The notes below the pieces were generated by a model. The model made no database searches. It worked only from the letters and a program-made list of their open reading frames with translations, and was not told where the DNA came from. The translations under genes were made by a program, and so were the position numbers. 55,027 nt of DNA from a virus, in the IMG/VR virus record IMGVR_UViG_3300030116_003984, positions 1 through 55,027 of that record; one strand, given 5' to 3'. Each line of letters starts with the position of its first letter. The first letter of the stretch is position 1. Positions 1-55,027 of the stretch are shown here, one piece after another.

Positions 1-3000
1 GACCACCGTGATTTTCTTGTATAGCACGTCTAATTCTACCATCATAAAAAACAGACCTCAAATCTCTTACAGTTCCTTCCCAAGAAGTATAGTGAGCCAT
101 ATCTGCAATATGCTTTGCTAACACCATATCACCATCAGACAACTCTACCTCTTGCTTATGCTTTGTCCTTTGTTTCATAAAAGACTTAGTAGTACCTGTA
201 GTTGTATAAACTGCAGCTCCTTCAGGAGTTACTTCAGCTCCAGTTTTTTTGACAGCTGTTTTTAAAACCAAAGGTGAGTAGTTTGTTTGAAGCTCTGGCA
301 TAACGCCATATCTTTCAGCAGCTTGTTTCAATCCTTCTTGACCCGTCTTAGGGTAAAAAGTACCCAACTGCCATTCCATCCACTGCTTAACTTCTGGTTT
401 CAAAAATGCTTCCATAGCATCTATAACCTCTTGAGTATATCCGTTATTTTGCTCTAACTTTTCCTTGGCATCAGGATTTCTCCACTCCATAACTTTCTTG
501 TAAGCCTGATTTTGACTAACTGTAACTTTTCTAGGCCCGTCAGCAAATTCATAAGTTCCTATAGTTTTCGGCTTCGTGTTTGCATCTAATATTACTCTTA
601 AAGCATTTCCTGAAGTTTTATAAATATTTTCAAGAACAGTTTGTACTTCAGAGTAATACTGCTCTTGCTTTGCATTTTCTTTAAATTCAGAGATGTGTAC
701 GTTTTCAGTAAACTTACTTAATGCAGATTCATACATTCCAGAAGACTTGTCAAACTTAGAAACTTTGTCAATCAAAGCATCCCATCCTAACATCCAGTTT
801 TCTAGATTACTTATTTGCTCTATGGTTCTGCCAATGCGAGACGCATCTAATTTACCCTCTGCAGTAACAGCAACTCCATCTCCTTTGGTTAAAATCTTTA
901 AAAACTCTTCTACTCTAGCTTCTTTCTCAGCACTTCTTTCAGCGTCTTTGTGTTGTCTTTCAGTTCTGCCATCCTCAACAACTCTTTTCATTTTAGCCTG
1001 TAGATTTTGTAGCTGCTGATTAGAGTGAGATTTGTAACCAACAAATCCTAGCATTTCTATTTCGTTAGCCACATCTTTATACTCTTTTGAGCCAGACTCT
1101 AATGTCTCCATCTTATCAACAAGTTCAGCCATTCTATCTTGAGCCTGCTCTTTGGTCATCTCTGACCTCATCATCTCATTCATCTTATCAAATGTAGCTT
1201 GAGCTTCTGCAGTAGCTTTGCCCTTTCTGATAGAGCCCTGTTTTGTAACTTTCAATCCTTTTTTACCTAGAGTTTCTAACTGTGTAAGAAGCTCTCTGTT
1301 TTTAGCTTTTTCTGCAATAGCTACAATCTCTGTCAACGCTCTATGAGCTTGTTCTGGGCTTGTAACCTCAAACATCTTCTTAGTCATTCTTTTGACTTCT
1401 GACCTAGTAAGTATTGACTGAGGTATGCCAAGGTCTTCTTTGATAAACTTTTCTATTTCTCTCTTATAATCTTTTGTAAGTTTTCTAGTATTTATATCAC
1501 CTCTTTTCAATCCATCTCTGTAAGCACGTAGCTTATCCTCCATCACCTTACTTTGCGTTCTTGTGATAACTATCTCTGCTTGTTTGGTAAAATCAACTAC
1601 CTCTTGACCTACATCTTTTTGAGTAGCTTCTTTGTAGTTTTTAGCCATGCCAAGCTCAACCATACCACTTCTATGTAAAAACTCTAATTGAGTGTCTGTA
1701 AGTATTTTTTCAGGTATTACTTTTCTAGCTCTTGCAATAGTCTCATAGCTACCTAGCATATTTTTTTGACTTATTAAAGTCTTGATATACTCGTATGCAC
1801 CTGGTATTTGTTTTTCTATATTCTCTATAGTTTCTTTTCTTTTAGCCTCTGGCTGGAATATTTCATATTGTCTTTCTGATAAAGCTTCAACTTCAGCTCT
1901 TCTAGGAGATATAGTTCTTTCAGAAGATTTAGTAACATATGTGATTTTTGGAGTTCTTAGTCCGTTAGCCTCAAAGTATTCGTGGACAAACTTTTCTAAC
2001 CTAGCAACCTCGGCTTCAGCGTTCTTACCTCCCACTTTTATCTCTACACCTTTTATGTATGAAGGATGAGGGTCTGTAATCATAGCCTCAGTTCTGTTAG
2101 CATTTCTAGCCACCACAGAGTTATATCCAGCTTTTTTACCAAAGAATGCAGCGGCAGTTCCTTGTGTACCACCGCCCACCATAGACTCCACCATCATTTG
2201 TTCCATCATCTTGGTAACTCCTTCTACACCACCATTTTTATAAGCAGCCTTCCAGACCTTTTTACTTCTACCTGTCTCAAACATGTTTTTCATGCCAATC
2301 ATGTGCATGTGAGTTCTTTGTACAGCAGCTCCTTTACCGTTTGTTATTCTATAGTTGTTTTGATAAGCCACTCCATTGTGAACATCATAAGGCATTTTTC
2401 TGTCACCATATGCTATATCCTTAATCCTACCTTGAACACTCATATGCATGTCCATGAAGTTACCTGTAGCTCCAACATGGTGATGAGGAACTACAGCCAT
2501 TGGTGTTGCCTTGTTCCATTTAAATATTATGCCTGACGCTTCATGTGATAAGTACTGTCCGTCTGTAATTGATGCATATATTTTTTTACCAACACCTCTA
2601 GCATCAAATATTCCTTCTATTCCAGAAAAAGCTCCAAACACCGCTCTATCAGCCATTATTTCCGCCTCAATAAACTCCAGTGTTTCTTTCAATGTAATTC
2701 TATCTCTAGCTGTACCAACTGTGGATTGTTGGCCTTTTACTTTTCTTATCTCTTCGCCTTTTAAAAATTTCTTATATTGAGCATCAGTCATTTTGAAAGC
2801 GAGCATCTCTGCTGTAGAGCGTATAAGTTTATCTGAATCTTTTTTAAGAGCTTCTGTTCTACCTACCCATGGTTCATTCTTAGCAGCTGATTTTGTTATT
2901 GCTTTCAACACCTGCTCACTAACACCAGTTTTAACTTCATATAATTTTTCTACGTTTGATTTAGTAAACTGATATATATTAGTAGCTATCTTTTTTAGTT

Positions 3001-6000
3001 CAGCCTCTGTAGCTTTTGTACCAATCTCTTTTAGTCTTTCAACCATTGAGCTAATAGCCTCTCTTTTGAGTTGCGTTTTTCTTTCTGGAGTTTTTATATC
3101 AAGATACTCCATAGTGTTTTCTACACGCTCTGCAACATCTTTGTTGTATTTTGTTTTTATAGGAGTCTTAGCTCTTTCTGGCTGCGTAAAACTAGCCTCT
3201 GGCTGGAATGATTCAACAACCTTAGTTCCTTCAGGAGCAGACTCTATTGTACCATCAAATTTTTCTAAGTCTTTTTCAAACTGTTTGTTAGCCTCTTTGG
3301 CTTCCATGCCAAATTGTATCTCAGCTTCAATCCTTTCAGCTTCTTGTAATTTTTGTTTTTCAGCAGCATTCCTTTTAACATTAGCCTCGATGAACTTAGC
3401 AAACAAAGGCTTTTGTTTATAATCCGCTCCATCAATATCTTTAATAGCCTCCTCTACTTTCTTAAAGTCTAACTTCTGTGTTTCTAAAGCTGTAATAGCT
3501 TCATTAACAGATTTAATCTTGTCTGACTTTGATGAGTTAGCGTTATACTTAAATTTATATTGTTTAGCTGGAGCTTCTACGCTAGCTTCTATCCTAGAAG
3601 TGTTAGCGTTGTCCATTTTTACTAGAGCATCAGCAGCTTCTTTACGTGTTGATTTGCTAATAATCTGACCATCAGCACCCTCTATTGTAAATACTGTTTT
3701 GTCACTTTTACCTCTAGCTCTCGGTGTTGTTACTTTAGTAATTTCACCTATATACCTACCATCTGAAGCTATAACGCCTATAGGTGTTTTCTTAGCGCCA
3801 GCCTCCATAACAGAGCGGTCAGCTTTTTCTTTAAACGATAGTTTATTGTTAGACAATTTTCTTCGACCAGGCACATTGTCTATACCTGCCATTTGGTCAA
3901 ATATCTCTATAATCTCTGGAGTTAATTCTGCAGCCTCTACTTCTGTAGTTTTCTTGCCAGGCTCAACAATTCCTACTTTTTGTAAAGACTCTCTTACATT
4001 ACCATATATGTTTGTAAAAGCCTCTTTTATTACATCAAAAGCTTGTTTAAGCTCTTTAGGTGCGTTCTCAGGCAACGTTTCCCCTCTAGAAGCTAAATAC
4101 CTTTCCCAAGCATTAGCGGACATCTCACGTGTCTGTGCAGTCCAGGCATCTCCTTCCTTGTAGCCTTTTTGACCAGCCCATTCTGCAATAGCTTTTTTAG
4201 TGGCAGAAGGTATGTATGGTTCTATAAGGTGGTGTAACTCATGTGATATAGAAGAAACATCAGCTTTCTCAAAAGCTTTTATAAGTCTTTTACCATTCTC
4301 TTGTAGTGTCACGCTAGCTCTACCCTGTCTACCTTTTGCTGTGGTAACATCTTGTACTAGCTCAAAAAACTCTGCCTCGTTTCTACCTGTTTGTTTTTTC
4401 CACCATCTAGCTTGACCGTCAACAATCTTCATTATGGCATCTGACTCTTTTTCAGTGGCTTTAAACTTTTCTTTTACATCTTTTTCAAGCTTTTCTCTAG
4501 AGTATGGGTTTAACTCTCTTCTCAAGGCCTCCTGAGCTTGTTTAGCTTTACCAGTGCCTACTATGTCAAACTTTTCGTTAAGTCTATTAAAAACATCTCT
4601 TACATATACAGGCTCACCAGTTTCAGTCCCTTTCTTATACGTGTCTATGATTTTATCAATCTCTGTGGTTGTTTTTTCTTTTTTACCAGGATTGATTATG
4701 TCTTCAAGCTCTCGCCTAGGCTCTACCTCTGTTTTTGTCTCTACACGCTCTTGACTTCTTTTTATTTGCTCAGCAATAGCTTCTTGCTCAGCTCTAGCTT
4801 CAACCTCTCTTTTAGTTTCTGCTTGTTTAAAGAAATCTTCTTTTGCAGCTTCAAACTGCTGCGTGGTTTCTTTAGCCTTACCTTTTCTAGATATAGCTGT
4901 CTTGATAGGCCTAGCTTCTGCAGATGTAAGCTTTATTCCTTCAGGTGTGAATAGGTCAAACTTTTCAGAACCTTCCTTAAACTCCACCTTATACTCTTTA
5001 CCACCATAAGACAGGTCATATCTTTTTGGTGCTGTTTCAACAACTGTTTCAGGGGCTGTTTCAGTAGTCTCTGTTTTAACTTCTGGTTTTACTTCAGTTG
5101 TTTCTGTTTCTTTCTTAGCTACCTGCTCTTTTAGCTTAGCCTCCATTATCTCTATGTCGGAGCGCTCAGCCTCTATCTTTTCTGCAGTAGGTTTTACGTT
5201 TTGCCCTTCTAGATTGTTTTCTGCCTTGTCGTTTTTAGTGACAATATCTTCAAACTTTTCTTGTTTGGTTTCTTTTGTTTTTCTGTAATTTTCTATTTCT
5301 GTAGCATGCCACTCTAACTCTTTAGCAGCAGCTTCTACATCCTCTCTTACCTCACCCTTTTCATTCTTGTTTTTACTTCTTAAGTCTTCTGCAGTATGTC
5401 TTAGCTTTTCTGGGCTTCTCCAATACATGCCATATCGCATGTCTTTTATGATTCTTTTACCACCGAGACCATAACCCATACCTAATGAAAGTAAAACTCT
5501 ATTAGATACCTCATCTATATTTCCATAGTTTTCTTTCATGTCTTCTGAAAATCTATCAAAAGACTTTTCAGTAAACAAAGCTTTTTCTGCTGCATGTATT
5601 GTTTCAGAAACTTCTGAAGCTATAGCAAAAGAAGGCCCTGCGTTAAAAGCTTGAAATATTTTTTTAGCATAAGGATTTTTTATAACTAAATTAGATAAAG
5701 AATTTAAACCATCCTGAGTGGCAGCAAAACCTGCACCGCCTAAAAAGTCACCTCCAACAGCCTGAAACTTTTCTCCTTCTACATAATATCTAAGTCCATA
5801 ACCCATAGATTTTACTATAGGATTCTTTATAGCTTGAAGACCTTGTATAAGCTTAGGAACTCTTGCTACAGCTAGTGATTTATCTAAAACAGCAAATTGA
5901 ACAAGCATAGAAGCCAATCCACCAGCTTGCTGACTGGCTTGCTCCCCAAGTGTTTGCTCTAGAGCCTGCTCTACATCACTATCATACTGTACACCAGCCT

Positions 6001-7441
6001 CGTCTAAAATGCTAGTAACAAAGTTTCTAGAATCCATAACGGTAGGAGACTGCACTCCTTTCATGCCGTTAGCGAATGCTTTTAGTCCAGCGTCTGTATG
6101 GTATCTAAAGTTTTCTTTTAATGTTTCTGGGTCTTCGTTTAAACCATATAATCTAGCTGCAGCAAGCATTTTAGATTCTGCTGAGTATATTTTTTCATTA
6201 AGAGCTTTTATTCTTTTTTCTACTATAGCGGCATTATCTCCTCCTCCAAGACGCTGAGCATCCATTTGTCTAGCTTCAGATAATTCTTGTTGATACCTTT
6301 TACCTTGTTGTTTTAAAGAGTAAAAATTTAAAGCTGCTTCATCATAAGCCCTTTTCATAAAGTCCTTTGGACTTCCTGCGTTGTCGTATTGCTGTTTTAA
6401 ATCTTTTTCATCTTGCACTACCGACTGATAGAATTTATACTTTTCAGGGTCTTCAAAGTCTCCTGATTCAAAATTATAAAAATCATCAGTATCTCTGCCC
6501 TCTAGTAATTTAGCTCTAGTTTGTCTTAATTCATTTATTATAGATTCATCTTCTCCCTTCTCTATAGCAGAATTTAGTCTTAATGTAACATCTAATAATT
6601 CGGTATCTTTGTCACTAAATAAAATAGAGTTTTTAAGAACATTTCTTGCCTCACTATTAGCTATACTTGTTACTGCAGCATCCTTATTTTCAGGATTAGA
6701 TTCTGACGCCAATCTATTACCTAGTTCATTTGTTTTTGTAATATGAGCATAATCGTAAGCTTCGTCAAAAAGGTCTAATGCAGATTTTCTAGAAAGATTA
6801 AACTCTTTCGCAAAAGCTTCTGCCATCTCAACCTTAGCTTTTTTATCAGCTCCTAGGTCGTTTAAGTAGTCTATAGTTGATAATGTAGAAGGGTTTGTTG
6901 TTGGTTCTAAGCCAGTAGCTCGACCTTGCTGCTCGTTTTCTCTTTTTCTGTTTAGATAGTCTGCCTCTGAAGCTTCTAAACCTCTTTGGTCGCTTGTAAG
7001 ATACTCCTTCATTCTATTTAAAGCAGCCTCTCTGTTCTGAAGGTATTCTTGATTTTCCTGCTCGTTTTGCAGCTCATTATCTTCATTAACATAAAAAGTT
7101 CCACTAACAGGAACTTCTTTGCCTTCTGAAGCTAGAAACATTTTGTCAGACTTTACTGTTTCACCAAATTGGTCTATAAAGTCAAACTCTTCGTCAGTAG
7201 GTATTCTAAAAGTAGATTCAGTCTCTTTAGCATCCGCAGATTCCTCTACGGGCTGCATTTCTAATATTCCTAAATCCGAGGTATATTCTACTCCAGACTC
7301 CTCTTTTTTTTTACCGTATTTAGATTTGAAGTCGTTAACAACAAACTGAATGTTATCTTCAGATTCATTGTTGTTAATCATTTGCTGAACTATACCATCT
7401 AATCTAGTTCTGTCTTCTTCTAATAGAATTAAATCCTCCAT
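1..7441 (-). CDS. Giant polyvalent internal virion protein (3' end outside window)
   Basis: The minus-strand frame is open from an ATG at 7441 (overlapping the upstream TAA as TAATG) to the left edge, giving at least 2480 residues. The sequence is charged and largely helical, with a Glu/Thr/Lys-rich linker around residues 750-850. A zinc-metallopeptidase-like HELHH motif lies at residues 1067-1071, followed about 40 residues later by an REMSANAWERYL segment that could supply the third (Glu) ligand. The visible C-terminal part has a D-x-hydrophobic-rich stretch like the helical tails of large polyvalent phage proteins. Giant proteins of this kind are packaged in podovirus heads and ejected with DNA; that role is inferred from its place at the end of the virion operon after two smaller internal-protein candidates. 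Protease activity is a prediction from the motif only. Confidence 0.75.
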   Translation of the reverse strand, partial: MEDLILLEEDRTRLDGIVQQMINNNESEDNIQFVVNDFKSKYGKKKEESGVEYTSDLGILEMQPVEESADAKETESTFRIPTDEEFDFIDQFGETVKSDKMFLASEGKEVPVSGTFYVNEDNELQNEQENQEYLQNREAALNRMKEYLTSDQRGLEASEADYLNRKRENEQQGRATGLEPTTNPSTLSTIDYLNDLGADKKAKVEMAEAFAKEFNLSRKSALDLFDEAYDYAHITKTNELGNRLASESNPENKDAAVTSIANSEARNVLKNSILFSDKDTELLDVTLRLNSAIEKGEDESIINELRQTRAKLLEGRDTDDFYNFESGDFEDPEKYKFYQSVVQDEKDLKQQYDNAGSPKDFMKRAYDEAALNFYSLKQQGKRYQQELSEARQMDAQRLGGGDNAAIVEKRIKALNEKIYSAESKMLAAARLYGLNEDPETLKENFRYHTDAGLKAFANGMKGVQSPTVMDSRNFVTSILDEAGVQYDSDVEQALEQTLGEQASQQAGGLASMLVQFAVLDKSLAVARVPKLIQGLQAIKNPIVKSMGYGLRYYVEGEKFQAVGGDFLGGAGFAATQDGLNSLSNLVIKNPYAKKIFQAFNAGPSFAIASEVSETIHAAEKALFTEKSFDRFSEDMKENYGNIDEVSNRVLLSLGMGYGLGGKRIIKDMRYGMYWRSPEKLRHTAEDLRSKNKNEKGEVREDVEAAAKELEWHATEIENYRKTKETKQEKFEDIVTKNDKAENNLEGQNVKPTAEKIEAERSDIEIMEAKLKEQVAKKETETTEVKPEVKTETTETAPETVVETAPKRYDLSYGGKEYKVEFKEGSEKFDLFTPEGIKLTSAEARPIKTAISRKGKAKETTQQFEAAKEDFFKQAETKREVEARAEQEAIAEQIKRSQERVETKTEVEPRRELEDIINPGKKEKTTTEIDKIIDTYKKGTETGEPVYVRDVFNRLNEKFDIVGTGKAKQAQEALRRELNPYSREKLEKDVKEKFKATEKESDAIMKIVDGQARWWKKQTGRNEAEFFELVQDVTTAKGRQGRASVTLQENGKRLIKAFEKADVSSISHELHHLIEPYIPSATKKAIAEWAGQKGYKEGDAWTAQTREMSANAWERYLASRGETLPENAPKELKQAFDVIKEAFTNIYGNVRESLQKVGIVEPGKKTTEVEAAELTPEIIEIFDQMAGIDNVPGRRKLSNNKLSFKEKADRSVMEAGAKKTPIGVIASDGRYIGEITKVTTPRARGKSDKTVFTIEGADGQIISKSTRKEAADALVKMDNANTSRIEASVEAPAKQYKFKYNANSSKSDKIKSVNEAITALETQKLDFKKVEEAIKDIDGADYKQKPLFAKFIEANVKRNAAEKQKLQEAERIEAEIQFGMEAKEANKQFEKDLEKFDGTIESAPEGTKVVESFQPEASFTQPERAKTPIKTKYNKDVAERVENTMEYLDIKTPERKTQLKREAISSMVERLKEIGTKATEAELKKIATNIYQFTKSNVEKLYEVKTGVSEQVLKAITKSAAKNEPWVGRTEALKKDSDKLIRSTAEMLAFKMTDAQYKKFLKGEEIRKVKGQQSTVGTARDRITLKETLEFIEAEIMADRAVFGAFSGIEGIFDARGVGKKIYASITDGQYLSHEASGIIFKWNKATPMAVVPHHHVGATGNFMDMHMSVQGRIKDIAYGDRKMPYDVHNGVAYQNNYRITNGKGAAVQRTHMHMIGMKNMFETGRSKKVWKAAYKNGGVEGVTKMMEQMMVESMVGGGTQGTAAAFFGKKAGYNSVVARNANRTEAMITDPHPSYIKGVEIKVGGKNAEAEVARLEKFVHEYFEANGLRTPKITYVTKSSERTISPRRAEVEALSERQYEIFQPEAKRKETIENIEKQIPGAYEYIKTLISQKNMLGSYETIARARKVIPEKILTDTQLEFLHRSGMVELGMAKNYKEATQKDVGQEVVDFTKQAEIVITRTQSKVMEDKLRAYRDGLKRGDINTRKLTKDYKREIEKFIKEDLGIPQSILTRSEVKRMTKKMFEVTSPEQAHRALTEIVAIAEKAKNRELLTQLETLGKKGLKVTKQGSIRKGKATAEAQATFDKMNEMMRSEMTKEQAQDRMAELVDKMETLESGSKEYKDVANEIEMLGFVGYKSHSNQQLQNLQAKMKRVVEDGRTERQHKDAERSAEKEARVEEFLKILTKGDGVAVTAEGKLDASRIGRTIEQISNLENWMLGWDALIDKVSKFDKSSGMYESALSKFTENVHISEFKENAKQEQYYSEVQTVLENIYKTSGNALRVILDANTKPKTIGTYEFADGPRKVTVSQNQAYKKVMEWRNPDAKEKLEQNNGYTQEVIDAMEAFLKPEVKQWMEWQLGTFYPKTGQEGLKQAAERYGVMPELQTNYSPLVLKTAVKKTGAEVTPEGAAVYTTTGTTKSFMKQRTKHKQEVELSDGDMVLAKHIADMAHYTSWEGTVRDLRSVFYDGRIRRAIQENHGG

Positions 7442-8964
7442 TAATACTCGTACCTTTTTCTTAAGTCGTTTATTATTTGTTCTTTGTCTTGATTTTTATC
7501 ACCCCCCATAACCTGCTCAAACAACCTGTTTGCATCAGCATCACTTATTGTAACACTTCCATCTCTAGCATCTACATTATATCTTTCTCTTTGTCTTATT
7601 TCATCAGTCTTACCCTTTTGTTTTTCATTCCAAAGATTTTGATAATAAGTAGTCATCTCTGTAGCTCCGCTTATATATTGAGAAGCTCCAGGAACACTTG
7701 ACTCAACCTGGTCTAGAGGAACGTATATACCCTCTGCAGGAGTTGCTACGTCTCCTGTTAATTTGTCTCTAGTGGCACTAGTTTCTGCTAGAAGCATAGC
7801 TTGATAAGTATATCCTTTAGCTGTGGATAAGCCAGCTCTAAAGTCATCTTCTTCTTGTTGCGTTGCTATTTCGCCATTAGGTTTAACTAAAGCAATCTGA
7901 GCAACACCGTTTTGTAAATTTAACACATCAGATGTCCCAGAAACTGTGCTTCCATCAAACCTACGGACATCAGCTCCAGATTGTATATTAAAGTTTCCTT
8001 TAGGTATAGATTGCTGTTGATAAGCTGTATATTCATACGTGTCATCTCCAACACCCATAACCTTATTAGGCTGAGCGCTACCATCAATAGCATCAACAGT
8101 TTTCTTACCACCACCACCAAAGTTTATAGCTAAACCACCGCCTGCTCCTACAGACGTTTCACTAAAGTCGCCTTTAGCAGCATATCTAGCCGACATAGCA
8201 GCAGCATAATCTTCAGCATTTTCAAACTGTACACCATCAAACATTCCGCCTTCTTGCTGAAAGTCAGAGTCTATACTTCTTTTAAACATAGGGTCTGTTC
8301 TATAAGAACTTCTTACAGCAGACTCTACATCTTCTCTGCTTTGACTTCCTCCTGATTTAGTTCTATATATTCTACCTCCTTGACCTGTTTTTTCTGTTGT
8401 AATCTGTCCTGTTTTAGGAACAGATGTCAGTATGGTTCTAAACTGACCAGCTAAACCTTTTGTCTCTGGAGTAAAGAATCTTTGGTAATCATTCTCAAAA
8501 TCCCCTGATGTCTTAGCGAACCTGTCAAACTCAGACATTCCATCCTCACCATAAACCTCTTTAAATTTGTCGGGATTTTTAAATAACAATGTTTGAGCAT
8601 CATTATAGAATTTTTGAGATTCTGCTGAGCTAGCAGCAAACTGCTTTAACTCTTGTTCCATTTTTCTTTTTTGAAGATAAATGTCTGTATTTTTAGACGG
8701 AGTCTGCAATGCATCAGAATTTGTTTTTACAAAGTCTAAATATTCATTGTACTTTTCGTTAAACTGAGGCAGGTCTCTATTCCAAAGCTTAGAAGTTTCA
8801 ATGTTAACTAAAGATTCTTTAAATCTTTTTTCTCTTGCTTGAAATTCTTTTTTCTTCCTATCCCTCATTTTAAGCTCAAAGTCAACTAGACCAGATGTAT
8901 CAAACACCTGAGCTAATCCAGAACCTTCTCTTCCTAAAAATACTTGTGATTTAGCGTCTGCCAT
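7441..8964 (-). CDS. Putative internal virion / ejection protein (507 aa)
   Basis: The protein is soluble and charged, with a helical, coiled-coil-like N-terminal half (Lys/Glu/Arg-rich, about residues 30-135) and a Gly/Ser-rich middle. It has no signal peptide or membrane segment. It sits between a Gln-rich glycine-start protein and the giant polyvalent protein, overlapping both by one base or so (ATG/TAA overlaps), so the three are probably translated together. No family is recognised. Position and composition suggest an internal head protein ejected into the host, as in P22-like and crAss-like podoviruses; this is inference. Confidence 0.6.
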   Translation of the reverse strand: MADAKSQVFLGREGSGLAQVFDTSGLVDFELKMRDRKKKEFQAREKRFKESLVNIETSKLWNRDLPQFNEKYNEYLDFVKTNSDALQTPSKNTDIYLQKRKMEQELKQFAASSAESQKFYNDAQTLLFKNPDKFKEVYGEDGMSEFDRFAKTSGDFENDYQRFFTPETKGLAGQFRTILTSVPKTGQITTEKTGQGGRIYRTKSGGSQSREDVESAVRSSYRTDPMFKRSIDSDFQQEGGMFDGVQFENAEDYAAAMSARYAAKGDFSETSVGAGGGLAINFGGGGKKTVDAIDGSAQPNKVMGVGDDTYEYTAYQQQSIPKGNFNIQSGADVRRFDGSTVSGTSDVLNLQNGVAQIALVKPNGEIATQQEEDDFRAGLSTAKGYTYQAMLLAETSATRDKLTGDVATPAEGIYVPLDQVESSVPGASQYISGATEMTTYYQNLWNEKQKGKTDEIRQRERYNVDARDGSVTISDADANRLFEQVMGGDKNQDKEQIINDLRKRYEY

Positions 8965-9875
8965 TACATTGCCATATTTGATTGTATAATATTCTGTATT
9001 TGTAATTGACTCATCTGTGCTAGCTGTTCAGGAGTGTAACCCATATCAGTAAGCATTCTTTGAACACCTTCAGACAAACTGTTGAATGTGCTATTATTTA
9101 AACCGTTTTGAATAGCTGGGTCGTTTGAAAAAAATGAGTTGTTTTGACTTGAGTTGTCCATAAATTGAGCATAAGGATTATTTAATCCTTGGTAAAAAGC
9201 TCGATTCATCTCTCCTTTCTTTTCACGAAAAGAATCTCTAAAAGTCTTACCACCTATTTCAATTTTTCTAAAATTTGGAGCTTTTTCACCAGGAGCAAGT
9301 CCTTTAGCTGCTTCTGCTTTGTATTCGCTTTTCAGCTCACGCTTCATATCTCGAATATCTCTTTGCTGCTGGTTGTATCCAGACATCTCCATCTTAGCGT
9401 AAGTTTCAGCTGCTCCAAAAATATTTTGCAATCCAGCACCTTGCAAAGCAGATGCTGCTGCTGCCCTATCTTGATATGGTTGCATTTCGTTTATATCAAA
9501 CTCTCGGTCTTCAAATTGAGCCATTTGTTGTCTCATTTGCTGCAAAGCAGATATGTTTCTTATTCTTTGCTCGGCATCCATTTGAGCCAACTGCTGCTGA
9601 CCAGCTATTTCTCTTTGTTGAACACCTGCAACAGCACCTATACCAGCTTTTCTATCAGATAATCCCTCAAAAGACGCTGCTCTTGTGTCAACCATCCCTT
9701 GTAAAAAGTTTTGTCTAGTCTGCTCAGGAAGACCCCTTATAGCCATTCTTTCAGCATCATCCATAGCGTCAAGCATGGATTGAGGAATTTCGTAAGTTGG
9801 CCTAACGTTGTCTTTGGCATCTTTAGCACCCTTTATAGTTTGATAGAGACCAAATCCAGCCTGTCCGATTGTCAT
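8964..9875 (-). CDS. Putative internal virion protein, Gln/Ala-rich (303 aa)
   Basis: It starts with a Gly-rich, weakly hydrophobic segment (MTIGQAGFGLYQTIKGAK) like those of small ejected pore-forming phage proteins, followed by long Ala/Gln/Met-rich helices (residues about 60-180) and an Asn/Gln-rich C-terminus. It is the first gene after a good promoter (9922-9953) and is followed by the 507-residue and giant proteins with overlapping stop/start codons. A P22 gp7- or T7 gp14-like ejection role is plausible from composition and position, but no sequence family is recognised. Confidence 0.55.
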   Translation of the reverse strand: MTIGQAGFGLYQTIKGAKDAKDNVRPTYEIPQSMLDAMDDAERMAIRGLPEQTRQNFLQGMVDTRAASFEGLSDRKAGIGAVAGVQQREIAGQQQLAQMDAEQRIRNISALQQMRQQMAQFEDREFDINEMQPYQDRAAAASALQGAGLQNIFGAAETYAKMEMSGYNQQQRDIRDMKRELKSEYKAEAAKGLAPGEKAPNFRKIEIGGKTFRDSFREKKGEMNRAFYQGLNNPYAQFMDNSSQNNSFFSNDPAIQNGLNNSTFNSLSEGVQRMLTDMGYTPEQLAQMSQLQIQNIIQSNMAM

Positions 9876-9921
9876 TAATGTTAGCGGGTCGATAGCGGTG
9901 TGATTTTAGATTAAATAATTA

Positions 9922-9953
9922 CAAATATAACAAAATTCACTTTTTAAAGCAAA
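9922..9953 (-). promoter_or_regulatory. Bacteroidetes-type promoter for the internal-protein operon
   Basis: On the minus strand TTTG (9953-9950) is followed after exactly 20 bp by TATATTTG (9929-9922), matching the Bacteroidetes sigma consensus TTTG ... TAnnTTTG. The predicted start site lies about 40 nt before the ATG at 9875. The TTTG box directly follows the stop codon of the upstream gene. Confidence 0.7.
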
Positions 9954-10595
9954 TTAATCGTTTCTATAAGATTTAGAAACATTAAAGTTTACAGCGAATA
10001 ATTTAACCAGCTGATTTTTAAAGTAACTAAATCTTGCTAATACAGAATGGCTTCTTATCCTATCTCCATTAATAATACCCCCTGGGCTATTCTCGTCCAT
10101 AGGTATTCTTGCAAAGTGAACATTTTCTAGAGTTCCATGTCCAGGTTGAAAATTAAAATCGTTTCCTTTAGTAAAAGCTTGCTCTGGAACTCTTGTTACT
10201 TGACCCTCTTCTGTTTCTATATAATCTACCTCCCATATATCACTAGACTCTTCTGATAATGATTGATATATTTTAGTTTCAGAGGGACTTGCGTTACTAA
10301 CAGTTGTTATTCTTGAAGGAAAAGATTGAATTATAGGTTGCCCAAGAATGTTTTCTCTAGCAAAAGAATTATAGTTATCTTCATCTCTGTCGTGAATAAA
10401 CAACTCCCCACGTAAAAAAGAAGCTACTTCTATACCTATTTGACAAAATGCTTCAGGAAAAAAAGAATAAAAAGAAGTCCATCTATTAGTTTTTTCGTGA
10501 AACGATATTGTCTCAGGAGGAAATATATAATCTTTTAAATAATATTGTCCGTCAATTAGTATTAATGTTTGGTCTTCTTCTAGTTGTATAGGCAT
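9954..10595 (-). CDS. Separated C-terminal part of the tail stabilisation protein (213 aa)
   Basis: The segment from FHEKTNRWTSFYSFFPEAF through FLRGELFIHDRD to ETKIYQSLSEES matches, as I recognise it, the closing part of the propeller-type 'phage stabilisation' tail proteins of Bacteroidetes podoviruses. In those proteins this part normally follows directly after an RIHG.YD...EYILSF segment. Here that preceding segment is in the 2529-residue protein (about residues 1219-1240), two genes upstream. The gene therefore looks like a detached C-terminal domain that would have to assemble with the large protein. The start is the ATG at 10595, just before a short A/T spacer from the 189-residue gene. 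Confidence 0.6.
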   Translation of the reverse strand: MPIQLEEDQTLILIDGQYYLKDYIFPPETISFHEKTNRWTSFYSFFPEAFCQIGIEVASFLRGELFIHDRDEDNYNSFARENILGQPIIQSFPSRITTVSNASPSETKIYQSLSEESSDIWEVDYIETEEGQVTRVPEQAFTKGNDFNFQPGHGTLENVHFARIPMDENSPGGIINGDRIRSHSVLARFSYFKNQLVKLFAVNFNVSKSYRND

Positions 10596-10606
10596 AGTTT
10601 TAATAT

Positions 10607-11176
10607 TTAATAACCTCCACGAGATGGAGTTCTTGTAGGCGCTTTAGGCACTGGAACCCTTCTTCTACGTGGCGTTCTTGTAGTTGTCCCTCTACTAGCG
10701 CTTGGTTTTGCACTAGCAATTTGTGATGCATCTACTTCAGTAGAAGTTTGACTTACAATCTCATTTGGTTTTTTATTTATTTTTTTTGTAATATGTGAAG
10801 AAGGAATTGATTTTTTTGTTAACATCCTTTTTTCATATTTTTTTCTAAAAACAGGTTGATACTCTCTAGCGTCCTCCGCATTATCACAAACTTCACCAGA
10901 AATACCACGAAGAGCTAATCTATAAAAATTTTCTCTTAAAACCTTATTGTCATACAACCTGTCTAGTTTTTCTTTTGGCGTTATATTTAAAGGTAATTGA
11001 TTTTTTTTCTTAACCTCAGAAACCTCATCTATTTCTTTTCTAGATAAAGAAATAATATTCTTACCAGACTTTGTTATATGTTTTTTTAATTTTTCATATT
11101 CAAAGTTTACTGCCGAAGCAAAACCTTTAAAAAATAATCCTAAATACTTTTTTATTTCATTTCCTTTTAAACTCAT
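10607..11176 (-). CDS. Basic virion-operon protein with Arg/Thr/Pro-rich tail (189 aa)
   Basis: The N-terminal half is Lys-rich and helical; the last 40 residues are a low-complexity tail of Thr, Arg, Pro and Ser (for example TPRRRRVPVPKAPTRTPSRG). No family is recognised. It lies between the two pieces of the stabilisation protein, so it may be a small structural or assembly factor, or part of the insertion that separated them. The gene spacing of about 10 bp on both sides supports a single transcript. Confidence 0.6.
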   Translation of the reverse strand: MSLKGNEIKKYLGLFFKGFASAVNFEYEKLKKHITKSGKNIISLSRKEIDEVSEVKKKNQLPLNITPKEKLDRLYDNKVLRENFYRLALRGISGEVCDNAEDAREYQPVFRKKYEKRMLTKKSIPSSHITKKINKKPNEIVSQTSTEVDASQIASAKPSASRGTTTRTPRRRRVPVPKAPTRTPSRGGY

Positions 11177-11186
11177 TTTATTTTAT

Positions 11187-14100
11187 TTATGTAGCAGAAT
11201 TAAAAAATTGTTGAGCATCAGCGCTAGTAAAATTAAAGAAAGCTAAAAAGTTTTCTGGTGCTTGGGCCCCATAGCCAATGCTGTTATGCACTAAATTATA
11301 ATTTTGGGTTGTGTTAAAGTTAGGCACATCTGTAGCTGCATCAAAAACAACCGTTTCGTTATTTAAGTAGTCGCCAACAATTACTCCGTAGCTTCCTGTA
11401 TACAATCCATCATGGTTTGCTGTAGGGTTTTCATAAGCGTGTCTTAAATTGTTATAAAATGATAAATCTAATTTACAAATAAGAGTATCTCCTTGAGCAT
11501 CTACAAAAGTATAGGAAGCCGCAATGCTTCCAACAGGATTGTTTTGATTTGAAGATGCGTCAGAAGGTACTAGAACCCAAAGGCTTGTAAAATTATTAGT
11601 AACTGGATGTGTCGCAGGAGCAAAACCATAAACGGCATCAAACAACAGTTCATTAGGAAAAGAACCCCCTAAACCTAAATCTTCAACATTATTTACTAAA
11701 GCACCAGCTTGAGTTTCATACACCCAAGAAGCGCTAAGTGGTGGAGGCGGGCCACCAGGAGGTTCATTAACCCTTCTATGAACAGAAATATTTCCAACAT
11801 AACTAGATAGTTCTATATGAGTAAGTGTATAACCAAGACCATAAATACCATTGAAGTAGTTGTTAGGCGCTATTCCTCCAAAAGTCCCGTCAATAAAATT
11901 AATTGGTATCCCAACAACGTTTTCATCTTGACTTGGTGTGCCATTCATATTTTCACTGTAAATAAGGCCTTGAGCACTACCAGATGGGGTAATAACAAAA
12001 GGGCTTTGAGCAGGGCTGCTAGGAGCGATGTTGTCTATCTCAAAACAACCTCCCACAGTAAATACAGTAAAGCTATCCCCTGAATAAGCTGGGCAATCCT
12101 CATATTGTACAGCATTAGGCTGAATACTTGTTATGTAAGGACTAATCGGTACGTTAACAAGAGTTTCCGTATGCGTTCCACCATTCATAGGCAGTGAAAC
12201 ATTAAATTGATAGCTAGTAGCGCCAAGTACATTTATAGTGTAGGGCCCCGCTCCTGTTACAGTTATTACTACCTCGTTTCCAGTTGGAGTATAATTTACA
12301 TCTACTGTTAATGTAGCAGTAGCTAGTGGGTCAGTACAATATAAACAAGAGCCATCATCTTGTGTTGCGTTAGGGTCGTAATTAAACGCTGCAGGGTCTG
12401 TACAGCCTAGATAATAACAAGAACCATCATCAGTAGTAGCGTTAGCATTATAGTTAGAAGCAGCTGGGTCAGTACATCCAAGGTAAAGACACGTACCATT
12501 ACACGCAGGGTCATCAAAAAGAGTTATACTAGGAACGTCTATAATGTTATTATAGGCCCCAAAACTGTAATTTGAATAATTTATTCCAGAAGCCCCATTC
12601 GTTGTTATGTAATTGCAATTTTGACCGTAAGTATCCGAAAGAGGGTCTGTGCACCCATATATTGTGTATAAACAAGAACCATCATCAATGTTAGCGTCTG
12701 GGTTATAATTGTCTGCTGCAGCACTTAATAGAGTTCCTTGATGAGGATAATATAAAGGACTGTTCGTTGGGCTTGTGCCATCATCTGTACATCCGCTACA
12801 GTTTATTTCTATGTTAGAAATAGCCTCTGAACAAATAAGGTTTCCTGCATTATCGTAATAATTCCATACTATAATGTAATCTCCTACCGCTAATTCACCT
12901 ACTTCTATTCTATCAACAACGCCATTGTTTAATATCGGCTCTTCGTCAAGAGTGATTATACCTGAGCTCGCTAAACCACCAAGCCCAGAATTATTATGAT
13001 TAGAAGGGTCGTATAAAGCGGTAAATGTTGAGGAGTTCATGACATAACTTGATGAATTGTAAACTACAATATCAGAATTTTGCCAAAAAGCTGCTGCATC
13101 CATTGAGCCGCTATTATTTCCAAAAGCTGCACCGTAAGATGTCAAAGGACTAAAGTCTATAAAGAATTTTCCAATCCCATCGCAAGAGTTAAAAATTCCT
13201 TTGCTTCCACCATTTACACTAGGTGAAAAGTTATTCCAGCCTATCATAGTGTTAAAACCTTCTTGTAATGTTTGAGCAAGTGAATTGTCAAAAAATTGAG
13301 GAGAATCTTGATAATCATTTGATTGGCAAGTAAAATCACTAATGGTAAAAACTACAAGTTCTTGACAGCCTGTATAAATTCCATCTGTAACCTCAATAAG
13401 AGCTGAAAAACTTCCAGTAGGAATAGGTATTGTTATGTTAGGTTCTGAAGAAAAATCTCCAATGGTAGTGTTAATATAATGATTGTTTCCAAAAGAATCG
13501 GTAATAGTAACACTAGTGTTGTCAAATTGAGAATTTATCGCATTACTTATAAACGATATTTCTACGGTTATAGGGTCTCCAACAGTAGCTAGTGGAGTTT
13601 GTGCAAACTCAACACCAAATCCGTTAGTTGGACAGTATACGCAAGACCCATCATCTATCTGAGCTGTTGAATCATAATTTAAAGCTCCAGGGTCAGTACA
13701 ACCAAATGTTGGAGCGGGCTCTGATACAAAAACATTTGTTGATTCAGTACATCCAGCATCGTCAGTTACAACAACAACATAAGTTCCAGCCGTAACTGCA
13801 TTATTATTTACTGGAGTAGTTCCGTCTGAAGCAAAATACTCATAACTATATGGAGGTGTACCGCCACTAGCGAATGCAACAAAAGAACCGTCAGCGCCAC
13901 CATAAGATGTTACGTCAGTTACAGTTACAGGTGGTATAAATAAACTGCTGCAATATGTACATGAACCATCATCAATAGTAGCTAATGGGTTGTAGTTGTC
14001 CGCAGCAGGGTCAGTACATCCAGGTATAGGATATTCACATGAACCATCATCTGTTATTGTCCATCCTGGATTATTTGCGTCATAGAAAGCGCATAAAACA

Positions 14101-17100
14101 GGGAACTCATCGCAATAATAATTTAAAGCAGAAGGGTCTGAACATCCTGTGATTTCATCTATACATCCCCCATCATCAATCGTTGCTTCTTCTACATAGT
14201 TAAAAGATGTAGGGTCAGTACATCCTGACAAAGGAACTTCAACTTCTATACTAGAACCACAATAATATAAATAATAATAAATGTTTTCTAAAACTGCAGC
14301 AGCCGCTTCATCAAGACCATCATCAGTTAAAGTCTGATACAAATCACTTAATGTTTGACCAGCAAATAAAGGCATTCCTTCTACTAGGTCTGGTGTAGAA
14401 GCAATATCATTAGGTATAAATAAAACAGTATAATTTCCAGACTGTAATCCATCAAGAAAAACAACACCATTATTGTCTATGTCTGAAAAAACTATATCCT
14501 GTCCTTCATCTAAAACAATAACATAAAAAGGAGAATTTCCAACTAAATTAAGCCCAAAGCTTCCATCTGCTTGGGCTTCATAACCCACGCTATTAGTTAT
14601 TCCTAAGTCTTGAGAATAAACAACTGTTTCTGGTTGTACAAAAAAGCTGCCGTTTTGAACTATAGCGTCTATTTCTGAAGCATCAATAAGATTTGCACAC
14701 GGATATTCACATGAGCCATCATCTACAAGTGCCAAAGGGTCGTAATTATATGCTGCAGGGTCAGTACAACCAACACTTGGAGTACAAAGCTCCCAACACA
14801 GTGAATCTACCCCAGGTTCATCGTAGTTATTTGCCTCTGTCCCATCTATACAAGTTTGAGTATAAAAAGAACCATTAAACTCTACAACACTTCCTATTTC
14901 ATAATTTATTGGTTCCTCAGTTGTTATAATAACAGGTTCGCCATCGGCAGCAAAAACAAGCTCTCCATCATCATCTAATTGTTGTGTTGAAACAAATTCT
15001 GAATATACAAACTCACCCATAGAAGCTAAAGCGCATAAATCTACTGGGCTTAATTCATATATTCCTCCAAAAGATAGTATGTATTCTTCTTTTTTAACAT
15101 CGTAAACTCCATGTATTCTTATATTTGTGTCATATTTTTTAATTGTTTGAGACTTATCCCCAAAGTAATCTTTCATGAAAAAATTAGAAATAGGCGTTAA
15201 CCCATTTTGAGAAAGTCTTAAAGCAGCTCCTCTATCTAAATCATAAAAATAAATTCTACCTGCATACTCAGCAAATGACTCTGGATGAAAACCTATTCCG
15301 TACTCTCCTGAATATGGTATTGCTGATGATAAAACTTTATTGCTAGAAGCAAGAGAGCCACTGCCGTCAGCATTGAATAATATGTTTCTTTCTACTACAG
15401 CTCTAGAAACTTTGTCTTCTTGAAAAATAACTAAAGACTCATCTTTAGCAAATAATTTTTGTATACTTCCATAAGCTCTATTATACTCTTCAAAAGGAAA
15501 ATCTACTAATCCCGATGAATTAAATGTAGATATACCATTTATATTTGTGTTAGGAATAAATGGTTCTGAGTAATATATTGTAGCATACCTTTCAGTCTGC
15601 TTGTATTGTTCGTCAATTCTATTTGGCCTACCTCTATCCCAAAAGTCTGAATCAAAGTAATCAGAAAGGTTATAGTCTTCTACAAAAGTAGCAAATAAAC
15701 TGTCTCTGTTTGGCCCTCTATGTCTTAGGTAAACATCTCCGTTTTGAAACCTACCTGTTGCTGGCCCCACGCCAATAAGCTGGTTTACTTCCCCGCCATG
15801 AGCCCTTGCTCCGTTGGCATCTTCTATAATATCGTATCTGTGGCCAAACTCATAGTAAAAAACATCTTCTTGCTCTCTTCTAACTTTTGGTCTAAAAATT
15901 TCTATATAAGAACCCATTGCAAAAGGCTCTTGAGCGTTTAAACCATAATTAATACCTGTTGTAGCTTCTGCAACGTTTATATCTAACCAAGCTCCTTCAA
16001 TAATAGCAAACCTAGACGTATTTTTAAATCTATTAACATTAGTGGTAGTACCATCAGGGTTAACTATATCTTCTGTAAGATGAAGCTGGTCTCCAGAGTC
16101 AGGAAAGAAAGAACCTATATCAGAACTATTTGCTGCCTGTCCCTGAAACTCTTCATCTTTAAATAAATCTTTATACTCACCTTGACCAGTTATACCTAAT
16201 ATTTGAAATTCTAAAGTAGCTCCTGGGCTAAGACCTGTTGTAAAAGATTCTCCAACCTCAGTACCAGAACCATTTTCCTGTAATAAAAATCTTATTCTAT
16301 CTCCTTTTTTAAAGTTCCAACCAAAATTAGGGCTTTCTTTTTCTAACTCATGTTTATATAACTCAGATAAATCTACTAAATATTTTCCGTGTAAAGGATG
16401 AGAGTTTAAAGGGAAAAAAGACTTACCCTCATATATTCCTAATGTAGCACATTGAACAAACTCCTCCATAAGGTCATTACCAGCGTAAACCCACTGATAA
16501 TGTGTTGCCCATTCTGGCGGCTCATGATTTATAGACCAGTCTATATATGCTGGATAATTGGCTTGTCCAGGGTTAATTCCTCTTTCTGCCCAAGAAGGTA
16601 CATAAGCATCAAAACTGTTGTCGTTATCAACCATTACAGAGCTTGACCTATTAAACTTATCGTAATATACTAAACCAAAGTTATGTGTTGCCCCACTCTT
16701 AAAACCAGTTTGAAAAAGGCTGTTTTGGCCTCCTTGTAAAAAATCAAAATATCCAGTAATAGCAAACTCTTCAGTATCTACTGTTTGGGTGCAAGGGCCA
16801 AAAAAGCTGTCGCAACATCCAGCTGGTATCATTTGATAAGTTACAAAATAAAAATCTATTGCATTTGAGCTTGCAAACTCTATCCAAACAGGACAGTCTG
16901 GGTGATTATTATAAAAAGTCCATGGAGCGACATAACCATTAAAGTCGTTAGGTGGTTGATTTATTTGAGTTGTGCCTAACCAATCCGCATAACTGTTTAC
17001 AGGCCCGTTACCAAGAGGGATAGCATTTAGTATATCATTAAATGAATCTCCTGAGCCTGTAAAAGTAAAACCGTTCCAGTCTCCTTGATTATTGAAATAT

Positions 17101-18776
17101 AAACTGTCATTACCATTGATATAATTTGGTATACCAGCCCCACAAAAGCTCACAGTGCTTGAGCTGTTTTGTCTGTTATTTCCTCCTACAATAATATCAG
17201 CTGCAGTAGCATTAGAAAAATTGTTATAAAAATCTAAAGCCATTTCAGAACCAGTCTTACCTGCATTACCTAAGCCGTTGTAAGTTTGGCTGTATTCAAT
17301 ATTATAATCAATCTTAGAAGAATAACCAACAGTGTCGTCTTGGCAATTATTACAACCATTAAACCAGCACCCAGCTGAAGTTGCTCCACTATTTTCATAA
17401 TTACCTGATGCATTAATATCAACATTCACTGTGTCCCCAAGGACATCTGAAAAGACAAATCTAATTCTATTTGTGTGTATATTCCAAGTATTAGGAATCC
17501 ACTGATTAGAGGTGCTGTACTGAATAGCTACAACAGCATTGTCTTGAAAATCAAAATCTGCGGGTAGGTCATCATCAGCAAAAACATGTCCTAATTGAAC
17601 ATCTGCTTTTTCCTTTACATCATAACCATTTGTTACATTTCCTAAAACTAATCTACCCCCATCAACTACATCTAAAGATTTTGCTTTTAAAGGAACATCA
17701 TCAAATAATTTAGCTACTTCATGTGGCGGTAAAAGTTCTACTGCTTCGTTATTGTAAAAATTATAACTGTAAGAGCTGCCTGGAGCTAAACCTTCTTTTT
17801 CTAAATCTATATCAGCAACTATAGCCCAACCTCTTTCCGAAACAAACCTTTCGCCCTCATCTTTAAGAAGTATTCTAGAAGCTATCTGAACATTTTTTAC
17901 ATCTTCAGGGCCTGTTTCAATAAGAACTGTAATCATGTTAAACTGAGAAATCATGTCTCCTGAAAAGTTTAACGAAGGGTCATAATTGTATGATTTTGAA
18001 ACTAAACTATGAGGAGAAAAAGCTGAAATTTCGTTATCATTATAAACGTATCTATAAGCAAACTGAATTACCTTTCCGTATATTTTATTGTCCTTATAAT
18101 TAGGGTCTGTCGTTGGGGCAATAATAGGCATTGAGGTGGGAGGCATTTTAATTAAATTAAAATACTCATTAAAAGAATCAAGAGTTATGTTTTGATAAAG
18201 ACCTAAAGTAGAGTCTACTCCTGAAAAAGAAAAATCTGATGTAAGAGACGTATATAAATCCCCATTCGTCCCCGATATAGATGCCGTGCCTGTTGTTAAC
18301 TTAGCACTTGCTATATTCATTTTTCTTGGCGGGTTTAAATTATCAGTCCAATATAAAATACCTTCTGGAGCAAAAGATTCTCTATGACCAATAACCTTGA
18401 TACCTGTTATAAAATGACTTGTTTGAAAGTTTAAAAAAGAAGAATTTAATAAAAGAGTTATGTTGTTTGTTTTTAAACTGTACTCATATATAGAGTGTTC
18501 AGAGTTAGCAATATCAGCAACAAAATAAATTATTCTATCCATAGGTTTATCTTGATAAGAACCTATACATTGATAGTCTAATGGATTTGCTCCTGGAGCA
18601 GCACCGTTTATTATTTGCTCAAAGCCTTTTATATTTTCTACTGAACCAACATCATCTCCTTCACTTTCAGCTGCTCTAATATTTAGCGCATCCCTATAGT
18701 CTCCTTGAGGAAGTAGTCTTTGCTCGGTGTCTTGATTTAATCCACCTAAAAAATTTTTCTTATCTATAACTGCCAT
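11187..18776 (-). CDS. Giant tail stabilisation/hub protein with inserted adhesin-like repeats (2529 aa)
   Basis: Residues 1 to about 1240 resemble the propeller-type stabilisation (tail hub) protein of Bacteroidetes podoviruses: the start NFLGGLNQDTEQRLLPQGDY, then ALNIR, ILYWTDNLNPPRKMNIA, DEGERFVSERGW, and RIHGVYDVKKEEYILSF near residue 1225. From about residue 1334 to 2145 it carries nine GCTDP...NY...DDGSC modules, two of them interrupted by extra residues, and at about 1615-1685 a SprB-like repeat (dGSF..A.GGTPPYSYEY ... AGTYVVVVTDDAGC). The last 380 residues look beta-rich. Members of this family are normally much shorter and keep their WTSFYS-type C-terminus in the same chain; here that part is a separate gene (9954-10595). 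The repeats are typical of Flavobacteriia surface proteins, so a receptor-binding or decoy role is likely but inferred. Confidence 0.75.
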   Translation of the reverse strand: MAVIDKKNFLGGLNQDTEQRLLPQGDYRDALNIRAAESEGDDVGSVENIKGFEQIINGAAPGANPLDYQCIGSYQDKPMDRIIYFVADIANSEHSIYEYSLKTNNITLLLNSSFLNFQTSHFITGIKVIGHRESFAPEGILYWTDNLNPPRKMNIASAKLTTGTASISGTNGDLYTSLTSDFSFSGVDSTLGLYQNITLDSFNEYFNLIKMPPTSMPIIAPTTDPNYKDNKIYGKVIQFAYRYVYNDNEISAFSPHSLVSKSYNYDPSLNFSGDMISQFNMITVLIETGPEDVKNVQIASRILLKDEGERFVSERGWAIVADIDLEKEGLAPGSSYSYNFYNNEAVELLPPHEVAKLFDDVPLKAKSLDVVDGGRLVLGNVTNGYDVKEKADVQLGHVFADDDLPADFDFQDNAVVAIQYSTSNQWIPNTWNIHTNRIRFVFSDVLGDTVNVDINASGNYENSGATSAGCWFNGCNNCQDDTVGYSSKIDYNIEYSQTYNGLGNAGKTGSEMALDFYNNFSNATAADIIVGGNNRQNSSSTVSFCGAGIPNYINGNDSLYFNNQGDWNGFTFTGSGDSFNDILNAIPLGNGPVNSYADWLGTTQINQPPNDFNGYVAPWTFYNNHPDCPVWIEFASSNAIDFYFVTYQMIPAGCCDSFFGPCTQTVDTEEFAITGYFDFLQGGQNSLFQTGFKSGATHNFGLVYYDKFNRSSSVMVDNDNSFDAYVPSWAERGINPGQANYPAYIDWSINHEPPEWATHYQWVYAGNDLMEEFVQCATLGIYEGKSFFPLNSHPLHGKYLVDLSELYKHELEKESPNFGWNFKKGDRIRFLLQENGSGTEVGESFTTGLSPGATLEFQILGITGQGEYKDLFKDEEFQGQAANSSDIGSFFPDSGDQLHLTEDIVNPDGTTTNVNRFKNTSRFAIIEGAWLDINVAEATTGINYGLNAQEPFAMGSYIEIFRPKVRREQEDVFYYEFGHRYDIIEDANGARAHGGEVNQLIGVGPATGRFQNGDVYLRHRGPNRDSLFATFVEDYNLSDYFDSDFWDRGRPNRIDEQYKQTERYATIYYSEPFIPNTNINGISTFNSSGLVDFPFEEYNRAYGSIQKLFAKDESLVIFQEDKVSRAVVERNILFNADGSGSLASSNKVLSSAIPYSGEYGIGFHPESFAEYAGRIYFYDLDRGAALRLSQNGLTPISNFFMKDYFGDKSQTIKKYDTNIRIHGVYDVKKEEYILSFGGIYELSPVDLCALASMGEFVYSEFVSTQQLDDDGELVFAADGEPVIITTEEPINYEIGSVVEFNGSFYTQTCIDGTEANNYDEPGVDSLCWELCTPSVGCTDPAAYNYDPLALVDDGSCEYPCANLIDASEIDAIVQNGSFFVQPETVVYSQDLGITNSVGYEAQADGSFGLNLVGNSPFYVIVLDEGQDIVFSDIDNNGVVFLDGLQSGNYTVLFIPNDIASTPDLVEGMPLFAGQTLSDLYQTLTDDGLDEAAAAVLENIYYYLYYCGSSIEVEVPLSGCTDPTSFNYVEEATIDDGGCIDEITGCSDPSALNYYCDEFPVLCAFYDANNPGWTITDDGSCEYPIPGCTDPAADNYNPLATIDDGSCTYCSSLFIPPVTVTDVTSYGGADGSFVAFASGGTPPYSYEYFASDGTTPVNNNAVTAGTYVVVVTDDAGCTESTNVFVSEPAPTFGCTDPGALNYDSTAQIDDGSCVYCPTNGFGVEFAQTPLATVGDPITVEISFISNAINSQFDNTSVTITDSFGNNHYINTTIGDFSSEPNITIPIPTGSFSALIEVTDGIYTGCQELVVFTISDFTCQSNDYQDSPQFFDNSLAQTLQEGFNTMIGWNNFSPSVNGGSKGIFNSCDGIGKFFIDFSPLTSYGAAFGNNSGSMDAAAFWQNSDIVVYNSSSYVMNSSTFTALYDPSNHNNSGLGGLASSGIITLDEEPILNNGVVDRIEVGELAVGDYIIVWNYYDNAGNLICSEAISNIEINCSGCTDDGTSPTNSPLYYPHQGTLLSAAADNYNPDANIDDGSCLYTIYGCTDPLSDTYGQNCNYITTNGASGINYSNYSFGAYNNIIDVPSITLFDDPACNGTCLYLGCTDPAASNYNANATTDDGSCYYLGCTDPAAFNYDPNATQDDGSCLYCTDPLATATLTVDVNYTPTGNEVVITVTGAGPYTINVLGATSYQFNVSLPMNGGTHTETLVNVPISPYITSIQPNAVQYEDCPAYSGDSFTVFTVGGCFEIDNIAPSSPAQSPFVITPSGSAQGLIYSENMNGTPSQDENVVGIPINFIDGTFGGIAPNNYFNGIYGLGYTLTHIELSSYVGNISVHRRVNEPPGGPPPPLSASWVYETQAGALVNNVEDLGLGGSFPNELLFDAVYGFAPATHPVTNNFTSLWVLVPSDASSNQNNPVGSIAASYTFVDAQGDTLICKLDLSFYNNLRHAYENPTANHDGLYTGSYGVIVGDYLNNETVVFDAATDVPNFNTTQNYNLVHNSIGYGAQAPENFLAFFNFTSADAQQFFNSAT
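12335..14771 (-). repeat. Nine GCTDP/DDGSC cysteine modules in the giant tail protein
   Basis: Translated on the minus strand, the segment holds nine units opening with GC(T/S)D and, in eight cases, closing with DDG(S/G)C followed by an aromatic or hydrophobic residue. Units 3, 6 and 7 have extra residues between the halves; unit 7 is the most degenerate and ends in CNGTC. The spacing between units ranges from none (the last two are back to back) to more than 200 residues. Each unit has two cysteines that could form a disulphide. Such modules are common in secreted proteins of marine Bacteroidetes. Confidence 0.85.
13718..13932 (-). repeat. SprB-like repeat domain inside the tail protein
   Basis: The roughly 70 residues encoded here run VTDVTSYGGADGSF, ASGGTPPYSYEY, AGTYVVVVTDDAGC and end VSEPAP. 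This is the signature pattern of the SprB repeat (dGs...GGtpPY.Y...aGtY.v.VtD..GC...v.EP), found many times in the gliding-motility adhesin SprB of Flavobacteriia. One copy is clear. It sits between GCTDP units 4 and 5. Confidence 0.75.
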
Positions 18777-18778
18777 AA

Positions 18779-19540
18779 TTACATTTTAGGCGTTTGCTTA
18801 AAGTTCTTTCTAGACTGTTGCAATGCCTCTTGTTTTGTAAAGTTGCTGAATCTAGCTATTGCTAATCTTTTTTCATTATACCAATCTCTTCTTGCCATTT
18901 CTTTTTCATTCATTGGTATTAATCTTTTTCTTTGTATGCTTTTCCACCAAACATAAGCTCTTAAAGCTTCTTCGGCATGCACATGTATATCATACTCTCC
19001 ATTATCACCACTCCCATCACCAACATACTCTAAATATATTGAACCTCCTGCAAATGGAGATGCTAAAGCAATTTGATTTTTTTCCTTGTCTATTCTGTAG
19101 TATCCAAAGTCACTTTGACCTCCGCCTACTCCGTATATCCTACCCATGTTTTCTCCGCCTCTATAGTTAGAAAACCAGTATATATCTTCAATATTATCTA
19201 AGTCTCTTGTGTCACTCCCAGATGATTTAGCTATAGGTGCTCCACAAGCGTCTGTAGCTCTAGACAAACAAGAGCCAAGATATTTAGAAAGGTCTCTAAT
19301 TACACCGTTATTACAAACGCCTATTCTAACATAGTCTACATAATCAGAAGGAAGGTCTACTGTTAGATTATCATTAACCTCTAAAGTTTTTGCCTTAACC
19401 TCTTGAGTAACATCAAAAGAAAGCTCTTTTAAGCCACGTAAAGCAATATCTAAGTATTGCATGTACTTATGCTCTGTATACTCGCCTTGTTGTATTAAAA
19501 GGCTTCTTATTATTTCGTCTATGGATACGTAACTATTCAT
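18779..19540 (-). CDS. Ring/adaptor protein of the portal-tail junction (253 aa)
   Basis: The N-terminal half is helical (IDEIIRSLLIQQGEYTEHKYMQYLDIALRGLKEL), followed by a beta-rich region with VDLPSDYVDYVRIGVC and a C-terminal helix with HAEEALRAYVWWKSIQRKR. This arrangement (helices, then a DLPsDyvdyvrIgv-type sandwich, then a long C-terminal helix) resembles the P22 gp4 / crAss-like ring (head-to-tail adaptor) proteins. It is the first of three adjacent genes of similar size and style next to the tail hub gene, overlapping its neighbour by one base. Confidence 0.6.
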   Translation of the reverse strand: MNSYVSIDEIIRSLLIQQGEYTEHKYMQYLDIALRGLKELSFDVTQEVKAKTLEVNDNLTVDLPSDYVDYVRIGVCNNGVIRDLSKYLGSCLSRATDACGAPIAKSSGSDTRDLDNIEDIYWFSNYRGGENMGRIYGVGGGQSDFGYYRIDKEKNQIALASPFAGGSIYLEYVGDGSGDNGEYDIHVHAEEALRAYVWWKSIQRKRLIPMNEKEMARRDWYNEKRLAIARFSNFTKQEALQQSRKNFKQTPKM

Positions 19541-20184
19541 TATTTACTTATATCATCATTTTGTTCATCATGTACAGCATTTCTCATTACTGTGTATAAT
19601 TCTACCACGTCTCTAACAACATCACTTTCTAATTCCGCTGGCATAGGAAATGGAGCATCAGGCGCTATATCTTTTGAAACAACCACTAGCTTTAATAAAA
19701 CTTTTTCTAATCCAAAGCCTACGTTATCATTATAATATATTCTATCATGTTCAACCCAAAAACCCTCTTTACCTAAAAGTCTTGAAGAAGGTAGGTTAGC
19801 GTATAGTCCTAAAGAACCGTTAGGCATCCTAACAAAACTTGCTCTTTGGTCTTTTTGATAGCTAACATGATATACGCCTTTGTCATCTGGCAAGGCTAAA
19901 GGCATAGCTGGTAAAACAGAATATCTTAAATCTTTATTATTATCTTCAAGTATAGCAATATTATTATAAACAGAAATATAATTACCCAAAACACCGCTAG
20001 TATCAACAAAAGCACTTGTGTTAGAAAAAGAAGTGCTCATTACTTCTTGTTTAACTAATCTATCTCTAGCTTGCTCTACAGCTAGCATAATCTCTCTTAT
20101 GTCAAACTCTGTATCTCTAGTGACATATCCGCCACTAAGTATTCTCATACACTGTTCTGCTAATATTCTTTTAGTTGTTGGCAT
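19540..20184 (-). CDS. Putative ring/adaptor virion protein (214 aa)
   Basis: It starts with a helical region (EFDIREIMLAVEQARDRLVKQEV), has a beta-rich centre (VLPAMPLALPDDKGVYHVSY) and ends with a helix containing AELESDVVRDVVELY. The same helix/beta/helix order is seen in the neighbours, which fits the series of stacked ring proteins in crAss-like tails. The stop overlaps the start of the 253-residue gene. Assignment rests on layout and general resemblance rather than a diagnostic motif. Confidence 0.55.
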   Translation of the reverse strand: MPTTKRILAEQCMRILSGGYVTRDTEFDIREIMLAVEQARDRLVKQEVMSTSFSNTSAFVDTSGVLGNYISVYNNIAILEDNNKDLRYSVLPAMPLALPDDKGVYHVSYQKDQRASFVRMPNGSLGLYANLPSSRLLGKEGFWVEHDRIYYNDNVGFGLEKVLLKLVVVSKDIAPDAPFPMPAELESDVVRDVVELYTVMRNAVHDEQNDDISK

Positions 20185-20188
20185 CTAC

Positions 20189-20893
20189 TTATATTCCTTG
20201 TTGCTTTTTCAATTCTGCAAATTGACTAAGCTGATTTTCTCTAAGATTAATTCCTACAAAGCTTAATATTCTTATGGCTATTTCGTTAAAAGTTTCATCA
20301 GGAAACTCTAAATTAGTGCTGCTGGCTTCATCATAAACTGGGTATGTTAATGGATTAATCCCTGTAGCGTCTGTCGGATTACCGTCAGCATCTTGAAAAT
20401 ACACCCATTCTGGTTTTGCTGGTCTTCTCAAATATGTTAATGTACAACTCACAGTATCTGGTTCAATATTAATTTGGTTATCTACAATATAAGCAACAGG
20501 ATAAGTGCTTGAAGGAGGTGTTAAGGCGCTATTTAACACGTGACCCAGCTCAGCATCATCTAAAAGCTTTACATGTCTATCAGTGGTAGTTCTTAAAGAA
20601 ACTAAATGAACATAATCACTGTTTAAACCAGATATGTCATCACCACTAGATACATCTTCTGAAGTTACAAAAATTCTTAAATCATCTGAAACTTTTTGTG
20701 ATTGTTGAAAAGCAACTCTAGGAATGGGTCTGCCTGGCTGATACTCAGCAGGGTTGTTATACCTCTCCATAAAAAATTGCATTTGAGCTCTATCCGCTAC
20801 TAAATTAAACTCATCAGGCTTTATATACCCGCTTTGCTCTTTGTTAGCAACAAACTTTACAAACTCGTATAATTCATTAACATCTATAGGCAT
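20189..20893 (-). CDS. Putative ring/adaptor virion protein (234 aa)
   Basis: The protein begins with a helix-rich segment (VNELYEFVKFVANKEQSGYIKPDEFNLVADRAQMQFF), passes through beta strands with YVHLVSLR and YLRRPAKPEWVYF, and closes with FPDETFNEIAIRILSFVGINL. The 'sG.i.pdeFN.....Aq..ff' opening and 'nfPdetfneI...il...Gin.....l' ending recur in structural proteins of Bacteroidetes podoviruses. It probably forms one ring of the neck or tail. Confidence 0.6.
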   Translation of the reverse strand: MPIDVNELYEFVKFVANKEQSGYIKPDEFNLVADRAQMQFFMERYNNPAEYQPGRPIPRVAFQQSQKVSDDLRIFVTSEDVSSGDDISGLNSDYVHLVSLRTTTDRHVKLLDDAELGHVLNSALTPPSSTYPVAYIVDNQINIEPDTVSCTLTYLRRPAKPEWVYFQDADGNPTDATGINPLTYPVYDEASSTNLEFPDETFNEIAIRILSFVGINLRENQLSQFAELKKQQGI

Positions 20894-20895
20894 AA

Positions 20896-22455
20896 TTATG
20901 CAATATAAGGTACGTGTATTTTAAACTTACCAGCTGTTAAAGCAACACTATTAGCTGTCGTTACTGTAATATTTGTTTTAGCTGTATTACTAACCTTAAT
21001 AACTGTCCCGCTTCCAGCAGGAGTTGTTCTAGTAACAGCTGTTGCGCTATTAAATGGAGCAGCGTCAAAATTAGTTTCATCATGTATAGCATCAACATCA
21101 GCCGCCCCTCCTGAATAACCAACCGCTATAGTTGGAGTTCCAGAACTAACCGTAAGAGCTGTTTCCATTTCTATAATAGCTCTATCTAAAAGTATTATTG
21201 CACCAGCAGGAATAAGTTCTGAACCAACAATAAAAGTGGTATTAGCGGTTCCTCCATTAACAGAAAAATCATAAGTTGCAGTAGCAATATTTACTCCTCC
21301 TGGAGCATCAGCCCAACTTCTAACTCCTGCTGTAGTAGAAACTAATACCTGACCGTTAGCGGTAGGGTTACCAAGCGCTCTCTCTGATTCGTCAGAATTT
21401 AATATCTTTGAAACCTTCCAGCCATCAGTAGCGCCTAAATAGTTAGCTTGTATTAGTATTGGTTTTGTAGAGCCATTTAAAGCTTCAGCGTCAGTAAGGT
21501 CTACCCCTCCAATAGTAACTTTGTTTCCACCAGCTGTATTTGCTGTAATGTCTGCTCTATACCAAATGTCAAATCTATCACCAGGTAAAGCTGCTGTAGA
21601 TATTGGTAAATTAAATGCTGAAGCTAAAGTTTTTGTTCCAGTAATATTTACTACACCAGCATCAGTACCAGCAAGTAAATCTTCTAATGTACCTCCAGTA
21701 GTAGCCGCAATGTCTTTAACACCTTCAGCTTGAAAAGGAATATCTTTACCTCTAAATTCATCTACTTTTTTATCAGTAGCGTCATTTCTAAACAGCTCTC
21801 TATATCCTTTATAATGTTTTTGAAAAGCGATGCAATCTGTAAGACCATTTAAAACAAAATCAGAACTGTCTTTTAAAAATATCTTATCGTATCCAGTATA
21901 TCCCGAAACTACGCTTTCTGTATTTCTTACAGTAACAGAACCTGTGTTATTATATGCTAATCTTAAAATTACAATATCTCCTTCTTGAACAACATCATCA
22001 AGGTTATCTGTAGATAAATTATCTCTTAAATAAGCAAAACTATTTGAAAGAGTAGGGCAAAGAATAGTTGTTATAGGGCCTGTTCTTTCATATTTTAAAA
22101 CATTACCATTAGTGTTAGATGCTAAAGTTATATTTGAAGTGTTTCTACCTATTGTATCAAACTTTGTTACAAATCTTGTAATTTCAGTAGCAGAAGAATG
22201 AACAGTTCCCTGAACAGCTGCTGCGTTATTGTAAACCCAATATTTAAAATTGTATTGTTGAGCCAAATCTGATACAGCATCAGTATCAACAAGTTTATCG
22301 TTCATTTGAGCATGGGTGCGAATTACTCGCAATCCAGTTGCGTCATTAGTTAAATTTGTTATTATACCTGTGCTTGAGCCAGCTGAACCACTCGTTGTGG
22401 TTATGTAAAGCATTCCTGTGCCGCTGCCTAAATCTGTTTCTAAATTAATTGCCAT
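20896..22455 (-). CDS. Putative tail fibre protein (519 aa)
   Basis: The protein is rich in Thr, Ala, Asn, Gly and Val, as in trimeric beta-structured fibres, and contains a fibre-like hinge 'GNPTANGQVLVSTTAGVRSW' near residues 360-380. Segments such as FLKDSSDFVLNGLTDCIAFQKHYKGYRELFRND appear to be a globular insertion. It is separated by two bases from the ring-protein gene and by eight from a smaller fibre-like gene upstream. No receptor-binding domain can be named. Confidence 0.55.
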   Translation of the reverse strand: MAINLETDLGSGTGMLYITTTSGSAGSSTGIITNLTNDATGLRVIRTHAQMNDKLVDTDAVSDLAQQYNFKYWVYNNAAAVQGTVHSSATEITRFVTKFDTIGRNTSNITLASNTNGNVLKYERTGPITTILCPTLSNSFAYLRDNLSTDNLDDVVQEGDIVILRLAYNNTGSVTVRNTESVVSGYTGYDKIFLKDSSDFVLNGLTDCIAFQKHYKGYRELFRNDATDKKVDEFRGKDIPFQAEGVKDIAATTGGTLEDLLAGTDAGVVNITGTKTLASAFNLPISTAALPGDRFDIWYRADITANTAGGNKVTIGGVDLTDAEALNGSTKPILIQANYLGATDGWKVSKILNSDESERALGNPTANGQVLVSTTAGVRSWADAPGGVNIATATYDFSVNGGTANTTFIVGSELIPAGAIILLDRAIIEMETALTVSSGTPTIAVGYSGGAADVDAIHDETNFDAAPFNSATAVTRTTPAGSGTVIKVSNTAKTNITVTTANSVALTAGKFKIHVPYIA

Positions 22456-22463
22456 TTTTTAAA

Positions 22464-23126
22464 TTATTTAGTTCCTTCTATATCGAAGTATATTCTTAAT
22501 GATTGACCATCTAGCTGATTATTAGCTAAAGGCACTCCTCTAAAACCTAGTTGGTCTGCAATAATTCTAAAACTAAAAGACCCGCTAGCTTGGTTAAAAC
22601 ACTCTACGTCATACTGATTTAATTCTTGAGCATAATTAGATGTGTCAGTTCTATTTTTAACATATGCTTTTACGCTATATGAAGTGTGTGCATTTGTCAT
22701 AAATGCAGAAACGTTATATTGATTATTTACCCCAACAGCAGTGTTAGCAGAAGCAATCGTAGGCTGCTTGTATCCTGTTAAAGTGCTGTTTGTTATTGTT
22801 TCTATAAAAGCTTGTGTAAGAGTATGATTAGTTCCAGAAACAGAAAGGTCTACATAAAAGCAATATTTTTCTGCCGCTTGCCTGTGACTTACTCTTTGAA
22901 GATTTTTTATTTTGCTATCTAAACTTGATATTCTACCTTCGTTGTTAGTTATTTTGCTAGTATTATTTGCAATGTTTTGCGTATTATTACCTGTAACGTT
23001 TACGGTATACACAAAAGGATTCCCTGCAGTCCCAGAACCTGTTTTAGAAACAGATGTACCAGTACCAGCTACAACTTTAACATGTTGGTTTGATTTATTA
23101 GAATACGGTATTACTACTTGTGCCAT
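22464..23126 (-). CDS. Putative small fibre-like virion protein (220 aa)
   Basis: I take the ATG at 23126 (MAQVVIPY); an in-frame ATG at 23144 would overlap the upstream stop at 23137. The N-terminal part is Ser/Gly/Thr-rich with VKVVAGTGTSVSKTGSGTAGNPFVYTVNV, a typical short fibre shaft sequence, then a coiled-coil-like stretch (IANNTSKITNNEGRISSLDSKIKNL) and a beta-rich C-terminal domain ending LRIYFDIEGTK. The shaft, coiled coil and head order supports a trimeric fibre. Confidence 0.55.
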   Translation of the reverse strand: MAQVVIPYSNKSNQHVKVVAGTGTSVSKTGSGTAGNPFVYTVNVTGNNTQNIANNTSKITNNEGRISSLDSKIKNLQRVSHRQAAEKYCFYVDLSVSGTNHTLTQAFIETITNSTLTGYKQPTIASANTAVGVNNQYNVSAFMTNAHTSYSVKAYVKNRTDTSNYAQELNQYDVECFNQASGSFSFRIIADQLGFRGVPLANNQLDGQSLRIYFDIEGTK

Positions 23127-23136
23127 TTTTTTATTT

Positions 23137-24666
23137 TTAATCACATCCCGTGCATCCAGAGCAACCTGTCACACTTAAAATGTTTTGATAATATTTATTA
23201 ATTTTTGCTTCTTTTGCATTACATTTAATAGCCCATTCAAAAAGACCAACCAAAATCATAGCTTCATTTAATTTGTTTAAGTCTAAAGCTGCTGCTTTTG
23301 GATTTTTTAACTTATTTTCCTCATATCTATCTTGAAGTTTCTTCAAACAACAATATACTTCACATAATAAATCTCCATATTGACTACCAGCTGCAGTAAT
23401 AGAGCCTATTAGGGTTGTGTCTAAAACACAATCTACATCAAAATTAACAGAAGCACTATACCATGTAACAAATTCAAGTTCAAAGTCAAAAGGAATAGAA
23501 AGATTGTATGGTTGAGCATCCATTACAGTCCCAGGAATAGGGTCTAATGCAAAGTCAGGAAAGCCTGGTATACTTAAAGTGTTAGTAGCAGTCAAAGAAT
23601 TATAAGTGACTAATATACACGCATTAATTAAGTTATGTAAATCTGCATCCTGAGCTGTTATTGTAGGGCAAACCTCACCTATAAAAGTAGAAGACCAATT
23701 ACCATCTGCTAAAGGAGAAGCGGTGCATGTATCACCAAAAAAAACAGGCTCATCTACACCGTCTACAACGTCTGCTGGAGAACCTGGCGGGGGATTTACA
23801 CTAAAGTCTGATTCTAACTCTATGGTTGAACCAGAATTTGCTAAATCAGTATATGTTGTTGTGTTAAGAACAGGGCACATAGTAAATTGTGCTGCGCTGT
23901 TAAGCCCATTATTAACTGCCATTTCACTAAACATCGAGCAAATATTAAAATGATTTGTATTTGCATACACTGTTGATACGCCATCATAAATACTTTCAGC
24001 AAATGGTTGGTCTATACCAATAGGTAGCGACCAACTTGCAGAGCTTGTTGCGCAGTCAACACTTTGATTTGTTGGCGCACCAGGCCCCACAGCTGTAGGT
24101 ACATATATTGCTGTTATTATGTTTTCATGCCCCTCACTACCAAAATAAACAACACAAACAAGACCATCTAAATTGTTAGTGTGACTTGGCATAGAAGAAG
24201 TCCCAGTTCCATTAAAATTACCTGTAACAGTTATTTTATATTCTTCTGGGTCTTCATTTAAATTAGCTCCACCAACAGGAAAATCACTATGTCTAGCCAT
24301 TTTAAAATGGTTTCTAGTAATGTTTGTTGTAGGTACCGATGGAGGCCCCCATGGAGCAGCTTCAGTAACAGCGAGTGTTTGGGTTGAAGTTGCAATACCT
24401 ATATCACCTAACTCCATAGTTCCATCTGCAAAAGCTATACCTAAATTTGCTTCGTTATCTAAGCTGTTTTGAAAGTAATCACTAGCTTTAAAAATTCTTA
24501 TAGTTTTTTCAGCTTCAGCAAATGCAAGTTGATTAGCAGGTGTGTCACTTGAGTCTGTAAATGTTTTAAATCTTGTCAATAACTCAACAGAGCTAACATT
24601 ACCAGGGGAAGGAGAACCCGAATAGTTTAACTTTTTTTGTATATTTATTTTAAAACTATATGCCAT
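23137..24666 (-). CDS. Virion protein with C-terminal cysteine module (509 aa)
   Basis: Most of the chain is beta-rich and Thr/Asn/Ser/Pro-rich. The last 80 residues form a distinct helical, cysteine-containing domain: LLCEVYCCLKKLQDRYEE, later IKCNAKEAKINKYYQNI, ending GCSGCTGCD. The same module closes the 294-residue protein encoded at 24969-25853 and makes up most of the small protein between them. Function is unknown; location between capsid and tail genes suggests a virion surface or neck component. Confidence 0.55.
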   Translation of the reverse strand: MAYSFKINIQKKLNYSGSPSPGNVSSVELLTRFKTFTDSSDTPANQLAFAEAEKTIRIFKASDYFQNSLDNEANLGIAFADGTMELGDIGIATSTQTLAVTEAAPWGPPSVPTTNITRNHFKMARHSDFPVGGANLNEDPEEYKITVTGNFNGTGTSSMPSHTNNLDGLVCVVYFGSEGHENIITAIYVPTAVGPGAPTNQSVDCATSSASWSLPIGIDQPFAESIYDGVSTVYANTNHFNICSMFSEMAVNNGLNSAAQFTMCPVLNTTTYTDLANSGSTIELESDFSVNPPPGSPADVVDGVDEPVFFGDTCTASPLADGNWSSTFIGEVCPTITAQDADLHNLINACILVTYNSLTATNTLSIPGFPDFALDPIPGTVMDAQPYNLSIPFDFELEFVTWYSASVNFDVDCVLDTTLIGSITAAGSQYGDLLCEVYCCLKKLQDRYEENKLKNPKAAALDLNKLNEAMILVGLFEWAIKCNAKEAKINKYYQNILSVTGCSGCTGCD

Positions 24667-24968
24667 TAGTTAAGTGTTGGTGTTGGTGTTGTTATTGAAT
24701 CTGGCCCTGGTGTGTCTGGCTCATTACAACAATCCTCACATTGTGTTATTTCGTCAAACTCATCTAAATAACTCATCATATCTTCGTCATCAACAAGCTC
24801 ACTGTCTGTATCACAATCTTGAGACAAGTCTATTAACTCAAGCAATATGTTTACATGTAAAAGGTCAGAAAGCATTTTACTTTCTTTAAAACTACCTGTT
24901 CCTTTTACATTCAGATATTTCTGGTAAAAGGTGTGAGCGCATTTATATAGGTTACAATTTATTATCAT
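24666..24968 (-). CDS. Free-standing cysteine-module protein (100 aa)
   Basis: This small protein is almost entirely a copy of the C-terminal module of its two neighbours: NCNLYKCAHTFYQKYL at the start, a central helix, a lone Cys in SQDCDTDSEL, and ITQCEDCCNEP before a Pro/Thr tail. Its start and stop each abut or overlap the flanking genes, so the three are co-translated. Possible metal binding or disulphide cross-linking by the CxxC(C) motifs is inferred from the cysteines alone. Confidence 0.55.
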   Translation of the reverse strand: MIINCNLYKCAHTFYQKYLNVKGTGSFKESKMLSDLLHVNILLELIDLSQDCDTDSELVDDEDMMSYLDEFDEITQCEDCCNEPDTPGPDSITTPTPTLN

Positions 24969-25853
24969 CTAACAATCTAAACAATCTGAACATTCCATTA
25001 TTTCTCCCATTTCTAAAACATAAGCATTAAAGTCGTCATTTTTACCGCACATTAAAGCTCTTTTAGCAAGCCTAGCTAATTGCAAGGCATATTTTGTTTT
25101 GTTGTAGTATTCTAATTCTAGCTCTTTACTTTCGTTTCTAAATTCCTTGTATTTTTCAAATAAAGATTTTAAACAACACTTTAAACTACAAAGTCTATTA
25201 TTACAATCTACAGTTATTTGATTTATATTTAAATTAGGAGCAATATAAAACTCTACATCAGTATCTGTAGTTATAGTCCCCGTTGGAGTTATAGATATTG
25301 GATAAAAACCATCAAAAGAAGTTAAATTTACATTGTAAACTCCAGCACATATTGGGAAAATCTCTTCTGTTGCCGCTTGGCCAACATTAACAGTTCCGCA
25401 ATTAACAGTATCCCCGCTAGCATGTTTTACTTCTAACTGTAATGGACTTATAAAAGTTATAGGCACAACAACTGAGTCATATGAAATAGTCCATGTTGTA
25501 TTTTCTGTTACTGTAAGTTTTGACTCTATACAAACCAAATCAGAGCTAAAGCTTAACGTAGGATTTCCTGAAAACGTAGGAGCGCTATAATAAAGGGTTG
25601 TTGAAGACGTGTCTCCATCATCATCTGTAACATCAAAAACATAAGTTCCCACAGGCATAAACGTTGTTATTTCTGGTATATTTAGTAAACCAGAAAAAAC
25701 AGTTTCTACTCCAGGAGTGCTATAAATGTTACCGCTAGGCATAGTTATATTTACCGTAGCATTAGCGGTAGTCATTTTAACTTCAATACCAACAGTACCA
25801 GAGTTATCACTGTCGTCATAAAACTTAATATCTAATCCGTTATTAGTAGCCAT
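24969..25853 (-). CDS. Virion protein with beta domains and C-terminal cysteine module (294 aa)
   Basis: Residues about 1-210 are Thr/Val/Ser-rich and look like two or three immunoglobulin-like strands sets (for example GTYVFDVTDDDGDTSS, CAGVYNVNLTSFDGFYPI). The last 75 residues hold the cysteine module: LCSLKCCLKSLFEKYKEF, RALMCGKNDDFNAYV, and the ending ECSDCLDC. It is the first gene after a strong promoter and a terminator, so it heads a transcript of its own that runs into the fibre and ring genes. Confidence 0.55.
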   Translation of the reverse strand: MATNNGLDIKFYDDSDNSGTVGIEVKMTTANATVNITMPSGNIYSTPGVETVFSGLLNIPEITTFMPVGTYVFDVTDDDGDTSSTTLYYSAPTFSGNPTLSFSSDLVCIESKLTVTENTTWTISYDSVVVPITFISPLQLEVKHASGDTVNCGTVNVGQAATEEIFPICAGVYNVNLTSFDGFYPISITPTGTITTDTDVEFYIAPNLNINQITVDCNNRLCSLKCCLKSLFEKYKEFRNESKELELEYYNKTKYALQLARLAKRALMCGKNDDFNAYVLEMGEIMECSDCLDC

Positions 25854-25872
25854 TTAAAATAATTATCAAATA

Positions 25873-25904
25873 CAAATATAAGAAATATAGTGATTGTATT
25901 CAAA
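25873..25904 (-). promoter_or_regulatory. Bacteroidetes-type promoter for the Cys-module/tail operon
   Basis: Minus-strand TTTG (25904-25901), 20 bp, TATATTTG (25880-25873): the same spacing and boxes as the promoter at 9922-9953. The ATG at 25853 follows about 20 bp after the -7 box, so the leader would be very short. The TTTG box abuts the T-run of the terminator at 25906-25927. Confidence 0.75.
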
Positions 25905-25905
25905 T

Positions 25906-25927
25906 AAAAAGGCGACCAATGGCCGCC
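25906..25927 (-). terminator. Intrinsic terminator after the 294-aa basic-tailed gene
   Basis: On the minus strand GGCGGCC (25927-25921) and GGTCGCC (25917-25911) form a 7-bp stem (one G-U pair) around the loop ATT, followed directly by five T residues (25910-25906). It ends the transcript of the gene at 25950-26834 just before the next promoter. Confidence 0.75.
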
Positions 25928-25949
25928 CTTTCATGATTAGAAGTTGGTA

Positions 25950-26834
25950 TTACTTCTTTTTAGCCTTCTTCTTAGCCTTTGGCTTTTTAATTGCTAAGCC
26001 TTCAACTTTTTCATTAACAGGAAGCATTTCTTCTTCTTCTTGCTCTAAAGCTTCTAGTTTACCAAGTTTTCTTAATATTTCTTGATATACTACCTCACCT
26101 TCATTTTCAAAAGTCCAATCAACAAAATAATCACGCTTGTCAGCTCCTACAGGAACATGAACAATAGTAGCTGTGGTATTTCCTAATAACCAACACACTT
26201 CATTTCTGTTACCAGAAAAAGTAATTATGTTTGCTTGCTCTGCATCCATAATAACCTGTATTCTTTCTGTACGTGGGTCATCAATGCCTTCTAAAAATGC
26301 AACAGGGTCGCTTTTAGCAAAATTCATCATATCCCATTTAATCTCATACATACTTCTATCAATATTGATACCTAAAGCTCTAGCATATCCTACTAGTTTT
26401 TGAGCATCCATAGTAGAAGCAGCGTATGTAGCATGCACAGATGTTTCTTCGTCAGCAACTCTTTGCTCAGCATTTACTTCTAAATCAACTTTATAAAAAA
26501 GAGTTTTTTTATCTTCTCTTCTATTAGGATTAGTTTCGTTATAGTTGCAATTCTCTAAGTACTTAATAAGGCTAGCCGATTCTGGTCTAACACTTAAAAT
26601 TCCTCCTTGAAATACAATATCTTGTAAAACAGGATTTTTTGTTGTTTGTTCATCAGCATAAATTGATGATTCACCAGCAACGTATCTTATAAGTCTATTT
26701 GTATTTGTTTTAGGGTCATATATTTCATCTATTGATGGTATACGATATGTAACCGTATTTCTTTGACCGCTATAAGTGGCAGATTTGCCAGCTCTGGATA
26801 ACCTGAATGTAACAGGTTTTCTTGTTCTTTTCAT
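25950..26834 (-). CDS. Conserved head-associated protein of unknown function (294 aa)
   Basis: The start is strongly basic (MKRTRKPVTFRLSRAGKSATYSG), the middle is a mixed alpha/beta domain (residues about 25-250), then an acidic stretch (LEQEEEEML) precedes a Lys-rich tail (KPKAKKKAKKK). It lies directly after the major capsid gene, from which it is separated by a terminator, suggesting a head accessory or completion protein. No family was recognised with certainty. Confidence 0.5.
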   Translation of the reverse strand: MKRTRKPVTFRLSRAGKSATYSGQRNTVTYRIPSIDEIYDPKTNTNRLIRYVAGESSIYADEQTTKNPVLQDIVFQGGILSVRPESASLIKYLENCNYNETNPNRREDKKTLFYKVDLEVNAEQRVADEETSVHATYAASTMDAQKLVGYARALGINIDRSMYEIKWDMMNFAKSDPVAFLEGIDDPRTERIQVIMDAEQANIITFSGNRNEVCWLLGNTTATIVHVPVGADKRDYFVDWTFENEGEVVYQEILRKLGKLEALEQEEEEMLPVNEKVEGLAIKKPKAKKKAKKK

Positions 26835-26856
26835 TTGTCTAAAATTTAATAAAATT

Positions 26857-26885
26857 AAAAAAAGGAGGGGGGATTAACCCCCTCC
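26857..26885 (-). terminator. Intrinsic terminator after the major capsid gene
   Basis: On the minus strand GGAGGGGG (26885-26878) pairs with CCCCCTCC (26871-26864) around a six-base loop, an 8-bp GC-rich stem followed by seven T residues (26863-26857). It would sharply limit read-through from the highly expressed capsid gene. Confidence 0.85.
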
Positions 26886-26914
26886 AAATATAATAAGCAA
26901 TTATGCTCTTTCAA
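26885..26914 (-). promoter_or_regulatory. Possible promoter overlapping the capsid terminator
   Basis: Minus-strand TATATTTG (26892-26885) has a TTG 19 bp upstream (26914-26912), inside the 3' end of the capsid gene. It would restart transcription for the 25950-26834 gene after the terminator. The start site would fall inside the terminator hairpin, which weakens the call. Confidence 0.35.
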
Positions 26915-28382
26915 TCAAGAAGAATCTGTTTGGAGCGAATCCTTCAAATCCTCTTTCAGTTCTATAGTGGCAACGTAATTCGTCAACCTCAGATGTAGCT
27001 TGCTCTAAACCAGCAGAACCAGTTAACCAGTGCTCCATCTCACGAGAGTAACCTCCTGCTTCTTTGTAACGAATACGTAAAGAAGGAATGTTATCACCTG
27101 TACGAGCGTCTTTTCCATTGTCACCTGGGATTACGATACCCATTCCTGGATAATCAAATCCGTCAGCACCCAACATTGGGAAGTGAGAAAGCGCTTCATA
27201 AGTTTTCTTGTGGAATACATATCCACCTCTCATGAATGACTTGAAGCCCATTGCTACAGCAATTTCTTCAGCACCGTTGAAAGCACCGTAAGAAATACCA
27301 CCACCAGCAAACATAGCTGCAACAGCATCATCAATAGCTAATGATAAATCAATACCAGCAAAGATAGTGTTCTCACGAGAACCTCTATACTTGTCTAATG
27401 TACGAATCATTGAGTCAAAATCAGATAAGTTGAAACCAGCAAGTTGGTTATAGTTATGAGTGTTACCGTTGTTACGGATAAAAGGAATAAGACCTTCAGT
27501 ACCACGTAAGTTAGTAGCAGTGTAGATAGCCTCTGTAGAAACAGCTTGGTTACCTAATAACATTTGCATTTCACAGTAATCCATGAATCGCTTGTATGTA
27601 TCACCTTCACCTTTTAAGTACCATAAGTATCCACGCTGTCCAGTAGACTCATCTTCAACCTCAAACCAAATTTTGTTTGTAGCCTCAGAACCAGAAACTC
27701 TGTATGATTCTTTCATAATCATAACATTGTTTTTGTACTCGATAACTTGTGGAGTAAGTCCAGTTGGCTGACCAGTTCCTTCAGCAAACTCAGTACCAAT
27801 AATGATAAGAGTATCACCTACAGCTGGAGCAGTCATTTGTGAACCATCGTAGCTTAATACGTGAAATACAACCTGAGTGTGTGAAGCAGCAGTACCACCA
27901 GTAACACCCGTAGAGTGTCCATCCATAAATACACCAGAGTTACCGTACTTACCACCAAAGATAGCAACAACAACACCTGTTTCGCCATATTTGTTTTGTA
28001 CGATATTACCAATACGTAATGGAGTGGAAACGTCAGTAGCGTTATCAGCACCGTCTAATGCACCAATAGTCTCCATAGAACCTGCCTGTAAAGCAAACTC
28101 ACGACCATCAGTCAAAGTTGTATCTTCTGCAGTTACTGTAACATTTTGGTGAATAAAATCTTCTTCGTAGTGGTAGTACTCTTTTTGAGCAACTGGCGCT
28201 TTAGCGCTAATCATTTCAAGGAATCCTGTGATACCTTGACTTCCGTATCTTTTTACAAAATCTTCAGACACATCTGGCTCATGAATAGATAATCCAGAGT
28301 GGAAGTTTGATGAAGATACATAATTTTGTAGGGTAGCAACCTGTAACGCACTAGGAATACCACCGCCTGTAAATGTAGCCAT
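26901..28382 (-). CDS. Major capsid protein, HK97 fold, crAss-like type (493 aa)
   Basis: Length (493 residues) matches the roughly 490-residue crAss-like capsid proteins. The N-terminal arm (ALQVATLQNYVSSSNFHSGLSIHEPDVSEDFVKRYG) leads into an alpha/beta body; a Gly/Thr-rich beta region at about residues 95-205 may be a surface insertion. C-terminal segments such as RGGYVFHKKTYEALSHFPMLG and LRIRYKEAGGYSREMEHWLTG are in the style of these capsid proteins. Codon use differs from neighbours (more CGT/CGA arginine and GGA/GGT), as expected for a very highly expressed gene. It follows the scaffold gene by 24 bp and is closed by a strong terminator. Confidence 0.85.
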   Translation of the reverse strand: MATFTGGGIPSALQVATLQNYVSSSNFHSGLSIHEPDVSEDFVKRYGSQGITGFLEMISAKAPVAQKEYYHYEEDFIHQNVTVTAEDTTLTDGREFALQAGSMETIGALDGADNATDVSTPLRIGNIVQNKYGETGVVVAIFGGKYGNSGVFMDGHSTGVTGGTAASHTQVVFHVLSYDGSQMTAPAVGDTLIIIGTEFAEGTGQPTGLTPQVIEYKNNVMIMKESYRVSGSEATNKIWFEVEDESTGQRGYLWYLKGEGDTYKRFMDYCEMQMLLGNQAVSTEAIYTATNLRGTEGLIPFIRNNGNTHNYNQLAGFNLSDFDSMIRTLDKYRGSRENTIFAGIDLSLAIDDAVAAMFAGGGISYGAFNGAEEIAVAMGFKSFMRGGYVFHKKTYEALSHFPMLGADGFDYPGMGIVIPGDNGKDARTGDNIPSLRIRYKEAGGYSREMEHWLTGSAGLEQATSEVDELRCHYRTERGFEGFAPNRFFLIERA

Positions 28383-28406
28383 TTTTTATAACTATTTAAT
28401 TATTAA

Positions 28407-29522
28407 TTAATTTCCTTTTTTCCAAGCGTTATAAATTTGTGCGGCTAAAGATTTTTTACCATCAGAATTAGTTTTACTAGAAGCTTCAAATGAAGGATTT
28501 TTTATGTCTTTCAACACATCTTCCCTTCCTTGAGAGCGAAACTGTGAATATGCTGCTTTTAAAATATTTTCATAATTATTTAAAATTATAAAATCTTTTT
28601 TAAGCTTTTGAACATCATTAGTTCCGTCTTCTTTAATATATCTAGTCCAAAAAGTAGAAAGGTCACTCATATCAGCTTTTACTTTTGAAATAACGTCATC
28701 TGTTAATGTATAATTAAAAGACTCTCCATTATCATTTAATGCAAAAGCAATCGGTTCCGACTCAGAAGTAGCTTTTTCAACTACATCAGACCACTCTTTG
28801 TTTTTTCTAGCTATCTCTTCTTGAGACATGCCAGTCGAAACTTCTTGTGGTTTTTCCTCAACAATCTCTTGCTTAGGTTCTTCTTTCTTTTCTGTAACCA
28901 AATACTTTTTTTGTTCTTCAACTAATTTTCGTTTTGCCTCTTTAGCATCACGCCTAAGTTTTAACTTGGACAACTTTATTTGGTCTTCTTCAAATTCCTC
29001 TTCATCAAGTTTGTATCTATCACTAAATAGTAAAGAAATATCTTCATCTGTTAAGTCTCTATCTAAAGCTTTCATTTCTGCTTTAATTAGGTCTACATCA
29101 GACATCTCATCATAATTAGTGAGCTGAGTTGAAAGAAAATCTTCCATTTGTCCACCTTTTTCCATAAAATCAAGAAGAGTATTCAACCTTTCGTCTTCAT
29201 ACTTTTTTTGCTCTTTTGGTTCAGGCTTGTTTTCTAATGCCTCTTTCAATTCCTCAAACGACTTAAATTTCCCGTCAAACTTTTCGCTTAACATGGAGTT
29301 AAAGTCTGGCGATACAACCTCTTCAGAAGTTTCCTCTGTAGAAGTAACATCCTCTTTATTATCTAAAGAACTATCTGCTGATTCTTTTGTCTCCTCAGCA
29401 ACAGGAGATTCTTCTTTAACTTCAGTGTTTTCAACTGGAGCTTGTTCTACTGTTTTTTCAGTTTCACCCTCTTTGCCTACTAATTTGTAACCTAAAGAAG
29501 CTGCAATGTCTTTATTATCCAT
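28407..29522 (-). CDS. Putative scaffold protein (371 aa)
   Basis: The sequence is very acidic in residues 15-80 (repeated E, D, S, T and V), then long Lys/Glu helices with coiled-coil character (residues about 80-240), and a basic C-terminal helix (SLAAQIYNAWKKGN). This acidic-helical-basic plan and the location between portal and major capsid genes are those of phage scaffolding proteins, which line the inside of the procapsid and bind the capsid protein through a basic C-terminal segment. Confidence 0.75.
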   Translation of the reverse strand: MDNKDIAASLGYKLVGKEGETEKTVEQAPVENTEVKEESPVAEETKESADSSLDNKEDVTSTEETSEEVVSPDFNSMLSEKFDGKFKSFEELKEALENKPEPKEQKKYEDERLNTLLDFMEKGGQMEDFLSTQLTNYDEMSDVDLIKAEMKALDRDLTDEDISLLFSDRYKLDEEEFEEDQIKLSKLKLRRDAKEAKRKLVEEQKKYLVTEKKEEPKQEIVEEKPQEVSTGMSQEEIARKNKEWSDVVEKATSESEPIAFALNDNGESFNYTLTDDVISKVKADMSDLSTFWTRYIKEDGTNDVQKLKKDFIILNNYENILKAAYSQFRSQGREDVLKDIKNPSFEASSKTNSDGKKSLAAQIYNAWKKGN

Positions 29523-29548
29523 AACTTAAATTAAATTAAACCTAATTG

Positions 29549-29556
29549 CAAATATA
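29549..29556 (-). promoter_or_regulatory. Possible -7 box upstream of scaffold and capsid genes
   Basis: Minus-strand TATATTTG lies in the 44-bp spacer between portal and scaffold genes, about 27 bp before the scaffold ATG at 29522. No good TTTG is found 20 bp upstream, so this is a weaker candidate than those at 9922 and 25873. A promoter here would fit the need for separate high expression of scaffold and capsid. Confidence 0.4.
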
Positions 29557-29566
29557 TTAAAAAAAA

Positions 29567-31858
29567 CTATCTTTTCCTAATTCTAGTTAAATCAGAATCA
29601 ATATCACTTGAAGCTGTTTCAATATGCTCGGTTTTTATTTGTCCTTGAAGCTTTATTTCTTCTAGTTTTCTAGCATGCTCTGCTTGGGCAAATTCTTCTT
29701 TTAATCTAAACTCAACTTGAAGCCTGTTTGATTCAGCTTCTTGTTTCATTTGTTCTATTTGAGCTTGTGCTTGAGATGCAGCTATTGCTGACTCCTGTTG
29801 AACTTGAGAGTTCAGCATCATTTCTCTTTGAGCTTTTTCAGATTGTTCTTGAGCGTATTTTTTTCTTCTTAATATTAATAATTGATTAGCTAGCTTTATA
29901 TTGCCTATATTCCTAATCATAATAGCATCCTCTAGTCTCAATTCTTTTTGAGCTAAAGATTGTTGAATGTTTTGTTCTAACATAGCTTTTTCTTCTTCAT
30001 CAGGCAATGCTTGAACTTTTATTCCAAATTCATGAAGAGTAACATCTTTTCCTATATCTACAACTTTTAAAGTTGTTTCACCTAAAGCGTCAATATACCC
30101 TTTATAAGCTCCTTTAAATTGAACTAAATCTTGTAAAGCTAAAGATGATGAAAAAGCTGTTCTTTCCATAAGATTTACATAAGCGTCATTAATAAATCTT
30201 GTAGCATTGTTTGATGCTAAAAGAGCCATTTTTTGCACACCAACTAAAGATTCTTTGTTTGGAGCAGAACCTTCTCTAACCTCATTAACACCAGTAACTT
30301 CTCGCAACCTTTCTACATTGTATCTATATGAAAGTATTAATTCTTGTAAAGCACCCCCTATACCTCCAGAAAGCTCTTGGACTGGTCTTGGAGAGCCTGT
30401 TGCCCCTCCTCCATCATCAAGAACTCTAAAATATAAGTTACCTGTTTGCTCGTAAACATCTTGTATTTCTAAAGGAGTAAATGTATTACCATCACCTTTT
30501 GTTACACCTTCAATAGAACCTAATTCAATAGCCATACCTTTAGGTCTGGTCTTAGCAATAAGTTGTTGCATTTTTAAATGTATCAGCTGAATTTGGTCAG
30601 CAAAAGGCATCATTCTTTCTACAATAGATTTATTATTCATATTATACATGTGTGGTGTATAAATATGATAAGAAGATAAAGAACGAGTTAAATTGCTTTT
30701 TGGTCTAAGCATATTTCTCTTCATTCCATAATCAAATATATAGTCAGTACCTATAATATATTTTCCCGAATACCAAACTTCAAAGTCTGGTTTTATTTGC
30801 TCTCTTTTATATTTAGATTTTTTAGGAGCTTTATAATTTTTGTCTTTTTTATTTACAGTAGAAGTCCCATATTGAGTGTTTTTCTTTTCATAATGAATAT
30901 CATTTACAGTTTTAAACTCTGCATCCATCACATCAACTAAATACTTATCATAGTCATACATCTCCATGCCATCAACATAATATGATGCTTTGCTTAGTTT
31001 AGAAGGATTGTTGTTCTTGCCTAAATAAGCTTCTGCTATTTTTCTATAATCTTCTTCAGTAAATTCGTCACCAGCCATTCTTTTTAGTTCTTGAAGTGTT
31101 ATTTTAATAATCTCACCTGCATGAACTATATTTTTATAATCAGGCCTATTAGAGTATGATGTAACTAAATACTCTGGGTCTACGTATCTAATATTTATTC
31201 CATCGTTGTTTAAAAATGTTTTACATGAAGCCGTTCCAACAACAACCAAGTCTCTTATAATTCTTCTAGAAACTTCTTTAAAATCATTAATATTAAAAGC
31301 TAACTCAATACCTTGCTCCATGGCTATCTCTGTAGCTTGCTTGTAATTAAGCTCCATAAACAAATCTAGCTCTTCTTTTGTTTCAGGAATATCTTCTTGA
31401 GGAGATAAAGGTATACCAGTAATGCTTGATAGCTCTGTAGTAAAATCTTTAGTCATCATCTGAACTAAAAGGTCTAACTTGTCATCTTTTCTTTTTTGTG
31501 TAGATAAAGGGTCTATAGCTGTGCATGTTATCTTATAATCTTGATTAGTCATGCTCCCAACAATAACATCTACAAACTTTGGAATAATAGGAACTATACT
31601 CCAATCTAAATTAAGATAAGAGTCGTCTCCACTTTTATTCATTAAATCTTTATATTTAGTTGAAGATTGAAGACCCTCAGCATAAGCTCTTTGCTCTGTT
31701 ATTCTTCTTCTTTTTTGATGCAACACCACTGAGTCTTTCCCAGCCCACTCTCTATACATCCTTTGAAAGTATTGTAATCCATATTTTTTTGTCTCCTTTA
31801 CATCTGAAGGGGCAAAAGGACTAGGGTATCCATATGTGTAATCTTTTTTATCAGCCAT
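29567..31858 (-). CDS. Portal protein, P22/crAss-like (763 aa)
   Basis: The large size, the N-terminal KKYGLQYFQRMYREWAGKDSV followed by aromatic and charged helices, the LDWSIVPIIPKFVDVIVGSM region, the YVDPEYLVTSYSN strand and the C-terminal half with EVTGVNEVREGSAPNKESLVGVQKMALLASNNAT fit the long P22-type portal proteins of Bacteroidetes podoviruses. The last 150 residues are a Gln/Glu/Lys-rich helical barrel or crown segment. Twelve copies would form the ring through which DNA passes; it docks with the terminase encoded immediately upstream, whose stop overlaps this ATG by eight bases. Confidence 0.85.
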   Translation of the reverse strand: MADKKDYTYGYPSPFAPSDVKETKKYGLQYFQRMYREWAGKDSVVLHQKRRRITEQRAYAEGLQSSTKYKDLMNKSGDDSYLNLDWSIVPIIPKFVDVIVGSMTNQDYKITCTAIDPLSTQKRKDDKLDLLVQMMTKDFTTELSSITGIPLSPQEDIPETKEELDLFMELNYKQATEIAMEQGIELAFNINDFKEVSRRIIRDLVVVGTASCKTFLNNDGINIRYVDPEYLVTSYSNRPDYKNIVHAGEIIKITLQELKRMAGDEFTEEDYRKIAEAYLGKNNNPSKLSKASYYVDGMEMYDYDKYLVDVMDAEFKTVNDIHYEKKNTQYGTSTVNKKDKNYKAPKKSKYKREQIKPDFEVWYSGKYIIGTDYIFDYGMKRNMLRPKSNLTRSLSSYHIYTPHMYNMNNKSIVERMMPFADQIQLIHLKMQQLIAKTRPKGMAIELGSIEGVTKGDGNTFTPLEIQDVYEQTGNLYFRVLDDGGGATGSPRPVQELSGGIGGALQELILSYRYNVERLREVTGVNEVREGSAPNKESLVGVQKMALLASNNATRFINDAYVNLMERTAFSSSLALQDLVQFKGAYKGYIDALGETTLKVVDIGKDVTLHEFGIKVQALPDEEEKAMLEQNIQQSLAQKELRLEDAIMIRNIGNIKLANQLLILRRKKYAQEQSEKAQREMMLNSQVQQESAIAASQAQAQIEQMKQEAESNRLQVEFRLKEEFAQAEHARKLEEIKLQGQIKTEHIETASSDIDSDLTRIRKR

Positions 31859-33866
31859 TTTTTAGCAATTTAGATTTTTTGCCTTTTATATTATATTTTC
31901 TAATAAACGGCACGTATTCTCTTTTCTTTGGTTCTGGTTTTACAAATTTTTGAGCAGCCAATAAAGCTATTCCTGAAGCCATTGACGCATCATACTTTGT
32001 TCGATTATCTAATTCAAACTCAAGCCAATCTTTTAACAAATTGTCAAAATAACAATTACCTATTTGTCCTGTAGCTTGATTAAATCCTACATTATCATAT
32101 ACATATGCTTGTATAGAATCAGCAATAGCATTAATCACAACAGCTCCAGCTGTTGGTATACCAGGAGTTTGTTGATTTGTGCTATATTTTGTATGAGTGG
32201 TTTCTGGTCTATTCATTAAATAATTTTCATAACCTCTCATTCTAAAGTAGTTAATTAATCCTACCTTGTTGTTTTCTACAAGTATTTGACACCCATAAAA
32301 AACACACATCATTAATATGTCTTCATAAAAAACCTCTACTTTTGGAGGTCTATTTAAATATTCAGCAACAAAACAATGTGTTGCATCCTGCTCTGCAGGA
32401 TTGTATTTTCTAAAAACATAAGCAGCTGCGTCTGAACGTCTACCATCTGTAGTTGTACTGTGGTCATATGGGTCACATCCAGCTACTATTCCTTGACTGT
32501 TACCTGGAAAGTTCTTTTTCCTATCAGATTTAGCGTTTGGATTAGGAGGAACCCATGTAATTGTCCATTTACCATGATAATCTGGATACCACATTACTTC
32601 TGTATCTTTTACTCCGTTTCTCCACATAAAATTACCTGGAGTAACTAGTTTTTGTGCTGCAACTTCATTATATTCTAATTGTTGATATATTCTTTCAGCA
32701 TCAAACAAACATTTTTTTGCATCATGTCTAAATGCTTCGTCTGGATTGTAAGGATATTGTCTTTTTTGTTCAGCTAAAGCATTTGTGTCATCTCTCAAAC
32801 CATCTCTAATGCTGTCCATATATTCTTTAGCTTCGTCTATTTGAGAAATGCCATACTCATCTATAAAGCCTTCAAGACCATCATATACTGGAGTAAAGTA
32901 TCTGTATAATCCTGAGCGAGTTTTACCTGTAGAATCTCTGTCTTCTGGGTTAGACATATCCCATATACGTTTAAAGTTTTCTCCACCAGACTTTGACATT
33001 TCATTTACAGTAGAAGGCATGAAACATTTTCCTACAACTTTTCTACCTAACGATAAACAAGGTTTTACAATTTGCCAATTCCTCCAAACATCCGCTTCTT
33101 CCCATTTACCCGCCTCATCAGACATAAAGTATTTTAGCTTTGCGGAGTCATAAGAGTTGTTTTTTGTATTTCTCCAATCTATCCTAGAGTTTAACGCTTC
33201 AGATTTTTGCACTCCTTGATTTTTCTTTGTAATTCTTTCACCAGGTTTTTTAAATGATAAAACTGATTTTGGATTATCAGTACCATCAATAATTGGCTGA
33301 AAGAAATCTGGCAAACCCCTAAACATATCTACTACTTTAAAAAATAAATCTTTAGCATCTGCACCTGTTTTAGAAAGCAAACCACCGTGAGCGTTATAGT
33401 TAGATGTTATCATGTTTAACGCTAAAGAAGCTCCTTTCCACGAAGCGCCTTCACGTCTATGTTTTACCATTACCATGCCATATGAATCATCATCTTTTAC
33501 GCATGCATCCCAAAATAAAAAGAACCTTCTGTCTCTATCTCTATAATCTGGATAGCCAACATCTATTTTACACCAGTTTAAATAATAATAGTGAGCTCCT
33601 GTAATATAGGTGGGCTCACCATTGTTCATAAACCAGTATCCATCTCTTCTTCTAGCAAACTCCTGCTCTACAAACTTTTCTTTTGTTTTAGCATCTAAAA
33701 CATCCCAGTTTTCTGGCAAAGAATTTCTAGTCCATTTTTGATTTTTTTTTCCTTTTTTGATTCCTCCAATACCAGACGATGGTTTTTTAGGTATACCTAT
33801 CTTTATGTTAGATATATCAAATACTTTCCCTTTACTGGAAGGATTGAGCCAAACAGTTTTGTCCAA
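31851..33866 (-). CDS. terL: Terminase large subunit (671 aa)
   Basis: ATPase motifs are visible: a Walker A-like RREGASWKG at residues 137-145 and a Walker B-type YFMSDEAGKW with D250/E251. YPYNPDEAFR (371-380) is a signature seen in crAss-like and related terminases. The nuclease domain has the acidic residue in VAGCDPYDHS (D465), an ILVENNK strand, and a final DASMASGIALLAAQKF segment. The protein cuts concatemers and drives DNA into the procapsid through the portal. The start codon appears to be TTG at 33866: an in-frame stop lies three codons upstream and no ATG occurs until residue 80. No small terminase subunit was recognised nearby. Confidence 0.92.
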   Translation of the reverse strand: MDKTVWLNPSSKGKVFDISNIKIGIPKKPSSGIGGIKKGKKNQKWTRNSLPENWDVLDAKTKEKFVEQEFARRRDGYWFMNNGEPTYITGAHYYYLNWCKIDVGYPDYRDRDRRFFLFWDACVKDDDSYGMVMVKHRREGASWKGASLALNMITSNYNAHGGLLSKTGADAKDLFFKVVDMFRGLPDFFQPIIDGTDNPKSVLSFKKPGERITKKNQGVQKSEALNSRIDWRNTKNNSYDSAKLKYFMSDEAGKWEEADVWRNWQIVKPCLSLGRKVVGKCFMPSTVNEMSKSGGENFKRIWDMSNPEDRDSTGKTRSGLYRYFTPVYDGLEGFIDEYGISQIDEAKEYMDSIRDGLRDDTNALAEQKRQYPYNPDEAFRHDAKKCLFDAERIYQQLEYNEVAAQKLVTPGNFMWRNGVKDTEVMWYPDYHGKWTITWVPPNPNAKSDRKKNFPGNSQGIVAGCDPYDHSTTTDGRRSDAAAYVFRKYNPAEQDATHCFVAEYLNRPPKVEVFYEDILMMCVFYGCQILVENNKVGLINYFRMRGYENYLMNRPETTHTKYSTNQQTPGIPTAGAVVINAIADSIQAYVYDNVGFNQATGQIGNCYFDNLLKDWLEFELDNRTKYDASMASGIALLAAQKFVKPEPKKREYVPFIRKYNIKGKKSKLLKNG

Positions 33867-33913
33867 ATCTAGTTAAAATTAACTTACAACTAGCAAAAAT
33901 ACAAAAATTGTTG

Positions 33914-33921
33914 TATATTTG
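33914..33921 (+). promoter_or_regulatory. Possible -7 box for the 361-aa gene
   Basis: TATATTTG lies 36 bp before the ATG at 33957, in the 90-bp spacer between this gene and the divergent terminase gene. It is preceded by GTTG rather than a TTTG at the preferred 20 bp distance, so the upstream box is weak. Confidence 0.45.
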
Positions 33922-33956
33922 CAACTTATCTATTTATTAACTAATACCATAGAAAA

Positions 33957-35042
33957 ATGGCAAATTTAATTAGCGTTAATGTGTTAAAGTACGGAAACAT
34001 TGAGTTCGGTACTACACTAGCTGACGCAAAAACAATGGTGCTAAGTACCGAGCACATTATTTACGGTACTAATAAAGAAACAGATACTGGAGTAGATGTT
34101 ACTACAGCAACTGCTGCTACTGATGCTGTTACTACTGGCGCTGACCACGGAATTACAAGTGGTGAGTATGTTAGAATTGGTAAGGTTGGAGATTCTGTAG
34201 GAACTTTTGATATTGCTTCTGCTGATTACACGCCTGGAAAAATATTCAAAGTACAGAAGACAGGAGCAACTGGTTTATTCTTGCATGGTTCAGAAGCTCA
34301 CTATGATGCTAACACTAAGCAAGACATTACTACTAACGGTTCTGGTTTAACTTTAGATGTAGTTAGAGTTCAAGGTAAAATTCTTTACGCTGACCCAAGT
34401 TTAGGAAGCGGAACTCCTATTGAAATTATTACTGTTGAGCCATGTGTAAATGTTGCTGACGGTTTTGGTGTTTCTGCTAAGTCTGGACAGTTAAGAGCTG
34501 TTGAGGTAAACAGAAAAAATGGTGTTGCTTATGATGCTGCTACTATTTCTGAGATTAACTTAATGATTAACTTAGAAAGAGTTATTTTATCTTACGAAGG
34601 ATTAGCTGTCCCATACTCAGACTCTATTGCTTCTGCTGATGACTGGGCTGTTTGGTATGATGCTTCTAATACAAACTTTGCGGGGATGGATTCTCCTTTT
34701 GTTGATGTGTTAGAGGTAGAAACATCTTTAGATGGACTTATGACATCTTTTGTTGACCATGCTGGTGGAAAATCTGCATTTGTAAATGCTCTTGCCTTAG
34801 TTGTTAATGGACAAAAAGTTGTTTTCCCTGACCAATCTGCATCTGCTGTAGTTAGACTTAAAAATATTGCTAGCGCTAATGAAATGGCTGCTACAACCGC
34901 TTTCGGTTGGGGTTCTGTTTCTGCTAACGATACTATTGTTAAACTTAAGCGTGGACTTGGAAAAGGTGGAGACGACTATTTAGTTGTTAACCATACTGCT
35001 GCTCAGCTTATTGCTTTAACTGAATCAGCTATGACTACATAA
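33957..35042 (+). CDS. Putative virion (decoration or fibre) protein (361 aa)
   Basis: The protein is rich in Ala, Thr, Gly, Val and Asp with no membrane segment. Near residues 58-100 it has a small beta domain (TGADHGITSGEYVRIGKVGDSVGTF) of the type found in phage virion and tail proteins. Codon use is similar to the major capsid gene (GCT, GGA, ACT), which suggests high expression. It stands alone on the plus strand between the divergent terminase gene and a bidirectional terminator. A capsid decoration, auxiliary or fibre role is inferred. Confidence 0.5.
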   Translation: MANLISVNVLKYGNIEFGTTLADAKTMVLSTEHIIYGTNKETDTGVDVTTATAATDAVTTGADHGITSGEYVRIGKVGDSVGTFDIASADYTPGKIFKVQKTGATGLFLHGSEAHYDANTKQDITTNGSGLTLDVVRVQGKILYADPSLGSGTPIEIITVEPCVNVADGFGVSAKSGQLRAVEVNRKNGVAYDAATISEINLMINLERVILSYEGLAVPYSDSIASADDWAVWYDASNTNFAGMDSPFVDVLEVETSLDGLMTSFVDHAGGKSAFVNALALVVNGQKVVFPDQSASAVVRLKNIASANEMAATTAFGWGSVSANDTIVKLKRGLGKGGDDYLVVNHTAAQLIALTESAMTT

Positions 35043-35061
35043 TAATTTATGTATATAAATT

Positions 35062-35086
35062 AAAAGAGGAGCTATGCTCCTCTTTT
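35062..35086. terminator. Bidirectional intrinsic terminator
   Basis: AAAAGAGGAGC (35062-35072) and GCTCCTCTTTT (35076-35086) form an 11-bp perfect stem with loop TAT, with further T residues to 35090 on the plus strand and A-rich sequence on the left. It serves the convergent genes ending at 35042 (plus) and 35072 (minus). The stop codon of the minus gene lies inside the hairpin. Confidence 0.85.
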
Positions 35087-35374
35087 TTTTGCAAACTTTT
35101 CAGCGTATCCTTTCTTAAAAGTAGCTTGTTCTTCTTCCGTGTCTGGTGGAAGTTCTTCACCATTTAAATATGCTTCAAGTTTTTCTACTTCTGTAATTAT
35201 TTCTTTAGCGTCCATAAAGCATTCTTTCTTAGCTTTCATTGCGTTTCTAGCTCTATCATCCTGAAGTTCAGGGTCAAGAGGTTTTTTTACTTCTGCTAAT
35301 AATAATTCAAAAGCTTCCTTTCCTGCGTTAATTAACTTTTGCAGCTTGTCTTCGTGTTTACTCTTTGATGACAT
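35072..35374 (-). CDS. Small helical protein of unknown function (100 aa)
   Basis: The sequence is charged and helical (KHEDKLQKLINAGKEAFELLLAEVKKPL, later AKEIITEVEKLEAYL) with a basic C-terminus. It is the last gene of the minus operon and overlaps the co-chaperonin gene by 17 bases. No family recognised. Confidence 0.6.
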   Translation of the reverse strand: MSSKSKHEDKLQKLINAGKEAFELLLAEVKKPLDPELQDDRARNAMKAKKECFMDAKEIITEVEKLEAYLNGEELPPDTEEEQATFKKGYAEKFAKKRGA

Positions 35375-35951
35375 ATATTAAATCATTGTTTTTCATTCTA
35401 AATAACCTTTCTCCTTCTATATCCATTTCATAATCAGAGTTGGTTTCAAAATAAATTTTATCTCCAACCTTTGCTCCTAAAGCTTCTGTGTTTGAGTTTA
35501 CATATTTTAATATACCAACATTTGATTTTTCTTCTTGGTTTGCTTTTAAAAATAAACCTGATTCAGATTTTATTTCATCTTCAGTTTCTCTAACAGGTTC
35601 TACTAAAACATAGTCATTTAACATGTGCACCTCTCCATCTCTTACTCTAGCAAATAATTGATTATAAGCCATCCAAGCAACCTCTTTTCCATCAACATTC
35701 ATAGCATGCTCATCATCATTTATAAAATGGTGTGTGTACACAAAATCTCCTGGTTGAAGCTCCATCTCTGTATCCATCCAAGATTCAAGTTTATCTGGCA
35801 CTCCAATAACTTCTGCTTTTTGATTTACCCAATGCATAGGAGACCAAGAAGTATCTACCTCTATCGTATTATCTCCTATTTGAATTTCGTTGTTTTCTTT
35901 TTTTTCTCTTTTTGTAAAAACTAAATTTTTAATAGGTTTCATTTTCTTCAA
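35358..35951 (-). CDS. GroES-like co-chaperonin with duplicated Cpn10 fold (197 aa)
   Basis: The C-terminal half reads as a 10-kDa chaperonin: NDYVLVEPV, SESGLFLK (mobile-loop neighbour), NVGILKYVN, LGAKVGDKIYFET and FRMKNNDLIYVI. The N-terminal half repeats the pattern: AEVIGVP, LQPGDFVYTHHF, EVAWMAYNQLFARV. The chain is about twice the usual 95 residues, so it seems to be a tandem Cpn10. Phage co-chaperonins such as T4 gp31 replace host GroES when the large capsid protein must be folded; that role here is inferred. An internal Met at 35942 is an alternative start, and the ORF overlaps the preceding gene by 23 bases. Confidence 0.7.
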   Translation of the reverse strand: MKKMKPIKNLVFTKREKKENNEIQIGDNTIEVDTSWSPMHWVNQKAEVIGVPDKLESWMDTEMELQPGDFVYTHHFINDDEHAMNVDGKEVAWMAYNQLFARVRDGEVHMLNDYVLVEPVRETEDEIKSESGLFLKANQEEKSNVGILKYVNSNTEALGAKVGDKIYFETNSDYEMDIEGERLFRMKNNDLIYVIKE

Positions 35952-36210
35952 TTTTAATATCGTATTCTATTGATACTGGTGTATCTATAAATGATTTCCA
36001 TAGTCTTGCGTAATCACTATTGCTAGGTTTAACAAATATGTTAAATCTAACTTTTCCATAATAATTAAAATACTCATCATCTTTTACTATATCTATTATT
36101 TCTAAATATGCACTAGAATGAGGTACTCTCATTTTTTGGTCACGCTTATAAGTAATTCCTTCCTTTATATCACCCAGTGTTATCTTTCTTATTATTCCGT
36201 TTACTTCCAT
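35929..36210 (-). CDS. Small protein of unknown function (93 aa)
   Basis: A beta-rich protein with MEVNGIIRKITLGDIKEGITYKRD at the start and several alternating hydrophobic/charged strands. It overlaps both neighbours (41 bases upstream, 23 downstream), as is usual in this operon. No family recognised. Confidence 0.55.
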   Translation of the reverse strand: MEVNGIIRKITLGDIKEGITYKRDQKMRVPHSSAYLEIIDIVKDDEYFNYYGKVRFNIFVKPSNSDYARLWKSFIDTPVSIEYDIKIEENETY

Positions 36211-36382
36211 TATCTATAATTAAACATATTAAATCATCACTATGAAGCTCTATACTTACTAATTCTTCATTATGCTTTATTTTAAGCATTGCAGCTAAAG
36301 CTTTTATGTGAGCAGCTATTTCAATGTGATGCTCTTTTACTTCTTGCGTTTTGAATGATGTGTTATCTACTTCAACCTTCAT
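36170..36382 (-). CDS. Small protein of unknown function (70 aa)
   Basis: It has an N-terminal beta segment, an Ala-rich helix with EHHIEIAAHIKALAAML, and a basic Lys/Asn tail. It overlaps the winged-helix gene by 11 bases and the next gene by 41. No family recognised. Confidence 0.5.
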   Translation of the reverse strand: MKVEVDNTSFKTQEVKEHHIEIAAHIKALAAMLKIKHNEELVSIELHSDDLICLIIDNGSKRNNKKDNTG

Positions 36383-36821
36383 AACGCTCTATTTCTAACG
36401 CTCTTACTAATTCCTCTCTTTTGGATTTGCTTGCGCTTTTCCAGTAATAATGTGGGTTTACATAATAAGTGCTAGTTCTTGTTTTTGTTTGACCTATGTA
36501 TTCATTTGTTGATAATATAATATCAGCGTCTTTTAATGCTTTAATTGCTTTATCTACAGAAGATACACTATAGTCTTTACCTCCTCGAATGGCACATTCA
36601 ACTGCAAAACGTTTTTTATCTGTTCTTGTCATTGTAAACAGATTCCATTCGCTCATCTCATTAAGTATCCATTCTAATAAGTGCATAGCGCAAGGACTGT
36701 GTATTTTAAATATTACATCAGTAGCGCTAACATATCTTTGAACAAAAAGACTTTCCATATAAATGGGAGCCATCTTGTCAGTCAGCTTTTTCTTCCCCGT
36801 CTTTATTAGAATTTTTTTCAT
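36372..36821 (-). CDS. RepL-like winged-helix protein (149 aa)
   Basis: The central part holds a winged helix: LEWILNEMSEWNLFTMT, VSSVDKAIKALKDADIILSTN and the wing and C-terminal sequence STYYVNPHYYWK. The 'kal...dil......g.Y.vNP.y.WK' ending is typical of RepL-type plasmid replication initiators and related phage proteins. It may bind an origin or act as a regulator. It sits in the minus operon rather than with the replication genes on the right. Confidence 0.55.
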   Translation of the reverse strand: MKKILIKTGKKKLTDKMAPIYMESLFVQRYVSATDVIFKIHSPCAMHLLEWILNEMSEWNLFTMTRTDKKRFAVECAIRGGKDYSVSSVDKAIKALKDADIILSTNEYIGQTKTRTSTYYVNPHYYWKSASKSKREELVRALEIERYEG

Positions 36822-37080
36822 TCAATATTTTTTTAACCCTTTCTACTATTTCATTTACATCAGTACCGTGGGTTAATTCAGACCAGACCTCTAGTTGTTT
36901 TTCTTGAAGTTCTTGAAATAAATCAGCTTCCATTGTTGTCAAAAGGGTTCCCCCTCTTTCTTGATTGTCTTGGTCTTTATAATTAAAAGTGAACATAAAA
37001 TCTAAGTCTTCATAGTCTTTTGATAAACTATTTAAAAAACTTAACATGTTTGCTATTTCTTGTTCTAGTGTCATTTCCAT
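36778..37080 (-). CDS. Acidic small protein of unknown function (100 aa)
   Basis: It starts MEMTLEQEIANMLSFLNSL, has a short aromatic strand (DLDFMFTFNYKDQ) and ends in Lys/Glu/Asp-rich helices. It overlaps the winged-helix gene by 44 bases and the zinc-ribbon gene by 10. No family recognised. Confidence 0.5.
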   Translation of the reverse strand: MEMTLEQEIANMLSFLNSLSKDYEDLDFMFTFNYKDQDNQERGGTLLTTMEADLFQELQEKQLEVWSELTHGTDVNEIVERVKKILNEKNSNKDGEEKAD

Positions 37081-37325
37081 TTTTTATGAGGGCAACCTGA
37101 CGTTTTCCAAGCTGCTTTTGTTTGTATATAACAACCACAAGCTCCACATCTATCTGCCATCCTATGTTCACAGGTATAGCAAGTAGTGAGTCTTTCAGCA
37201 AACTCCGACCTGCTTACTTTTTTAGCCCCTGTTGAAACATGCTTAAAAACAGCCTTAACAAATGATTTAAACATTTGCCAGTTGCTTGGCAACTTATTTG
37301 GTAGCTTCTTTTGTTGCTGTTCCAT
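37071..37325 (-). CDS. Small zinc-binding phage protein (84 aa)
   Basis: After a basic helical N-terminus there is a cysteine cluster: C49-x2-C52, C60-x2-C63-x-C65 and CPHKKW with C78. The arrangement (C..C, C..CGC, then K and CP..KW) recurs in small phage proteins next to virion or assembly genes and should bind one or two zinc ions. Its function is not known. Confidence 0.6.
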   Translation of the reverse strand: MEQQQKKLPNKLPSNWQMFKSFVKAVFKHVSTGAKKVSRSEFAERLTTCYTCEHRMADRCGACGCYIQTKAAWKTSGCPHKKWK

Positions 37326-37497
37326 ATTCTAAAAACTGATAAATATTATTAGCCATAACGCAAACAGATTGTGGGTCTGGAGTAACTTGTAAAGCCATTT
37401 GCATAGCTGTTACCCTTACTGCTTTTTGTTCTTGCTTTCTTTGCTTATCATTGATGTCGATAAGACTTGGATTTGTAATATCCGTAGGATTACTCAT
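37294..37497 (-). CDS. Small protein of unknown function, first gene of the minus operon (67 aa)
   Basis: It is hydrophilic at the start (LIDINDKQRKQEQKAVRVTAMQM) and helical at the end. It follows a promoter-like site at 37526-37556 by about 30 bp and overlaps the zinc-ribbon gene by 32 bases. No family recognised. Confidence 0.55.
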   Translation of the reverse strand: MSNPTDITNPSLIDINDKQRKQEQKAVRVTAMQMALQVTPDPQSVCVMANNIYQFLEYGTATKEATK

Positions 37498-37525
37498 AAT
37501 ATATTATATTAAATTAAACTTGAAG

Positions 37526-37556
37526 CAAATGTAATAATAATTACACTTACAAACAA
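37526..37556 (-). promoter_or_regulatory. Promoter-like site for the small-gene/co-chaperonin operon
   Basis: Minus-strand TACATTTG (37533-37526), a match to TAnnTTTG, has TTG 20 bp upstream (37556-37554) and an alternative TTTG 16 bp upstream (37553-37550). The ATG at 37497 follows 28 bp later. Confidence 0.5.
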
Positions 37557-37628
37557 GTATTTTTTAATTTATTTTATTGATAGACAATTTTGTCCATGCA
37601 CAAAGACTTATATGTCTATGTTATTTAA

Positions 37629-37659
37629 TTGATTAATATTATTTATTTTAGTATATTTG
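37629..37659 (+). promoter_or_regulatory. Promoter-like site with start site at or near the ATG
   Basis: TATATTTG (37652-37659) has TTG (37629-37631) 20 bp upstream. The ATG of the 581-aa gene is at 37664, only four bases after the box, so a typical start point would give a leaderless or nearly leaderless transcript. Confidence 0.55.
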
Positions 37660-37663
37660 TATC

Positions 37664-39409
37664 ATGGCTAAAAAATTTAAAACCTGGAATAATAGCTCTT
37701 TTACAGTTGGCGCTCCAACAGCTCGTGGCGCTACTCCAAAAGCAGGAAGTTCGTATGCAACAAAATGGTTTGTTTGCTCTAGAACTCCCTCAAGAGCTTT
37801 AGAGTTAATATTAAAAACAGCCCTGCCTCATTATTATTTGGAGTCAGAGCAGCAAGGACAAAATTTTTCAGTTAACTCTTGGACTGAAGTTCTTCAAGAT
37901 TACTGGAGTAATATAGGTAAAGGAAAATGTCCCAGAATAAAAGACATACCTGGTTTTAAAACAGACTTAAATTTTTCTCAAGGTTTTAGTTTAACATTTC
38001 CAAACGCAACAAAACGTCATTTTAAAAATTCAGAAACTGGTAGCGGTGCTATTGTAAATTATTCTATACCTCCAAATGTTAGCGGATATGTAAATCCATC
38101 GACAGTAGATGTAGAGGTAATACCTGGAAGTTGGAATGGTAAATACTATGAATACAATGATACTATTCAGTTATCTCCTTCATGGACTTACCATGCTGCT
38201 AGGCAAACAGCACCAGTTCCAGATTATTGTTTGCCAGAGCCTGGAACAAATTTATTTAATGATGTTCATGTGTCAAAGCCTGCATTGTATAGTGATAACG
38301 GAACAGGTTATCCTTCTGTCGGTTGGAAGGGTAATTCAAATGCTAGTATGCATGAACATTTAATTAAACCGCAGTTTCAATCAGTTAGTTTCCCTTCAAA
38401 TTTATATAACTTTATAGGTTCAACTCCTTATGCAGGTGGAACAGCTTTTGGAGCTGATACCTGGAAAGCAAGCTTGCATGCTCAAACTTATTATACTGGT
38501 CAAGGAAGCTACAGATATGAAGCTAACGCAAACAACCCAGCATTATTTAGGCAGTTTGATGCCTTGAGTGGTGAAACAAATGCAACTTTAGTTGTTGATA
38601 CTAATGGAGGATTACAAGGGGGCGTCATGATAAAACATACTGCTCAATCTTTTGAACAAGCATTGATACCTACTAATTTAACCGACACTTGCAGTAATCA
38701 ACCAATCTTTAACCATAGTAATATTGTGCAATCTGCACAAAGTGCAGCTGGTAATTTGCAAGCTGCAGATGCATACCTTAGAGCTTTTGGTAAAGATGCT
38801 TTTAATATGGGATATAATACTATTGACGGAAATGAAAATGATGCATTATTTTCTATTGATGGTTTTCATGATGGAATATTTGAAGTAACTGTTCCTATAT
38901 GGTGGAATGACGGAAGTTCAGTACCTTTTATTAATAATCAGAATCTGACAATTAATGCTCAATCATCCAATCCTCTTTATGGATTTAAAAGTGGCAACAC
39001 TTTAGCAGGGGTTGGTGCAAACATCAATGCCTTAGTAGCTACTACAAATCCAAACAATGTATTGTTTGTTGAATCAACAATATTTGGCTACAATGACGGA
39101 GGCCCTTGGGGTAACTGCGGCTATCCATTTGGTAGCACGTTATTTGATAATAATACTACGAGACTTTTTACAGTAAACCCACAACCTATGGGGACTTTTA
39201 TGCAAGGCGGTGTGTTTAACCCAATGGATGAAGATTTTTTATTTGTTGCTGACAGCGCTACTGTTAACAAAGCTAAGTTAGATGATTTAGAAAATACATC
39301 TTGGTTTCCTACGCATACAGCTTGTAAAAACCTTACTCCTTGTAGAAAATGTACAGTTAACAGTCTTGGAGGAGACCGATTAGTTACTAAGCATAAGTAT
39401 ATAAGCTAA
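37664..39409 (+). CDS. Large protein of unknown function, possibly structural (581 aa)
   Basis: The sequence is Asn/Ser/Thr/Gly/Pro- and aromatic-rich without signal peptide or membrane segment, in the style of beta-rich virion proteins. It begins AKKFKTWNNSSFTVGAPTARG and ends with a small cysteine cluster (HTACKNLTPCRKCTVN). No family is recognised. It leads the operon that continues into the basic small proteins, with its stop codon overlapping the next ATG (TAATG). Confidence 0.5.
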   Translation: MAKKFKTWNNSSFTVGAPTARGATPKAGSSYATKWFVCSRTPSRALELILKTALPHYYLESEQQGQNFSVNSWTEVLQDYWSNIGKGKCPRIKDIPGFKTDLNFSQGFSLTFPNATKRHFKNSETGSGAIVNYSIPPNVSGYVNPSTVDVEVIPGSWNGKYYEYNDTIQLSPSWTYHAARQTAPVPDYCLPEPGTNLFNDVHVSKPALYSDNGTGYPSVGWKGNSNASMHEHLIKPQFQSVSFPSNLYNFIGSTPYAGGTAFGADTWKASLHAQTYYTGQGSYRYEANANNPALFRQFDALSGETNATLVVDTNGGLQGGVMIKHTAQSFEQALIPTNLTDTCSNQPIFNHSNIVQSAQSAAGNLQAADAYLRAFGKDAFNMGYNTIDGNENDALFSIDGFHDGIFEVTVPIWWNDGSSVPFINNQNLTINAQSSNPLYGFKSGNTLAGVGANINALVATTNPNNVLFVESTIFGYNDGGPWGNCGYPFGSTLFDNNTTRLFTVNPQPMGTFMQGGVFNPMDEDFLFVADSATVNKAKLDDLENTSWFPTHTACKNLTPCRKCTVNSLGGDRLVTKHKYIS

Positions 39410-39651
39410 TGCCTAAAAAAAGAGATTATAAAAAAGAATACAAAAAATTCCAAGCGTCTGATAGAGCAAAAAAAAGACGTGCGGCTTTAAATAAATATAA
39501 CCGTAAGAAAGGAACGTACGGTAATGGCGATGGACTTGACGCTTCTCATAGAGGTGGAAAGATTGTTGGTTTTGAAAAAGCTAGCAAAAATCGTGGAAGG
39601 ATTGAAAAATCTAGAAGAAAAGGTTCCAAACGTAGAACTACTAAAAAATAA
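39409..39651 (+). CDS. Basic protein, HNH-remnant-like phage family (80 aa)
   Basis: Nearly half the residues are Lys or Arg. The pattern RDYKKEYKKFQ, KKRRAALNKYNR, GDGLDASHRGG, SKNRGR is that of a widespread small phage family in which a 'GDGkDv.Hkdg ... N' centre resembles an HNH nuclease core. Here the centre is GDGLDASHRGG, so catalytic residues look incomplete. DNA or RNA binding is likely from charge. Confidence 0.6.
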   Translation: MPKKRDYKKEYKKFQASDRAKKRRAALNKYNRKKGTYGNGDGLDASHRGGKIVGFEKASKNRGRIEKSRRKGSKRRTTKK

Positions 39652-39655
39652 AATT

Positions 39656-39730
39656 ATGTACGGTAAAAAGAAAATGGGTAAGAAAAAGCCTATGAAGAAG
39701 AAAAAGAAAGTAATGAAGAAAAAGAAGTAA
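39656..39730 (+). CDS. Lys-rich micro-protein (24 aa)
   Basis: The reading frame MYGKKKMGKKKPMKKKKK... has about 16 lysines in 24 residues. I chose the ATG at 39656, which follows the upstream stop by AATT and so repeats a linker used elsewhere (TAA-AATT-ATG); a longer frame from 39524 would overlap the previous gene. It belongs to the run of basic proteins. Real translation is plausible but unproven. Confidence 0.45.
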   Translation: MYGKKKMGKKKPMKKKKKVMKKKK

Positions 39731-39732
39731 TT

Positions 39733-39930
39733 ATGGCATTTGTTAATAAAAATCTTCCTAAAAAACCAAGCTCAGGCCCTAGAATGGTAAAAGTTAGTCC
39801 TGGTGAAATGGGTCATGGTAACAGACCAAGACCAAGTAACATTATGCGTAACATTAATGTAATGCACGGGAACCAGCAAGTGTTTAATAAAAAAGTAAAT
39901 CCTGGCGGAGGGGACTGCGGTTGTGGCTAA
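39733..39930 (+). CDS. Small basic protein with Cys-Gly tail (65 aa)
   Basis: It is rich in Lys, Pro, Arg, Met and Asn, with a GGGDCGCG C-terminus. It begins two bases after the Lys-rich micro-protein and overlaps the next gene by eight bases. Function unknown; its charge and placement match the neighbouring nucleic-acid-binding candidates. Confidence 0.5.
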   Translation: MAFVNKNLPKKPSSGPRMVKVSPGEMGHGNRPRPSNIMRNINVMHGNQQVFNKKVNPGGGDCGCG

Positions 39931-40222
39931 GAAGTTAGACAAAAGCAAAATGGCATGCAATAAGCCTAGACGCTCTCCGAATCCAAAGAAGAAGAGAGTT
40001 GTCAAGGCTTGTGCTAATGGCCAGGAAAAAATTATTCACTACGGAGCTACGGGTTATGGTCACAATTACTCCGCTGCTGCACGTAAATCTTTCAAAGCAA
40101 GACACCGTTGTAGTTCTGCCAAGAATAAATTATCTGCTAGATATTGGGCTTGTAAAAATTTATGGGCTGGCTCTGGCGGTTCTAAAAAATCATCTCCGAA
40201 AGGACGTAAAGGAAAATACTAA
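39923..40222 (+). CDS. Conserved basic phage protein (99 aa)
   Basis: The signature KVVKAC-like start (KKKRVVKACANGQEKIIHYG), GYGHNYS, AARKSFKARHRCSSAKNK and LSARYWACKNLWAG is found in many marine phages. It is Lys/Arg-rich with conserved cysteines that might bind metal. Its exact function is unknown. The stop overlaps the next start as TAATG. Confidence 0.7.
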   Translation: MAKKLDKSKMACNKPRRSPNPKKKRVVKACANGQEKIIHYGATGYGHNYSAAARKSFKARHRCSSAKNKLSARYWACKNLWAGSGGSKKSSPKGRKGKY

Positions 40223-40380
40223 TGGCAAAGAAAAAGAAATCAAATAAAATCTGTCCTGCTGGTATAGCTTGGGCTAAGCGTACATTTGATAAGTATCCAA
40301 GTGCATACGCTAACTTAGCAGCTTCTAAGTACTGCAAAGACCCAAACTACGCTAAGGGTGCAAAAAGAAAGAAAAAGTAA
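40222..40380 (+). CDS. Small basic protein (52 aa)
   Basis: The frame MAKKKKSNKICPAGIAWAKR ... KYPSAYANLAASKYCKDPNY ... KRKKK is bounded by TAATG overlaps at both ends. It has two Cys residues, a central helix and Lys-rich termini; the pattern 'iCp.G..wak..f..yPSAyAn.~askyC' is known from small phage proteins. Function unknown. Confidence 0.65.
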   Translation: MAKKKKSNKICPAGIAWAKRTFDKYPSAYANLAASKYCKDPNYAKGAKRKKK

Positions 40381-40505
40381 TGGATAAAGCAAAACTAAAA
40401 AAGATTGCAGGTGAGCTAAGAAAAGCTTCTGCAATGCATAAATCACAAGCGGTGCGTATTGATAAAATGTTAAAGTCAATGACACCTAAAAAAAAGAAAA
40501 AGTAA
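40380..40505 (+). CDS. Small basic helical protein (41 aa)
   Basis: The peptide MDKAKLKKIAGELRKASAMH ... IDKMLKSMTPKKKKK forms one likely amphipathic helix followed by a poly-Lys end. TAATG overlaps join it to both neighbours, which strongly supports translation in spite of its size. Confidence 0.6.
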   Translation: MDKAKLKKIAGELRKASAMHKSQAVRIDKMLKSMTPKKKKK

Positions 40506-40633
40506 TGGCTAAAAAAATGACACCAGCTCAAAAGCGTATTGCAAAAGCAGCACCACCATTTAACAAGATTACAGCTGCAGACTTTAGAGCACTAAAGAGA
40601 AACGGTGGTAAAAAGAAAAAAGGTAGAAAGTAA
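40505..40633 (+). CDS. Small basic protein (42 aa)
   Basis: The peptide MAKKMTPAQKRIAKAAPPFN ... FRALKRNGGKKKKGRK resembles the common short phage form 'tpaqkki.kaap.~nkIt..Dfk.Lr'. It is bounded by TAATG overlaps. Nucleic-acid binding is inferred from charge. Confidence 0.6.
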   Translation: MAKKMTPAQKRIAKAAPPFNKITAADFRALKRNGGKKKKGRK

Positions 40634-40878
40634 TGGGTGAATTAAAGAAATGGCTTAAACAAAAGTGGGTTCGTATAGGTACTGATGGCTCAATCAAGGG
40701 TGAATGCGGTACAAGTAAGAATAAAAAAAATCCAGACAGATGTTTGCCATTATCCAAGGCTAGAAGCCTATCAAAAGCAGAACGAGCTAAGACTGCTAGA
40801 AAAAAGAAAGCTGCAGGTAGCAAAGGAAAACAGTTTGTTGCCAATACAAAAAAAGCTAAAGTGCGTTCAAAGAAATAA
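40633..40878 (+). CDS. DUF5872-like basic phage protein (81 aa)
   Basis: The opening MGELKKWLKQKWVRIGTDGS, the central GECGTSKNKKNPDRCLPLSKA and the Lys/Ala C-terminus match a small protein family widespread in marine viruses (I recall it as DUF5872). Two cysteines flank the NPDRC motif. It ends the basic-protein operon, just before the inverted-repeat array. Confidence 0.7.
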   Translation: MGELKKWLKQKWVRIGTDGSIKGECGTSKNKKNPDRCLPLSKARSLSKAERAKTARKKKAAGSKGKQFVANTKKAKVRSKK

Positions 40879-40893
40879 TAAGCGTAACCACGC

Positions 40894-40952
40894 TACACTT
40901 GTAGTGTAACCACATTACACTTGTAGTGTACTCTCATTACACTTATATTGCA
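40894..40952. repeat. Three inverted repeats spaced by 22 bp
   Basis: TACACT-TGT-AGTGTA occurs at 40894-40908 and again at 40916-40930, with a decayed third copy at 40938-40952 (TACACTTATATTGCA). The period is exactly 22 bp, about two helical turns, placing all copies on one face of the DNA. The first copies are also preceded by TAACCACG/TAACCACA, so the unit is longer than the palindrome. This arrangement fits an operator array or origin iterons. Confidence 0.75.
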
Positions 40953-41049
40953 CTACTTCAAGGTTAATACACTTACCCCCAGTGTGTTAGCCTTTTTTAA
41001 TGCCTATATATACCTTTATAATGTTTAGTGTCTTGCTAGTATATATGAC

Positions 41050-41830
41050 GCACATATGTTTGGGGTGGGGGTTTATGCATGCGTACGTACACTTACATTG
41101 CAATACCCAAACCGAATATCCCAACGGGGTGGGGTCTTATCTAGTCAGCGCTAGTTATCTTTCTCTAGTGGGAACTCGTGCGCTCCGTGGCCACCCCCTA
41201 GCGCCCTCGGTGGCTCTATCTAGTGGCCTCTAGTGGCTTATCTGTCGCCCTCGATAGGTTTCTAGTGGTTGGCGCAAGTGTTTTTATGTGCGCTAACCCC
41301 TACGCCCTATCTAGTATATTACAGAGTTTAACCTAGACAGCCCCCTAAAATTGTTTTGTGTACCCCCCTTTCTTCTCTAGTAATTTGGTGATTACGATTT
41401 GTTTTTGTGTGTTTGAGGTGTCGACAGCAAACGAGCAACAGACACGAGGCAAACGCCTCACCCACATATTGCGATACAGGTGTAACACGAGAGTGCAACA
41501 CATATGAGTTCAAGCGGTTGCAATACCGCCTAATACCCTCGGAGCATCTAGTAAGCAAGTTTGATTCACAAGCGTAACCATTGGGGGCGGTACGAGGGTT
41601 GGAAACCTCGGCTAAATTCTGGTAAGAGCAAGAATACCTTTGATTTCTGATAGCTTTAAGGTATAGGTGTAAGCTATCCCTACCGACAACACGGGAGGAC
41701 ACTCTTTCGAGGGAGTGTGTAATATGTGTTCTAGGTGGACTAGAACGACTACGAGTAATTCATTCGTGCTAGAGACCATTATGGTTGACGTATCTAGCTA
41801 CTCGAGGGGAGCAATACCCCTGTCCACTAC
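41050..41830 (+). ncRNA. Candidate large structured noncoding RNA
   Basis: About 970 bp (40879-41851) hold no plausible gene, are clearly more GC-rich than the surroundings, and contain many exact complementary pairs. Examples: 41058-41064/41106-41112 (7 bp); 41267-41276/41289-41298 (10 bp) enclosed by 41253-41258/41306-41311; 41446-41450/41455-41459; 41514-41518/41525-41529; 41699-41704/41713-41718; 41728-41734/41740-41746 (7 bp); 41751-41756/41762-41767; 41805-41809/41817-41821. ATACCTT (41634-41640) with AAGGTAT (41658-41664) crosses GATAGCTT (41649-41656) with AAGCTATC (41671-41678), an H-type pseudoknot. The strand is inferred from flanking plus-strand genes. It does not match tmRNA, RNase P or a group I core that I can recognise; large phage RNAs such as GOLLD or ROOL are comparable in size only. 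The 5' boundary is uncertain. Confidence 0.65.
41164..41268 (+). repeat. Four copies of TCTAGTGG
   Basis: The octamer starts at 41164, 41219, 41229 and 41261, within a 210-bp stretch that has nine CTAG tetramers in total. CTAG is usually rare in bacterial and phage DNA. The copies lie inside the candidate structured RNA and could be RNA structural elements or protein-binding sites. Confidence 0.7.
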
Positions 41831-41851
41831 TAACTTAAATTTATTTCAATC

Positions 41852-42064
41852 ATGACAAATCAAGTATTATCATTCGACTTAGACCTAGTAAACGAGGCAG
41901 TTCAACTAGGTGTGAACAAGAGAATAATCAACAACTACCGAGTAAACCCTGAGTTCCAAGAGGCTATGGAGCTAGAGGAGGCTATCGAGGAGCAAAGATA
42001 CTCCCTAGCGTATGCTTACAGCATCTCTAGGTTTGCCGTAGAGAAGACAGAGGTGTCTTGCTAG
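41852..42064 (+). CDS. Small protein of unknown function (70 aa)
   Basis: A helical, acidic protein: MTNQVLSFDLDLVNEAVQLG, later EFQEAMELEEAIEEQRYSLA. No family recognised. It is the only gene between the candidate structured RNA and the hammerhead ribozyme: its TAG stop at 42062-42064 is followed at once by the first ribozyme base. A leader of AAATTTATTTCAATC precedes the ATG. Confidence 0.55.
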   Translation: MTNQVLSFDLDLVNEAVQLGVNKRIINNYRVNPEFQEAMELEEAIEEQRYSLAYAYSISRFAVEKTEVSC

Positions 42065-42173
42065 AGTTACACTGATGAGGCCTCAAAGGTCGAAACACTA
42101 GAGAATATCAATAGGCGACCTAGCCGAAGCTACTCGACTAAAGTGATGAGATATTACTCTAGTGTCTGTAACT
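42065..42173 (+). ncRNA. Type I hammerhead ribozyme
   Basis: All parts are present. Stem I: 42065-42071 with 42167-42173 (7 bp, perfect). CUGAUGA core: 42072-42078. Stem II: 42079-42082 with 42088-42091, loop UCAAA. GAAA core: 42092-42095. Stem III: A42095-U42165 and 42096-42103 with 42157-42164 (9 bp), extended after one bulged A by 42104-42109 with 42150-42155 (6 bp); the remaining loop contains a TAGC-CGAA-GCTA hairpin (42121-42132). The cleavage triplet is GUC, with the cut after C42166. Because the RNA enters and leaves through stem I it is type I. Cleavage would leave a 5'-OH at 42167, 25 nt upstream of the ATG at 42192, separating the transcript of the 70-residue gene from the next gene. 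Confidence 0.94.
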
Positions 42174-42191
42174 AACAAAATTTATATCACT

Positions 42192-42509
42192 ATGGATTAC
42201 GCATTCTCAACAATTTCAACACTCAAGCACCTAGAAGGGATGTTTTGGGAGGACTGCAAAATAAATTTAGATACTTTTGGGTTTATTACATCTAGACATA
42301 GGGGAGAGTTAATTGAACTCCACTGGCATAGCGCAGGTAAACAAAAGTCCTTTTCAGATTTAATCAAGAGTATCGAGAACCTTCGTGTACTTTCTTACAT
42401 CAAGGAACTAAACTGCGTATGGAAAGCCGAACAAGGATGGTTTGATATAAGCATAAAGGTAGAGATTGAGGAAGGATACACCTATGATGTTTCAATTACA
42501 TTACACTAG
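42192..42509 (+). CDS. Small protein of unknown function downstream of the ribozyme (105 aa)
   Basis: The ATG at 42192 (MDYAFSTISTLKHLEGMFWE) is preferred over an in-frame GTG at 42162, which lies inside ribozyme stem III. The protein is alpha/beta with a LIELHWHSAGKQKSF strand and a C-terminal VEIEEGYTYDVSITLH; no family recognised. Its mRNA would begin with the 25-nt 3' product of hammerhead cleavage. Confidence 0.6.
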   Translation: MDYAFSTISTLKHLEGMFWEDCKINLDTFGFITSRHRGELIELHWHSAGKQKSFSDLIKSIENLRVLSYIKELNCVWKAEQGWFDISIKVEIEEGYTYDVSITLH

Positions 42510-42513
42510 AACT

Positions 42514-42843
42514 ATGAAGAAGATAATCCTAGGAGTATTGAGCGTAGCTTTGCTATGCTCTTGCTCCAAAGATGAGTATGAGGTTTCTCCTACTTATCTA
42601 GAACAACAGCTATCTGTCGAAGGCGACTACATTACATACTATGTAATCAACGCTAAAGATATGGTAAGCGAAACCCTAGTGGCTACATACGAAGGTGTCG
42701 AGTACACTACTGATGATATGCCTAGGAATAACGGAGAGATATTTATCTTTCCCATAACATACCCTAACCTAGCAGTAACGCTAGATAGTAACATACCAAA
42801 AGAACAAATAACATTTACCCTAGGTGGTAAACAAATTAACTAG
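42514..42843 (+). CDS. Phage-encoded lipoprotein (109 aa)
   Basis: From the ATG at 42514 the protein starts with a lipoprotein signal peptide, MKKIILGVLSVALLCSC, with a lipobox L-C-S-C and lipidated Cys17, followed by SKDEYE, an acidic stretch of the kind that can direct Bacteroidetes lipoproteins to the outer surface. The rest is beta-rich (residues 30-109). A longer frame from 42466 would add an unlikely N-terminus and overlap the previous gene. Early phage lipoproteins in other phages often block superinfection by masking receptors; that is possible but not shown here. Confidence 0.7.
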   Translation: MKKIILGVLSVALLCSCSKDEYEVSPTYLEQQLSVEGDYITYYVINAKDMVSETLVATYEGVEYTTDDMPRNNGEIFIFPITYPNLAVTLDSNIPKEQITFTLGGKQIN

Positions 42844-42845
42844 AT

Positions 42846-43166
42846 ATGATAAGATATGAACTTTACTTTGCCTTAGGTGGCAAACACACGGACAATGCAG
42901 AACAAGTAAACTTGGAGAAGGTACTAGAATTAGTATGCGATACCTTTGGTGGCTATTCACTACAAAAGATACAAGGTGGGTGGAAACATTATACGGGTAA
43001 CGCTTGGGTAATGTTAGAAGAAGATAGCTACCGACTAACAATCTTTACATATAGTGTAAAACCAGATAAGCATAAGCTATCCCTATTATGCGACTACATC
43101 AAAACAAACTTTCAACAAGAGGAGGTTATGTACACTGAAGAAGAAGTAAAGGTAGTAAGGATATGA
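42846..43166 (+). CDS. Small alpha/beta protein of unknown function (106 aa)
   Basis: It begins MIRYELYFALGGKHTDNAEQ and contains LEKVLELVCDTFGGYSLQKI and a GGWKHYTG turn, a ferredoxin-like pattern somewhat like DUF3574 proteins. That resemblance is weak. Its TGA overlaps the next ATG (ATGA). Confidence 0.5.
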   Translation: MIRYELYFALGGKHTDNAEQVNLEKVLELVCDTFGGYSLQKIQGGWKHYTGNAWVMLEEDSYRLTIFTYSVKPDKHKLSLLCDYIKTNFQQEEVMYTEEEVKVVRI

Positions 43167-43246
43167 CACCGATAGACCTAGCAGTTTACCTAACGATATA
43201 CTACTTTGTAGTATTTTTGCTAAGATATATTAAACAAGAAAAATAA
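43163..43246 (+). CDS. Single-span membrane micro-protein (27 aa)
   Basis: The frame encodes MTPIDLAVYLTIYYFVVFLL followed by RYIKQEK: one hydrophobic segment with a positive cytoplasmic end. It starts by an ATGA overlap with the upstream gene and ends in the TAA-AATT-ATG linker, which supports translation. It may modulate a host membrane protein; function unknown. Confidence 0.5.
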   Translation: MTPIDLAVYLTIYYFVVFLLRYIKQEK

Positions 43247-43250
43247 AATT

Positions 43251-43355
43251 ATGGTAAAAAAATGTAGTATATGTAGGGCAAAATTTATACCTACAAACAA
43301 AAATGCAGAGACAAGACAATGTTGTAAAAAATGTATAAAAGAATTTAATAAATAA
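43251..43355 (+). CDS. Zinc-finger micro-protein (34 aa)
   Basis: The sequence has two cysteine pairs: MVKKCSICRAKFIPTN with C5 and C8, then RQCCKKC with C24, C25 and C28, a layout suited to binding one zinc ion. It is flanked on both sides by the TAA-AATT-ATG linker. Confidence 0.55.
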   Translation: MVKKCSICRAKFIPTNKNAETRQCCKKCIKEFNK

Positions 43356-43359
43356 AATT

Positions 43360-43503
43360 ATGAAAAAAGATATAAATTTTTATAGAGAATGCTTGATAAG
43401 AGAATTAAGAAAACCTCTCAATAAACAAGATTTTATGTATATGAGATTTTTAGATGAAAAGATATACAAATTAAAAGAAAAAGAACTAACTAAAATTAAA
43501 TAA
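43360..43503 (+). CDS. Small basic protein of unknown function (47 aa)
   Basis: The frame encodes MKKDINFYRECLIRELRKPL and a Lys/Glu-rich C-terminal helix. Start and stop sit in conserved TAA-AATT-ATG linkers. No family recognised. Confidence 0.5.
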   Translation: MKKDINFYRECLIRELRKPLNKQDFMYMRFLDEKIYKLKEKELTKIK

Positions 43504-43507
43504 AATT

Positions 43508-43759
43508 ATGGACAAACACGATTACATAGATATATACGACTTGACCGAGAAGATTACAAGAGCAATACTAATGGGACAAGAGGCGTATGTAATAAACAAT
43601 GGCAAGATGAACTCACATGTACTAGATTTGCCTACACCACAAACATCAGGTACTTGGACACAAAGAGAGTCATACGCTAGAATGAAAGCACAAGTATTGG
43701 TAGATAGATACAATAAAATGCAAACACAAATTTACAATAATGAAAGCAAAGAAAACTAA
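43508..43759 (+). CDS. Small protein of unknown function (83 aa)
   Basis: It begins MDKHDYIDIYDLTEKITRAI and is hydrophilic throughout. It overlaps the following membrane micro-protein by 20 bases. No family recognised. Confidence 0.5.
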   Translation: MDKHDYIDIYDLTEKITRAILMGQEAYVINNGKMNSHVLDLPTPQTSGTWTQRESYARMKAQVLVDRYNKMQTQIYNNESKEN

Positions 43760-43856
43760 AAGACAAGCTAGAGTAGAAATAGCTGAGCAACTACTGATGT
43801 ATTTTTTTGTACTAGGTATGATATGCTCAATAATTTACAACCTCATAAACCACTAG
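43740..43856 (+). CDS. Single-span membrane micro-protein (38 aa)
   Basis: A basic N-terminus (MKAKKTKRQARVEIAEQLL) is followed by a hydrophobic segment (YFFVLGMICSIIYNLI). The stop at 43854-43856 lies three bases before the next ATG. Likely inner-membrane protein, function unknown. Confidence 0.45.
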   Translation: MKAKKTKRQARVEIAEQLLMYFFVLGMICSIIYNLINH

Positions 43857-43858
43857 AA

Positions 43859-44125
43859 ATGAACGACTTAACAAAGCAAGATGTAGAAAACTACATCAAG
43901 GAACTAGGATGCGAACCTAGACACAACACATGGGCGATAGCAGAAGCGTGTAACGAACTAGATTATCTATGGGATGACCTACCTAGTGCTGATGCACTAA
44001 TGAGGTTTATTCTAGGTAATGAGCCGATTAAAGGAATGTGGACACATTCGTACGGCTTTCATACTGCTTCTGGTAGAGCAATCGTAGAACAATTTACTAA
44101 CTATTACAATCAATACAATGAGTAG
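43859..44125 (+). CDS. Small protein of unknown function (88 aa)
   Basis: The ATG at 43859 (MNDLTKQDVENYIKELG) is chosen because it follows the upstream stop; a frame from 43823 would add 12 residues overlapping the membrane peptide. The protein is hydrophilic and alpha/beta. It overlaps the next gene by eight bases. No family recognised. Confidence 0.5.
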   Translation: MNDLTKQDVENYIKELGCEPRHNTWAIAEACNELDYLWDDLPSADALMRFILGNEPIKGMWTHSYGFHTASGRAIVEQFTNYYNQYNE

Positions 44126-44345
44126 AACACAACACGGAACATACTCGGAAAAGATAAACGACAACATACTAGAGATAGAGTATGAGTATTACTATGCACC
44201 TGCTACACACTACGACCAAGAAGAAGAAAGCGTAGATGTAACCAAGGTACTAGCTAACGGAAATGATATAACTGATTTCTATTGGGATTTCTTTGATACA
44301 GAGATAATGCACGATAGAATACTAGATTATTGCAGAGGTAACTAA
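44118..44345 (+). CDS. Small acidic protein of unknown function (75 aa)
   Basis: The sequence is acidic and Tyr-rich (EIEYEYYYAPATHYDQEEES). It overlaps the previous gene. The fold is not recognised, but the 'yyyaPat.yDqe...v.v..V..nG.DItd' pattern recurs in short phage proteins. Confidence 0.5.
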   Translation: MSRTQHGTYSEKINDNILEIEYEYYYAPATHYDQEEESVDVTKVLANGNDITDFYWDFFDTEIMHDRILDYCRGN

Positions 44346-44365
44346 CAAATTAAAACTAAATTAAA

Positions 44366-44572
44366 ATGGAACAGATTAACTTTATGAAAATGTTTATGGC
44401 TATGACAGATATAGCTAGTGAAACTAGAGAACAAAAACTTGCTAACAGAGAGCGTATTGTATTTGCAACGCACGGAATAATCAAGCCAAAAGATTGGGAT
44501 ACTCTACCTATGGAGGAGAGAGAGTCAAGAATAGATAATATGCTAGAAGCAACTAAAGATATTACGAAATGA
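44366..44572 (+). CDS. Small helical protein of unknown function (68 aa)
   Basis: It starts MEQINFMKMFMAMTDIASET and consists of charged helices. Its stop overlaps the next start (ATGA). No family recognised. Confidence 0.45.
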   Translation: MEQINFMKMFMAMTDIASETREQKLANRERIVFATHGIIKPKDWDTLPMEERESRIDNMLEATKDITK

Positions 44573-44937
44573 AAGACAATAAACGAACAACAAAGCAAGT
44601 AATAGCAGAACAACAAGCTATCAATAGAAAGCTATGGGCAAAAGAAAATGGTAGATTACATCACGTTGACGCTAATAAACTAATAGCAGAATTTATGGGA
44701 TTACATCCTTTGAGTAGGGCGAGTTTTATTTCAGATAAAAATCAAGAATATTATGAAAGTTTATCAGAACTAAAATACCACACCTCTTGGGATTGGCTTA
44801 TGCCTGTAATAGAAAACATAGACCACTTACAGCACGAACCTGTTGTGTCTATTGAAAACGCTTTAGCCACAAGGAGTATAGATGACACCTATAAATCAGT
44901 AGTGGAATTTATTAAACAATACAACAATGAAGATTAG
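44569..44937 (+). CDS. Phage protein of unknown function (122 aa)
   Basis: The centre contains LIAEFMGLHPL and HTSWDWLMPVIENIDHL, the pattern of a small family of phage proteins in which a 'yd.sWd.lmpv..ki' segment is conserved. Its role is unknown. It overlaps the next gene by 11 bases. Confidence 0.5.
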   Translation: MKDNKRTTKQVIAEQQAINRKLWAKENGRLHHVDANKLIAEFMGLHPLSRASFISDKNQEYYESLSELKYHTSWDWLMPVIENIDHLQHEPVVSIENALATRSIDDTYKSVVEFIKQYNNED

Positions 44938-45301
44938 ATTTGAATGGACAACTAGGGAGGCCTATCTCCTAGACAAACTAGAAAAGAATACGATAGGTAA
45001 ATTAAAAGAAGCAACAACAAAAGTTAAAACTAAATTTCAAAACATCATGAACAAACTAACAACAAAGACAATGACACCAAAACAATATGATGACTTGTGG
45101 GAATCAATCGAAGATAAGCTAGATGATTTGTATAACAACAACCCTGATAGCTACGACCTAGAAAATTACGACTTTAGATTAGAGGGTAATGAGATTTATC
45201 TAGAAGATATGACAATGGGGTACGACCATAACCACTCAGCACAAATGGTACTAAAGCTATTGGCAGAAGAAGGTATAATCAAAATAAAAAATAAAAAGTA
45301 A
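44927..45301 (+). CDS. Small protein of unknown function (124 aa)
   Basis: Lys- and Thr-rich in the first half and acidic in the second (DDLWESIEDKLDDLYNN). An in-frame Met near 45049 is an alternative start giving about 83 residues. The stop overlaps the next ATG. No family recognised. Confidence 0.45.
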   Translation: MKIRFEWTTREAYLLDKLEKNTIGKLKEATTKVKTKFQNIMNKLTTKTMTPKQYDDLWESIEDKLDDLYNNNPDSYDLENYDFRLEGNEIYLEDMTMGYDHNHSAQMVLKLLAEEGIIKIKNKK

Positions 45302-45693
45302 TGGGATACAGAAGTACAATAATTTTTGGGGTGGAGCAGAGCCACGCCCCAAAGCTAGATGATATATTGATAGAACACCAAATGTTTGCAGATTTAAGGG
45401 TATCTAAAATTTACCCTAATTACGAGATGGTTCAAGACGACCATGGAGATTCTAAATCTTGGAAGAAGGTGGGTGATGTGCAAATGGTTATTTATAGGTT
45501 TGAATACTTGAAGTGGTATGATGATTACCCAGAGGTCATGGCTATAACTAAATATCTAGAAAAACTACATGAAGAAACTGAAGACACTACATTCCTTGTT
45601 GGATTAGGAGAGGAAGGTGAGATACATTCAGAGATTGGCGATTGGTATAATTATGTAGACCACATATCTAAATTAGAAATACAAGATATATAA
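45301..45693 (+). CDS. MGYRS-type phage protein of unknown function (130 aa)
   Basis: It begins MGYRSTIIFGVE, an opening shared by many small phage proteins of unknown role, and continues as an alpha/beta domain with FEYLKWYDDYPEV and an acidic C-terminal half. No catalytic motif is apparent. Confidence 0.55.
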   Translation: MGYRSTIIFGVEQSHAPKLDDILIEHQMFADLRVSKIYPNYEMVQDDHGDSKSWKKVGDVQMVIYRFEYLKWYDDYPEVMAITKYLEKLHEETEDTTFLVGLGEEGEIHSEIGDWYNYVDHISKLEIQDI

Positions 45694-45696
45694 ATA

Positions 45697-46170
45697 ATGA
45701 ACATATTTTATTTACACGAAGACCCAGAGGTATGTGCATCATACTTCTATGACAAACACAAAGTCAAGATGATACTAGAGTCTGCTCAGATGCTATGCAC
45801 TGCACACCACCATTACGGCAGAGGGGAGCATGTACCTTACAAGAAGGCACACTACAACCACCCCTCTACCATATGGACTAGGGAGAGTACCCAACACTAC
45901 ACATGGCTTTGGCTACACATGATGGCTTTGGGTGAGGAGTATACTAGAAGGTATGGTAAGCAACACCTCACTATCATCAAGTGTGCAGATGCTTTGTGCG
46001 TACCTCCTAGCGATATGCCTAACACTACATTCGTTCCACCCCCTCAATGTATGCCTGATGAGTTCAAGCACGAGGATACTATTACTGCCTACTGGAATTA
46101 CTACGTGGGGGAAAAGCATAGCGTAGCAAACAAGAATGAACGAATATATTTCAAACCTTTTACAAGATGA
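45697..46170 (+). CDS. Pyrimidine-dimer DNA glycosylase-like protein (157 aa)
   Basis: The opening MNIFYLHEDPEVCASYFYDK, HKVKMILESAQMLCTAHH, NHPSTIWTRES, YTWLWLHMMALGEEYTRRYGK and HLTIIKC match the family of phage proteins related to T4 endonuclease V (pyrimidine-dimer glycosylase). Such enzymes cut the glycosyl bond at UV-induced dimers. Here the enzyme may protect phage DNA in sunlit water. The N-terminal residue differs from T4 DenV, whose catalytic Thr follows the initiator Met, so activity needs checking. Confidence 0.6.
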   Translation: MNIFYLHEDPEVCASYFYDKHKVKMILESAQMLCTAHHHYGRGEHVPYKKAHYNHPSTIWTRESTQHYTWLWLHMMALGEEYTRRYGKQHLTIIKCADALCVPPSDMPNTTFVPPPQCMPDEFKHEDTITAYWNYYVGEKHSVANKNERIYFKPFTR

Positions 46171-46415
46171 GTAAACACAGAATACCAAACGAAAAATGGA
46201 TGGAGTTTGTTAGCGAAATAGCTACACAACTCACCGAACTAAACTTTCATGAAGACACCTTTATAGCTATTCAAAGTGATGATGCAGTAGATGAGGAATA
46301 CAAATTTACAGAAGATGCACAAGAGTTCTTCAATGAAAGATATGATGAAGTAGAAACACTACTAGAGAATATGCTAGATATAACTAACGATAAACCAGAG
46401 TATTATGAAGGATAA
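46167..46415 (+). CDS. Small acidic protein of unknown function (82 aa)
   Basis: The sequence is Glu/Asp-rich throughout with an aromatic start (NEKWMEFVSEIATQLTEL). It overlaps the glycosylase-like gene by four bases. No family recognised. Confidence 0.45.
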   Translation: MSKHRIPNEKWMEFVSEIATQLTELNFHEDTFIAIQSDDAVDEEYKFTEDAQEFFNERYDEVETLLENMLDITNDKPEYYEG

Positions 46416-46548
46416 TGAACCAACAATGAGAGATGGGGCTAGATTGTTTGCTATAATGCTAATTACAGAATTAAAAAAGCAAGGCCAACACAAGTCGGTA
46501 GAAATTGTTACAGAAACATTAAAAAAATTAAAGAAAAATGAAAGTTAA
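46405..46548 (+). CDS. Small protein of unknown function (47 aa)
   Basis: The frame encodes MKDNEPTMRDGARLFAIMLI followed by a Lys-rich helix. It overlaps both neighbours by 11 bases, continuing the compact operon. Confidence 0.4.
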   Translation: MKDNEPTMRDGARLFAIMLITELKKQGQHKSVEIVTETLKKLKKNES

Positions 46549-46798
46549 AATAATGCAAAGAAGCGTGTACCACAAGTACGCAGAAGTAGAAATAGACATA
46601 CCTGATATGGAGTGTAATGATATACACGAATACCTACTTGAAAATGAAAACCTATATACAGACAAGATAGATAAAGCAATAGATGAAGCCGAATATGAAT
46701 ATGGAAGTGGTGTAGATGATTATACTGGTATGAATGAGCCAGAATCAGATTCTGAATGGAGGTTTGAGTATGGAGATAAATACGGAGGACACTTATGA
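46538..46798 (+). CDS. Small acidic protein of unknown function (86 aa)
   Basis: It begins MKVKIMQRSVYHKYAEVEID and ends with a Gly/Glu/Ser region. The 'Kv.i..r..y.k.aeveIdip......ei..yl.en' start is common in short phage proteins. No function known. Confidence 0.5.
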   Translation: MKVKIMQRSVYHKYAEVEIDIPDMECNDIHEYLLENENLYTDKIDKAIDEAEYEYGSGVDDYTGMNEPESDSEWRFEYGDKYGGHL

Positions 46799-46995
46799 TA
46801 AATTATACTGACACAGAGGTACATGAGATGTACCTAGATTGGTTCAACAACTTTTTATCTACTGGTAGATTTGCTGAACACTATGACCTATCAATGACAG
46901 AAGTAGAGAATGTTTTAGATAGGGGAAGAAAAATACAGGAACTAATAAATAAACAAATAGAAAATGGAAAAGAAGCACAGAACAAAGAAAGCTAA
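46795..46995 (+). CDS. Small phage protein of unknown function (66 aa)
   Basis: The core YLDWFNNFLSTGRFAEHYDL ... AENVL-like helix (EVENVLDRGRKIQELI) is typical of a small phage family (W.NdflT...fAe.ygls...A..ii..G). Role unknown. It overlaps its neighbours. Confidence 0.5.
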   Translation: MINYTDTEVHEMYLDWFNNFLSTGRFAEHYDLSMTEVENVLDRGRKIQELINKQIENGKEAQNKES

Positions 46996-47158
46996 CTGGA
47001 AGGTTTATAGAGATGAGGTTACTCATACGCTACGAACAATAGCTAAATGGATTGAAGACCCAAGGACACCAGACTATCATGATGAAGATTTGGATGTACT
47101 TTTGGATGAAGCTAAACATAATTACAAAATATATAAAAGAGAAAAAAATGGAGAATAA
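46964..47158 (+). CDS. Small basic protein of unknown function (64 aa)
   Basis: A Lys/Arg- and Asp-rich helical protein starting MEKKHRTKKANWKVYRDEVT. It overlaps the previous gene by 32 bases and the next by 11. No family recognised. Confidence 0.45.
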   Translation: MEKKHRTKKANWKVYRDEVTHTLRTIAKWIEDPRTPDYHDEDLDVLLDEAKHNYKIYKREKNGE

Positions 47159-47330
47159 AAAAGAAGTAAATCGTGAAGAATTGGAAGAATTGATTGGGGA
47201 ATGCAAGAGGTATCTTGTAGAGGCAATCATGTATATAGATGCTAACCCAGAGAAAACAAGTACCAATATGCATATATGGAGAGCAAGTCTTTGGAATAGT
47301 GGTTTAATGGAAGAAATAAAAGAATACTAA
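47148..47330 (+). CDS. Small helical protein of unknown function (60 aa)
   Basis: The ATG at 47148 (MENKKEVNREELEELIGECK) is preferred to an upstream in-frame ATG at 47052, which would overlap the previous gene by over 100 bases. The protein is acidic and helical. Confidence 0.45.
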   Translation: MENKKEVNREELEELIGECKRYLVEAIMYIDANPEKTSTNMHIWRASLWNSGLMEEIKEY

Positions 47331-47331
47331 T

Positions 47332-47592
47332 ATGAGATATATAGGAATTAAGACTGAATACAAGAAACCTTTTAACGAAGCTATAATGTATAAGATGTAT
47401 GAAGTAGACAACGGATTGAAGTATCTAGGTTCATGGAATGAAGAAGAGCTGATAAAGGATTTTGAACTCGACTACGAGGGAGAGATAGAAAACGGAGCGT
47501 TCTTTTCTAATGAAGAAGATATGGTCATGGTAATCAATGTAGATGATGTGTCAAGTAGAATAAAAGAGGAAATTAAATCACTTGCACATTAA
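47332..47592 (+). CDS. Small acidic protein of unknown function (86 aa)
   Basis: The start MRYIGIKTEYKKPFNEAIMY is followed by an acidic alpha/beta region (FELDYEGEIENGAFF, MVMVINVDDV). Last gene of the long early operon; the promoter for the recombination genes overlaps its end. Confidence 0.45.
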   Translation: MRYIGIKTEYKKPFNEAIMYKMYEVDNGLKYLGSWNEEELIKDFELDYEGEIENGAFFSNEEDMVMVINVDDVSSRIKEEIKSLAH

Positions 47593-47611
47593 AAAAATAT
47601 GTTTATATTTG
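47582..47611 (+). promoter_or_regulatory. Promoter for the recombination/replication genes
   Basis: TTG (47582-47584, in the end of the previous gene) is followed after 19 bp by TATATTTG (47604-47611), and the ATG of the next gene is at 47631. This fits the Bacteroidetes pattern and marks the change from short early genes to DNA-metabolism genes. Confidence 0.6.
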
Positions 47612-47630
47612 CAACCCACAACAACAAATT

Positions 47631-47822
47631 ATGATAAATAAAGATGATATTCATAAGAGGTTACTTGATATAGTAGCCAACCTGCCTGATAACAAAGAGA
47701 GCAGGTCTTTAGGTTTAATTATTTCTACAATAGGTTTAGCAATTACTATCGGTAAGTTAGAAGAATTGTCAGACCTATGTGAGAAACAAAGTAAAGATTA
47801 TATTAACCAGATAATAAATTAA
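47631..47822 (+). CDS. Small protein of unknown function (63 aa)
   Basis: It starts MINKDDIHKRLLDIVANLPD and has a moderately hydrophobic centre (GLIISTIGLAITIGKLEEL). It directly precedes the annealing-protein gene and may be functionally linked, but no family is recognised. Confidence 0.5.
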   Translation: MINKDDIHKRLLDIVANLPDNKESRSLGLIISTIGLAITIGKLEELSDLCEKQSKDYINQIIN

Positions 47823-47825
47823 TTT

Positions 47826-48419
47826 ATGAAAGACAACATGAAGATTTGGAAGAGTGTCGAGAAGACAAACCCCAAATACACAAAGGCAGTTAACTTTGGA
47901 AGAAAGTTCACAACGATTAACGCACAATATCAGATAATGACTGCAACAGAGCAGTTCGGCCCCTATGGAAAAGGATGGGGTGTTCGCAATGAAGAGTTCA
48001 AAATGATATGTGATGGCTTACTATCCTACCAAGCAGATATGTTTTGGAGAGATGAAGCAGGAGAAGTAAATCATTTCTCTATCAACTCATCAATAGGAAC
48101 TCATTCAAAAGCGGGTAAGCTAGACGAAGACTGCTACAAAAAAGTATCTACGGATGCGCTTACTAAAGGATTGTCCAAGCTAGGTTTTTCTGCTGATGTA
48201 TTCCTAGGTATGTGGGATGATAACAAGTATGTCGCACAAGTCAAAGAAGAGTTTTCTGAAAAGAAAAAACCATCCGCAAAGAAGAAGATGACAAAGGAGG
48301 TTATGGATGCCATGATGAAAGCAATAGAAGATGGTAAGTCTGATGTAGTTAAGGGCAGAATGTCTTCCTACACAATGACTAAAGCACAACAGGATAAACT
48401 AACTAAAGCACTAAAGTAA
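47826..48419 (+). CDS. Rad52-like single-strand annealing protein (197 aa)
   Basis: The segments AVNFGRKFTTINAQYQIMTA, TEQFGPYGKGWGVRNEEF, VSTDALTKGLSKLGFSADVF and FLGMWDDNKYV are typical of phage single-strand annealing proteins of the Rad52/Sak type; the 'DAltK.lskLGf.adVFlG' segment is the most diagnostic. A basic linker (KKKPSAKKKM) separates this core from a helical C-terminus. The protein would anneal complementary strands and cooperates with the exonuclease encoded next (stop/start overlap). Confidence 0.7.
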   Translation: MKDNMKIWKSVEKTNPKYTKAVNFGRKFTTINAQYQIMTATEQFGPYGKGWGVRNEEFKMICDGLLSYQADMFWRDEAGEVNHFSINSSIGTHSKAGKLDEDCYKKVSTDALTKGLSKLGFSADVFLGMWDDNKYVAQVKEEFSEKKKPSAKKKMTKEVMDAMMKAIEDGKSDVVKGRMSSYTMTKAQQDKLTKALK

Positions 48420-49198
48420 TGTTAACACAGGGAAATATTGAAGAAGAGATTATCAGACTTTCTGATGATGAAAGCTATTACGCTGATAATGAGTACATTA
48501 CAAACTCTATGTTGTCAAAACTAAACAAGAGTCCTCTTGAGCTGTATGCATACATGAATGGAGATTTGGATACAAACACACAAGCATTAAACTTTGGTAA
48601 AGCATTTCACACAGCCATACTAGAGCCAGAAAAAATGGAGAACGTTGCTGTATTTGATGGCAAGAGAAAGGTTGGTAAAGCATGGGATGTATTTCATGCA
48701 GAAAATCACGACAAGATAATACTCACTCAAGATGAGATGACTACACTTGAAAGTATGTTTGCTAGATTAAGCTCTAACCCTATGGCTTGTGAGCATATGA
48801 TGTTAGATGATAAATCAACTCAAACAGAGATAGTAAACATATGGGAGAATAATGGTTTGTATTGTAAAGGTAAAGCTGATATTGTAAACTACGACAAAGG
48901 AGTTATGGTTGACTTGAAGACCACATCAAACGCATCACCAAGAGAGTTTGAGAGAAGCGTTTACAAGTATGGTTATCACAGGCAGGCGGCCTACTACCTA
49001 GATGGATTTGGGTTAGAAAAGTTTACCATTGTTGCAATAGAAAAGAAGTTCCCATTTAACATGGGTGTCTACACTTTATCTGATGAAACAATACAGAAAG
49101 GTAGAGAGGAGATTGAGGACTTAATGAAAGAGTACCACACAAGATTTATTATTGAAGAATTTAACCCCGATGAGTATTGTTATTGGGAAACTATTTAA
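48419..49198 (+). CDS. PD-(D/E)XK recombination exonuclease, RecE/DUF3799-like (259 aa)
   Basis: The start has ITNSMLSKLNKSPLELYAYM, then NFGKAFHTAILEPE, both typical of RecE-type and DUF3799 nucleases. Metal-binding residues are visible in GKADIVNYDK (D154) and MVDLKTT (D165, K167), followed by YHRQAAYYLDG. It should digest one strand of double-stranded DNA to make substrate for the annealing protein encoded immediately upstream, as in the RecE/RecT and lambda Exo/Beta pairs. Confidence 0.8.
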   Translation: MLTQGNIEEEIIRLSDDESYYADNEYITNSMLSKLNKSPLELYAYMNGDLDTNTQALNFGKAFHTAILEPEKMENVAVFDGKRKVGKAWDVFHAENHDKIILTQDEMTTLESMFARLSSNPMACEHMMLDDKSTQTEIVNIWENNGLYCKGKADIVNYDKGVMVDLKTTSNASPREFERSVYKYGYHRQAAYYLDGFGLEKFTIVAIEKKFPFNMGVYTLSDETIQKGREEIEDLMKEYHTRFIIEEFNPDEYCYWETI

Positions 49199-49200
49199 AT

Positions 49201-49665
49201 ATGGATGATACGCTAACTGGCATACTCCGAGATGTCTGCATGGTTTTAGATGTAGATGTTTCGGATGTTATGGGAAAAACAAGAACAAGAGACCTGGTAG
49301 AAGCCAGGGTTATTTACGCTAATATAGCTAGGATGTACACATATCACACGCTTACAGATATTGGCAATACGATAGGTAAAGACCACTCGTCTATTGTGCA
49401 CTATGAAAAAACGCACAACGACCTATCAAAGTATGATAAAGAATATCAACAAAAAATTAGAGACTGCAAAGCTGTTGTAGTTCCTAGAAAAAAAATACAA
49501 GAGTCAAAGTTAAGGTGTTTGATTGATAGAGTTTATTACAGAAATCAGTTTTTACAAAATAGATTAGTAGATGCTTTACAAGAAAATGAAAAACTAAAAT
49601 CTCTAATTAAAGAAAAGTCTAATGCACTTAATGTTTTACAGGAAAGTTTTACACAAAGTTTGTAA
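49201..49665 (+). CDS. DnaA domain IV-like DNA-binding protein (154 aa)
   Basis: Residues 25-72 reproduce the DNA-binding domain of the replication initiator DnaA: the basic-loop helix RTRDLVEARVIYANIARMYT, TLTDIGNTIG and the signature DHSSIVHYEKTH (61-72). There is no AAA+ ATPase domain. The remaining 80 residues are a Lys/Leu/Glu coiled coil that could dimerise. It may bind DnaA boxes in the phage origin or titrate or divert host DnaA. The ATG at 49201 is chosen; an upstream TTG frame overlaps the exonuclease gene. Confidence 0.75.
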   Translation: MDDTLTGILRDVCMVLDVDVSDVMGKTRTRDLVEARVIYANIARMYTYHTLTDIGNTIGKDHSSIVHYEKTHNDLSKYDKEYQQKIRDCKAVVVPRKKIQESKLRCLIDRVYYRNQFLQNRLVDALQENEKLKSLIKEKSNALNVLQESFTQSL

Positions 49666-49918
49666 AGATAAAGACTTGAAAAGAGTTGATGTGGAGTTAC
49701 TGCTATTTGGCAGTGGCCTAGATTACTTTTCTCAAAACAATCTATTCAACCACTTTCCTGCTTCAAGAACAACAATCATACATAGTCTACAAAGACTTAC
49801 TGAAGAGGGTTACCTCAAGATTGTTAGACAAAGAAGCAAGCATAAGTCAAGATTATACAGAATTTCTGGAAAGTCCAGAAGAATAACAAATGAAATTTAT
49901 AACCAATTATCAAATTAA
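49622..49918 (+). CDS. Winged-helix DNA-binding protein (98 aa)
   Basis: The core runs NLFNHFPASRTTIIHSLQRL, EEGYLKIVRQRSKHKSRLYR: a recognition helix followed by a basic wing, as in MarR- or Phage_rep-type winged helices. It overlaps the DnaA-like gene by 44 bases, so both DNA-binding proteins are made together. It may be a transcription regulator or origin factor. An ATG at 49631 is an alternative start. Confidence 0.6.
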   Translation: MHLMFYRKVLHKVCKDKDLKRVDVELLLFGSGLDYFSQNNLFNHFPASRTTIIHSLQRLTEEGYLKIVRQRSKHKSRLYRISGKSRRITNEIYNQLSN

Positions 49919-49921
49919 ATT

Positions 49922-50197
49922 ATGTCAGACAAGAAAATTTATGTAGGAAACGGAACTGAAAAGTTCAACGGAGACTTAGTAGAGTTCTCTGTAAATTTAA
50001 GTAGAATTACAAAGGAGGCATCAGAGCACATCTTTGAATATAACGGAGAGAAGTTTATTAAACTTGTTGTAGCAAAGAAACAAGGCGGAGCTGATGACTA
50101 CGGAAAGACGCACTATGTAAAGGTGGACACCTTCAAACCAAAAGCACAAGCTGAACCAGCTGTGGTTGAGGAAGAAGAGGATGACTTACCTTTCTAG
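49922..50197 (+). CDS. Possible single-stranded DNA-binding protein (91 aa)
   Basis: The first 75 residues are a compact beta-rich domain (KIYVGNGTEKFNGDLVEFSV, EKFIKLVVAKKQGG). The end is an acidic tail, VEEEEDDLPF, closely resembling the DDDIPF tip by which bacterial and phage SSBs recruit partners. Its place between recombination and primase-helicase genes fits an SSB role. The OB fold itself is inferred, not evident. It is followed by an intrinsic terminator. Confidence 0.5.
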   Translation: MSDKKIYVGNGTEKFNGDLVEFSVNLSRITKEASEHIFEYNGEKFIKLVVAKKQGGADDYGKTHYVKVDTFKPKAQAEPAVVEEEEDDLPF

Positions 50198-50219
50198 TCA
50201 CTATGTTAATAATGTTAAT

Positions 50220-50243
50220 CGAGGGGTGAAAGCCCCTCGTTTT
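50220..50243 (+). terminator. Intrinsic terminator after the SSB-like gene
   Basis: CGAGGGG (50220-50226) and CCCCTCG (50233-50239) form a 7-bp stem around TGAAAG, followed by TTTT. It separates the recombination genes from the replication genes, or attenuates read-through. Confidence 0.8.
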
Positions 50244-50254
50244 AGCCCTTCATC

Positions 50255-50461
50255 ATGATAAAAAAAATTAAATATAGAGAGCCAAAAGAAAAGCTAGAGA
50301 TACCTAAAGTAATTAGAGAGGATATATCGTATTACCTAATGACTGGATGGGTTCATAGATATAGTCAAGATAGAGCTCTTGAATTACTAAATAGTAGGAG
50401 ATACTACACAAGAATATACGAATATGAAAACAGAGGAACTAATACAGAAGGTTGGGAATGA
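50255..50461 (+). CDS. Small basic protein of unknown function (68 aa)
   Basis: It starts MIKKIKYREPKEKLEIPKVI and contains an aromatic, basic helix region (ISYYLMTGWVHRYSQDRALE). It overlaps the next gene by 38 bases. No family recognised. Confidence 0.5.
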   Translation: MIKKIKYREPKEKLEIPKVIREDISYYLMTGWVHRYSQDRALELLNSRRYYTRIYEYENRGTNTEGWE

Positions 50462-50738
50462 GGTAATTGAATTACTCATATCAAAGAACAGGTCTTATGG
50501 AGACAGCGCTACTAATCCATGCAACATCTTTTCTAAAGGTAGTGCGATTGATAGCTTATGTGCAAGACTTGATGATAAGTTAATGAGGATAAAAAATAAA
50601 GGCATTAATGACGAAACAGAGGATACTGTACAGGATATAATAGGTTACCTTATATTGCTAAAGGTTGCCATGTTAAAGGATAAAGAATCTTATGAAAAGC
50701 TTTTAGAAAAACAAGGGTATAATTATGTCCAAGGATAA
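50424..50738 (+). CDS. DUF1599 / nucleotide-modification-associated domain 1 protein (104 aa)
   Basis: The sequence ISKNRSYGDSATNPCNIFSK, SLCARLDDKLMRIKNKG and ETEDTVQDIIGYLILLKVAM matches the DUF1599 family, also called nucleotide modification associated domain 1, found near genes for modified bases in phages. Structurally it is expected to be an all-alpha MazG-like domain. No base-modification enzyme is recognised in the window, so its role is open. Confidence 0.65.
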   Translation: MKTEELIQKVGNEVIELLISKNRSYGDSATNPCNIFSKGSAIDSLCARLDDKLMRIKNKGINDETEDTVQDIIGYLILLKVAMLKDKESYEKLLEKQGYNYVQG

Positions 50739-51096
50739 TTGTAAAGGATACGTTAGAATACCTAATGCCATAAAATGCGATAATAGATTAACCGCTATGG
50801 CTAGGCTTTTGTATGGTGATATTCTATCACTATCATCATCATCAGGTTGCTATGCAGGTAACAAATACTTTAGTAACACATACTCCTGCTCAATCAAAAC
50901 CATATCAAGAGCTATAAAGCAATTAGAAGAGTATGGATATATTCAAATAGAAAACAACAACAACTCCAAAAGATATATAATACCATTACTTAATACAGAG
51001 ACAAAAATGTCCAAGTACAAGGACAAAGGTGTCTCACATAATAAGAATAATAAAAAAGGTTTTATTAACGTAGATGGAGAACAAATTTATGTATAA
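50725..51096 (+). CDS. HTH replication protein (123 aa)
   Basis: The N-terminal part has the pattern RIPNAIKCDNRLTAMARLLY, GCYAGNKYFSNTYSCSIKTI and AIKQLEEYGYIQIE, the HTH_36/Phage_rep_O-type winged helix used by phage origin-binding proteins and replication loaders. The C-terminus is basic and Asn/Lys-rich. It overlaps the primase-helicase gene by one base, which suggests it helps recruit that enzyme. Confidence 0.65.
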   Translation: MSKDNCKGYVRIPNAIKCDNRLTAMARLLYGDILSLSSSSGCYAGNKYFSNTYSCSIKTISRAIKQLEEYGYIQIENNNNSKRYIIPLLNTETKMSKYKDKGVSHNKNNKKGFINVDGEQIYV

Positions 51097-52844
51097 TGGA
51101 AGGATTCAGTAAACACGGCATTATTTTAAAAAGAACATCTGGACAAACTAAAGTAAAGTGTCCAAAGTGTTCCCACACACGTAAGAAAAAATCAGAGCCA
51201 TGCTTGTCCGTGAACATAGATGAAGGTGTTTGGAATTGTCACAACTGCGGATGGAGCGGTAGTTTAAATAGGGGATATACTAAAACAAAAATATACGATA
51301 AACCAGAATGGAATAATAGCACTGGGTTATCTGATAATCTTGTTAAATGGTTTAGAGATAGAGGTATATCTCAAAAGGTTTTAATAAGAAATAAAGTAAC
51401 TGAAAGCGAAGAATACTTTCCGCAAGTTGAAGGAAATAGGAATGCAATAAACTTTAATTACTTCAAAGATGGAGAACTTGTCAATGTAAAATACAGAGAT
51501 GGCAAGAAAAACTTTAAGATGTTTAAAAACGGAGAGCCTACATTTTATGGTATAGATGATATTAAAGAACATAACACATGTATAATTGTAGAGGGAGAGA
51601 TTGATAAGTTAGCTTTTGAAGAGGCAGGTTATGTAAACTGCATATCAGTTCCAAACGGAGCTTCAGATAAGAAAATGGACTTCCTGGAAAATAGCATAGA
51701 ATACTTTGAAGAGCTTGATAAAATCTTCATAGCCGTAGATAATGATGAAAAAGGAGTTGCTTTAGAAAAAGAGTTATCTAGAAGGCTGGGTAGAGATAGA
51801 TGCCTAAGAGTTATATTTCCTGATGATTGTAAAGATGTAAATGATGTTCTTATGAAACATGGTCAGGTAGAGGTTGATGAATGTATAAATAATGCTGAAC
51901 CCTACCCTATTGAAGGAATACTTACAGTGCAAGGGATTGAAGATGATATTGATAGACTATATGATAACGGCCTTCAAAGTGGACTAAAAGTTGGTCATGA
52001 CAAGTTTGATAAACTATTTACATTTGTTACATCACAATTAACAGTTATTACTGGTGTTCCTACACATGGTAAATCACATTTTCTTGAGCACTTATGTATG
52101 AGACTTTCAGCACAACACGGATGGAAGTTCGGTGTATTTTCACCAGAGCACTTTCCTGTTCAACTACATTTCTCATCACTAGCAGAAAAGTATATTGGTA
52201 AATCTTTTGGAGACAGATTTATAACAAAAACAGAGATGTATACAAAGGAAAAGAAAAGAGTACTTTGCGATAGAATGGATAGGACAGAGTTGGCAAAAGC
52301 AAAAGAGTTTATCAATGAGCACTACTTTTGGATTCGACCCGACACAGACAATGATACGTTTACCATAGATGATATTTTGAAATCAGCTAAATCATTGATA
52401 ATGAGATATGGTATCAACGCTTTAATAATAGACCCGTATAATAAAATATCACACAAGATTGATGGCGCTACCAGCGAAACAAACTATGTAAATGAGTTTT
52501 TAACTAAGCTAACTATATTCAAACAGAAGTATGACATACACATATTCCTTGTTGCTCATCCAAGAAAAATGATGAAAGGACAAGATGGCTCATACGATAT
52601 ACCCACGCTATATGATATTGCTGGTTCTGCAAACTTTTACAATCAAGTAGATAATGGAATAACGGTTTACAGGAATATGGCTAACAGAACCACTACAGCT
52701 TATATACAAAAAGTTAAATTTAGACACATAGGAAGTCTTGGTTCTGCAGACTTTAGGTATAACTTACAAAACGGCAGATACACAGCAGAAAATGAATCAG
52801 AAGATAATATGATTTACATGAAAGAACAAGACTTCATCATATGA
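51096..52844 (+). CDS. DNA primase-helicase, T7 gp4-like (582 aa)
   Basis: Order of domains: a zinc-binding domain with C22-x2-C25 and C48-x2-C51 (CPKC, CHNC), a TOPRIM primase domain with IIVEGEID (E166) and IFIAVDNDEKG, and a RecA-type helicase with Walker A GVPTHGKS (320-327), Walker B ALIIDP (D446) and LVAHPRK. The layout and length match T7 gene 4 protein and other bifunctional phage primase-helicases, which unwind DNA and prime the lagging strand. The stop overlaps the next start. No DNA polymerase gene lies in this window. Confidence 0.92.
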   Translation: MEGFSKHGIILKRTSGQTKVKCPKCSHTRKKKSEPCLSVNIDEGVWNCHNCGWSGSLNRGYTKTKIYDKPEWNNSTGLSDNLVKWFRDRGISQKVLIRNKVTESEEYFPQVEGNRNAINFNYFKDGELVNVKYRDGKKNFKMFKNGEPTFYGIDDIKEHNTCIIVEGEIDKLAFEEAGYVNCISVPNGASDKKMDFLENSIEYFEELDKIFIAVDNDEKGVALEKELSRRLGRDRCLRVIFPDDCKDVNDVLMKHGQVEVDECINNAEPYPIEGILTVQGIEDDIDRLYDNGLQSGLKVGHDKFDKLFTFVTSQLTVITGVPTHGKSHFLEHLCMRLSAQHGWKFGVFSPEHFPVQLHFSSLAEKYIGKSFGDRFITKTEMYTKEKKRVLCDRMDRTELAKAKEFINEHYFWIRPDTDNDTFTIDDILKSAKSLIMRYGINALIIDPYNKISHKIDGATSETNYVNEFLTKLTIFKQKYDIHIFLVAHPRKMMKGQDGSYDIPTLYDIAGSANFYNQVDNGITVYRNMANRTTTAYIQKVKFRHIGSLGSADFRYNLQNGRYTAENESEDNMIYMKEQDFII

Positions 52845-53341
52845 AAAAAGAAGAAGACTTTGATAGAGACCTCGGCTTAGGAGAGTTGGGAGAAAAAATA
52901 ATAATGATATATTTATTTTGTAATGGATACAAAAACCTCAAAATCACAGAAGGATACTTCAAGGAATATGACATATCTGGAACAAGCCCGAAAACTAACT
53001 CCGAAGTGTTTTACGAAGTCAAAACAGACGACTACTGCACAGAAAATTCAGATACTGGTAATATGGCCATAGAGATAGAGTATAAAAAAAAACCAAGCGG
53101 AATCACTTGCACTAAAGCAGATGTTTTCGTATATTACTATTATCATTTAAGCGTAGACAATTTGTGGATGATAAAAGTAGACGACTTAAAGAAATTGATA
53201 AAAGACAACTACAAAAAGTATAATTTTAAGATTGTACAAGGCGGGGATAACAACGATAGTAAATTAATTCTTTTGCCAAGAAAATACTTCAAAAAATATT
53301 TTTACATTGACACTATAAATAAAACTAAAACAGATGGATAA
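52841..53341 (+). CDS. PD-(D/E)XK endonuclease (166 aa)
   Basis: The catalytic pattern is visible: YDISGTSP (D), then FYEVKTDDYCTE (E-x-K), followed by GNMAIEIEYKKKPSGITCTK and ADVFVYYY. The ExK strand and the 'GN.aiEieykkkpSGi..t.AD.~vy' segment are shared with phage nucleases and resolvases. It could process recombination intermediates or degrade host DNA. It lies directly after the primase-helicase. Confidence 0.65.
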   Translation: MKKEEDFDRDLGLGELGEKIIMIYLFCNGYKNLKITEGYFKEYDISGTSPKTNSEVFYEVKTDDYCTENSDTGNMAIEIEYKKKPSGITCTKADVFVYYYYHLSVDNLWMIKVDDLKKLIKDNYKKYNFKIVQGGDNNDSKLILLPRKYFKKYFYIDTINKTKTDG

Positions 53342-53606
53342 TTCAACAAAAAGAGCTATACTGATAGGTGTATATGATTCATTGATGGAAACATTTCACC
53401 CTAAAGCAAAAAGAAACGTCATGCAGTCAAAGTTAACTTATGAGCAAGAACTGTATTTAAGAAATTTAAAAGTTAACATAGAAGAGATTTTAAGCAAACC
53501 AGAAAAGATAGACAGGGTTATTAATTATTTTTCTAACACAGAAGAATATGAAGTTTGTACAGACCTAGCTGAAATAAAAAACGCTATAGAAGAAAATGCC
53601 TCGTAA
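53334..53606 (+). CDS. Small helical protein of unknown function (90 aa)
   Basis: It starts MDNSTKRAILIGVYDSLMET and is helical and charged. It overlaps both neighbouring nuclease genes by 8 and 11 bases. No family recognised. Confidence 0.5.
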   Translation: MDNSTKRAILIGVYDSLMETFHPKAKRNVMQSKLTYEQELYLRNLKVNIEEILSKPEKIDRVINYFSNTEEYEVCTDLAEIKNAIEENAS

Positions 53607-53970
53607 AGAATGGATATTCATACCAGGAAACGTCCCGTCTAGTAAAAATTCTAAACGTTGGACTGGTAAGATGTTAATTCATTCAAAGACAACAATGAAC
53701 TATATAAAGGCATCTAAAGGATTTTATATTGAAAACAAGTGTTACTTCCAGAAAATGATTGAAGGAAAGGAGAAGCCTTACAAAGTGTCTTTTACGTTCA
53801 TTAGAGGTTCAAAAAGAAAGTTTGATTATGTCAACCCATTGCAAACAGTTCAAGACCTTATGGTTAAAAATAAATGGATTGAAGATGATAATTGTGATAA
53901 TATAATTCCTATATTTGAACCCTATCAATATGATAAAGAAAACCCAGGAGTAATAATAAAAGTTTTATGA
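53596..53970 (+). CDS. rusA: RusA-like Holliday junction resolvase (124 aa)
   Basis: The N-terminus FIPGNVPSSKNSKRW and the stretch FDYVNPLQTVQDLMVKNKW followed by IEDDNCDNIIP hold the acidic residues and the D-x-D-N spacing typical of RusA. These small dimeric enzymes cut four-way junctions formed by recombination or replication before packaging. It lies with another nuclease and follows the primase-helicase. Confidence 0.75.
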   Translation: MPRKEWIFIPGNVPSSKNSKRWTGKMLIHSKTTMNYIKASKGFYIENKCYFQKMIEGKEKPYKVSFTFIRGSKRKFDYVNPLQTVQDLMVKNKWIEDDNCDNIIPIFEPYQYDKENPGVIIKVL

Positions 53971-54158
53971 AAGCAATAATTACAGTTGAAATAAATGAGG
54001 AAGGATTATCAAAAGAGATAAAGAAAAAAGTTTTAATAGATTTGCTTTATAACGAATGTTTCGATTGGGTAAACATGGACAAACCTCCAAAAGTCCAATT
54101 CTTTTACGATGAGTCAGACGAGAACATTGATGAAGACCTTGATGGTTTAATCGAGTAG
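53967..54158 (+). CDS. Small acidic protein of unknown function (63 aa)
   Basis: It begins MKAIITVEINEEGLSKEIKK and ends in an Asp/Glu-rich tail (DESDENIDEDLDGLIE). It is the last plus-strand gene and overlaps the convergent minus-strand gene by 12 bases. No family recognised. Confidence 0.5.
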   Translation: MKAIITVEINEEGLSKEIKKKVLIDLLYNECFDWVNMDKPPKVQFFYDESDENIDEDLDGLIE

Positions 54159-54764
54159 AAGTCCGCCTAGAACACCGACACCTATTGCAAACCCTTGCGT
54201 TTGGTACCATTTCTTTTCTTTCTTTATAGTGTAGTTTTGAATATTTACGTTCTGAATGTAGGGGTTTGTATTATCTACCATTACTGAGAACTCAGTTCCT
54301 TTTGAGATTCCAGTCCATCCTCTAATTTTTTTATCACCAACAATTATTGTTTGTGTGTTAGGTATTGATAAAGAATTTAAAGTAAAGCTCTTTTCAGTGA
54401 ACGTGCAGCTAAGATTGTAAAATGTGGAGTCAATATCAACATTGCCAGTAAAAGAACCATCATTGCCAACAACAATGCTATTGTCGTATTCAACAACCAC
54501 TGTATCAATGACCGTTTTAGTAATAACCTTTGTAACAGACTCAACATTTTTAAATTCATTTAACTTTATTTTTAGTTCTTTATTTTGATTTTTTAAATCA
54601 TTCAACACAGATTCATTCATGCGTATAGCCTCATCCTTGCCATCTACAATCTTCAGAACACTATCATACTTGCTTTTCCATGACATTATTTCCGTGTAGG
54701 CATACGCTCCAGCAGCTAAAAATAAAAGTAATAATAGTATATTAAAATATTTTGTCATTTCCAC
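54147..54764 (-). CDS. Membrane-anchored coiled-coil protein, spanin-like candidate (205 aa)
   Basis: An N-terminal transmembrane segment (FNILLLLLFLAAGAYAYTEI) is followed by a coiled coil (about residues 30-75, KYDSVLKIVDGKDEAIRMN...LNDLKNQNKELKIKL), a beta-rich middle (about 90-185), and a C-terminal Gly-rich hydrophobic segment (GFAIGVGVLGGLLLD). This plan is frequent in Bacteroidetes phages next to lysis genes, so an i-spanin-like or envelope-spanning role is possible. No endolysin was found beside it. Confidence 0.5.
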   Translation of the reverse strand: MEMTKYFNILLLLLFLAAGAYAYTEIMSWKSKYDSVLKIVDGKDEAIRMNESVLNDLKNQNKELKIKLNEFKNVESVTKVITKTVIDTVVVEYDNSIVVGNDGSFTGNVDIDSTFYNLSCTFTEKSFTLNSLSIPNTQTIIVGDKKIRGWTGISKGTEFSVMVDNTNPYIQNVNIQNYTIKKEKKWYQTQGFAIGVGVLGGLLLD

Positions 54765-55027
54765 TCAAATCTTTTTCCTAAATTCATTGGAACAAAAATT
54801 GCTGTACGACCTTCATCCAGAACGACACCACACCCTAACGTAGGTTTCTTTGGGAATGTTCTTCCATATGAAAAAGCCATATGGTCTACTGATATTCCGC
54901 ATCCTACATTCATTCCAAAAATCATATCATTTCTAGACGCCATATAGTTAACACCTCCGAAACTATGACTATGCCCTATAACAGTAGATTGTCTATTTGC
55001 TATAGCTCTATTTCTAGCAGCGTTTGC
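54755..55027 (-). CDS. Metallophosphoesterase, C-terminal part (cut by right edge)
   Basis: The minus-strand frame is open from the right edge and gives 90 residues of C-terminus. It contains VIGHSHSFGGVNY with the metal-binding GHSH motif of calcineurin-like phosphoesterases, then MIFGMNVGCGIS, as in short phage and bacterial members of that family. The substrate cannot be predicted. The stop overlaps the start of the spanin-like gene. Confidence 0.7.
   Translation of the reverse strand, partial: ANAARNRAIANRQSTVIGHSHSFGGVNYMASRNDMIFGMNVGCGISVDHMAFSYGRTFPKKPTLGCGVVLDEGRTAIFVPMNLGKRFEWK

Follow-up and report, generated by a model that had tools for sequence, protein, structure and literature searches.

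An intergenic type I hammerhead ribozyme of a phage and its relatives in viral contigs

Introduction

A complete type I hammerhead ribozyme lies exactly between two co-directional phage genes in the virus record IMGVR_UViG_3300030116_003984, the 55,027 nucleotides of which were analysed here and are referred to as the window. Relatives of this ribozyme were gathered by pattern scans of viral contigs, and the assembled set comprises 232 distinct type I and 31 type III hammerheads (263 copies), nearly all of them in viral contigs; the sampling of stem I and loop II sequences is biased by the patterns used. The reading that we favor, with a probability of about three in four, is that constitutive self-cleavage by such ribozymes cuts polycistronic phage mRNA into gene-length units. 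As hundreds of relatives are found at equivalent positions in other phages, these viruses probably split multi-gene messages by RNA self-cutting.

The role of prokaryotic and phage hammerheads was listed as an open question in a 2017 review (PMC6155905). The window copy is of a known kind. The present analysis adds a large and regular set, part of which Rfam does not see, and cultured phages that carry members of it. The regular layout in 263 copies, the two topologies, and the cultured carriers make the processing hypothesis directly testable.

Structure of the window ribozyme

The three sequence elements of the type I core, CUGAUGA, GAAA, and the GUC cleavage triplet, are all present (Table 1). 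Both the fold and the full-length match of an independent covariance model have three helices meeting at the core with stem I open-ended, and the minimum free energy fold of the ribozyme sequence is the hammerhead itself (z = -3.63 relative to shuffled sequences). The earlier note on this DNA had reported a complete type I hammerhead at this site, which is borne out by the sequence, the fold, the independent model, and a replacement of stem III in a relative (below). The stem lengths it gave (7 bp, 4 bp, and 9 + 6 bp with one bulge) are correct; its description of full complementarity is not, as one of the four pairs in stem II is a G·U wobble. One further U-A pair is possible in this stem (4-5 bp). 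The note's reading of the boundaries, with the ribozyme starting at the base after the stop codon of the 70-aa gene and the cut falling 25 nt before the next ATG, agrees with the sequence.

Table 1. Features of the hammerhead ribozyme and the flanking genes in the window.
Feature	Positions	Strand	Description and basis
Upstream gene	41852-42064	+	70 aa; TAG at 42062-42064 adjoins the ribozyme; ORF list
Type I hammerhead ribozyme	42065-42173	+	Sequence, fold, independent covariance model
Stem I 5' arm, AGUUACA	42065-42071	+	Pairs with UGUAACU 42167-42173 (7 bp); stem I covariation in relatives
Catalytic core CUGAUGA	42072-42078	+	Sequence
Stem II	42079-42091	+	GGCC 42079-42082 with GGUC 42088-42091, loop UCAAA; sequence
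Core GAA (42092-42094) and A15.1	42092-42095	+	Sequence; invariant in relatives
Stem III	42095-42165	+	9 bp (42095-42103 with 42157-42165, A15.1 starting the helix) and 6 bp (42104-42109 with 42150-42155) beyond bulged A42156; apical loop 42110-42149, 40 nt; sequence and fold
C17, predicted cut 3' of this base	42166	+	GUC triplet 42164-42166
Predicted leader on downstream mRNA	42167-42191	+	25 nt, opening with the 7 nt of the stem I 3' arm
Downstream gene	42192-42509	+	105 aa; ATG at 42192

The apical loop of stem III is not conserved. Stem I is short (6-7 bp) and opens into unpaired flanks, which counts against the favored reading. In the relatives the A at the third position of loop II is nearly invariant and the A just before stem I is also conserved, which is compatible with a contact between loop I and loop II. 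Such tertiary contacts, which fast cleavage requires, are putative.

Hammerhead cleavage leaves a 2',3'-cyclic phosphate and a 5'-OH. In the proposed mechanism RNA polymerase would read through the 70-aa and 105-aa genes, and once the 3' arm of stem I had been transcribed the hammerhead would fold and cut after C42166, co-transcriptionally. The upstream mRNA would then end in stems II and III plus the cyclic phosphate and could resist 3' exonucleases, and the downstream mRNA would carry a 5'-OH and the 25-nt leader with its ribosome-binding region intact. General RNA biology suggests that the products would be protected from exonucleases and from 5'-phosphate-dependent decay. The observed sequence, structure, covariation, and placement thus lead us to predict transcription through the site, cleavage, altered stability or translation of the products, and a benefit to the phage. 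The earlier note's expectation that cleavage would separate the two transcripts fits the position of the ribozyme between stop codon and ATG.

Detection by covariance models

The earlier note had named the Rfam covariance model as a check, with the lack of a match above threshold counting against the ribozyme, and at the gathering threshold no Rfam match was obtained in the window. The Rfam type I model is insensitive to these copies, since only one type I copy across the ten loci scanned reached the threshold, and the gathering threshold is a curated detection cut-off rather than a defining property of type I hammerheads. With almost every scanned type I copy falling below the Rfam thresholds, phage genomes are under-annotated for such ribozymes. 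A sub-threshold match to Hammerhead_3 (24.2 bits) was rejected because it has the wrong topology and its stems do not fit the window sequence.

A covariance model of our own, built from 33 relatives with the window sequence excluded, gives a score of 53.8 bits (E about 7e-14) to the window copy, the next best match in the window being at 16 bits. This second candidate, at positions 17937-17973, lacks most of the core and was discarded, and a search with filters off revealed no convincing second hammerhead in the window. The pattern scanner used to gather the relatives returned zero matches in 3.0 Mb of first-order shuffled sequence.

That the window copy is a chance or decayed look-alike without activity is extremely improbable. 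The sub-threshold Rfam scores would fit such a look-alike, as would the finding that 4 of 18 consensus-matching hammerheads were inactive in vitro (PMC3088659), but the score from a model that had not seen the copy, the empty shuffled sequence, and the full compensatory replacement of stem III in a syntenic relative all speak against it. This close relative (L001) was found through the 70-aa protein, at 93% protein identity. It shares with the window the upstream gene and the 5' portion of the ribozyme, and the alignment continues up to GAAAC and then diverges; stem III and its loop are wholly different from those of the window, yet they pair as a 9-bp helix.

Base-pair covariation in the relatives

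In an alignment of 50 relatives, which were chosen partly for pairing, 15 pairs are 100% paired and 12 of the 15 have changed on both sides, a result as high being reached by none of 500 shuffles. Every column of the core is invariant except U7. Because this set was chosen partly for pairing, two further searches were made in which the tested pairing was not a criterion. In the first, only the 5' half was fixed. TGTAAC was found downstream in 24 of 25 copies with GTTACA, a count that is not fully independent because some of the loci had entered through an earlier TGTAAC pattern. For copies with GTTATA the expected TATAAC was found downstream in 24 of 26; one more carries TGTAAC, which pairs through a G·U, and one is lost at a contig end.

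In the second search only the core and loop II were fixed. Among the matches listed, 105 of 109 distinct matches are complete type I hammerheads, and these contain 48 different stem I pairs, the true number being larger. The remaining four we also regard as hammerheads, each with a defective stem III. Changes of this kind are also seen within a single genus: at an intergenic hammerhead of two Flavobacterium phages, stem II is GACU/AGUC in elemoA and GGUU/AACC in elemoB, with both sides of the changed pairs replaced.

Position of the hammerheads relative to genes

Placement was determined with a simple ORF heuristic and not from gene predictions, and the counts are descriptive only because related phages are not independent. 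The layout of stop codon, ribozyme, about 20 nt, and ATG recurs in most of the 232 type I copies. For type I the median distance is 0 nt from the upstream stop codon to the ribozyme, 20 nt from the ribozyme 3' end to the ATG, and 25-26 nt from the cut to the ATG. The type III copies lie about 35 nt after the stop codon, with a median of 22 nt from the 3' end to the ATG and the cut about 68 nt before the ATG. The 3' end falls 12-30 nt from an ATG in 68% of type I and 81% of type III copies versus 9.5% of random positions, and for ordinary gaps between co-directional genes of these loci the median is 6 nt. Copies in Pelagibacter phages (L115, L252, and L254) lie in wider gaps, and no gene start is annotated where the common spacing would place it, which counts against a processing role.

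The two types share the distance to the ATG and differ in the position of the cut, so the common feature is an intergenic cut that leaves the ribosome-binding region free, and not a particular 5' end. The earlier note had proposed that cleavage sets a defined 5' end; a 25-nt leader with a 5'-OH is indeed predicted for the window, but a fixed end is not a shared feature, given the more distant cut of type III. The note had also called the intercistronic position unusual. It is typical, as the recurrence of the layout shows and as such processing was already proposed in 2011 (PMC3088659). Another point that counts against a processing role is that the close fit to the stop codon may be no more than a sign of a compact genome.

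The same spacing raises the question of regulation. An active ribozyme might work as a switch, in which translation of the upstream gene, or a ligand of the stem III loop, decides on cleavage and thereby controls expression. In most copies a stop codon lies within a few nt of stem I, so that stem I and some of the core would be covered by a ribosome terminating there, and some copies have long stem III loops, with spans of 71 in the window and 124 in L015. We nevertheless consider a switch unlikely, because the stem III loop is not conserved, as the window and L001 show, in many copies this loop has 4 nt and is too small for a sensor, and the type III copies are well removed from the stop codon.

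Arrays of hammerheads

Hammerheads occur on one strand only at every locus. At least two copies are present in 61 of 166 locus-strands; the contigs are fragments, so copies per genome are lower bounds. A 2.4-kb locus (L025) has the order type III, gene pair, type I, gene, type I, gene pair, type I, gene, type I, gene. Type III copies share arrays with type I in this and other loci (L023, L044, L053, L062, L113, and others), and type III comes first in 13 of 16 mixed arrays. Under constitutive cleavage, hammerheads placed between genes, often several per operon and sometimes of both types, would give each gene or small block an mRNA of its own. The window has a single hammerhead rather than several per operon, none was found at any of its other co-directional gene pairs, and many co-directional gene pairs in operons with hammerheads are likewise without one, which also counts against the favored reading.

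For loci found without constraining stem I, the stem I arms are interchangeable in 58% of within-genome pairs versus 10% of pairs between genomes. Stem II, in contrast, is not shared within genomes, a difference that is weakened by the search pattern, which partly fixed stem II. In multi-copy loci such as L178, L209, L145, and L170, stem I tends to be shared or cross-compatible within a phage and stems II and III differ. The compatibility of stem I could be due to shared descent, or to selection that favors copies able to exchange or ligate with one another.

In one rival reading the ribozyme would be a cassette or recombination junction, with its conserved core as a short stretch of homology between gene modules and with cleavage secondary to module exchange or selfish spread. 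The break in the window/L001 alignment after GAAAC, the extra small gene downstream in L001, and the higher compatibility of stem I within than between genomes point in this direction. Homology alone does not demand that the pairing of all three stems be kept through base changes, nor that type I and type III share their distance to the ATG, and a junction of this kind is accordingly rather improbable as the main explanation.

In another, the excised gene-length RNAs would close into circles, by reverse ligation or through an RtcB-type ligase, as in retrozymes. Many genomes do contain gene units with a type I copy on either side and stem I arms that are compatible between the two, RtcB accepts ends of the kind that cleavage leaves (5'-OH and 2',3'-cyclic phosphate), and an RtcB annotation exists in phage phi38:1. 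The window has one hammerhead and no RtcB and hence no excised unit, the 40 kb of phi38:1 that were scanned are without a hammerhead, and spliced or circular products of tandem arrays were sought and not detected in an earlier study (PMC3088659). Circle formation is thus highly improbable. Equally doubtful is the more specific proposal that, in phages with several type I copies, the compatible stem I arms let the excised RNA rebuild a hammerhead from its own ends and ligate itself into circular or spliced mRNAs, with the single-copy window as a remnant or simpler form. Constitutive cleavage into separate mRNAs is the reading retained here.

Comparison with known systems

A 2011 study by Perreault et al. 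described clustered phage hammerheads and proposed transcript processing as their role (PMC3088659). That paper reports that tandem phage-type hammerheads cleave in vitro and in E. coli, and that the 5' end of a halovirus transcript maps within 3 nt of the hammerhead cut (PMC3088659). In the clustered prophage hammerheads of that study, as here, several types flank single genes or short blocks. The present set comes mainly from aquatic tailed phages, type I predominates in it, accompanied by one or more type III copies, and the layout from stop codon to ATG is measured over 263 copies. The two sets also have an ardA neighborhood in common, which is found here at Pelagibacter phage Jormungand: two ArdA anti-restriction genes (L254:317-1184) lie about 1.3 kb upstream of its hammerhead, recalling the published association.

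With Hammerhead_1 (RF00163) the window copy shares the three stems, the CUGANGA and GAAA elements, the GUC cut triplet, an open stem I, and closed stems II and III; it differs in falling below the Rfam gathering threshold, in its long and variable stem III, and in its short stem I that leads into the flanks. The HHphage ribozymes of haloviruses HF1 and HF2 (PMC3088659) are likewise located just before a start codon, among genes presumed to be early, but they are variant hammerheads of archaeal viruses, 13 nt from the start codon of the transcript's first gene. The copies in Streptomyces phage R4 are also interspersed with small phage genes and differ in having the pseudoknot-prone type II topology (RF02276), which Rfam detects. 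The HDV-like theta ribozymes of gut phages (PMC10879173) are also phage self-cleaving ribozymes for RNA processing; they have an unrelated fold and a proposed role at the tRNA 3'-trailer, not in mRNA. A circular RNA element of the retrozyme type requires two flanking hammerheads, whereas the window record has a single copy. Nothing was found on hammerheads in crAss-like phages in open-licence papers, and published descriptions may be missed by this search.

Neighboring genes and carriers

No Pfam family was assigned to the 70-aa or the 105-aa protein; the two genes, which the earlier note called early, may be early genes. Homologues of the 105-aa protein are encoded directly downstream of the L003 hammerhead and, in L001, one gene further on; a search for relatives of this protein by itself in viral contigs confirmed none. 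No DNA similarity to cultured phages was found across positions 40900-43200, and the capsid protein of the window is 28-31% identical to capsids of Maribacter, Cellulophaga, and Flavobacterium phages. Scans for Bacteroidota-type and sigma-70-like promoters near the ribozyme gave no excess over shuffled sequence.

Between a terminator-like hairpin (40960-40994) and the 70-aa gene there are about 860 nt without a convincing gene (40995-41851). This region has no Rfam match, and parts of it match L001 at 85-89% DNA identity; these aligned parts suggest that a promoter and a structured leader RNA may be located here. Further upstream on the + strand, about seven short ORFs (41-99 aa), all very rich in lysine, follow one another at 39409-40878.

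Several carriers are cultured phages. ElemoA and elemoB (Elemovirus, Flavobacterium sp. BAL314) each have one type III and one type I hammerhead, which in elemoA lie upstream of gene 49 and between genes 44 and 42, respectively, and others occur in Methylophilales phage MEP301 and in Pelagibacter phages HTVC131P, HTVC019P, and Jormungand. No hammerheads were found in the first 40 kb of phi38:1 and of Panino or in 36 kb of MW202828. The sole pattern match in the bacterial and archaeal genome collection is in a Verrucomicrobia MAG contig (TMED44; L113) with four hammerheads and phage-like genes, which is probably a phage contig within the bin.

Some annotations in cultured phages overlap with hammerheads. 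In elemoA an antisense 'hypothetical protein' overlaps the type I hammerhead (L114:5961-6068) and is probably spurious. Streptomyces phage R4 (L117) has six type II copies in 5 kb, and at two of them (L117:2113-2173 and 2796-2856) the annotated starts of gp79 and gp77 are the AUG within the core CUGAUGA. Since this AUG belongs to the hammerhead core, both starts are probably mis-annotated.
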